Of a DNA stretch of 34,157 bases, positions 1 to 34,157 are shown piece after piece. Both the position numbers and the translations under genes were made by a program. Position 1 is the stretch's first letter, and the number at the start of each line of letters is the position of its first letter. The DNA comes from Mollicutes bacterium (lineage in GTDB: Bacteria; Bacillota_I; Bacilli_A; Izemoplasmatales; Izemoplasmataceae). The stretch lies in NCBI GenBank assembly GCA_003557505.1, contig PWOH01000020.1, forward strand, positions 1 through 34,157, written 5' to 3'. The notes under the pieces were generated by a model. It searched no databases and was not told where the DNA came from. It was given only the letters and a program-made list of their open reading frames with translations.

Positions 1-345
1 CTGTATAATGTGATGTTTACAAAAAGCTTGAATGAACACTTAGACAATACTTCAATCAAAGCCTATGCGGTACACCCTGGTGTAGTATCAACAGAAATCG
101 GCACGAAAAACACGTCAAAACTTTATGCGGCGATGTGGAAACTTTATACAAAACGTGGTATGAAGCCAGAAGAAGCTACTCAAACGTATCTTGATTTAAT
201 GTATGGAACCATTGAAACCAATAAGCATTTTTACTTTTATAAATCTCAACCGCATTTACCGAATGAAAACCATTTTACCACTCAAGATCGTAAATTATTG
301 TGGAATTATTCATTAAATTTACTCAAAGAAAAAAGTGCATCCTGA
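1..345 (+). CDS. short-chain dehydrogenase/reductase, C-terminal part (5' end cut by window)
   Basis: The frame is open from base 1 and ends in TGA at 343-345, giving 114 visible residues. The first residues (LYNVMFTKSLNEHL) align with the helix that follows the YxxxK active-site motif of SDR enzymes of the retinol dehydrogenase-like group. About 20 residues later comes HPGVVSTEIG, the typical SDR segment after strand 6. The Rossmann nucleotide-binding part and the catalytic Tyr/Lys lie upstream of the window, so cofactor and substrate cannot be judged. A GTG at position 10 could be read as a start, but it falls inside the conserved fold and is not the true start. The gene converges on the anti-sigma gene and shares a hairpin terminator with it. 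Confidence 0.8.
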   Translation: MYNVMFTKSLNEHLDNTSIKAYAVHPGVVSTEIGTKNTSKLYAAMWKLYTKRGMKPEEATQTYLDLMYGTIETNKHFYFYKSQPHLPNENHFTTQDRKLLWNYSLNLLKEKSAS

Positions 346-364
346 TTTGTATCGGGATGCACTT
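331..364. terminator. shared terminator between convergent genes
   Basis: A 14-bp stem (arms 333-346 and 351-364, one G-U pair) encloses a 4-base loop. On the minus strand the stem is followed by six T, so it looks strongest for the sigma/anti-sigma operon. On the plus strand it is followed only by TAATATTTATT. The left arm overlaps the last codons of the SDR gene. Confidence 0.8.
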
Positions 365-370
365 TAATAT

Positions 371-1162
371 TTATTGACGGCCCCCAGGCGGATTGATAGG
401 GGGGGTGCCGTTATCGTCGAATGGGTGTCGACGGGGGCCGTGGTTTTGGCGTGGTGGGAAAGAATCTGATAGTTGCATAAGGTCTCTCATCGAGTATTCG
501 AGAAGTTCTTCGAAAGTGTACTCATCGGTTTCTGAGAGAATGTTTCCAATGATTCGCGCTTGCATAATCCCAATATCATAGTCTCTAACAATATCGAGTT
601 CAGTTTCAGTTGGCATGCCACCGATGCCACGTGCCATCTCAAAGCCTAATGCTCTTTCGTTTTTGACACGGTTTAATTTATCTTCAAGCAAATCAAGGTG
701 GCGTTGTTGAAGTTCAGCATTTTCACTAACAACATCGTAAAGTAACATTTGTTCATCTGCATTGATCATGCCAAGTTCTAGAGCTTCATCAATAATGATG
801 TCGATGGCTTCTTCAAATGGTTTACCTTCTAAGTCTCCTGTGTTTTCCTTCAGTGCTTCACCATCGTCATTGAGTGCGGTGAACGCAGTAATCATATCGT
901 TATCATCCATGCTGAGTTGAAAAGAAGGATTGACTTCAAAGTAAAGAGCACTAACGTTATTATTTTGTAGTGGCAATACCATGAACAATGCGAATAATAT
1001 AACCGCTGCACTTAATCCATAGGATAATTTTTTAAATGGGAAATTAAACGCACGTTGTTGTCGACGTTCAGCCAAAAACGATTGATAAGTTGTAGTCGCT
1101 TTAATGTCATCTCGTAAATCAGGAACATTATTTCTAGCGGCTTTTTTAAGTTCTTTTTTCAT
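371..1162 (-). CDS. RsgI-like transmembrane anti-sigma factor
   Basis: 263 residues. The N-terminal basic cytoplasmic part (about 1-46) is followed by one membrane helix (about 48-66). The outside domain opens with VNPS (Asn78-Pro79-Ser80) and ALNDDGEAL, the pattern of the RsgI middle domain. In RsgI proteins of SigI systems the Asn-Pro bond at this place is known to self-cleave, which starts regulated release of the sigma factor. The C-terminus (about 235-263) is a Pro/Gly/Arg-rich tail in place of the carbohydrate-binding modules of clostridial RsgI proteins. Start ATG at 1160-1162 overlaps the sigma stop in an ATGA, so translation is probably coupled. By neighbourhood it inhibits the sigma factor encoded just upstream. 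The family assignment is firm; the signal it senses is unknown. Confidence 0.8.
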   Translation of the reverse strand: MKKELKKAARNNVPDLRDDIKATTTYQSFLAERRQQRAFNFPFKKLSYGLSAAVILFALFMVLPLQNNNVSALYFEVNPSFQLSMDDNDMITAFTALNDDGEALKENTGDLEGKPFEEAIDIIIDEALELGMINADEQMLLYDVVSENAELQQRHLDLLEDKLNRVKNERALGFEMARGIGGMPTETELDIVRDYDIGIMQARIIGNILSETDEYTFEELLEYSMRDLMQLSDSFPPRQNHGPRRHPFDDNGTPPINPPGGRQ

Positions 1163-1683
1163 GATACACCATCCTTTCTTTTAAGCGCTTTAAGCGCTTT
1201 TTGATATTTCCAAAGTACAGTACCTAGTGGAATATTCATTGATTGCGCAATAACTTTGTGCGTTTCTTCATAGATTGTATGTCGAACAACAATTTCTTTC
1301 TCATCATCGGGTAAAGAGTGTAAGAGCTGATTGAGATAGTATTTGGTTTCACTGTTATCATCGACGGATTCAAATAAATATTCATTGTCCATTTGATCGA
1401 CGTGATTGGTTTTTTGTCTGCGTTTATATTCGTTTAATGCCAAGTTTTTGGCTATGGTTTTCATCCATGCTCTGAATCCAGCATCATATTTATACTGATC
1501 GAGACTTTTAATCATGCGTATATAAGTCTCTTGCATAATGTCTTCACTCAGCGATTCATCTTTAAGTACCGATAAAACCGTATAGTAAACGACTGTCTTT
1601 GTTTCTTCATATATAATGTCAAAAGCGTCTTCTTTACCCATAGAGAAGGCTTTGACATGTTTGTCTAAGCGTTTATTATTCAT
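1159..1683 (-). CDS. ECF-type RNA polymerase sigma factor
   Basis: 174 residues, the usual ECF length. Region sigma-2 spans about residues 15-85 (AFDIIYEE, then SEDIMQETYIRM and FRAWMKTIAKN, with NEYKRR at its end). Region sigma-4 spans about 118-170 (LPDDEKEIV and a helix-turn-helix around HKVIAQSMNIPLGTV). The start is ATG at 1683, because GGGAGG lies four bases upstream; a GTG at 1695 would place that Shine-Dalgarno inside the gene. It overlaps the anti-sigma gene by four bases. It presumably directs transcription of a small regulon, often including its own operon. A long inverted repeat lies just upstream (1702-1736). Confidence 0.88.
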   Translation of the reverse strand: MNNKRLDKHVKAFSMGKEDAFDIIYEETKTVVYYTVLSVLKDESLSEDIMQETYIRMIKSLDQYKYDAGFRAWMKTIAKNLALNEYKRRQKTNHVDQMDNEYLFESVDDNSETKYYLNQLLHSLPDDEKEIVVRHTIYEETHKVIAQSMNIPLGTVLWKYQKALKALKRKDGVS

Positions 1684-1701
1684 GGTGCCTCCCACCTATT
1701 C

Positions 1702-1736
1702 ACCAATTAAACAAATCAAGTGAGTGTTTTATTGGT
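1702..1736. promoter_or_regulatory. long inverted repeat upstream of the sigma operon
   Basis: Two 12-base arms (1702-1713 and 1725-1736, ACCAATTAAACA against the complement of TGTTTTATTGGT) differ at one position and enclose 11 bases. It sits between the divergent sigma and methyltransferase genes, about 18 bases before the sigma start codon on the minus strand. It could be a protein operator or a hairpin in the 5' leader of the sigma mRNA. No T run follows it on the minus strand. Confidence 0.5.
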
Positions 1737-1773
1737 AAAAGTTTTAATTTTTTTATAATAATAACCATGCAAA

Positions 1774-1782
1774 TGTTATGAT
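1774..1782 (+). promoter_or_regulatory. extended -10 element before the methyltransferase gene
   Basis: TGT followed by TATGAT forms an extended -10 box. It predicts a transcript start near 1789, about 15 bases before the chosen start codon. No convincing -35 box stands at 16-18 bases. Confidence 0.45.
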
Positions 1783-1803
1783 AGTCTTGAAAGGATGAGT
1801 TAT

Positions 1804-2934
1804 ATGTTGAAATGTGTTGCGATTACCCCGTTTGGTATTGAAAGCGTTGCGAAACGAGAAATGATGGAGTTAGGTTTTGAAATCACTCAAGTCAGTGATG
1901 GACGGGTTTATTTTACCACAGATGCCAGTGGTGTTATACAGGCGAATTTATATTTAAGAACGGTTGAAAGAATCTTTTTAATTGTCAAAACACAAGAAGT
2001 ACACAGTTTTGATAATCTTTTTGATTGGGTCGCTTCACTCTCATATAGAAATCTCGTTGATCCCGAAGGGCAATTCATTATCAACGCACAGTCAAAAAAC
2101 TCTGATTTATATAGTTTGCGTGACATCCAGAAGATTACCAAAAAAGCGTTGATTGAAGCGTTAAAAAAAGATTTTAATCGCACAACGTTTACTGAAAGCG
2201 GAAAACGGTATGACTTTTTAGTCTACATTCAAAACAATATCGCAGAGTTGTTGTTAGATACTTCAGGTGAAGCGCTGCATAAACGTGGATATCGTGAACG
2301 AACAACGGCGGCGCCCATTAAAGAAACGTTAGCGGCGGCGATGGTGTTATTGAGTTTTTATGATGCCTCAAGAACTTTAATCGATCCTTTTTGCGGTTCC
2401 GGGACGATTCCGATTGAAGCAGCGATGATAGCGAAAAATATTGCGCCCGGATTAAATCGTAACTTTGCGTTTGAATATATTCCTTTGTTTCAAGGACCAA
2501 TGTATAAACAAGAAAAACGGAAGGCCTTAGAAGCGATTGATCAGGATGTCTCACTTTCTATTGAAGCGTCCGATGTTGATATGGTCGCGGTTGAAATCGC
2601 CAAAGAGAACGCCTATAATGCCGGTGTCGATGATATGATTACATTTAAAACAGCGGATTTCCGGTATTTGATGTGGGATACGCCCTATAGTGTCGTCGTT
2701 ACTAATCCGCCTTATGGGAAAAGAATTGGTGAAGATAAATCCCTTGATCCGCTTTATAATGATCTTGGAAAAGTCGTCAAACAATACAATTCGCATTCAT
2801 TTTATATTTTGACGCCCTTTAATGGCTTTGAAAAAAAAGTCGGCAAGAAAGCTTCAAAAACACGTGTCTTATTCAACGGGAGAATCAAGACAAGATTTTA
2901 CCAATATTTCGGTCCAAAACCTCCAATAAAATAA
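1804..2934 (+). CDS. ypsC: class I SAM-dependent rRNA methyltransferase (YpsC/RlmL type)
   Basis: 376 residues from the chosen start. The N-terminal THUMP-containing RNA-binding part (about 1-165) opens with AITPFGIESVAKREM, typical of the RlmL/YpsC family. The Rossmann methyltransferase part carries DPFCGSG (194-200) for SAM binding and the catalytic NPPY (301-304) of N-methylating enzymes. The E. coli homologue methylates the N2 of a 23S rRNA guanine; the exact target here is inferred. Start ATG at 1804 is preferred over the in-frame ATG at 1795, since AGGA ends eight bases before 1804 but overlaps 1795. It is transcribed alone, divergent from the sigma operon. Confidence 0.88.
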   Translation: MLKCVAITPFGIESVAKREMMELGFEITQVSDGRVYFTTDASGVIQANLYLRTVERIFLIVKTQEVHSFDNLFDWVASLSYRNLVDPEGQFIINAQSKNSDLYSLRDIQKITKKALIEALKKDFNRTTFTESGKRYDFLVYIQNNIAELLLDTSGEALHKRGYRERTTAAPIKETLAAAMVLLSFYDASRTLIDPFCGSGTIPIEAAMIAKNIAPGLNRNFAFEYIPLFQGPMYKQEKRKALEAIDQDVSLSIEASDVDMVAVEIAKENAYNAGVDDMITFKTADFRYLMWDTPYSVVVTNPPYGKRIGEDKSLDPLYNDLGKVVKQYNSHSFYILTPFNGFEKKVGKKASKTRVLFNGRIKTRFYQYFGPKPPIK

Positions 2935-2967
2935 AAAGCAAAAGATGCTTTTAAAAATATGACAATG

Positions 2968-2976
2968 TGTTATAAT
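2968..2976 (+). promoter_or_regulatory. extended -10 promoter of the MATE gene
   Basis: TGT precedes a perfect TATAAT at 2971-2976. Only weak -35 candidates exist (around 2949-2954). The predicted start near 2983 leaves a leader of about 10 bases, which argues for the ATG at 2993. Confidence 0.55.
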
Positions 2977-2992
2977 CTCTTTGGTGAGAACA

Positions 2993-4450
2993 ATGACTAC
3001 AGATGAAAAGAAACGGTATTTAATTTTAAAAGATCCAAATATCTATAAGGGCTTAATTCTTTTAGCCCTTCCTTTAATGTTAAATAATCTTATAAAAACA
3101 TTGCACGATATCGTGGATATGTTTTTTGTTACATTTACTGATGGTGCGACTTCTTCACAAGCGGTTGCTTCTATTCAATTGACATTTCCAGTGATTTTCA
3201 CGTTTTTGTCACTCGGAATGGGGTTATCTATTGCGGGGACAGCGTTGATTTCACAAGCCATCGGTGCGGCGAAGTATGACACGGGCAAGAAGTATGCCGG
3301 ACAACTATTGTTGGTCGCGATTATTGCGGGGGTAATCTTGAATGTGCTGGCTTTTATTTCGGCCCCTTTTATTATGCGTTGGATGGGGGCGCAAGGCTTC
3401 GTCTATGAAAACAGTGTGTCCTATTTACGGATTCGTGCTTTTGAACTACCGTTTTTATTTTCCTTTTTTGCTTACCTAGGTATTCGCCAAGCCAGTGGAG
3501 ACACATTAAGTCCGGTGTTGGTCAGTGGTAGTGCCATTATTTTAAACATAATTTTGTCACCAATATTTATTATTGTATTAAATCTTGGTGTTCCAGGCGC
3601 TGCCTATGCAACCTTGATTTCACACGGTTTAATTATGCCGATTGGTATCATTAGATTATTTTTTGCCAAAGATGGCATTCGGTTAAATATTAAAGTGATT
3701 ATAGGCTCAACAATGATGAGTTTATCCGAAAGGATAACTATCATCAGAAAAATCATCAAAACGGCGATTCCGGCTTCTGTGGGACAGGCGATAACAGCCA
3801 TTGGCTTTGGCGTAATGAACGGGGTTATCTATTCGTTTGGTGAAGAGACGGTAGCCGCATTTGGGGTTGGGAATCGTCTGTTGTCGATGGTATTACACCC
3901 TGTCATGGCGATGGGGGCGATTTTATCGGCGTATATCGGTCAAAATATTGGGGCACTCAATCCATCACGTGCCAAAGAGACGTTTCGTAAATGTATGACA
4001 TTATCCGTTGGTATAATGATTGTGGGGGCGAGTGGTATCCTGGTCATTCGTGAACCCTTGGCGGCACTATTTATGGGCGATGACCCTGTAGCGCTGCAGT
4101 TGACTGTCGATTATATGTTCTTTATATTAATTGGTCTACCGCTGATGGCTATTTTTCAAACATTTATAGGGACCTATAATGGGACAGGGAATACCCATTT
4201 TACAATGATTTTATCAATTACTAGATTGTGGGTTATCCGGATACCGTTGGTATTGTTAATGGCTTATTTATTACCGGGTAGAGGTTCACGGGTTATTTGG
4301 GAGGCGATGCTTATCTCCAACTTGTTGATTGCATTTTTAGGATTTGTTTTGTATTTACGCATCGACTTTCAGCCTAAGATTGAGGTTAAAAAACCACCCA
4401 AGAAGAAAGCTGTTTCACCCACCCCCCAACCTTCGCTTAAAACTTCATAA
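2993..4450 (+). CDS. MATE family multidrug exporter
   Basis: 485 residues with about 12 hydrophobic helices in two similar halves, the standard MATE size and topology. The opening DPNIYKGLILLALPLMLNNL and later GNTHFTMILSITRLWVIRIP are characteristic of the DinF/NorM-like branch common in Bacillota. Such proteins expel cationic drugs or metabolites using a Na+ or H+ gradient; the substrate here cannot be read. ATG at 2993 follows GGTGAG at 2983-2988. The in-frame TTG at 2981 would lie at the predicted transcript start. The C-terminal tail after the last helix is a Lys/Pro-rich cytoplasmic stretch. It stands as a single transcription unit with its own terminator. Confidence 0.9.
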   Translation: MTTDEKKRYLILKDPNIYKGLILLALPLMLNNLIKTLHDIVDMFFVTFTDGATSSQAVASIQLTFPVIFTFLSLGMGLSIAGTALISQAIGAAKYDTGKKYAGQLLLVAIIAGVILNVLAFISAPFIMRWMGAQGFVYENSVSYLRIRAFELPFLFSFFAYLGIRQASGDTLSPVLVSGSAIILNIILSPIFIIVLNLGVPGAAYATLISHGLIMPIGIIRLFFAKDGIRLNIKVIIGSTMMSLSERITIIRKIIKTAIPASVGQAITAIGFGVMNGVIYSFGEETVAAFGVGNRLLSMVLHPVMAMGAILSAYIGQNIGALNPSRAKETFRKCMTLSVGIMIVGASGILVIREPLAALFMGDDPVALQLTVDYMFFILIGLPLMAIFQTFIGTYNGTGNTHFTMILSITRLWVIRIPLVLLMAYLLPGRGSRVIWEAMLISNLLIAFLGFVLYLRIDFQPKIEVKKPPKKKAVSPTPQPSLKTS

Positions 4451-4478
4451 AACCGCATATTGCGGTTTTATTTTTTTG
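4449..4478 (+). terminator. terminator of the MATE gene
   Basis: A 9-bp perfect stem (4449-4457 with 4461-4469, AAAACCGCA) has a 3-base loop and is followed by A and seven T. The left arm begins within the stop codon. Confidence 0.92.
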
Positions 4479-4528
4479 TAAAAAGTAAAAAACTTATCTT
4501 AAGTGAATTATTAGGATGAGGTGATGAT

Positions 4529-6340
4529 ATGAAAATTAAATATGCATTGTTGGGACTTATGTTTATCTCCATATTTAGCTTGTCTCTAAGTGCGAAAGAC
4601 ACAGAACCAAGTGGGGTAAACATTTTAAACCCTGCCTATTTACAAGTCAGTGAAGCACAAAACATTGTGCGTACAAAAATGCCTATTCCCCTTGAGGAGG
4701 ACAGTGCTTACAGTTTTGCGGTTACCAATTACCATGCAGAATCATTACGTATTTGGCTAGATGGTACGGAGATTGTTTATGAAGATGATCTTGAGAATGT
4801 AGAAATTTGTGATGACGAGACAAACTACATTCTTTGTACGTTTGATGCCACGGACAAAGAGTATTTTGAATTTGAAATCAGTGGGGGTGACATTGCCAGA
4901 GCGTATATCCTATTAGATGAGGTCTTTATGTTACAAGAAGGATCAACGGTTGACTGGTATGAACCGTTTGAACCATTGAATGAAAGTGAGCCGGTTATAA
5001 CGGGAGGTTCGATTTACTTAGACTACCGTGAACCGGTGAATTTATGGGACTTCATCGGTGATAAGATTACGGCATACGACGATATTGATGGTGATTTAAC
5101 GGACGACATTATTATCGTCAACGATACGTACAAGGAATCACCGGCTACGGTGGGGGAGTATGAAGTTATCTATGAAGTGACTGACAGTGCGGGCAATGTT
5201 GGTCAGTTGGTATTGGATGTCTTTGTGTTGGATCAAGTGCCACCAACAATATCAGGTCCGTCAATAATAAATGTAGATGTGGATGATCCCTTGGATATTG
5301 TAACTATCGTTGATAATGCGTTTAGTTTTTATGACGATCACGACGGGCCCATATCGGATTATGAAATCTTACAAGATGAATATAGTGATTCAATGTCAAC
5401 GACCGGGTCTTATACAGTCGAGTTACGCATTGCTGACAGTAGTGGAAATCCTGCGGAAAAGACATTTGACATCAATGTCCGCGATACCGTTGCGCCTGAA
5501 ATTACTGGACCTAATAAAATCACGATGAAATTAAGTGAGCCATATCAAGATTTAAGTGAAATTCTTAATTACTACACGGTGAGTGATAACTACACTAATG
5601 TCAGTGATATGGAATTAGTCATTACTGATTTTGAAGGACCGAACTCACTAGATGTTACCGGTCAATATGCGATTGGGTTGGAAGTCAGTGATTGTAGTGG
5701 AAATAAAACACAAAAAATCATTGAGTTAGATATCATTGATGATGTTCCACCAATCCTTGAAGGAGAGTCCCATATTCAACTATCGTATACGGAAACATTC
5801 GATGTAGACGCCTACATTGCATCCATGCAAGTCAGCGATAACCATGATGCGTTAAGTGTTGATGATATTGTGATGGTTGAATCGAATTATGAACCTTCAG
5901 ACAATGAAGTTGGTCGCTATAATAAAGTGTTTATGATTGAAGATTATTCCGGCAATACAACAACCTTCACGCTAATTATAGATACCATTGATGATATTGC
6001 GCCTTACTTTATCATGGAAGAGCCAATCATTGTCGCTCCAAGTGTCACTTTAAGTCAAGAAGAAGTTTTTACACATTTGTTAAATGATGAAGCTGTGGCA
6101 GCGTTTACGCCAACTTCAATGACACTGATCAATGATGAGTATAGTGACCATAAAACAATACCTGGAACTTATGAATATCATGTTCTATTGAGCAACGATG
6201 ACGGTGAAACCATGGAATATGCAACGTTAATTACTGTAAGAGAAACCGATGAATCTTTAAATCGCACTATCCCACTAATCGCTGGGTTTGGCGGATTAAT
6301 CATCATCACATCTTTACTTATCATAAAGCGTCGCAAGTAA
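4529..6340 (+). CDS. membrane-anchored surface protein with five Ig-like (DUF5011-type) domains
   Basis: 603 residues with a very strong SD (GAGGTGATGAT) before the ATG. Residues 1-22 are a signal peptide. Residues about 28-150 form a beta-rich module ending in LQEGSTVDWYEPFEPL, which resembles the carbohydrate-binding-like modules of phage tail and surface proteins. About five Ig-like repeats follow (155-236, 237-320, 321-404, 405-488, 489-572), with landmarks such as DDIDGDLTD, YEVTDSAGN, VPPTISGP and ADSSGN. Residues about 578-599 are a C-terminal helix followed by KRRK, which anchors the protein in the membrane with the repeats outside. The protein is very acidic. A role in adhesion or in binding a surface polymer is inferred. 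No catalytic motif was seen, and no LPXTG-type sorting signal. Confidence 0.85.
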   Translation: MKIKYALLGLMFISIFSLSLSAKDTEPSGVNILNPAYLQVSEAQNIVRTKMPIPLEEDSAYSFAVTNYHAESLRIWLDGTEIVYEDDLENVEICDDETNYILCTFDATDKEYFEFEISGGDIARAYILLDEVFMLQEGSTVDWYEPFEPLNESEPVITGGSIYLDYREPVNLWDFIGDKITAYDDIDGDLTDDIIIVNDTYKESPATVGEYEVIYEVTDSAGNVGQLVLDVFVLDQVPPTISGPSIINVDVDDPLDIVTIVDNAFSFYDDHDGPISDYEILQDEYSDSMSTTGSYTVELRIADSSGNPAEKTFDINVRDTVAPEITGPNKITMKLSEPYQDLSEILNYYTVSDNYTNVSDMELVITDFEGPNSLDVTGQYAIGLEVSDCSGNKTQKIIELDIIDDVPPILEGESHIQLSYTETFDVDAYIASMQVSDNHDALSVDDIVMVESNYEPSDNEVGRYNKVFMIEDYSGNTTTFTLIIDTIDDIAPYFIMEEPIIVAPSVTLSQEEVFTHLLNDEAVAAFTPTSMTLINDEYSDHKTIPGTYEYHVLLSNDDGETMEYATLITVRETDESLNRTIPLIAGFGGLIIITSLLIIKRRK

Positions 6341-6344
6341 ATTT

Positions 6345-6377
6345 AAAGACTGTGAATACCTTTTCACAGTCTTTTTT
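6345..6377 (+). terminator. terminator of the surface protein gene
   Basis: A 12-bp stem (6345-6356 with 6363-6374) encloses a 6-base loop; the stem runs directly into six T. Confidence 0.9.
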
Positions 6378-6388
6378 ATGTTTGGCTA

Positions 6389-6416
6389 TTGACAATTTGT
6401 CATAAAATAATATAAT
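6389..6416 (+). promoter_or_regulatory. promoter of the marR-ABC operon
   Basis: A perfect TTGACA (6389-6394) and a perfect TATAAT (6411-6416) are separated by 16 bases. This is the best consensus promoter in the window and suits an operon held down by a repressor. The predicted start is near 6423, inside the palindrome at 6419-6433. Confidence 0.85.
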
Positions 6417-6418
6417 TA

Positions 6419-6433
6419 TTAGGTAAAGCCTAA
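6419..6433. promoter_or_regulatory. probable MarR operator
   Basis: TTAGG and CCTAA form a perfect inverted repeat with a 5-base spacer, located at the predicted transcript start right after the -10 box. The position fits a repressor site for the MarR protein encoded 20 bases downstream. Binding is inferred. Confidence 0.5.
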
Positions 6434-6452
6434 CTAACTATGGGGTGGGACG

Positions 6453-6872
6453 ATGGAAAAAGAAATATTCAGGGAATCTTTCAATGCCTTTTTAAAGCTA
6501 TATTTCGATAGTTGTAAAGAGGTATATGAAGAACTTGATTTAAAAGGATTAAAAGAACGTCATTTCAAGTATCTTAAAGAGATTGACAAAAATGGCTCAG
6601 TTACAATGAGTGAGCTCGCAGATACATTTGAACTCTCAAAACCGACGGTTGCGGAAATGTTAAAGAAATTTGAAGACACAGGGGTCATTAAGCGGCAACG
6701 TTGTGATGACGATGCTCGTGTTATTAATATTACATTAACAGAACGCGGAAAAATCCTTGCAAAAACGAATCGCTTGGAAAGTGATCGCGCAATAGATAAA
6801 ATCTTTGCGCTACTAAGCGGAGAAGAGCTCGATGAACTCAAAACATTATTTGACAAGATAGGTAAGGTGTAA
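6453..6872 (+). CDS. MarR family transcriptional regulator
   Basis: 139 residues, the normal MarR size. The winged helix-turn-helix lies at about 49-95: MSELADTFELSKPTVAEML is the recognition part and DDDAR (85-89) the wing with the usual Asp/Arg pair, followed by the LTERG strand. The short, helical N- and C-termini would form the dimer interface. The start ATG follows GGGGTGGGACG. It is the first gene of an operon with ABC pair 1, only two bases before the next start codon. It most likely represses that operon and is released when a small molecule binds. Confidence 0.9.
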   Translation: MEKEIFRESFNAFLKLYFDSCKEVYEELDLKGLKERHFKYLKEIDKNGSVTMSELADTFELSKPTVAEMLKKFEDTGVIKRQRCDDDARVINITLTERGKILAKTNRLESDRAIDKIFALLSGEELDELKTLFDKIGKV

Positions 6873-6874
6873 TT

Positions 6875-8665
6875 ATGTTATTTTCAAAATCAATTAATAA
6901 GTATTATTTAAAATTTGCGCATCTATTCATTATTGGGGTAATCGCATTACTCGTCGTAGATTTAGCGCAACTTGAAGTACCGATTATCATCGGCCAATTG
7001 GTCGATGACTTAGAAGCGTTTAGGGCCGGTGTCTATACGCGTGATGAAGCCTTGGCTCTAGTTAACGAAATTGTGATGACCTTGGTTATTATTAGTGCGT
7101 TAATAGTTGGAGGTCGCTTCGTATGGAGAATCGGGATTATGGGTGCTTCACGCCGTATCGCTTTTGAACTGCGAAACGATATGTTTGAACATAGTTTGAA
7201 ACTGTCTAATCGTTTTTACTCAGAGCGTAAAGTCGGTGGGTTGATGGCGCTATTTATCAATGATATTGAAGCCATCCGTCGAGCACTTGGACCGGGACTC
7301 ATTATGTTTGTAGATATGATTTTCCTTGGTGGGTTGGTTTTTTGGCGGATGTATCGCATTGATGCCCGTATGACGATGATTTTAGTGCTTCCATTATTCT
7401 TAATTGCGATCGCCGGAATTATTTTAGGGAATAAAATGCGTATGCGTTTCCGTGATGCCCAGAAAGCCTTTGAAGATTTAAGTGACAATGTTCAAGAATC
7501 CTTAAGTGGAATTACGGTTATTAAAGCATTTGTCAAAGAACAACAAGAGATTAAACACTTTCTAAAAGCGAATAAAAACGCTAAAGATAAAAATATCCGC
7601 TTTGTCCGGATGCAAATGGCATTGCAAGTCGTTGTTCGTGCCATTGTATCATTGGTGTTTGTGTTAATCATTGCCTATGGAACCAACTTGGTTCAAGTAA
7701 CCGCTGGAACCGCAGATCCTTTCTCAATTGGTGATTTAGTCGCTTTCCTTTCATATTTTGGAATGTTGATTTGGCCGATGATGGCGATTTCGATGATAAT
7801 CAATGTGCGTTCCAGAGGACGTGCTAGTATTCAGCGTATTGAAGATATTCTTAATGAAACAGTTGATATTGTCGATGAGAACACTGTTAATGTTGAAAAT
7901 ATCAAAGGAGATATTGCGTTCAACAACTTATATTTCCGTTACCCCGATGCGGAACCTGATGACCATGTTCTAAAAGACATCTCTTTTGAGATTAACGCGG
8001 GAGAAATGGTCGGAATATTAGGACGAACCGGAAGTGGGAAGACCAGTATTGTTGACTTACTGTTAAGACTATATAATTTAGAACCTAATCAACTGAAAAT
8101 AGATGGCATTGATATTATGCGTCTACCGTTTAAACAAGTTAGAGAAAATATTGGTTATGTACCACAAGATGGCTTCTTATTCTCTGACACCATTAAAAAC
8201 AATATTGCCCTTGGCGTTGAGGATGAACGCGCTGATTTGGACCGTATTGAAGAGGTTGCTAAGCTTTCTGATGTGCATGATAATATTGTTCAGTTTAAAC
8301 AAGGATATAACACCGTTATTGGTGAACGTGGTGTGACATTGTCCGGTGGTCAAAAACAACGCGTTAGTATCGCAAGGGCACTCGCTAAGAATCCGCCTAT
8401 TCTAATCATGGATGATTCTGTAAGTGCAGTCGATACCTCAACCGAAGAAAAAATCTTAAAAAATCTTAAAAAAATTCGTCAAGGCAAAACGACGATTATG
8501 ATTGCGCATAGAATCTCAACCGTTAAAAATGCGGATAAGATTGTGGTTATCGATGAAGGTGAAGTCCTTGATGTAGGGACACATGATGAACTCGAAAAAC
8601 GTTGTGAGTTTTACCGCGATCTCGTGGAAAGACAACAACTAGAAGATGAAGTGGAGGTGGCATAA
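6875..8665 (+). CDS. ABC exporter half-transporter, pair 1, degenerate-site subunit
   Basis: 596 residues: a six-helix exporter membrane domain (about 15-325) and a C-terminal ATPase domain. Walker A is GRTGSGKT (383-390), the signature LSGGQ is at 489-493, and the switch His is H545. Walker B ends in Asp513-Asp514, so Asp replaces the catalytic Glu. The canonical LSGGQ completes the active ATP site of the partner. This is the pattern of the first subunit (TM287, LmrC or BmrC type) of heterodimeric multidrug exporters. SD GGTAAGGTG precedes the ATG. The stop overlaps the next start by one base (TAATG), which supports equal production of the two subunits. Drug or lipid export is inferred; the substrate is not readable. 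Confidence 0.9.
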   Translation: MLFSKSINKYYLKFAHLFIIGVIALLVVDLAQLEVPIIIGQLVDDLEAFRAGVYTRDEALALVNEIVMTLVIISALIVGGRFVWRIGIMGASRRIAFELRNDMFEHSLKLSNRFYSERKVGGLMALFINDIEAIRRALGPGLIMFVDMIFLGGLVFWRMYRIDARMTMILVLPLFLIAIAGIILGNKMRMRFRDAQKAFEDLSDNVQESLSGITVIKAFVKEQQEIKHFLKANKNAKDKNIRFVRMQMALQVVVRAIVSLVFVLIIAYGTNLVQVTAGTADPFSIGDLVAFLSYFGMLIWPMMAISMIINVRSRGRASIQRIEDILNETVDIVDENTVNVENIKGDIAFNNLYFRYPDAEPDDHVLKDISFEINAGEMVGILGRTGSGKTSIVDLLLRLYNLEPNQLKIDGIDIMRLPFKQVRENIGYVPQDGFLFSDTIKNNIALGVEDERADLDRIEEVAKLSDVHDNIVQFKQGYNTVIGERGVTLSGGQKQRVSIARALAKNPPILIMDDSVSAVDTSTEEKILKNLKKIRQGKTTIMIAHRISTVKNADKIVVIDEGEVLDVGTHDELEKRCEFYRDLVERQQLEDEVEVA

Positions 8666-10437
8666 TGTACGATATCGATACGGATAAACGACTGCATAAC
8701 TATTCTGACAAGCAGATATTGAAAAGGCTTGCCTCTTACGCAATCCCTTATACACGGTACTTTGTGCTTACATTTGTTCTTATGGTTATCTCAGTGCTTT
8801 TCGCACTGGCGGAACCTTATTTAATAGGGGTGTCTATCGACATCCTAACAGAACCCCCCGTTGATGTACGCTTTTTAACCATTGTGCTTATAGCCTTTGC
8901 GGGGTCAATCCTATTGAGTGCATTCTTCGAATATATGCAAACAATGATTCTGCAAAAAACCGGCCAACAAATTGTTTATAACATGCGTGAAGAAGTCTTT
9001 ACCCATGTTGAAACCCAAGATATTGATTATTTCAATAAAATTCCAACTGGTAAATTGGTGACGCGTGTTGCCAATGATACCAATACATTAAACGAGATGT
9101 ATACCAATGTCATTGTTAACGTATTTAGAAACCTGTTAATGATTGTGGGGATTTTAAGTGCTATGTTCATCCTAAATGCCGAATTGGCATTATTGATTTT
9201 AGCGATAACCCCATTTATCATCATATTCTCCTTTGTGTTCAGACGCTTCTCTAGAAAAGCTTATCGTACGGTTCGGGCCAACATGAGCCGTGTCAATGGC
9301 TTTTTAGCAGAACATCTCTCGGGAATGAAAGTGGTTCAAATCTTTAACAAAGAAGAAGAAAAACATGAAGAATTTGACGTCAAAAACAAAGAATTGCGAC
9401 GCAGTGAACTTCGTGAACTGCTCGTCTTTGCGATTTATCGTCCGACGATGTATATGTTATTCATGGTTTCTACCGTATTAATTTTCCTTTATGGTGGACG
9501 CCAAGTCATCGCAGGAACACTGACGGTCGGGGTTTTGGTTAGTTTTTATAATTATTTGAGACGTTTCTTTGAACCGATTCAGCAACTTGCCGAACAATTT
9601 AACATTGTGCAATCGGCATTTGCTTCCAGTGAACGTATCTTCGCGATACTGGATGCACACCCTGAAGTACTTGATGAACCCGATGCTATGAAAATTGATG
9701 AAGTCCGCGGTGATATTGAGTTTAAAAATGTCTGGTTCCGCTATGTCGAAGACGAATGGGTTTTAAAAGATGTCAGCTTTAAAGTAAATGCCAAAGAAAG
9801 TGTAGCATTCGTGGGGGCAACAGGCGCAGGTAAAACGACTATCCTAAGCCTGTTGACTCGCGATTATGATATCCAAAGTGGCCAGATTTTACTTGATGGA
9901 ATCGATATTACAAAAATCAAGATATCATCCTTGCGCAGCCATGTAGGTCAGATGTTACAAGATGTATTTATGTTTAGTGGAACCATCAAATCTAACATTA
10001 CCCTACGTGATGAAGACATTACTGATGAAGAAGTAGTTGAAGCCTGCAAATATGTCAATGCAGATAAATTTATCAATAAATTGCCTAAAAAATACGACGA
10101 ACCTGTTCGCGAACGCGGTAATAACTATTCTGCAGGGCAACGTCAATTGATTAGCTTTGCCAGAACACTTGTCCACAAACCAAACATTATGATCCTTGAT
10201 GAAGCAACCGCAAATATTGATACCGAGACCGAAGAACTGATTCAGGAATCCCTTAAAAAAATGATGAATATCGGTACGATGCTTATCGTAGCGCATAGAT
10301 TATCGACAATACAACATGTTGATAAGATTATCGTCTTACAACAAGGAGAAATTCTTGAACAAGGGTCTCACCAGGAGTTGCTCCAACAAAAAGGCCATTA
10401 TTACTACTTATACAAGTTACAATATGAAGACCAATAA
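8665..10437 (+). CDS. ABC exporter half-transporter, pair 1, catalytic-site subunit
   Basis: 590 residues with the same membrane-plus-ATPase layout. Walker A is GATGAGKT (384-391), Walker B ends in Asp512-Glu513 (normal catalytic Glu), and the switch His is H544. The signature is YSAGQ (488-492) in place of LSGGQ. It therefore complements the upstream protein: its own Walker A/B with the partner LSGGQ makes the working ATP site, while its altered signature faces the partner's Asp-Asp site. SD GGAGGTGG lies inside the end of the upstream gene. It is the last gene of the marR operon, followed by a terminator. Confidence 0.9.
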   Translation: MYDIDTDKRLHNYSDKQILKRLASYAIPYTRYFVLTFVLMVISVLFALAEPYLIGVSIDILTEPPVDVRFLTIVLIAFAGSILLSAFFEYMQTMILQKTGQQIVYNMREEVFTHVETQDIDYFNKIPTGKLVTRVANDTNTLNEMYTNVIVNVFRNLLMIVGILSAMFILNAELALLILAITPFIIIFSFVFRRFSRKAYRTVRANMSRVNGFLAEHLSGMKVVQIFNKEEEKHEEFDVKNKELRRSELRELLVFAIYRPTMYMLFMVSTVLIFLYGGRQVIAGTLTVGVLVSFYNYLRRFFEPIQQLAEQFNIVQSAFASSERIFAILDAHPEVLDEPDAMKIDEVRGDIEFKNVWFRYVEDEWVLKDVSFKVNAKESVAFVGATGAGKTTILSLLTRDYDIQSGQILLDGIDITKIKISSLRSHVGQMLQDVFMFSGTIKSNITLRDEDITDEEVVEACKYVNADKFINKLPKKYDEPVRERGNNYSAGQRQLISFARTLVHKPNIMILDEATANIDTETEELIQESLKKMMNIGTMLIVAHRLSTIQHVDKIIVLQQGEILEQGSHQELLQQKGHYYYLYKLQYEDQ

Positions 10438-10440
10438 TCT

Positions 10441-10466
10441 AAAGCCCCGTTTTGCGGGGCTTTTAA
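10441..10466 (+). terminator. terminator of the marR-ABC operon
   Basis: A 9-bp GC-rich stem (10441-10449 AAAGCCCCG with 10455-10463) has a 5-base loop and is followed by a short T run. Confidence 0.88.
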
Positions 10467-10476
10467 TTTTATATGA

Positions 10477-10505
10477 TTGCACAATCACCGTATCCTTTGT
10501 ATAAT
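10477..10505 (+). promoter_or_regulatory. candidate promoter of the glycosyltransferase-like / tocopherol cyclase-like cluster
   Basis: TATAAT at 10500-10505 is perfect. A weak -35 (TTGCAC, 10477-10482) stands 17 bases upstream. It lies 24 bases before the next start codon. Confidence 0.45.
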
Positions 10506-10528
10506 ACAGTTAATGAGGGGGTAAGAAT

Positions 10529-10969
10529 ATGGGACTACTAGTTTTTTTGTTGACCTTACTTGTGACGATTGATCATTTTATCAAATATCGTCCCAGTGAG
10601 TTGGTTTATTACAAAAACGAGCATAAATTTAGTGTTATTGTCGCCGTTGATGCAATAAACCCAAATTTACAAAGGCTTATAGAACACGCACAAACCAGTA
10701 AGCACCAGTTTATTTTTGTAAGTATTAACGGGGCATTATCGCCAGATACTAATGATAAAATCACCATTGTTGAGGTGGATGTCGAATGTAACAACGAAGA
10801 TTACATCAGACGGACACCCCTATTATCGCAAGCTTATGTCGAAGGGTATAAGAAGGCCTCACATGAGTTTTTACTATTTATGGATGCCTATCATATGTTC
10901 AATACCTTTAAAACGATTAATCATATGGCGAATAATCTCGTTGAACACCAAATCTATACCATTAAATAA
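10529..10969 (+). CDS. GT2-like glycosyltransferase, N-terminal fragment of an interrupted gene
   Basis: 146 residues ending in TAA at 10967-10969. An N-terminal membrane helix (about 1-18) precedes a GT-A-like start (KFSVIVAV at 33-40) and a second conserved region (GYKKASHEFLLFMDA at 106-120). This is the layout of CrtQ-type family 2 glycosyltransferases. The place of the catalytic DxD reads Asp119-Ala-Tyr121, so metal and sugar-nucleotide binding may be weakened. The rest of the protein continues in the same frame after the stop (10979-11593), which shows that a single nonsense codon splits a protein of about 354 residues. SD GAGGGGG lies upstream of the ATG. It is probably a recent pseudogene, unless the stop is read through. 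Confidence 0.65.
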   Translation: MGLLVFLLTLLVTIDHFIKYRPSELVYYKNEHKFSVIVAVDAINPNLQRLIEHAQTSKHQFIFVSINGALSPDTNDKITIVEVDVECNNEDYIRRTPLLSQAYVEGYKKASHEFLLFMDAYHMFNTFKTINHMANNLVEHQIYTIK

Positions 10970-10978
10970 ACCTTACCA

Positions 10979-11593
10979 ATGCGCAGTAAAAAAGAAGGTT
11001 ATAAGTTGTTTTTTGATTTACTCAGGGATATGGATATGTCGCATGAAATGATTAATTATGGTTTTTATGCAGTTAAGCGCAATACTTATGAACTAACTGG
11101 CTGTCATGAAACTGCGATTAAAGAACCTTCTGATTTCGAAGCGTTAATGGCTAGGAAAAATGTAAATATTGTGCATATCAATCATGCAAGAACGATTTAT
11201 CGTGGCGAAGATGTTGTGTCATTCAAGACGTTTATGAATACTTGGTTTACTGATTTCAAAGGCCGTAAAGAAATTACCGGATGCCGAAGAATGTTGTTAT
11301 TTTTACTTGCTTATCATCTGTTTTATGGGTATTTGATTACCGATATGGTACTGAGGGGCATCACGTATCATTATTTTGCCTTAATTGTTTTAATTCAGAT
11401 TGCGTTTTTCATTGTCGTACGTTCTTATACGAAACACCATATCCTTAACTTTGTATTATTGCCTATCTACATGTTGTATTTCGATTTCATGTTAATGATT
11501 GGATCGATAAAACGTTTCTTCTATCAACGAAAAACTAAAAAACTCGAAAAACAATATGCCAAGGAGCATGAAAATGAAGACCTTCTCCCTTAA
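10979..11593 (+). CDS. GT2-like glycosyltransferase, C-terminal fragment of the same interrupted gene
   Basis: 204 residues, in the same frame as the preceding fragment and separated from it by TAA plus three codons. The first part (RSKKEGYKLFFDLLRDMDM) corresponds to the segment after the VQP stretch in CrtQ-like enzymes. Three membrane helices follow at about 100-175, as in that family, and the end is basic and charged. The ATG at 10979 has no Shine-Dalgarno in front, so independent translation would be poor. The fragment overlaps the next gene by 20 bases. Read together with 10529-10969 it restores one gene of usual length. I treat the pair as a pseudogene or a sequencing difference rather than two genes. 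Confidence 0.6.
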   Translation: MRSKKEGYKLFFDLLRDMDMSHEMINYGFYAVKRNTYELTGCHETAIKEPSDFEALMARKNVNIVHINHARTIYRGEDVVSFKTFMNTWFTDFKGRKEITGCRRMLLFLLAYHLFYGYLITDMVLRGITYHYFALIVLIQIAFFIVVRSYTKHHILNFVLLPIYMLYFDFMLMIGSIKRFFYQRKTKKLEKQYAKEHENEDLLP

Positions 11594-12473
11594 AAAACAT
11601 CACAAAACTAATCATTTTGAAGGATTTTATGTGCGTGTAATCAGCGATGATTACACGCATAACTATGCATTTATCTTTGCGGTCTCTACGTATGAAGCAG
11701 ATCCTCATGCCTTTTTACAGATTTTTGATGGCATTGCCAATACGAATCAGTATTATCGCTATGATGTTAGTGATTTCACCATGGAAGAAGGCGCATTGTT
11801 TTTAGGGGAAAACCGCTTGTCTTTGAATAAGTTGCATATTGAAACTGATGATTTCTATGGCGAGTTTGCCATTAAGAGTCGTGAAGTCAATCAAAAAAGC
11901 GCAATGGGGTTTTTACGTTTTTTCCCGCTTGAGTGTTATCAAGAAGTCATTTTTTTAAATGCTAGTATCGAGGGAAATGTCCGTGTTGATGGGAAGAAAG
12001 TCCCCATAAAAGGAAAAAGCTATATGGAAAAAACTTACGGTAAAAACTTTCCAACGCAATGGTATTGGATTCAAGCAAATCAATTTAAGAATCCCGATGT
12101 GTTTCTCAGTACTTCCGGTGGTGATGTTCCATTACTTGGAAGACGCATATTCGGTTTCTTTGCGATATTAAAGTTCCAAAATAAAACGTATCGTTTCTCC
12201 AGTTATAAATTATCTAAAATTAAGATGATGCAAAAAAATGATACCATTATTCTCAAGTTTAAATCTTTTCGCCATACATTAGAAATAACAACACAATTAA
12301 TTAAGCCTACAATGTTAAAAGGTCCCTCGAAATATGGTAAAATGGATTTAGATGTATCTGAATGTCTACGTAACGTTGTGAACATCACGTTGCTGAAAGG
12401 AAACCGCATTATTCATCAAGATACCAGTGAACACACTGGTGTTGAATGGATGATAAAATATCTTAAGGAGTGA
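11574..12473 (+). CDS. tocopherol cyclase-like protein (PF14249-type fold)
   Basis: 299 residues without signal peptide or membrane helix. It shows the arrangement of the tocopherol cyclase-like family: HFEGFYVRV near the start, a beta-rich middle, and the diagnostic block GKSYMEKTYGKNFP with WYWIQANQF at 148-171. In plants and cyanobacteria this fold closes the chromanol ring of vitamin E; in Bacillota the activity is unknown and a lipid-handling role is only a guess. The start is ATG at 11574, seven bases after AAGGAG, which puts it 20 bases inside the preceding open frame. The tight overlap with the glycosyltransferase-like gene suggests joint work on an isoprenoid or lipid. The aldo/keto reductase follows six bases later. 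Confidence 0.75.
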   Translation: MKTFSLKKHHKTNHFEGFYVRVISDDYTHNYAFIFAVSTYEADPHAFLQIFDGIANTNQYYRYDVSDFTMEEGALFLGENRLSLNKLHIETDDFYGEFAIKSREVNQKSAMGFLRFFPLECYQEVIFLNASIEGNVRVDGKKVPIKGKSYMEKTYGKNFPTQWYWIQANQFKNPDVFLSTSGGDVPLLGRRIFGFFAILKFQNKTYRFSSYKLSKIKMMQKNDTIILKFKSFRHTLEITTQLIKPTMLKGPSKYGKMDLDVSECLRNVVNITLLKGNRIIHQDTSEHTGVEWMIKYLKE

Positions 12474-12479
12474 GTTAAC

Positions 12480-13301
12480 ATGAAAACAGCAAAATTAAAC
12501 AATGGCGTAACAATTCCCCTGCTTGGACTTGGCACGTTTAGAGCTCAAGAAAAAGAAGCGTATAACGCCGTCTTACATGCTCTCAAAAATGGGTACCGCC
12601 ATATCGATACGGCGGCCGTGTATGGCAATGAAGAAGAAGTTGGTCAAGCCATCAAAGATTCTGGGATTCCTAGAGAAGAATTGTTTATTACTACCAAACT
12701 GGCTAATCCTGATCAAGGCTATCTCTCAACAAAAAAGGCTTTAAGAAAATCATTAGAACGTCTTGGTCTTGATTATGTCGATCTTTATTTGATTCACTGG
12801 CCCAAAAGTTATGAATTAACTGCAGATAGTTACCAAGCGATGGAAGAGCTATATCTTGATGGGTATACCCGTTCAATCGGGGTTTCGAACTTCAATTTCC
12901 ATCACCTTGAACACTTGTTTGAAACTGCGGAAATCATTCCTCAAGTGAATCAGGTTGAATCACATATTTATCTCCAAAACAAAAAGCTTCAGGAATTTTG
13001 TATGAAAAACGGCATTTATTTAGAAGCATACGCCCCACTTGCTTCACATGAAATTTCTAAGTTATTGGAAAACGAAAAAATGCAAGCCATTGCCAAAGCC
13101 CATGGTAAGAGCGTAGCGCAAGTCGCTTTGCGTTACCAATTAGAACGCGACATCATTGTGATTCCAAAATCAGTAACACCGAAACGAATTGATGAAAACC
13201 TTGATGTTTTTGACTTTGAACTGACTGATGAAGAGTTTGAGACGATCAGTAATCTAGATCGTGGTCGTAAGTTCTTCCCAGAACCAGATAATTTTGCTTA
13301 A
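12480..13301 (+). CDS. aldo/keto reductase (2,5-diketo-D-gluconate reductase-like)
   Basis: 273 residues, the normal size for the AKR5-like bacterial group. The four catalytic residues are visible: Asp43 and Tyr48 (HIDTAAVYGNE), Lys73 (TTKL) and His106 (YLIHWP). NADPH-binding features include GVSNFNFHHL and IPKSVTPKRI near the C-terminus. It reduces aldehydes or ketones with NADPH in the cytoplasm; the natural substrate cannot be deduced. AAGGAG stands ten bases before the ATG. It lies close behind the tocopherol cyclase-like gene and 22 bases before the EAL protein gene, so it is probably co-transcribed. Confidence 0.9.
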   Translation: MKTAKLNNGVTIPLLGLGTFRAQEKEAYNAVLHALKNGYRHIDTAAVYGNEEEVGQAIKDSGIPREELFITTKLANPDQGYLSTKKALRKSLERLGLDYVDLYLIHWPKSYELTADSYQAMEELYLDGYTRSIGVSNFNFHHLEHLFETAEIIPQVNQVESHIYLQNKKLQEFCMKNGIYLEAYAPLASHEISKLLENEKMQAIAKAHGKSVAQVALRYQLERDIIVIPKSVTPKRIDENLDVFDFELTDEEFETISNLDRGRKFFPEPDNFA

Positions 13302-13323
13302 AAATTTATAAGAGGTGTATGAC

Positions 13324-14733
13324 ATGAAGATACTCACTAATCTCCTATCCTCGCTTATCGAAATCATCAATGGATATATAACGCTAATACTGGCAATCGG
13401 TGCGGTGGTGATCATCGCGCTGATTGTCTTTAACATAGTGCGTTTTATCTCATTACGTCAAATGCGACAATTACTGTATTACGATGATTTGACCGGGGTG
13501 AAAAAAAGCGCATATTTAGAGAAGAAGTTCAATGATATTTTAGTTGAGCTTGATCGTGATGCGACACTTTTTTATATCAATATTGATAATTTTAAAAATT
13601 ATAACGACTTATTTGGTTATCAAACCGCCAATCGTATTTTAGCTGAATTTGGCAAACGCCTTTTAGAACTTAGTCAACCCTATCATCATGTCTTCAGAGT
13701 GCATAGCGATCGTTTCATTATGATCTATCCTGAAAAAAACGATCAGTTCGGTCATCAAATTCTCAAACGGCTAAAAGAACCTTATGATGTTGAGGAACAG
13801 TCATTTAGTCTAACTGTTTCGATGGGAAGTTATAAAATCAGCGAAACCAATCCCCGTTTTTACGAAATTCTGTTACGCGGAGAGCTTGCCTTAGAACGTG
13901 CTAAAAGTGTTGGGAAAGACCAGTGGATTGCTTATAGTGAAGGCATGAAAGAAAAACATCATAACGCCTTTGATATGTATACTTTTATTAAAGATGCTTT
14001 AAAAAACGAACAGTTTTTCTTAGAGTTTCAGCCGATTGTTTCATCAAAGACAAAACAGATGGTGGGCCTTGAATCCCTCATCCGTTTTGAAGATAAACGC
14101 CGCCTGATATTTCCGTCGGAATTGATCAGCTATGCTGAAAAGTTTAACCTAATTGAAGAAATTGACCGTTATGTTGTGGAAAAAAGTTTCGAGGCCTACC
14201 AGATTTTCAAACAAAAAGGTCTTAAATTTTCGTTTTTAGCGGTTAATGTTTCCAGTTCAGAGATTAATGATGATACGTTTGTAGAATACTTAGCAACAAC
14301 AGCCAAATACTATGATGTTGATCCTAAATCGATTGTCATTGAGTTTACGGAAACTGCTGATCCAAATAAACTGGAAAACGAATCGCGTTTTATTGAACAG
14401 GTTCGCTCCCTTGGTTTCAAAGTTGCGATTGATGATTTTGGGAGTGGGTATTCCAGTATGTTGCGATTGTCAAAAAACACTCTTGATCGTATAAAAATTG
14501 ATAAATCTTTTGTGAATGACATTATGCAATCATCATCAAACCAAAACCTTGTTGAAGCCATGGTAGGTCTTGCACGGGCATTTAATCTCGAAGTGATTGT
14601 CGAAGGTGTCGAAACCGAAGAAGATTATTTATTTATGAAATCTTTAAATATAGAATATGTACAAGGCTATTATTTTTATAAACCCCACCCACTTAATGAA
14701 ATTATTGATATGTTTACCAACAAAAATAATTAG
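13324..14733 (+). CDS. membrane-bound GGDEF-EAL protein, degenerate GGDEF, probable c-di-GMP phosphodiesterase
   Basis: 469 residues from ATG 13324, chosen because GAGGTG ends six bases earlier; the in-frame GTG at 13315 lies within that site. One membrane helix (about 18-42) is followed by a GGDEF domain (about 52-205). Its signature reads HSDRF (127-131), so cyclase activity is unlikely. The EAL domain (about 218-465) keeps the metal and catalytic residues: Glu250 (in ESL), Asn308, Glu340, Asp370-Asp371 (DDFGSG), Lys394, the EGVET stretch and Gln447 (QGY). It should hydrolyse c-di-GMP, possibly with GTP binding by the GGDEF part as control. It follows the aldo/keto reductase closely, with no terminator seen after it. 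Confidence 0.88.
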   Translation: MKILTNLLSSLIEIINGYITLILAIGAVVIIALIVFNIVRFISLRQMRQLLYYDDLTGVKKSAYLEKKFNDILVELDRDATLFYINIDNFKNYNDLFGYQTANRILAEFGKRLLELSQPYHHVFRVHSDRFIMIYPEKNDQFGHQILKRLKEPYDVEEQSFSLTVSMGSYKISETNPRFYEILLRGELALERAKSVGKDQWIAYSEGMKEKHHNAFDMYTFIKDALKNEQFFLEFQPIVSSKTKQMVGLESLIRFEDKRRLIFPSELISYAEKFNLIEEIDRYVVEKSFEAYQIFKQKGLKFSFLAVNVSSSEINDDTFVEYLATTAKYYDVDPKSIVIEFTETADPNKLENESRFIEQVRSLGFKVAIDDFGSGYSSMLRLSKNTLDRIKIDKSFVNDIMQSSSNQNLVEAMVGLARAFNLEVIVEGVETEEDYLFMKSLNIEYVQGYYFYKPHPLNEIIDMFTNKNN

Positions 14734-14798
14734 TTAACGAACTATTATATTTTTTTAGATAATAATCGCTTTATCAAGACATTTTTGAGGTTAAAAAA

Positions 14799-14827
14799 TT
14801 GCCTTTTACAGTTCAGTGTGATAATAT
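14799..14827 (+). promoter_or_regulatory. weak candidate promoter before the DUF2188-type gene
   Basis: TTGCCT and TAATAT are 17 bases apart; an alternative -10, GATAAT, overlaps. The 148 bases between the EAL gene and the next gene hold nothing else recognisable. Confidence 0.3.
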
Positions 14828-14881
14828 AAATCATGAAATGCGACACCATTTTTAGAAAAAAATAGGAAATGAGGGTTGTAC

Positions 14882-15337
14882 ATGGGAATTTTGAAACGTT
14901 TGTTTGGAAAGAAGAAAAAAGAGTCTGAAAGTGAAGCACCACAGGTTAAATCACAAAATGAGGGCCGTGATGTATCACTTGAAGATGTCGAAAAAGGACT
15001 TGACGATCTTGAAACAGTTGAGAAAGACAAGTCTGTAGAAGAAGAAAAACCGGCTACTAAGACAGGGGCACAAAGTGTTCCCAAAACGCAAAAGGAACCT
15101 GGAAAAGAATCTGAAAAAACACCATCGAAAAGCGCTGAAAAAGAAGCGCCAGCCGCAAAAAGTGATGACAACCACTACCATATCAAGAAGCATTCTAAAG
15201 GATGGCAAGTCATCGAAGATGGTGCCGATAAAGCGTATCGCGTATTTCAATATCAAAAAGAAGCGATTGATTTCGCAAAATCTGAAAATTTGGAATACAC
15301 GATATTTAAAGCTGATGGAACCCCGCGAACTGAATAA
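14882..15337 (+). CDS. DUF2188-type small protein with charged linker
   Basis: 151 residues from ATG 14882, six bases after GAGGG; an in-frame TTG at 14876 is less likely. Three parts are visible. A basic N-terminus (GILKRLFGKKKK) could lie on the membrane surface. A Lys/Glu/Pro/Ser-rich low-complexity stretch covers about 15-95. The C-terminal domain of about 50 residues starts at YHIKKHSKGWQVI and ends IFKADGTPRTE, matching the DUF2188 pattern (hydrophilic strand, Trp, Ala-rich helix, final DG). The function of the family is unknown. The gene stands alone with its own terminator. Confidence 0.7.
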   Translation: MGILKRLFGKKKKESESEAPQVKSQNEGRDVSLEDVEKGLDDLETVEKDKSVEEEKPATKTGAQSVPKTQKEPGKESEKTPSKSAEKEAPAAKSDDNHYHIKKHSKGWQVIEDGADKAYRVFQYQKEAIDFAKSENLEYTIFKADGTPRTE

Positions 15338-15361
15338 AGCCTACAAATGTAGGTTTTATTT
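15336..15361 (+). terminator. terminator of the DUF2188-type gene
   Basis: A 9-bp stem (15336-15344 with 15349-15357, one G-U pair) has a 4-base loop; the T-rich tail is interrupted by one A. Confidence 0.75.
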
Positions 15362-15371
15362 TTACAACACA

Positions 15372-15390
15372 CAGTGACATATCGTCATTG
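15372..15390. promoter_or_regulatory. probable TetR operator
   Basis: CAGTGAC-ATATC-GTCATTG is a 19-base palindrome with one mismatch in 7-base arms. It ends three bases before the Shine-Dalgarno of the tetR gene, between the upstream terminator and the operon. Its size fits a TetR dimer site. No clear -35/-10 pair was seen around it. Confidence 0.5.
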
Positions 15391-15405
15391 ATAAGGAGAG
15401 TTTTT

Positions 15406-16014
15406 ATGCCAAAATCAACATTTTTAAATCTCGCTTCACCCAAAAGAAATCATATTGAAAATAAAGCACGTGAAGTCTTTTTAAACAATCCCTATAACAA
15501 AGTCACTATTTCTTTAATCGTTAAAACCGTTGGAATTCCCAGGGGGAGTTTCTATCAATATTTCGAAGATCTCGAAGACCTTTATCAATATCTTTTCGAA
15601 CAAACGATTAATGAATATGAGACCTATGTTTATGGTCGACTGGAAAACAGTCCGACCACGGATATGTTTTCCTTTGCCAAAGAAGGGTTTGAGTCCGATT
15701 ATCGTTTTTTAAAGACTACGGATTATTATGAGTTGATGCGAAAATTCTTCAAGGAACGTCATATGATTGGCATCAATATTGATTTCTTTCAAAAGAAAAA
15801 ATCTAAATTTCATGAGATGATGCTCAGACGCTTTAATAAAGAAAATGTCTCCCATTTACCCCATGATAAACAGTTGAAATTGGTGCGTTTGATTTCTCAT
15901 CTTAAATTTCAACTTATCCATAAGATCATTAGCGATAAATCGACCTATGATGAAGCATATGAAGACTTTTCTTTCTATGTCGATATGTTGAGTCATGGTG
16001 TGAAAGAAGTGTAG
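15406..16014 (+). CDS. TetR/AcrR family transcriptional regulator
   Basis: 202 residues. The DNA-binding domain is N-terminal: KAREVFLNNPYNKVTISLIV, then GIPRGSFYQYFEDLEDLY (about 43-60), the usual TetR helix-turn-helix block. The C-terminal helical part, which would bind the ligand and dimerise, has no recognisable subtype. ATG at 15406 is used, seven bases after AAGGAG; a TTG at 15388 lies inside the operator palindrome. Three bases separate its stop from ABC pair 2, so it very probably represses the exporter operon it heads. Confidence 0.88.
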   Translation: MPKSTFLNLASPKRNHIENKAREVFLNNPYNKVTISLIVKTVGIPRGSFYQYFEDLEDLYQYLFEQTINEYETYVYGRLENSPTTDMFSFAKEGFESDYRFLKTTDYYELMRKFFKERHMIGINIDFFQKKKSKFHEMMLRRFNKENVSHLPHDKQLKLVRLISHLKFQLIHKIISDKSTYDEAYEDFSFYVDMLSHGVKEV

Positions 16015-16017
16015 TCT

Positions 16018-17781
16018 ATGAAAGAAATATTGCGTTTAATGCGTTATGCTGGTCGTTTTCCCGGCTTTTTATTGATTGCCTTGTTAACCATGGTTGTGCA
16101 AGTTTTCGCATCGTTTTACATTCCGTTTTTAATGATAGATATTATTGATGTATATTTGCCAGCTCGTGATTTTGACAATGTGATTATGACATCACTGATT
16201 ATGTTAGGGATTGCCCTAGGCGGTATTGTCGGTGGAATTATTAACACTTATACATCCCAATATATCGCGCAATATGCCACTGCGGATTTACGTCTTGATT
16301 TATTTAATAAGATTCAAACACTTTCCTTCCGTAATGTCGATGCGTTTAAACAAAGTCGTTTAATCACCAATGCGACCAATGATGTTTTACGCGTTCAAAT
16401 GTTTTTTACCATGATGTTACGCATTGTTGTTCGAGCCCCCATGATGATTGTAATGGGGCTTATTTTAGCATTACAAACCTCAGGTTTGCTTTCACAAGTC
16501 TTTTATATTACTATTCCGATGTTGGCAATTAGTATATTGATTATCATGTTTTTTGCCTACCCTCGGTTTAAGAAAGTTCAAGTGGCACTTGATGATTTAA
16601 ATAATGTCGTTTTGGAAACTGCCAACGCGCCTCAGGTTATCAAATCATTTGTCTCTCAAGATCATGAGCGTCAACGCTTCGAAGCAACCAATGAACAATA
16701 TCGCAATGTCAATACCAGTGCGGAAACGGTTATGGCGTTTGCGGAACCCGTTATTCAGTTTATTTTTAACATTGGTATTGCGGGTATTTTATTGTTTGCG
16801 GCGTATTATCTCAATCAAGGTGAACTGATGATCAATGGCTCACCGCGTATCGGGGTTATTATGGCTTTTCAAAACTACAGCATGCAAATTTTGGTAGGTC
16901 TGATGATGTTTGCGATGATTATGATTTTCCTCTCACGTGCCAATGTCTCTGCAGCGCGTATTAATGAAATCTTCGATGCTAAAATCGATCTAGTTAATCC
17001 TGAAAACGGAAAGCGACCAGAAATCCGCGGCTCGATTACCTTTAATGAGGTGGCGTTTAGTTATGGTGATGATGGCAACGATGCGGTATCTAATCTTAAT
17101 TTTACGATCAATAAAGGTGAGAAAATTGGAATCATCGGTTCCACCGGTAGTGGTAAATCAACGCTGACTTATCTCATTCCAAGATTATATGATGTTAGAA
17201 AGGGCCAAGTCCTTATTGACGACACCGATGTACGAGTGATGGACATTAACCATTTGTGTGATAATATCGGGTATGTGACCCAAAATGCGACAATTTTCAG
17301 TGGCTCTATTGCGACGAATATGTTTCAAGGTAATGAAGACGCTGATTTTGATGCGCTTGAAGAAAGTTCTAAACAAGCGTTGTTGCATGATTTTATTCAT
17401 GAACAAGAAGATCATTACAATTACTTGATTAAATCCAAAGGCGTCAACCTTTCAGGGGGGCAAAAACAACGGCTCAGTATTGCAAGAGCGATGATTAAAA
17501 AACCAGCCATTCTGATTTTTGATGATGCCACCAGTGCCGTTGATGCATCCAGTGAACAAAAGATTCTTAATCATATCAACGGACTTGCTTATAATCCGAC
17601 GTTGTTATTGATATCACAAAAGGTTTCAACGGTTCGTAAGATGAATCGTATTTTAGTCCTTGATAACGAAGGTCATGTTGATGGGTTTGGACACCATGAT
17701 GAACTAATAAATACCTCGAAAACGTATCAAGAAATTGCTCATTCACAACTCGGCAATGGAGGTGGTTATGGTGTCGAATAA
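16018..17781 (+). CDS. ABC exporter half-transporter, pair 2, degenerate-site subunit
   Basis: 587 residues, six membrane helices then an ATPase domain. Walker A is GSTGSGKS (374-381) and the signature LSGGQ is at 478-482. Walker B ends in Asp502-Asp503, so the catalytic Glu is replaced. The switch His is also replaced, by Gln534 (LISQKVST). The double change makes this ATP site clearly non-hydrolytic, as known for the TM287-type subunit of heterodimeric exporters. Only a weak SD (AAGAAGTG) precedes the ATG, and reinitiation after the tetR stop three bases upstream is likely. The 3' end overlaps the partner start by 14 bases. Confidence 0.9.
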   Translation: MKEILRLMRYAGRFPGFLLIALLTMVVQVFASFYIPFLMIDIIDVYLPARDFDNVIMTSLIMLGIALGGIVGGIINTYTSQYIAQYATADLRLDLFNKIQTLSFRNVDAFKQSRLITNATNDVLRVQMFFTMMLRIVVRAPMMIVMGLILALQTSGLLSQVFYITIPMLAISILIIMFFAYPRFKKVQVALDDLNNVVLETANAPQVIKSFVSQDHERQRFEATNEQYRNVNTSAETVMAFAEPVIQFIFNIGIAGILLFAAYYLNQGELMINGSPRIGVIMAFQNYSMQILVGLMMFAMIMIFLSRANVSAARINEIFDAKIDLVNPENGKRPEIRGSITFNEVAFSYGDDGNDAVSNLNFTINKGEKIGIIGSTGSGKSTLTYLIPRLYDVRKGQVLIDDTDVRVMDINHLCDNIGYVTQNATIFSGSIATNMFQGNEDADFDALEESSKQALLHDFIHEQEDHYNYLIKSKGVNLSGGQKQRLSIARAMIKKPAILIFDDATSAVDASSEQKILNHINGLAYNPTLLLISQKVSTVRKMNRILVLDNEGHVDGFGHHDELINTSKTYQEIAHSQLGNGGGYGVE

Positions 17782-19651
17782 TAAAGAAATCCTATCAAAA
17801 AAAGCGCTTAATGAAAGGCTTAAAGCCGAGATTGACCCAACCGACCCCAAAAACTTCAAAGGTGGCATGCGTCGACGCGATACACCGCCTGTAGGGGCTA
17901 AACCCAAAAATATCCGTGAGACTTTATTTCGCTTGCTATCTTACATGGGAGTTTATAAATACGCGGTGTTAATGGTCTTTTTATCCTTAATCGCTGCGAC
18001 CTTTGCAACCCTTTATATACCGACCTTATTTGCGAATTCCATAGACCGTTATATCGATCTTGATGATTTCTCTCGTTTTGATCCCACTAATTTATATCGC
18101 ATTGTCATTATTATGGCAGTGCTGGCTGGAATCGGGAGCATCATTCGTTTCTTTTCACGGTTTATTATGGTACGCATCTCTCAAAATGTCGTGAAAAAAA
18201 TCCGTGAAGAAGCCTATGACAAACTCATGAAAGCCCCAGTTGATTATTATGATAAACAAGGCAGTGGTGATATTGTCAGTCGATTGAGTAATGACGTTGA
18301 ACTGATTTCCAATTCATTGGGACAAACCGTCCTAGAAGTATTAAATTCTTCGATTGTCTTACTAGGTGCGTTTGTGCTTATGTTTTTACTTAACTGGGCG
18401 TTAGGGTTAGTAGTAATCGCTTTTATTCCCATTATGATCTTGTTTACGATTAAAATCAGTAAGAAAACGCGTAAAGGATTTAAAGAACAGCAAGTGCATT
18501 TGGCAAGTTTGAATGGAATCATTGAAGAAAGTGTCAGTGGACTTAAAACCGTTAAACTATATAACCAGGAAAAACCTTTCACCGATGAATTTGAAATTGA
18601 AAATGACAAACTGAAGAAAGCCGGCTTTATGGCTCAGTTTTATTCCGGACTGATTTGGCCGTTTATTCATTTTATGAACAACCTGATTTTCCTTAGTGTC
18701 ATTGCGGCTGGGGCGGTTTTATATTTATTCACTCCACTTGTGACCATTGGACAGATTGCCGGTGTCTCACAATATTCAAGACAGTTTATCATGCCCATCA
18801 GTAATCTTGCGCAACTATTCAATGCTTTGATGCAAGGGATCGCAGGCGCGGAAAGGGTCTTTGAACTGATTGATGCTGAAGATGAATACGAAAACGATGG
18901 GGAACTAGCCATTGATCAATTTGACGGCGACATCAGCTTTGAAAATGTGACGTTTGGCTATACTGAAGATGTCGTGGTGTTAAAAGATATTTCCTTCTTT
19001 GCGAAAAAAGGGGAAGTGATTGCAATTGTTGGTCCCACAGGCGGCGGAAAGACAACCACTATTAAGTTACTCAATCGTTTTTATGACATCAATGCCGGTG
19101 AAATTAAGATTGATGATAAAAATATTAATACCTTGCAAAAAGATGAACTCAGACGTCGCATTGGCGTGGTGCTTCAAGATACGCACCTTTTCAAAGGCAC
19201 CGTTTATGACAACATTCATTATGGGGACTTCACCGCCGACAAGGAGGCGGTCATAGAAGCCGCTAAAATGGCGAACGCCCACGACTTTATCATTAAATTG
19301 CCAAAAGGCTATGAGACTGAAGTCTATGAGGGCGGACAAAACTTCTCACAAGGTGAACGTCAGTTGATTAGTATTGCCAGAACCATCCTCAATAACCCTG
19401 ACCTCTTGATTCTTGATGAGGCAACGTCGAATATTGACACTAGAACTGAAGCAAAAATACAAGAAAGTATGCGCCGTTTAATGAAAGACAGAACCTCAAT
19501 CGTCATTGCCCACCGACTGCAAACAATCCGTGAAGCCAACAAGATTCTCGTCATTGATCATGGAAAACTCATTGAAAGTGGCGACCATGAAGAATTACTT
19601 AATGCTAAAGGATTTTATTACGGCCTCTACAAAGCGCAATTTGAACAATAA
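17768..19651 (+). CDS. ABC exporter half-transporter, pair 2, catalytic-site subunit
   Basis: 627 residues. A hydrophilic N-terminal extension of about 50 residues precedes the first membrane helix, which is common in the longer partner of such pairs. Walker A is GPTGGGKT (422-429), Walker B ends in Asp550-Glu551, and the switch His is H582. The signature is FSQGE (526-530) rather than LSGGQ. The start is ATG 17768, five bases after GGAGG; GTG 17771 is an alternative. It overlaps the upstream partner by 14 bases and ends the tetR operon. The substrate is not readable from sequence. Confidence 0.9.
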   Translation: MVSNNKEILSKKALNERLKAEIDPTDPKNFKGGMRRRDTPPVGAKPKNIRETLFRLLSYMGVYKYAVLMVFLSLIAATFATLYIPTLFANSIDRYIDLDDFSRFDPTNLYRIVIIMAVLAGIGSIIRFFSRFIMVRISQNVVKKIREEAYDKLMKAPVDYYDKQGSGDIVSRLSNDVELISNSLGQTVLEVLNSSIVLLGAFVLMFLLNWALGLVVIAFIPIMILFTIKISKKTRKGFKEQQVHLASLNGIIEESVSGLKTVKLYNQEKPFTDEFEIENDKLKKAGFMAQFYSGLIWPFIHFMNNLIFLSVIAAGAVLYLFTPLVTIGQIAGVSQYSRQFIMPISNLAQLFNALMQGIAGAERVFELIDAEDEYENDGELAIDQFDGDISFENVTFGYTEDVVVLKDISFFAKKGEVIAIVGPTGGGKTTTIKLLNRFYDINAGEIKIDDKNINTLQKDELRRRIGVVLQDTHLFKGTVYDNIHYGDFTADKEAVIEAAKMANAHDFIIKLPKGYETEVYEGGQNFSQGERQLISIARTILNNPDLLILDEATSNIDTRTEAKIQESMRRLMKDRTSIVIAHRLQTIREANKILVIDHGKLIESGDHEELLNAKGFYYGLYKAQFEQ

Positions 19652-19659
19652 TACCCATG

Positions 19660-19685
19660 AAAAGGCTCATTTTGAGCCTTTTTTT
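19660..19685 (+). terminator. terminator of the tetR-ABC operon
   Basis: A 10-bp perfect stem (19660-19669 with 19673-19682) with a 3-base loop runs into a T tract. Confidence 0.92.
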
Positions 19686-19706
19686 ATTTATTAACATAAA
19701 AAAAGG

Positions 19707-19735
19707 TTGAAAACGGTTTATCGCTATGATATTGT
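19707..19735 (+). promoter_or_regulatory. promoter of the leader and ABC pair 3
   Basis: TTGAAA (19707-19712) and TATTGT (19730-19735) are 17 bases apart, with an extended -10 TG at 19727-19728. The predicted start near 19742 gives a leader of about 200 bases before the first ABC gene. Confidence 0.6.
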
Positions 19736-19780
19736 AATTAATGTGAAGTAAAAAGTCTTGACAGATTGCGGGTGTTAACA

Positions 19781-19861
19781 ATGCTTAAACAACCACTTTT
19801 TGACACATTTACATATCTGAATCATCACTCCAATCGAGCCGAGTGCATCTTTTACGCATGA
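19781..19861 (+). CDS. short leader peptide ORF (26 codons) upstream of ABC pair 3
   Basis: ATG at 19781 opens a frame ending in TGA at 19859-19861. The peptide begins MLKQPLFDTF and ends AECIFYA, with a His-His-Ser stretch in the middle. A weak ribosome site (GGGTG) stands six bases before the ATG. The frame lies between a promoter and an intrinsic terminator that precedes the exporter genes. This is the layout of ribosome-mediated attenuation as described for bmrB upstream of the B. subtilis exporter genes bmrCD. Drug-slowed translation of the peptide would let polymerase pass the terminator. The role is inferred from layout; the peptide sequence was not matched to a known one. Confidence 0.55.
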   Translation: MLKQPLFDTFTYLNHHSNRAECIFYA

Positions 19862-19881
19862 TTTTAATGCAAGAAGACCAT

Positions 19882-19919
19882 AGACTCCTTTATCGTTTGG
19901 ATAAGGAGTCTTTTTTTTA
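19882..19919 (+). terminator. intrinsic terminator inside the leader of ABC pair 3 (probable attenuator)
   Basis: Arms AGACTCCTT (19882-19890) and AAGGAGTCT (19903-19911), with further pairing near the loop, run into eight T. It lies 21 bases after the leader ORF stop and 28 bases before the ABC start. No gene of ordinary size ends before it, so it is expected to control the downstream genes. Confidence 0.85.
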
Positions 19920-19946
19920 TTTTATTGAATTTGCGAGGTGAACCCT

Positions 19947-21740
19947 ATGAAACGATTAAAACAGTTTTACCAATGGATGAAAGGATTCATCCATCTCTAT
20001 ATATTTGGATTTGCGCTACTAATTATGGCGCAATATCTAACAACCCTAACACCACTGTTCATTCAACACATTGTTGACAGTATTTTTGGTGATGCGCCTT
20101 CAGCGCTTCCTAATCTCATTCAAGGATTGTTGATTGGAGAAACGACGCAGCGTATCTTATTAATGGTGGCGCTTGTGAGTGTCGGATTTACGCTAATTCG
20201 TTTAACCATTGTGTTTTTCCAACGTGTTGTGATTGCGCATTTCTCTGAAAATGTAGCCTATAGTATGCGCAATACCCTCTATGCCCACTTACAAGATCTT
20301 TCATTTTCTTATCATTCAACCGCTGAGACTGGCGATCTCATCCAACGCTCCACCACGGATGTTGATACGTTTCGACGGTTTATCGGTGAACAATTCATCG
20401 ATGTCGTACGTTTGTTTTTCTTGATGAGTTTCGCGGTCTTTCAAATGTTTTTGATGAACGTCACCATGACTTTTATTTCCTTAATCATGACGCCTATTAT
20501 TTTTGTGAGTGCGTCTGTATACTTTGTGAAAGTCCGTAAAATCTTTGAGCGTGTTGAAAAAGCAGAAGGGAAGATGACCAACGCTGTTCAGGAAAACGTC
20601 AGTGGTTCAAGGGTTGTTAAGGCTTTCCAAAACGAACGTTATGAAATGGACAAATTTGATGAAACATCACAAGTATTCCGAGATGAAAATATGTTGTTGT
20701 CGAAGCTAATGGCTTTCTTTTGGTCCGGCACTGACTTTATGATTTTCCTGCAGTACACACTGACCGCGTCTTTTGGGATTTACTTCACTATTATGGGCAA
20801 CATGGCACCCGGACAGTTCATCGCCTTTTTAAGTCTACTGGGGATGATTGTATGGCCCCTTCGTCAACTGGGCCGGATCATCGGTGATTTTGGGAAAACG
20901 TCTGTCGCACTTGATCGGATTGATGAGGTCATGGCAGAAGGCAGTGAACACGTTGATGATTCAACGTTTACGCCTGAAATTAAAGGACACATCACATTTA
21001 ACAACGTCGGATTTCAATTCGATGATGATGTCTCACCGCTTTTAAAAAATATCAATTTTGATGTGAAGCCCGGGGAAACCTTAGCGGTCATCGGAAAAAC
21101 GGGGAGCGGGAAATCGACATTAATGAGTTTACTTGTCCGTTTACTGGAAACCACCCATGGTGGCATCACTATTGATGGACATGACATACGCTCCATCAAT
21201 AAGAAACACCTTAGAAAAAATATCGGCATTATCTTGCAAGAACCCTTTTTATTTTCAAAAACCGTTTATGAAAATATCGGCATTATGAAAAAAGGCGCCA
21301 ACAAGGAAAGTGTTGAACATGCCGCATCAATCGCAAAAGTTCATGATGATATTCTCGGCTTTGAAGCTGGGTATAAAACCATTGTGGGTGAACGTGGTGT
21401 TACCTTATCAGGGGGGCAAAAACAACGTGTTGCGATTGCTAGAATGCTCCTTGAAAATAAGCCAGTTTTAGTCTTTGATGATTCTTTGAGTGCTGTGGAT
21501 ACCGAGACAGATATTCAAATCAGACGTGCTTTAATGCACCACTGGCAAAACACCACCGTCTTTATCATTACCCACCGCATTACCACCGCGATGGAAGCGG
21601 ATAAAATCATTGTCTTAGAAGACGGTGAAATCAAAGCCTTTGGCAATCACGCTACTCTATTAGAAGAAGATGGGCTTTATGCTTCACTCTACAACCAACA
21701 AACCAATGTCGCATCGACACTTAGAAAGGAGGGTCAATGA
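19947..21740 (+). CDS. ABC exporter half-transporter, pair 3, degenerate-site subunit
   Basis: 597 residues with exporter membrane domain and ATPase domain. Walker A is GKTGSGKS (383-390), LSGGQ is at 487-491, Walker B ends in Asp511-Asp512 with no catalytic Glu, and the switch His is H543. It is thus the same type of subunit as the first genes of pairs 1 and 2. The start is ATG 19947, following GAGGTGA; the in-frame GTG at 19938 lies within that Shine-Dalgarno. Expression is probably set by the leader terminator just upstream. By layout it is comparable to BmrC; a drug substrate such as a ribosome-targeting antibiotic is a reasonable but unproven expectation. Confidence 0.9.
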   Translation: MKRLKQFYQWMKGFIHLYIFGFALLIMAQYLTTLTPLFIQHIVDSIFGDAPSALPNLIQGLLIGETTQRILLMVALVSVGFTLIRLTIVFFQRVVIAHFSENVAYSMRNTLYAHLQDLSFSYHSTAETGDLIQRSTTDVDTFRRFIGEQFIDVVRLFFLMSFAVFQMFLMNVTMTFISLIMTPIIFVSASVYFVKVRKIFERVEKAEGKMTNAVQENVSGSRVVKAFQNERYEMDKFDETSQVFRDENMLLSKLMAFFWSGTDFMIFLQYTLTASFGIYFTIMGNMAPGQFIAFLSLLGMIVWPLRQLGRIIGDFGKTSVALDRIDEVMAEGSEHVDDSTFTPEIKGHITFNNVGFQFDDDVSPLLKNINFDVKPGETLAVIGKTGSGKSTLMSLLVRLLETTHGGITIDGHDIRSINKKHLRKNIGIILQEPFLFSKTVYENIGIMKKGANKESVEHAASIAKVHDDILGFEAGYKTIVGERGVTLSGGQKQRVAIARMLLENKPVLVFDDSLSAVDTETDIQIRRALMHHWQNTTVFIITHRITTAMEADKIIVLEDGEIKAFGNHATLLEEDGLYASLYNQQTNVASTLRKEGQ

Positions 21741-23551
21741 TGCAACACTTTGAAGAAGAAACGTATCAGGACATGTCGCTGAATACCTCGACATGGAAAC
21801 GCATATTCAGTTTTATGCGTCCTTTAAAACGCTACATTGTCATTGTCATCATTTTAGCGACCCTCCTTGCGGTGGCGGATGTATCCTATCCGCTGATTAA
21901 CCGTTATGGGATAGATACCATTATCAAAGATGGTGACCTAAGTAAAATACCGCTGTTCATTGCTATTTATGTCTTTTATATGATTTTTGTGGCGGTATTA
22001 GTGTTTTCGTTTATCTATTTTGCGGAAAAGTTGCAACACAATCTTGCTTATATTATCCGGAAAAAAGCTTTTACCAAATTGCAGGAACTGCCTTTCTCTT
22101 ATTATGACAGAACGCCGGCAGGTTGGATTATGGCACGGATGACCTCAGACACCAGACAATTATCAGACATCCTCTCCTGGGGACTTGTCGATATTACGTG
22201 GGGTGGCATGATGATGATCATGTTGATCGTCGTGATGTTTGTCCTTAACGTTCAATTAACCTTGATTACCTTAGCGGTTATGCCGTTACTTATTTATCTT
22301 TCGTGGTTTTTTAGAAAAAGAATTTTAAAAGCTTACCGCGATATCCGTAAACAAAATTCAAAAATTACCGGTGCCTTTAATGAAGGCATCACTGGCGCTA
22401 AAACGACAAAAACTCTTGTCTTAGAGGAGAGTAACTACAACGATTTTGATGCTTTAACGTCGAATATGCGCAAACACAGTATTAAAGCGGCGGTATTTGC
22501 ATCACTATATTTTCCTTCAATTCTCTTTATCGCTTCGATTGCGACCGCATTGATCTTTTATTATGGTGGGATTGATGTTTCCAATGAGGTCATTACCATC
22601 GGCTTACTTTATGTATTTGTCAGTTACGTGGGTCAGTTCTTTGACCCCATCATGCAGTTGGCTAACTCTTTGGCCCAATTCCAACAAGCCCAAGCCAGTG
22701 CGGAACGCGTGGTCAGTCTGATTGATGCGACCCCTGATATTACGGACACTGCCGAAGTTATTGCAAAATACGGTACCATTGAAAACCCTAAAACAGAAAA
22801 CTGGGAACCTTTGCATGGGGCCGTTACTTTTGACAATGTCACCTTCAAATATAAAAAAGGGGAAAAAGTGCTCAGTGATTTCAACTTACATGTCAAACAA
22901 GGAGAATCGATTGCGCTTGTGGGTCATACCGGTGCTGGAAAGAGTACAATTGTTAATCTGGTATGTCGTTTTTATGAACCAAGTGAAGGCCGTGTACTGA
23001 TTGATGGGAAAGACTACAAGGAACGCTCTATGCACTGGCTGCATGCACACTTGGGCTATGTTTTACAAAGCCCTGAATTATTTAGCGGCACCATTCGCGA
23101 AAATATTCGCTATGGCCGTTTGGAGGCTACCGATAGCGAAGTAGAAGATGCCGCCAAACTTGTGGGCGCGCATGACTTCATCATTACCTTTAAAGACGGT
23201 TATGACACCGAAGTATCGGAAGGTGGCTCACGCTTATCAGTGGGTCAAAAACAATTGATCAGCTTTGCCAGAGCACTACTTGCCAAACCCCGTATTTTGA
23301 TTCTCGATGAAGCCACAAGTTCAGTCGATACTGAGACTGAATTAAAGATTCAAAGTGCTATTCAGACCGTTATGGAAGGGCGGACCTCATTCATCATTGC
23401 GCACCGTCTTTCAACCATTATCAACGCCGATCGCATTTTGGTGTTGGAACATGGTCAAATTCTTGAGAGTGGAACGCATGAGGAGCTACTTGAAAAAGGT
23501 GAACATTACTATAAACTTTACACCAATCAATTTAAAGAAGTGCCCCTCTAA
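21737..23551 (+). CDS. ABC exporter half-transporter, pair 3, catalytic-site subunit
   Basis: 604 residues. Walker A is GHTGAGKS (396-403), Walker B ends in Asp524-Glu525, and the switch His is H556. The signature is LSVGQ (500-504), one residue off consensus. The linker before the ATPase domain (IENPKTENWEPLHG) is typical of the LmrD/BmrD-like partners of Bacillota. The start overlaps the upstream stop as ATGA; a second ATG at 21740 is equally possible, with AGGAGG seven bases before it. It is the last gene of the leader-controlled operon. Confidence 0.9.
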   Translation: MMQHFEEETYQDMSLNTSTWKRIFSFMRPLKRYIVIVIILATLLAVADVSYPLINRYGIDTIIKDGDLSKIPLFIAIYVFYMIFVAVLVFSFIYFAEKLQHNLAYIIRKKAFTKLQELPFSYYDRTPAGWIMARMTSDTRQLSDILSWGLVDITWGGMMMIMLIVVMFVLNVQLTLITLAVMPLLIYLSWFFRKRILKAYRDIRKQNSKITGAFNEGITGAKTTKTLVLEESNYNDFDALTSNMRKHSIKAAVFASLYFPSILFIASIATALIFYYGGIDVSNEVITIGLLYVFVSYVGQFFDPIMQLANSLAQFQQAQASAERVVSLIDATPDITDTAEVIAKYGTIENPKTENWEPLHGAVTFDNVTFKYKKGEKVLSDFNLHVKQGESIALVGHTGAGKSTIVNLVCRFYEPSEGRVLIDGKDYKERSMHWLHAHLGYVLQSPELFSGTIRENIRYGRLEATDSEVEDAAKLVGAHDFIITFKDGYDTEVSEGGSRLSVGQKQLISFARALLAKPRILILDEATSSVDTETELKIQSAIQTVMEGRTSFIIAHRLSTIINADRILVLEHGQILESGTHEELLEKGEHYYKLYTNQFKEVPL

Positions 23552-23553
23552 AG

Positions 23554-23585
23554 AAAACATCTCCGAATTTTTGGAGATGTTTTTG
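23554..23585 (+). terminator. terminator after ABC pair 3
   Basis: An 11-bp stem (23554-23564 with 23573-23583), extended by G-U and A-U pairs towards the loop, is followed by T residues. Confidence 0.9.
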
Positions 23586-23612
23586 CATTATAATGAATCC
23601 TTAGTCACTTTG

Positions 23613-23621
23613 TGATAAAAT
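23613..23621 (+). promoter_or_regulatory. candidate extended -10 before the flavoprotein gene
   Basis: TGA followed by TAAAAT, 38 bases before the start codon; no good -35 was found. Confidence 0.3.
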
Positions 23622-23658
23622 ATAGGTAGAAAAAGACATAATTTAAGGATGGATTTCT

Positions 23659-25020
23659 ATGCGTGTATTAGTCATTGGTGGTGTAGCCGCTGGAATGTCA
23701 GCCGCTTCAAAGTTAAAAAGAGAAAATCCTCAAGCAACGATAAAAGTTTATGAAAAAGGTAGTGACCTCTCCTATGGTGCGTGCGGCATGCCTTATTACA
23801 TCAGCGATGTCATTAAAAACGATACCGCCTTAATCGCACGGACCAAAAAAGGCTTTGAAGAACGAGGTATTAGTGTTGCACTGCACAGTGAAGTCACTGG
23901 ACTTGATGAGCATAAAAAGACTATAACCATTGAAAATCTTAAAACTGGCAAAATCACTACTGACCATTATGATAAATTGATTATCGCCAGTGGCGCCCAC
24001 GCAATTCGTTTGCCAGTTGAAGGCAGTGACTTGGATGAAATCCACGTTTTAAACAGTCTGGATGATGCGCGTTACCTTAAAGAATGCTTATCTAAAAAAA
24101 CCGTGAAAAATGTCACGGTGATAGGGGCTGGATTTATTGGTATTGAAGTTGTCGAGACCTTGCGTGAGATGAATATCGCTGTTCACCTCGTGGAACGAGA
24201 AACACAAGTATTGCCGCAGTATGATCAAGATATCATTACGCATGTTGAACAATCATTAAAAGCACATAATGTGACTTTACATATGGGGCAAACCTTACAA
24301 GCTTATAAGCAGAGTGGCGATAAAGTCACAGTCATTACTGATAAAACTCAATTTGAGACAGATTTTGTCATTGAAGCCATTGGAGTTCGACCCAATACAA
24401 TGTTTCTGGAAAATACTTCAATTAATCGCCTAAAGAATGGTGCCATTATTGTAAACGATAAAAATGAAACGAATGTCAAAGATATTTACGCTGCTGGGGA
24501 TTGTGCGACAGTCTATCATCGCTTAAAAGATTCTTACGAGGCTTATATTCCGCTGGGAACCCATGCCAATAAGGCCGGTCGAATCATTGCCGCACAGCTT
24601 TCTGGTGAAGAAAAACGTTTTAAAGGCGTCATTGGTTCCAATATATTAAAAGCCTTTGAGCTCACCGTCGCAAAAACCGGCTTAAGTGAAAAAGAAGCGC
24701 AAGCCATGCAGGTGAATTATGGTACAATTACTACGAAAACAGCCTCACACGCTGGGTATTATCCCAATGCCACACCAATTCACACCAAAGTCATTTACGA
24801 TAAAACGACCTGTCGTATTTTAGGCGCTCAAATGATAGGCGAGCAAGGCGTCGGTAGTCGCATTAATATTTTTGCGACCGCAATATGGAATGAAATGACT
24901 GCAAAAGGCATATCAGAAATGGATCTTGCCTACGCCCCGCCATTCGCTTCAGTCTGGGACAGTGTACAAATAACAACCAATCAAATAAAATGCCATAAAG
25001 GAGAGGATCATAATGGATAA
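23659..25020 (+). CDS. CoA-disulfide reductase-like FAD/NAD(P)H oxidoreductase
   Basis: 453 residues, the usual size. The N-terminal FAD-binding motif is VIGGVAAGMSAA. The single redox Cys42 lies in SYGACGMPYY, the CoA-disulfide reductase type of active site rather than that of water-forming NADH oxidases. A second Rossmann motif (VIGAGFIGIE) binds NAD(P)H, and AAGDCA is the second FAD contact. The C-terminal dimer domain ends with AYAPPFASVWD, whose Tyr is conserved in the family. It reduces CoA disulfide, or per- and polysulfides in related enzymes. It overlaps the DUF2892 gene by eight bases, and this pairing leans towards sulfur or redox handling. AAGGAT lies upstream of the ATG. Confidence 0.85.
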   Translation: MRVLVIGGVAAGMSAASKLKRENPQATIKVYEKGSDLSYGACGMPYYISDVIKNDTALIARTKKGFEERGISVALHSEVTGLDEHKKTITIENLKTGKITTDHYDKLIIASGAHAIRLPVEGSDLDEIHVLNSLDDARYLKECLSKKTVKNVTVIGAGFIGIEVVETLREMNIAVHLVERETQVLPQYDQDIITHVEQSLKAHNVTLHMGQTLQAYKQSGDKVTVITDKTQFETDFVIEAIGVRPNTMFLENTSINRLKNGAIIVNDKNETNVKDIYAAGDCATVYHRLKDSYEAYIPLGTHANKAGRIIAAQLSGEEKRFKGVIGSNILKAFELTVAKTGLSEKEAQAMQVNYGTITTKTASHAGYYPNATPIHTKVIYDKTTCRILGAQMIGEQGVGSRINIFATAIWNEMTAKGISEMDLAYAPPFASVWDSVQITTNQIKCHKGEDHNG

Positions 25021-25216
25021 CAATGTTGGAAAAACTGATCAAGCCATTCGCTACATTCTTGCAATTATTCTAATTGTCATTGCCGTTATTGCACAAGGGT
25101 ATTTTTACTGGTTACTCATACCCGCGGTTATTTTAGGATTTACGGCAGCCGTGTCATGGTGTGGAATTTACAAAATTTTTGGCATCAACACGTGTAAAAT
25201 CGACAAAAAAAAATAA
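25013..25216 (+). CDS. DUF2892 (YgaP-like) small membrane protein
   Basis: 67 residues with two membrane helices (about 13-30 and 33-50) and the ending WCGIYKIFGINTC, characteristic of the DUF2892 / YgaP membrane domain family. In other bacteria this domain is fused to or encoded next to rhodanese and sulfur-handling proteins. The start overlaps the end of the flavoprotein gene by eight bases and has AAAGGAG ahead of it, so the two are co-expressed. Its two Cys residues near the membrane face could take part in redox chemistry, which is inference. Confidence 0.85.
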   Translation: MDNNVGKTDQAIRYILAIILIVIAVIAQGYFYWLLIPAVILGFTAAVSWCGIYKIFGINTCKIDKKK

Positions 25217-25227
25217 CGTCAGTCTAT

Positions 25228-25252
25228 AGCCCTTTACATTAAGGGCTTTTTT
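25228..25252 (+). terminator. terminator of the flavoprotein operon
   Basis: A 7-bp stem AGCCCTT/AAGGGCT (25228-25234 with 25241-25247) is followed by six T. Confidence 0.88.
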
Positions 25253-25273
25253 CTTGAATAAAATGCAAAATAG

Positions 25274-25302
25274 TTGTATTATAAGTGTGTTATATGTATT
25301 AT
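25274..25302 (+). promoter_or_regulatory. promoter of the FadR-type regulator with direct repeats
   Basis: TTGTAT (25274-25279) and TATTAT (25297-25302) are 17 bases apart. A direct repeat TGTATTATA(A/G)G starts at 25275 and again at 25295, exactly 20 bases apart, covering both boxes. TGTTAT (25288) and ATAACA (25307) also form an inverted repeat around the -10. Autoregulation is plausible. Confidence 0.5.
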
Positions 25303-25331
25303 AGGAATAACATAGGAGTGAGGTGACCACA

Positions 25332-26057
25332 ATGCGTAAAAAAAGTAAGTCACAAAAAGTATACGATTATATAGAAGAACTCGTCATCAGCGGTGAAATT
25401 AAACCGGGAGAAAGACTGCCCAGTGAAGCGAAATTAGGAGAAATTCTCGAAGTTTCACGTGTTTCGGTGCGTGCTGGTATTGAAAAGTTATCAGCGATTG
25501 GATTGGTTAGTAAGAAAAAAGGTGGTGGCACCTACGTCAATAAACCGAAAAATGATAATTATTTATCCGTTTTTACACCGACCCTTTTACATAATACCGA
25601 TTATTTAGAAATGATGGAAATCCGTCGTGCCTTAGATTCGTTGAGTGTTCAGCTCTGTGCGAAAAATATAACGGAATCAGGCATTCGTAAACTTGGCGAA
25701 ATCGTCGATTCAATGGAAAACATTGAAAATGAATACGACTTCTTTGAACTCGATAAAAAATTCCATCTGCTTATTAGTAAATACTCCAAGAATCGCTTTC
25801 TTCACAACATTCACTTAATCATCTGGGATGTCTTGCAAAAGACACTCCGTACTAAATATAACACTGTTACAAGACAAGATCATTCAACTGATCGAGTTGA
25901 GGAACATCAAGATATTTATCAAGCCATTGTCCACAAAGATGAAGACCTTGCTCGTATTTATACGGTTCGTCATTTAGAACGTATTATTGATACGTTTAAC
26001 TGTGAATATAACGAAGCCTACTACGAAGCGAAAAAAGAAGAAAAAAAGAAACATTAA
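25332..26057 (+). CDS. GntR family transcriptional regulator, FadR/FCD subfamily
   Basis: 241 residues. The winged helix (about 7-72) shows GEIKPGERLPSEAKLGEIL, then VSRVSVRAGIEKL, with the GGGTYV wing. The C-terminal FCD domain (about 88-225) keeps its metal ligands: Asp141 and His145 (DKKFH), His192 (EEHQDIYQAI) and His214 (RHLER). FCD regulators usually sense a carboxylate bound at this metal, so a carboxylic acid inducer is likely. The start is ATG 25332, six bases after GAGGTGA. It is transcribed alone with no metabolic operon attached, so its targets are not obvious. The AEC permease at 32432 would be one possible target, but that is speculation. Confidence 0.88.
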   Translation: MRKKSKSQKVYDYIEELVISGEIKPGERLPSEAKLGEILEVSRVSVRAGIEKLSAIGLVSKKKGGGTYVNKPKNDNYLSVFTPTLLHNTDYLEMMEIRRALDSLSVQLCAKNITESGIRKLGEIVDSMENIENEYDFFELDKKFHLLISKYSKNRFLHNIHLIIWDVLQKTLRTKYNTVTRQDHSTDRVEEHQDIYQAIVHKDEDLARIYTVRHLERIIDTFNCEYNEAYYEAKKEEKKKH

Positions 26058-26074
26058 CTGTTTCTTTTTTTTTA
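26042..26074 (+). terminator. terminator of the FadR-type regulator gene
   Basis: An A/G-rich arm ending in GAAACA overlaps the last codons and pairs with TGTTTCTTT, which continues in a long T run. The loop holds the stop codon. Boundaries are good to a few bases. Confidence 0.75.
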
Positions 26075-26080
26075 TTATTT

Positions 26081-26089
26081 TGTTATAAT
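26081..26089 (+). promoter_or_regulatory. extended -10 promoter of tRNA-Leu
   Basis: TGT followed by a perfect TATAAT (26084-26089), 11 bases before the tRNA 5' end. The preceding sequence is the T-rich tail of the upstream terminator. Confidence 0.6.
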
Positions 26090-26099
26090 TTAATTCGAT

Positions 26100-26183
26100 G
26101 CCAGCGTGGCGGAATTGGTAGACGCGTCAGACTCAAAATCTGATGGGGTTCGCTCCGTGTCGGTTCGAGTCCGACCGCTGGTA
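26100..26183 (+). tRNA. tRNA-Leu (anticodon CAA)
   Basis: The acceptor arm GCCAGCG pairs with CGCTGGT (one G-U at the end pair), with A73 as discriminator. The D arm is GCGGAATTGGTAGACGC. The anticodon stem TCAGA/TCTGA holds the loop CTCAAAA, so the anticodon is CAA, reading UUG. A long variable arm (GGGGTTCGCTCC) and a T arm with GGTTCGAGTCC complete a class II tRNA. The CCA end is not encoded. Confidence 0.93.
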
Positions 26184-26188
26184 TTTCA

Positions 26189-27859
26189 TTATACTTCTAA
26201 TTCAGGAAATACCCTTTCTAACGCCTGCACCACATGTGGGCAATAATAAATATCACTTAAGCGCTTGATTTCTTCGAGTGCTTTTTGTTTGTTCATGGCA
26301 GCTTGATAATTGCGTTCACGCGTCATTGTTTCAAACGAATCAATGACACGGAAAATCTTTGAAATTAAAGGAATCTCTTCTTCATTAAGTCCAAACGGAT
26401 ACCCAGAGCCATCAACGTTTTCATGATGGGTTAATATCGCATAGGCAACATTTTTAAGTTTTGGCAATGCATTGGCAATGCGGTAACCAATCTCACTGTG
26501 TCGTTCAATCTCTTTTTTCTCTTCATCAGTCAGTTTAGCAGCATTTTCATAGATGGAATAATCGATACTGATTTTTCCGATGTCATGGAGTTCGATTAAA
26601 AGTCTGAGTTCACGTTGTTCTTGGGAATTTAAATCAAGGACACTAATTAAAGGTTGCGCAATTTTTTTAAGCCGTTCGATATGGACTTCCGATTCATCGG
26701 TGTTCTGTAAAAGGGTATATTTCAAACTTTCGATGATTGAAGCGGTTTGTTTGTTGTATTCATGGATTTTGTCTTTATATAACATGTTCTCCGCACGAAT
26801 AAAGGCAGTTTTGAAGCTTTCATTATCAAGTTTACGTGTATAACCAAACGCCGCCGAAGGAATAATATCTTCTTTGCCGTTATGACGAATATTTTTCTTT
26901 ATGGACTGCGCAATTTCTTTAATTTGATTGGTCTTATAATCTTCGAGTAAAATCACAAACTCATCGCCACCAATGCGGGCAATGGTTGCTGTTTTTGGAA
27001 AGTGGTCTTTTAAACAATTGGAAAATTTAATTAACAACTCGTCACCATGGGTATGACCAAAGACATCATTGACAAGCTTTAATCCGTTGATATCGGCGAG
27101 GACAATTCCCATATTGTGATGTTTATCATAGCGCTTGATAATTTCGTTGTAATACCGGCGATTAAATAATCCTGTTAAATCGTCATGATAAGAATCATGG
27201 GTGAGTTCTTTCTCTTTGGTTTTTTGCTCAGTAATATTGATCGCACTGGACAAGATTACTTTTAAGCCATCCTCATCATAACCGATGTAAGAAGTATACC
27301 AGTGAAAATGAACAGCTTCACCGGATTTGGTTTGAAGTTTGGTGGGCCCTTCATCCAAAGTGCCTTCCAAATCATAAAGCGCCATGATTTTGCGGTAGTA
27401 TTCATCTGTATTCATCGGATAAGCTTTTTCAACCCAAGCTCGCATTGTCGGAATTTCTTTGGCGGTATATCCAGTTATGGTCTCAAAAACATCGCTCACT
27501 AATTTAATGCGTTTATTTTCAGTGTGTAAGATCATGGGGATTGGAGCTGATTTAATGGCTGAATAAAACATGGCTTTTTTGTTTTCATATAAGGTAAGAT
27601 ATTCGGATTGTGTATCCCTGAGTTTTTGGGTAGTTTGTTCTTGAGAGTGCCGATAGCGAATTTGGGCACTGATACTGATAAAAATAATCGCTGCCGATCC
27701 CCATACAAACAGCAATCCTTTGATAATTGAAAAATACACGAACTCTTCCAGTGATTCGTTGATTGTGAAGAAGAACCAATCCGAAAACACTATCCATATT
27801 GTCGCAAATATCGCATATACTGTAGCGACAACTAATGCATCCTTCTTTTTATACCCCAT
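26189..27859 (-). CDS. membrane PAS-GGDEF-HD-GYP protein (c-di-GMP synthesis and breakdown)
   Basis: 556 residues from ATG 27859; the in-frame GTG at 27868 is too close to the GGGAT ribosome site. Two membrane helices (about 8-32 and 42-66) are followed by a PAS sensor (about 95-215), a GGDEF domain (about 222-370) with an intact RIGGDEF (GGDEF at 297-301), and an HD-GYP domain (about 380-556) with HDIGK (425-429), HHE (478-480) and GYP (486-488). Both catalytic sets are complete, so it may make and degrade c-di-GMP according to the PAS input. Its stop lies six bases from the tRNA-Leu 3' end on the opposite strand, with no terminator between. Confidence 0.88.
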   Translation of the reverse strand: MGYKKKDALVVATVYAIFATIWIVFSDWFFFTINESLEEFVYFSIIKGLLFVWGSAAIIFISISAQIRYRHSQEQTTQKLRDTQSEYLTLYENKKAMFYSAIKSAPIPMILHTENKRIKLVSDVFETITGYTAKEIPTMRAWVEKAYPMNTDEYYRKIMALYDLEGTLDEGPTKLQTKSGEAVHFHWYTSYIGYDEDGLKVILSSAINITEQKTKEKELTHDSYHDDLTGLFNRRYYNEIIKRYDKHHNMGIVLADINGLKLVNDVFGHTHGDELLIKFSNCLKDHFPKTATIARIGGDEFVILLEDYKTNQIKEIAQSIKKNIRHNGKEDIIPSAAFGYTRKLDNESFKTAFIRAENMLYKDKIHEYNKQTASIIESLKYTLLQNTDESEVHIERLKKIAQPLISVLDLNSQEQRELRLLIELHDIGKISIDYSIYENAAKLTDEEKKEIERHSEIGYRIANALPKLKNVAYAILTHHENVDGSGYPFGLNEEEIPLISKIFRVIDSFETMTRERNYQAAMNKQKALEEIKRLSDIYYCPHVVQALERVFPELEV

Positions 27860-27980
27860 AAAAATCACATCCCTACTTGTATTTTAGCATAAAATAATAA
27901 ATATACAATTGCTTTAGGTATCAATAAAATTCTAAACAAGCGTCTGTGTTTTTAGAACTTTATTTTCGACCATAATGCGC

Positions 27981-28009
27981 TTGCTTAACGCTAAAAAATG
28001 CGCTATAAT
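27981..28009 (+). promoter_or_regulatory. promoter of the glycine cleavage operon
   Basis: TTGCTT (27981-27986) and a perfect TATAAT (28004-28009) are 17 bases apart. The predicted leader is only about 42 bases. An inverted repeat AGGAAT/ATTCCT (28011-28016 and 28035-28040) follows at once and could be an operator. No glycine riboswitch fits in this space. Confidence 0.7.
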
Positions 28010-28057
28010 TAGGAATTGTTAGGGCTTACAAAATATTCCTGACGAAAGGAAGGTATC

Positions 28058-29134
28058 ATGAAAAAAACTGTGCTTTATGACCACCACATAAAACTTGGTG
28101 CTAAAATGGTTGAATTTGCCGGCTATGAGATGCCGATTCAATATACTTCAATCAAAGAAGAACATCACGCTGTGCGCAAACAAGCCGGCGTATTTGACGT
28201 TTCGCACATGGGTGAAATCATGGTGATTGGTAAAGAGGCAACGGAATTTTTAAACTATATGTTTTCCAATAATATTGCGGTTATGACCGCTAAACAAGTA
28301 CAATATGGATTTTTACTTTATGAAAATGGTGGCGTTGTCGATGATTTATTGGTCTATAAAGTCAATGATGAACATTATTTATTGGTCGTAAATGCGGCGA
28401 ATATAGAAAAAGATTATGCCTGGCTTGAGTCGCATCATCATGACTTTGATGTATCTGTCTTGAATCAAAGTGATGAATATGCAGAAATTGCTTTACAAGG
28501 ACCCTTAGCAGAAGAAATATTACAACGTCATACAAAAATGGATTTAAGCACCATTAAATTTTTCACCTTTGATGATGTTATGATAGAAAACAAAACATAT
28601 TTAGTCTCCAGAACTGGATATACCGGTGAAGATGGCTTTGAGATTTATGGTGATCATGATGATATATTATTTTTGTTTAAGACCTTGCTTGTTGAACACA
28701 AAAGTCTCTTACCATGTGGGCTCGGGGCCCGTGATACCTTGCGCTTTGAAGTGGCCTTGCCACTATATGGTCATGAAATTGATCAAGATATTACGCCGCT
28801 GGAAGCGGGATTGAAATTTGCTGTCAAGCTCGATAAAGAGGAGTTTATCGGTAAAAAAGCTCTGAATGAGCAAAAAGAATCAGGATTAAAGCGTCGTATT
28901 GTTGGTCTTGAAATTCTTGATAAAGGGATCGTTAGAGAAGGCGCAGAAGTTTATTATGAAGATCATAAGATAGGTGAAGTTACGAGTGGCTACCTATCGC
29001 CTTCATTAGAAAAAGCCGTAGCGCTTGCTATGATTGACAAACCTTATGATAAACTGGGAACTACAGTTGATGTCAAAGTTCGCAAACGATTATTAAAATC
29101 AAAAGTTATTAAGAAAAAATTATATAATAAATAA
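28058..29134 (+). CDS. gcvT: glycine cleavage system T protein (aminomethyltransferase)
   Basis: 358 residues, the normal length. Family landmarks are [20 protein letters not shown] at the start, [36 protein letters not shown], and [19 protein letters not shown]. It takes the aminomethyl group from lipoyl-GcvH, passes the one-carbon unit to tetrahydrofolate and releases ammonia. The ATG follows AAGGAAGG. It is first in gcvT-gcvH-gcvPA-gcvPB, 19 bases before gcvH. Confidence 0.95.
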
Positions 29135-29153
29135 AAAGAGTAGGAGTGAGATT

Positions 29154-29528
29154 ATGAAAACACCAAAAGCATTATATTATACTGAATCACACGAATGGGT
29201 AAAAGTAGAAGACGGGCATGCTTACATCGGCATTACTGACTTTGCACAAAGTGAATTAGGAGAAGTTGTCTTCGTAGAATTACCAGAAGAAGGCGATGAA
29301 GTTTCTGAGGGGAACGAATTTGCGACCATCGAAAGCGTTAAAGCCGCTTCAGATATCAATGCGCCAGTAAATGGTGTCATTATCGCAGTAAATGAAGCCC
29401 TTGAAGATTCTCCGGAATTAATCAATGAAGACCCTTATGAAAACTGGATCATAAAAATTGAATTGGAAGATGAAAGTCAGCTCGAAAATCTATTAAGTGC
29501 TGAAGATTACGAAAAACTTACAAAATAA
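29154..29528 (+). CDS. gcvH: glycine cleavage system H protein
   Basis: 124 residues, full length. The lipoyl-lysine is Lys63 in [10 protein letters not shown]. The start ([13 protein letters not shown]) and [19 protein letters not shown] are typical. It is the mobile carrier shuttling the aminomethyl group between P, T and L proteins. It must be lipoylated; no lipoate ligase gene is seen in the window. It lies 14 bases before gcvPA, inside the operon. Confidence 0.96.
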
Positions 29529-29542
29529 CAAGGGGGAGTCTT

Positions 29543-30874
29543 ATGTTTAAGTATCTGCCGCATACTCATGCGGACATTGAAGCGATGCTTGATAAAATCG
29601 GTGTCGATTCAATCGATGACTTGTTCAGTGATATTCCGGCAAAGTTAAAAGACTTTGAACTGGATGTGCCGCATGCACACAGTGAACTTGAACTTATCAA
29701 ACACTTTAAACAACTTGCTAACATGAATAAGCAACTCGTCCCATTTATGGGCGCAGGTGCTTATGATCACTATACACCATCCATCATTAATCACCTGATT
29801 AATCGTCAGGAATTTTTGACTGCTTATACACCATATCAACCCGAAGTCTCACAAGGAACTCTGCAATATATCTTCGAATACCAAAGCATGATTACACAGC
29901 TTACTGGTATGGAAGTGTCCAATGCTTCGATGTATGATGGCGCCACTGCCACGGCCGAAGCGATGTTTATGTGCACCGCAATTCGCCGTAAGCAACGTGA
30001 AATTCTTGTCAGTGAAACCATGAATCCAAATATCATTAATGTCTTAAAAGCTTATGCTGAGCCACAAGACATCAAATTGGTAATGATTCCACAAGATGAA
30101 GGCCATACAGATCTAAAAGCTTTGAAAGAGAAGATTAATGATAATACCGCTGGAGTGATCGTTCAAACCCCAAATGTATATGGAATCATTGAAGATTATG
30201 AAGGCTATAGCGAGGTTATCCAAGAGAAAAAAGCCCTCTTTGTGATTAATCAAGACCCTTCAACGCTTTCCCACCTCAAAACGCCCGCCGAATACGGCGC
30301 CGATATTGCGGTTGGTGAAGCGCAATCCCTTGGCGTACCCTTATCTTATGGTGGGCCTTACATCGGTTATATGGCAACTTTAAAAAAACATATGCGTAAA
30401 ATGCCAGGCCGTATTTGTGGTGTTACCAAAGACCAAGATGGCAAACGTGCCTACGTCCTCACTTTACAAGCAAGAGAACAACACATTCGCCGTGAAAAAG
30501 CGAACTCTAATATTTGTTCAAACCAATCCTTGATGGCATTGTTTGTGACAATTTATCTTTCAACCATGGGGAAAAGCGGACTTTATGAAGCCCAACAAAC
30601 GTCATTTAATCATGCCCATTATCTCTATGATATGTTACTGAAACTGCCACAATTTGAAGCGGTATTCGACCGCCCGTTCTTTAAAGAATTTACCCTCAAA
30701 TGTAATATTGATACCGATGTCATGAACAATAAACTACAAAAACACGGATTCTTGGGTCCTTTGGACCAAGGCCTCTTCAATGAAAAAGATAAAGGCTTAG
30801 TGACCTTCGCGGTTACTGAAAAGCGTTCAAAAGAAGAGATGGATAGTCTAATTCGTATATTGGGGGCGTTATAA
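29543..30874 (+). CDS. gcvPA: glycine dehydrogenase (decarboxylating) subunit 1
   Basis: 443 residues, the N-terminal half of P protein in the split form found in Bacillota and archaea. Landmarks are YLPHTHADIEAML, FMGAGAYDHYTPSII, EFLTAYTPYQPEVSQGTLQ and EYQSMITQLTGMEVSNASMY. It forms an alpha2beta2 enzyme with GcvPB, which holds PLP and decarboxylates glycine onto GcvH. SD GGGGG lies before the ATG. Its stop overlaps the gcvPB start by one base (TAATG), suiting equal production. Confidence 0.95.
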   Translation: MFKYLPHTHADIEAMLDKIGVDSIDDLFSDIPAKLKDFELDVPHAHSELELIKHFKQLANMNKQLVPFMGAGAYDHYTPSIINHLINRQEFLTAYTPYQPEVSQGTLQYIFEYQSMITQLTGMEVSNASMYDGATATAEAMFMCTAIRRKQREILVSETMNPNIINVLKAYAEPQDIKLVMIPQDEGHTDLKALKEKINDNTAGVIVQTPNVYGIIEDYEGYSEVIQEKKALFVINQDPSTLSHLKTPAEYGADIAVGEAQSLGVPLSYGGPYIGYMATLKKHMRKMPGRICGVTKDQDGKRAYVLTLQAREQHIRREKANSNICSNQSLMALFVTIYLSTMGKSGLYEAQQTSFNHAHYLYDMLLKLPQFEAVFDRPFFKEFTLKCNIDTDVMNNKLQKHGFLGPLDQGLFNEKDKGLVTFAVTEKRSKEEMDSLIRILGAL

Positions 30875-32337
30875 TGTATTACGGACATACGATATTCGAA
30901 AAATCACAAGAAGGTCGTCGTGGCTATTCATTGCCAAAAAGTGAAATCAAAGAATACAAACTAGATGAAAAACTGAAACGCCAAAGCTGCCCTAAATTAC
31001 CCGAGGTTTCTGAGTTTGATGTGGTGCGTCACTATACCAATGTCAGCTTTAAAAACCACGGCATTGAAACGGGCTTTTATCCACTCGGTTCTTGTACCAT
31101 GAAATATAACCCAAAAATCAATCAAGATATTGCCGCAATGGAAGGATTCTCAACCATTCATCCCTATCAACCGGTTGAAACGACTCAAGGATTACTGAAA
31201 ATCTATTATGAAACCCAAAAGATTCTCAGTAACATCAGTGGCCTTGATACCTATTCACTGAATCCTTATGCTGGTGCCCATGGGGAATTGATTGGCTTGA
31301 TGATTATCAAAAAATTCCACAAAGATAACAATGATTTAAAACGTACAAAAATCATTGTCCCAGATTCTGCGCACGGCACCAACCCAGCATCCGCAACAGT
31401 AGCTGGCTTTGAAAGTGTCGAAGTTAAATCCAATAAAGATGGAACTGTCAATATTGAAGACTTGAAAAAAGTCGTTGATGATACGACCGCAGGCATTATG
31501 CTTACTAATCCTAATACGGTTGGTATGTTTGAAAAAGATATTTTAGAAATTCAAAAAATCATTCATGAAGCCGGTGGCTTGCTTTACTATGATGGCGCCA
31601 ACTTAAATCCTATCTTAGGCATGGCACGACCAGGTGATATGGGCTTTGATATTATGCATATTAACTTGCATAAAACCTTCTCAACCCCACATGGTGGTGG
31701 CGGTCCTGGATCAGGGCCAGTCGGTGTGACCAAACGCTTGAAGAAGTACTTGCCTTCACCAGTCGTTAGAAAAGCCGGTGATTTATATCTCATTGATTAC
31801 AAGGATGAAGACTCAATCGGTCAAATTTCGCATTTCTATGGCAATATGGGCGTTGTTATCCGTGCGTATGCCTATTTGCTAACCAACGGAAAAGAACGAC
31901 TCCCTGAAATTGCGAAAATGAGTGTGCTCAATGCCAATTATGTGAAAGAAAGTCTTAAAGATGTATATAAACTACCAATTGAGGGCATCTGTAAACATGA
32001 GTTTGTCTTTGATGGGTTAAAAGATGAATCGATTGATGTCAGAACGCTCGATATTGCAAAACGCCTCCTCGATTTTGACATGCACCCACCGACCGTGTAT
32101 TTCCCACTCATGTTTAAAGAAACGATGATGATTGAACCGGTTGAAAATGAATCCAAACAAACCATTGATCATTTCATCAAGATTATGCGTACCATCGCTA
32201 AGGAAGCGAAAAAAGATCCAAGTATCCTTAAAAACGCACCGTATAACACCCCGGTACGTCGACTCGATGAAGCCTTAGCCGCACGGAAACCTATTGTTTC
32301 CTTTAAAGACTATACTGATTCACTTAAAGAAGATTAA
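30874..32337 (+). CDS. gcvPB: glycine dehydrogenase (decarboxylating) subunit 2
   Basis: 487 residues, the PLP-carrying half of the split P protein. The PLP lysine is Lys267 in INLHKTFSTPHGGGG. Other landmarks are GFYPLGSCTMKYNP, IHPYQPVETTQG, PDSAHGTNPASA and DGANLNPILG. It decarboxylates glycine and transfers the aminomethyl group to GcvH. It is the last gene of the operon, followed by a strong terminator. The L protein (dihydrolipoamide dehydrogenase) is not here and is presumably shared with another complex elsewhere. Confidence 0.96.
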   Translation: MYYGHTIFEKSQEGRRGYSLPKSEIKEYKLDEKLKRQSCPKLPEVSEFDVVRHYTNVSFKNHGIETGFYPLGSCTMKYNPKINQDIAAMEGFSTIHPYQPVETTQGLLKIYYETQKILSNISGLDTYSLNPYAGAHGELIGLMIIKKFHKDNNDLKRTKIIVPDSAHGTNPASATVAGFESVEVKSNKDGTVNIEDLKKVVDDTTAGIMLTNPNTVGMFEKDILEIQKIIHEAGGLLYYDGANLNPILGMARPGDMGFDIMHINLHKTFSTPHGGGGPGSGPVGVTKRLKKYLPSPVVRKAGDLYLIDYKDEDSIGQISHFYGNMGVVIRAYAYLLTNGKERLPEIAKMSVLNANYVKESLKDVYKLPIEGICKHEFVFDGLKDESIDVRTLDIAKRLLDFDMHPPTVYFPLMFKETMMIEPVENESKQTIDHFIKIMRTIAKEAKKDPSILKNAPYNTPVRRLDEALAARKPIVSFKDYTDSLKED

Positions 32338-32341
32338 CATC

Positions 32342-32368
32342 AAAAAGACGCTGAGGCGTCTTTTTTTT
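32342..32368 (+). terminator. terminator of the glycine cleavage operon
   Basis: A 10-bp stem AAAAAGACGC/GCGTCTTTTT (32342-32351 with 32356-32365) with a 4-base loop ends in eight T. Confidence 0.93.
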
Positions 32369-32391
32369 ACGTTTATTTTAAAGCCTTTCTA

Positions 32392-32400
32392 TGATAAAAT
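32392..32400 (+). promoter_or_regulatory. candidate extended -10 before the AEC permease gene
   Basis: TGA followed by TAAAAT, with TTTATT (32372-32377) as a weak -35 at 17 bases. Confidence 0.35.
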
Positions 32401-32431
32401 AGCCTTGATTTCAAAAACGGAGTGATACACC

Positions 32432-33409
32432 ATGACCCATTTTTTATTTGCGTTTAATGCCTTAATGCCTTTATTGTTATTGGCACTTTTAGGGTATGCC
32501 ATCAAACACTATAAACTTGTCAATGCCTCATTTATCGCCCAGTTAAATAAATATGTCTTTTATATCGCCCTGCCGGTATTAATTGTGACCACCCTTGCCT
32601 CAACGGGTGACTTAGGAACACTAGATTGGCCGGTGGTATGGTTTGCGGTACTGGTTTTATTACTGGTGATTGTTGTTGCGTATTACATTGCTAAACTTAT
32701 CAAGACCGAGAGTGCGTACCGTCCTGTCCTTATGCAAGCCTTTTTTCGTGGGAATTTCACGTTAATCGGTATTCCTTTGGCGATTCGCCTTGGCGGTGAT
32801 GAAACCTTAAATATGATTATCATATTAAATGCTTTGTTAATCCCTATCACGAACTTCTTTTCAATCTTCACATTTAAACTATGGCAATCAGGGTCACTCT
32901 TAAATAAAGAAAGTCTCAAAGATCTTTTTAAAGCGACCTTCAGTAATCCTTTAATGGTCGCGGTATTTATAGGCCTCTTAGCATTTATCTTTCAAAATCA
33001 ATATAATGCGCTATTACAGACCCTCCCAGTGATTGATGAGACCCTTTCATTCATTGATTCAACGGCGACCCCAATGGCGTTAATCGCGATTGGTGGACAA
33101 TTTGAAGTACGCAGAGTCAAACACTTAAGAAAACCACTTATTATCGGTGTCTTAGGACGTTTAGTGCTTGTGCCGCTTATTACATTTACATTAGCTTATG
33201 GGCTCCATCGATTAATCCCGTTTTCCGATTCGTGGGCCGCCTTGATTGCGATATTCGCCTCACCAGTCGGCGTAAGTAGTGTGGCGGTGACTCAAGGCTT
33301 GAAAGGTGACGAAGAACTGGCTAGTCAAATTGTGATTTGGACGACGGCTCTGGCGGTTATCACCTTGTTTGTGATTGTCATAATATTCAGAGTATTAGGT
33401 TTATTATAG
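32432..33409 (+). CDS. AEC family permease (auxin efflux carrier / malate permease type)
   Basis: 325 residues with about ten membrane helices in two five-helix halves, the normal AEC size. Typical stretches are LALLGYAIKHYKLVN near the start, NKYVFYIALPVLI, FFRGNFTLIGIPLA, TATPMALIAIGGQF, and SPVGVSSVAVTQG near the end. Bacterial members move small organic acids or amino acids; the substrate here is unknown. It stands alone behind the glycine cleavage terminator, so an association with glycine metabolism is possible but not shown. CGGAGTGA lies before the ATG. Confidence 0.88.
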   Translation: MTHFLFAFNALMPLLLLALLGYAIKHYKLVNASFIAQLNKYVFYIALPVLIVTTLASTGDLGTLDWPVVWFAVLVLLLVIVVAYYIAKLIKTESAYRPVLMQAFFRGNFTLIGIPLAIRLGGDETLNMIIILNALLIPITNFFSIFTFKLWQSGSLLNKESLKDLFKATFSNPLMVAVFIGLLAFIFQNQYNALLQTLPVIDETLSFIDSTATPMALIAIGGQFEVRRVKHLRKPLIIGVLGRLVLVPLITFTLAYGLHRLIPFSDSWAALIAIFASPVGVSSVAVTQGLKGDEELASQIVIWTTALAVITLFVIVIIFRVLGLL

Positions 33410-33590
33410 GAAGCTAATATCATTAAAAGTTGTTTATAGTTTATGGTTTAAATTTCAAAGTTTTCCTTTCTTTTTTGTGACTTAAGTCATATTTATATCA
33501 ACTTAAGGTGAATATCGCATCATGGCTTGCTAAAAAAATTGTTTTTTGTAAAATATATGATAAGATAAAGATACGAAAGTAGGGGTGTGT

Positions 33591-34157
33591 ATGATAAGGA
33601 ATGAAAAAGGGTTTACACTTATCGAATTGTTTGCGGTCATCGCGCTTGTCTCGTTGGTCATTTTACCTACGCTCACAGCGCTTACTGGAAACTTTAGAGT
33701 TAATACTCTAATGATGGACCGCTCAACCGCCTCACTTAAAAGTACACAGACCATAGAAGGCTTTCAAGGCCTATACTTTACAGATATTAATAATAAAATT
33801 AACGAAGACACACCGTATTTGCTTTTTACTAGAGATCAAGGCTGTAGTGATTTGATTATTGCAGGCTTCCGTCCTATTAATGACATCGTGCGCTATGAAA
33901 GTAATCAAGTGTCTTGTCAAAAGATATTTGATACAAAAGTAAACGATGTCGAGTTTGACGCTGAGACGATGCAAGTCTATATATACCCTTATGCGGTAGA
34001 TGATCGCGACGCTTGGTTAGATTCGATTGATCCAACTGAAATGCCACCAGAAGTTTATGAACAGATGGAACGCATCACTGAAGGGCAATCCATTCGTGTT
34101 TTACGCATTATTGTTTGGATTCAGTACAGTGATGATCGTAATATCACTCGACCCGGA
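33591..34157 (+). CDS. type IV-like prepilin / pseudopilin (3' end cut by window)
   Basis: An open frame of 189 codons runs from ATG 33591 to the last base. The N-terminus MIRNEKGFTLIELFAVIAL is a class III (prepilin) signal: cleavage is expected between Gly7 and Phe8, with Glu at position 5 of the mature protein, followed by a hydrophobic helix (about 8-32). The exported part is acidic with two Cys (85 and 109) that could form a disulfide. AGGGGTG stands before the ATG. The protein is longer than ComGC-type major pseudopilins, so a minor pilin is likely. It probably opens a pilus or competence cluster beyond the window. Confidence 0.85.
   Translation, partial: MIRNEKGFTLIELFAVIALVSLVILPTLTALTGNFRVNTLMMDRSTASLKSTQTIEGFQGLYFTDINNKINEDTPYLLFTRDQGCSDLIIAGFRPINDIVRYESNQVSCQKIFDTKVNDVEFDAETMQVYIYPYAVDDRDAWLDSIDPTEMPPEVYEQMERITEGQSIRVLRIIVWIQYSDDRNITRPG

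Follow-up and report, generated by a model that had tools for sequence, protein, structure and literature searches.

The exporter gene pair that ends at position 23551 of the window (the whole 34,157-nt stretch analyzed here) is probably controlled by a ribosome-mediated transcription attenuator, in which a promoter, a short leader ORF and an intrinsic terminator precede the first of the two genes (Table 1). Most of the family preserves this layout: 34 other leaders (35 with the window), each upstream of the orthologous exporter pair, show promoter, Shine-Dalgarno sequence (SD), ORF and terminator in the same order. Conservation and layout in these relatives strongly support the proposal of an earlier, sequence-only reading that a leader ORF and an attenuating terminator stand before the exporter pair, and re-inspection of the window found all of its positions for the promoter, ORF, terminator, SD and ABC gene to be correct.

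Table 1. Features of the leader and the exporter genes (positions in the window).
Feature	Position	Strand	Details
Promoter, extended -10	19707-19735	+	-35 TTGAAA 19707-19712; 17-nt spacer; -10 TATTGT 19730-19735; TG before -10
Segment A, leader SD region	19766-19774	+	weak SD GGGTG (19770-19774); can pair with 19826-19833
Leader ORF, MLKQPLFDTFTYLNHHSNRAECIFYA	19781-19861	+	ATG 19781 to TGA 19861; 26 codons; frame conserved in 35 leaders
Segment B, CACTCCAA	19826-19833	+	pairs with A; from duplex energy and cross-species permutation
Segment B', candidate antiterminator strand	19835-19844	+	CGA + GAGT; pairs with TCG 19893-19895 and ACTC 19884-19887
Hairpin over stop codon	19848-19877	+	apex of predicted antiterminator
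Intrinsic terminator	19882-19918	+	stem 19882-19911; T8 19911-19918
SD and first half-exporter	19935-21740	+	SD GAGGTGA 19935-19941; ATG 19947; degenerate Walker B, DD
Second half-exporter	21737-23551	+	canonical Walker B, DE

Both genes 3' of the leader encode ABC half-exporters (PF00664 plus PF00005), and together they look like a heterodimer with one degenerate site, as in heterodimeric multidrug exporters; the nearest bacterial PDB heterodimers by sequence are TM287/288, TmrAB, and BmrCD. The host draft genome is 1.53 Mb, and the window is a dense efflux region, with three pairs of ABC half-exporters (6453-10437, 15388-19651, and 19947-23551) and a MATE-family gene (2981-4450). Two of the three ABC pairs adjoin MarR or TetR genes, which fits the earlier suggestion that protein repressors control pairs 1 and 2. 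The window also encodes a GGDEF-EAL protein (13315-14733) and a PAS-GGDEF-HD protein (26189-27868), whose cyclic-di-GMP type domains are unexpected in a wall-less Mollicutes relative.

The promoter matches the consensus at 9 of 12 positions, a score that is not rare alone (30 found against 26.3 expected in the scanned stretch); by eye, the leaders of relatives have equal -35/-10 spacing upstream. RNA polymerase would start near 19742 and produce a leader RNA containing the 26-codon ORF. The 5' end of this RNA (19743-19755, GTGAAGTAAAAAG) resembles those of the genus-mates L013 and L014, and pairs with the terminator U tract in the minimum-energy fold. The terminator is outside the ORF, beginning 20 nt after the leader stop codon, and its T tract lies 28 nt 5' of the exporter start codon. 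Its hairpin is strong in the window (-14.8 kcal/mol, z -4.6; none of 200 shuffles as good), and it covaries in the relatives, with 98.7% of cells paired, a level that none of 500 shuffles reached. Being on the same strand as the upstream ABC operon and downstream of it, the hairpin could in principle be a leftover second terminator of that operon. We find this barely credible: the upstream operon ends at its own terminator, as had been claimed, which we locate at 19659-19683; the promoter lies between the two terminators; and the leader and terminator persist where relatives have another gene upstream.

The leaders of other genera place a further gene under the same element. In 13 of the 34 (L092-L102, L104, L106), an ABC-F gene directly follows the terminator and is in turn followed by the exporter pair, so that the operon order in these sister genera is leader-ABCF-ABC-ABC. 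The ABC-F protein scores 428.5 bits against the NCBI model 'ribosomal protection-like ABC-F' (NF000355; cut-off 380), and both of the two proteins scanned are above the cut-off. A search at E 1e-100, run without a positive control, found no ABC-F in 13 genomes of the genera that lack the insertion, the window's included. The gene 5' of the leader in the ABC-F clade (L101:962-1828 and its orthologs) has a weak similarity to dihydrolipoamide acyltransferase (28 bits against a cut-off of 445).

A covariance model constructed from the ABC-F-clade leaders only, with the window excluded, matches the window best at 19744-19916 (27.8 bits, E 0.0027), the next match scoring 14.2 bits. In whole genomes this model also returns matches that score 37-42 bits yet look spurious, so the proof lies in synteny and layout and not in the score by itself. 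Across 247 genomes of the class, the model found convincing matches only in the window's family, and the two other matches inspected, L128 and L132, were rejected as leaders because they overlap or sit inside ORFs and look spurious. Genome G031 has a second leader copy (L131:1501-1757; peptide MIKRMNIQMTYAISNNAFFVMQIPSQLIGL), located 48 nt 5' of a gene for a GNAT-domain acetyltransferase. The leader was not seen in 16 upstream regions of orthologs in a sister family of the same order (f3), where another gene lies upstream with a short gap, nor were plasmid copies of a relative's leader found. A peptide-pattern search of named genomes matched only a close relative of the host (G005). The first cultured Izemoplasma is Xianfuyuplasma coldseepsis zrk13 (PMC8397711).

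The leader ORF is presumably translated in vivo. Across the 35 leaders the median open stretch is 28 codons in its frame, as compared to 1 in the two other frames (p 1.5e-12, a statistic partly helped by ATGA starts and by the relatedness of the leaders), and the ORF is 16-36 codons long. The consistent length, the SD, and the stop codon before the terminator would be hard to explain otherwise than by translation. The peptide itself is divergent among family leaders; a conserved peptide end, which the sequence-only reading had set as a test, is not found, the ORF being kept and the peptide sequence not. Because the peptide sequence is poorly conserved, the signal read is probably the position of the ribosome and not an arrest peptide.

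A drug-dependent arrest peptide of the ErmCL/MsrDL type, in which a specific motif of the nascent peptide halts the ribosome in the presence of the drug and the halted ribosome itself blocks the terminator, would have a candidate motif in many ABC-F-clade leaders: FFVM-like sequences close to the ORF end are superficially like the MYLIFM of MsrDL, and a ribosome stalled there would leave B' just free. The motif is absent from the window peptide and its genus, and in L097, and in L018 versus L026, the U-run/CAUG nucleotides are preserved while the reading frame over them shifts, which points to a putative constraint at the RNA level, namely pairing with the start region. We therefore rejected the FFVM motif as a general rule, and consider an arrest peptide unlikely. 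An amino-acid or metabolite attenuator (trp-like, T-box, or riboswitch) would share the generic anatomy of leader and terminator. It is very unlikely here, given that the leader ORF has no regulatory codon runs, that Rfam yields no match at gathering score and sub-threshold matches only, and that the downstream genes encode exporters and a ribosome-protection-like ABC-F.

To look for alternative pairings, each of the 35 leaders was cut into segments, including the SD/start region (A), the last 12 codons (B), and the 5' and 3' arms of the terminator (C and D), and the within-species duplex energy of 21 segment pairs was compared to that of partners permuted between species; the resulting p-values are not exact, the species being related. 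The terminator pairing gave the strongest signal (z -13.4), followed family-wide by A:B (z -6.1) and by B:C (z -3.1, p 0.0014), the latter being the candidate antiterminator. P:C and M:D follow with weaker signals (z -2.9 and z -2.7, respectively); both pass p 0.005, perhaps partly by chance with 21 tests. The SD showed no permutation signal with either arm of the terminator (A:C, A:D), where A:C is blind if both sides are invariant. All three complementary pairs named in the sequence-only reading are present as sequence in the window, and two of them, CACTC/GAGTG and TGCAT/ATGCA, could form hairpins there; the third, GGAGT/ACTCC, which would join the ORF end to the terminator 3' arm, lacks cross-species support in the permutation (B:D, p 0.82).

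In the ABC-F clade, A:B is 100% paired, two leaders having A-U in place of a G-C pair, and does not overlap B':C. The terminator 5' arm of this clade is almost invariant and its 3' arm varies, a pattern that a second pairing partner of the 5' arm would be expected to produce. The aligned B':C helix has no double compensatory changes. Most relatives are predicted to form a hairpin between the end of the ORF and the terminator. Among the hold-out leaders, which were unused in forming the idea, A:B is kept in most (z -0.9 to -3.1), and B:C is clear in one of five. Neither pairing stands out in the window: A:B has an energy of -11.9 kcal/mol (z +0.6, not significant), and B':C (19835-19844 with 19884-19895) has -5.6 kcal/mol, no stronger than shuffles. 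The window's leader SD is also weaker than in most relatives, and its ORF runs on for two codons beyond the stop position of the genus-mates L013 and L015. The copy in the window has thus drifted somewhat, and most of the weight falls on inference from the family.

Equilibrium folding with varied ribosome masks gave the terminator a mean probability of 0.93-0.96 whichever part was masked. We accordingly rejected a static thermodynamic switch; as equilibrium always favors the terminator, any switching must be kinetic. When the stop region was masked before the 3' arm had been made, pairing of the 5' arm was modestly lower in 26 of the 35 leaders than with a mid-ORF ribosome, a shift in the direction that the mechanism proposed below predicts. 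The bias of the equilibrium folds toward the terminator, together with the weak alternative pairings in the window, would also suit constitutive damping, in which the terminator does no more than reduce transcription of the exporter genes and the ORF plays no part in regulation. The strong conservation of frame and SD across the family and the significant A:B and B:C complementarity argue against this explanation, which we think improbable.

For the favored reading, ribosome-mediated attenuation, we propose the following mechanism. Ribosomes that translate freely to the stop codon would cover the end of the ORF (B') and leave the terminator 5' arm free; the terminator would then fold and end transcription ahead of the exporter genes. 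When ribosomes are slow, stalled, or absent, B' would be free to pair with the emerging 5' arm, with the small hairpin at the apex; no terminator would then form and the ABC exporter pair would be transcribed. The pump would probably be made only when ribosomes are slowed, for example by antibiotics. Ribosome sensing fits because the sister genera place an ABC-F ribosome-protection-like gene under an equivalent leader. We infer that the signal is a ribosome-targeting antibiotic; translation inhibitors are favored since the leader stands before ABC-F and the ABC pair in the sister genera, and once before a GNAT gene. The switching itself, and the direction in which A:B would act, are likewise proposed.

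Because A:B and B':C use separate stretches of the leader in the ABC-F clade, a leader that is not translated may be ON. This prediction could be taken further, to a self-latching leader in which the final codons of the ORF are paired with its SD and start codon: without translation the start site would be locked, and the neighboring antiterminator would form. The absence of translation would then mean ON and translation to the end OFF, opposite to bmrB and vmlR, in a module common to the ABC-F and ABC-exporter operon that had moved before at least one other gene; we offer this only tentatively and regard it as doubtful. The leaders would add free-living wall-less bacteria to those in which drug exporters are under ribosome-sensing attenuation, would put a ribosome-protection-like ABC-F and an exporter under the control of a single RNA switch, and supply 35 natural variants for testing antiterminator pairings.

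The leaders share two features with bmrB, vmlR, and msrDL: a short ORF that has an initiation region lies between the promoter and the terminator, and the terminator before the gene is intrinsic. In the bmrB-bmrCD system of Bacillus subtilis, a leader ORF and an intrinsic terminator likewise precede a heterodimeric ABC exporter, and lincomycin-induced readthrough has been demonstrated (PMC4191407). That leader ORF differs in having 53 codons and the terminator inside it, whereas here the terminator is 3' of the stop codon. Blocked translation of bmrB lowers expression (PMC4191407), whereas the anatomy here suggests the opposite; start-codon or SD mutants of both the bmrB and vmlR leaders lose expression (PMC4191407, PMC9226507), and untranslated leaders of the window's family may, unlike these, be ON.

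The vmlR leader of B. subtilis is similar: its short uORF sits in a stem and may differ in identity, its antiterminator carries an apex hairpin, and an intrinsic terminator precedes a gene that copes with ribosome-targeting drugs (PMC9226507). It differs in its three-codon uORF, its single-stranded SD, and an anti-antiterminator that overlaps the antiterminator (PMC9226507); here, the ORF has 16-36 codons, the SD/start region pairs with the last codons, and A:B is clear of B':C in the ABC-F clade. The msrDL-msrD system resembles the ABC-F clade in its order of leader peptide, terminator, and ABC-F gene, with ribosome-mediated transcription attenuation in msrDL (PMC10314930). MsrDL is a six-residue macrolide arrest peptide (PMC10314930), whereas a conserved arrest peptide is absent here. 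In the patAB attenuator of Streptococcus pneumoniae, a terminator directly before a heterodimeric ABC exporter limits its transcription, and alternative stems are predicted; patAB differs in that no leader peptide is shown (PMC4319486). The kind of switch is known, bmrB/vmlR-like in its working and resembling the patAB attenuator, and the set of such attenuators in the window's family appears to be undescribed so far.
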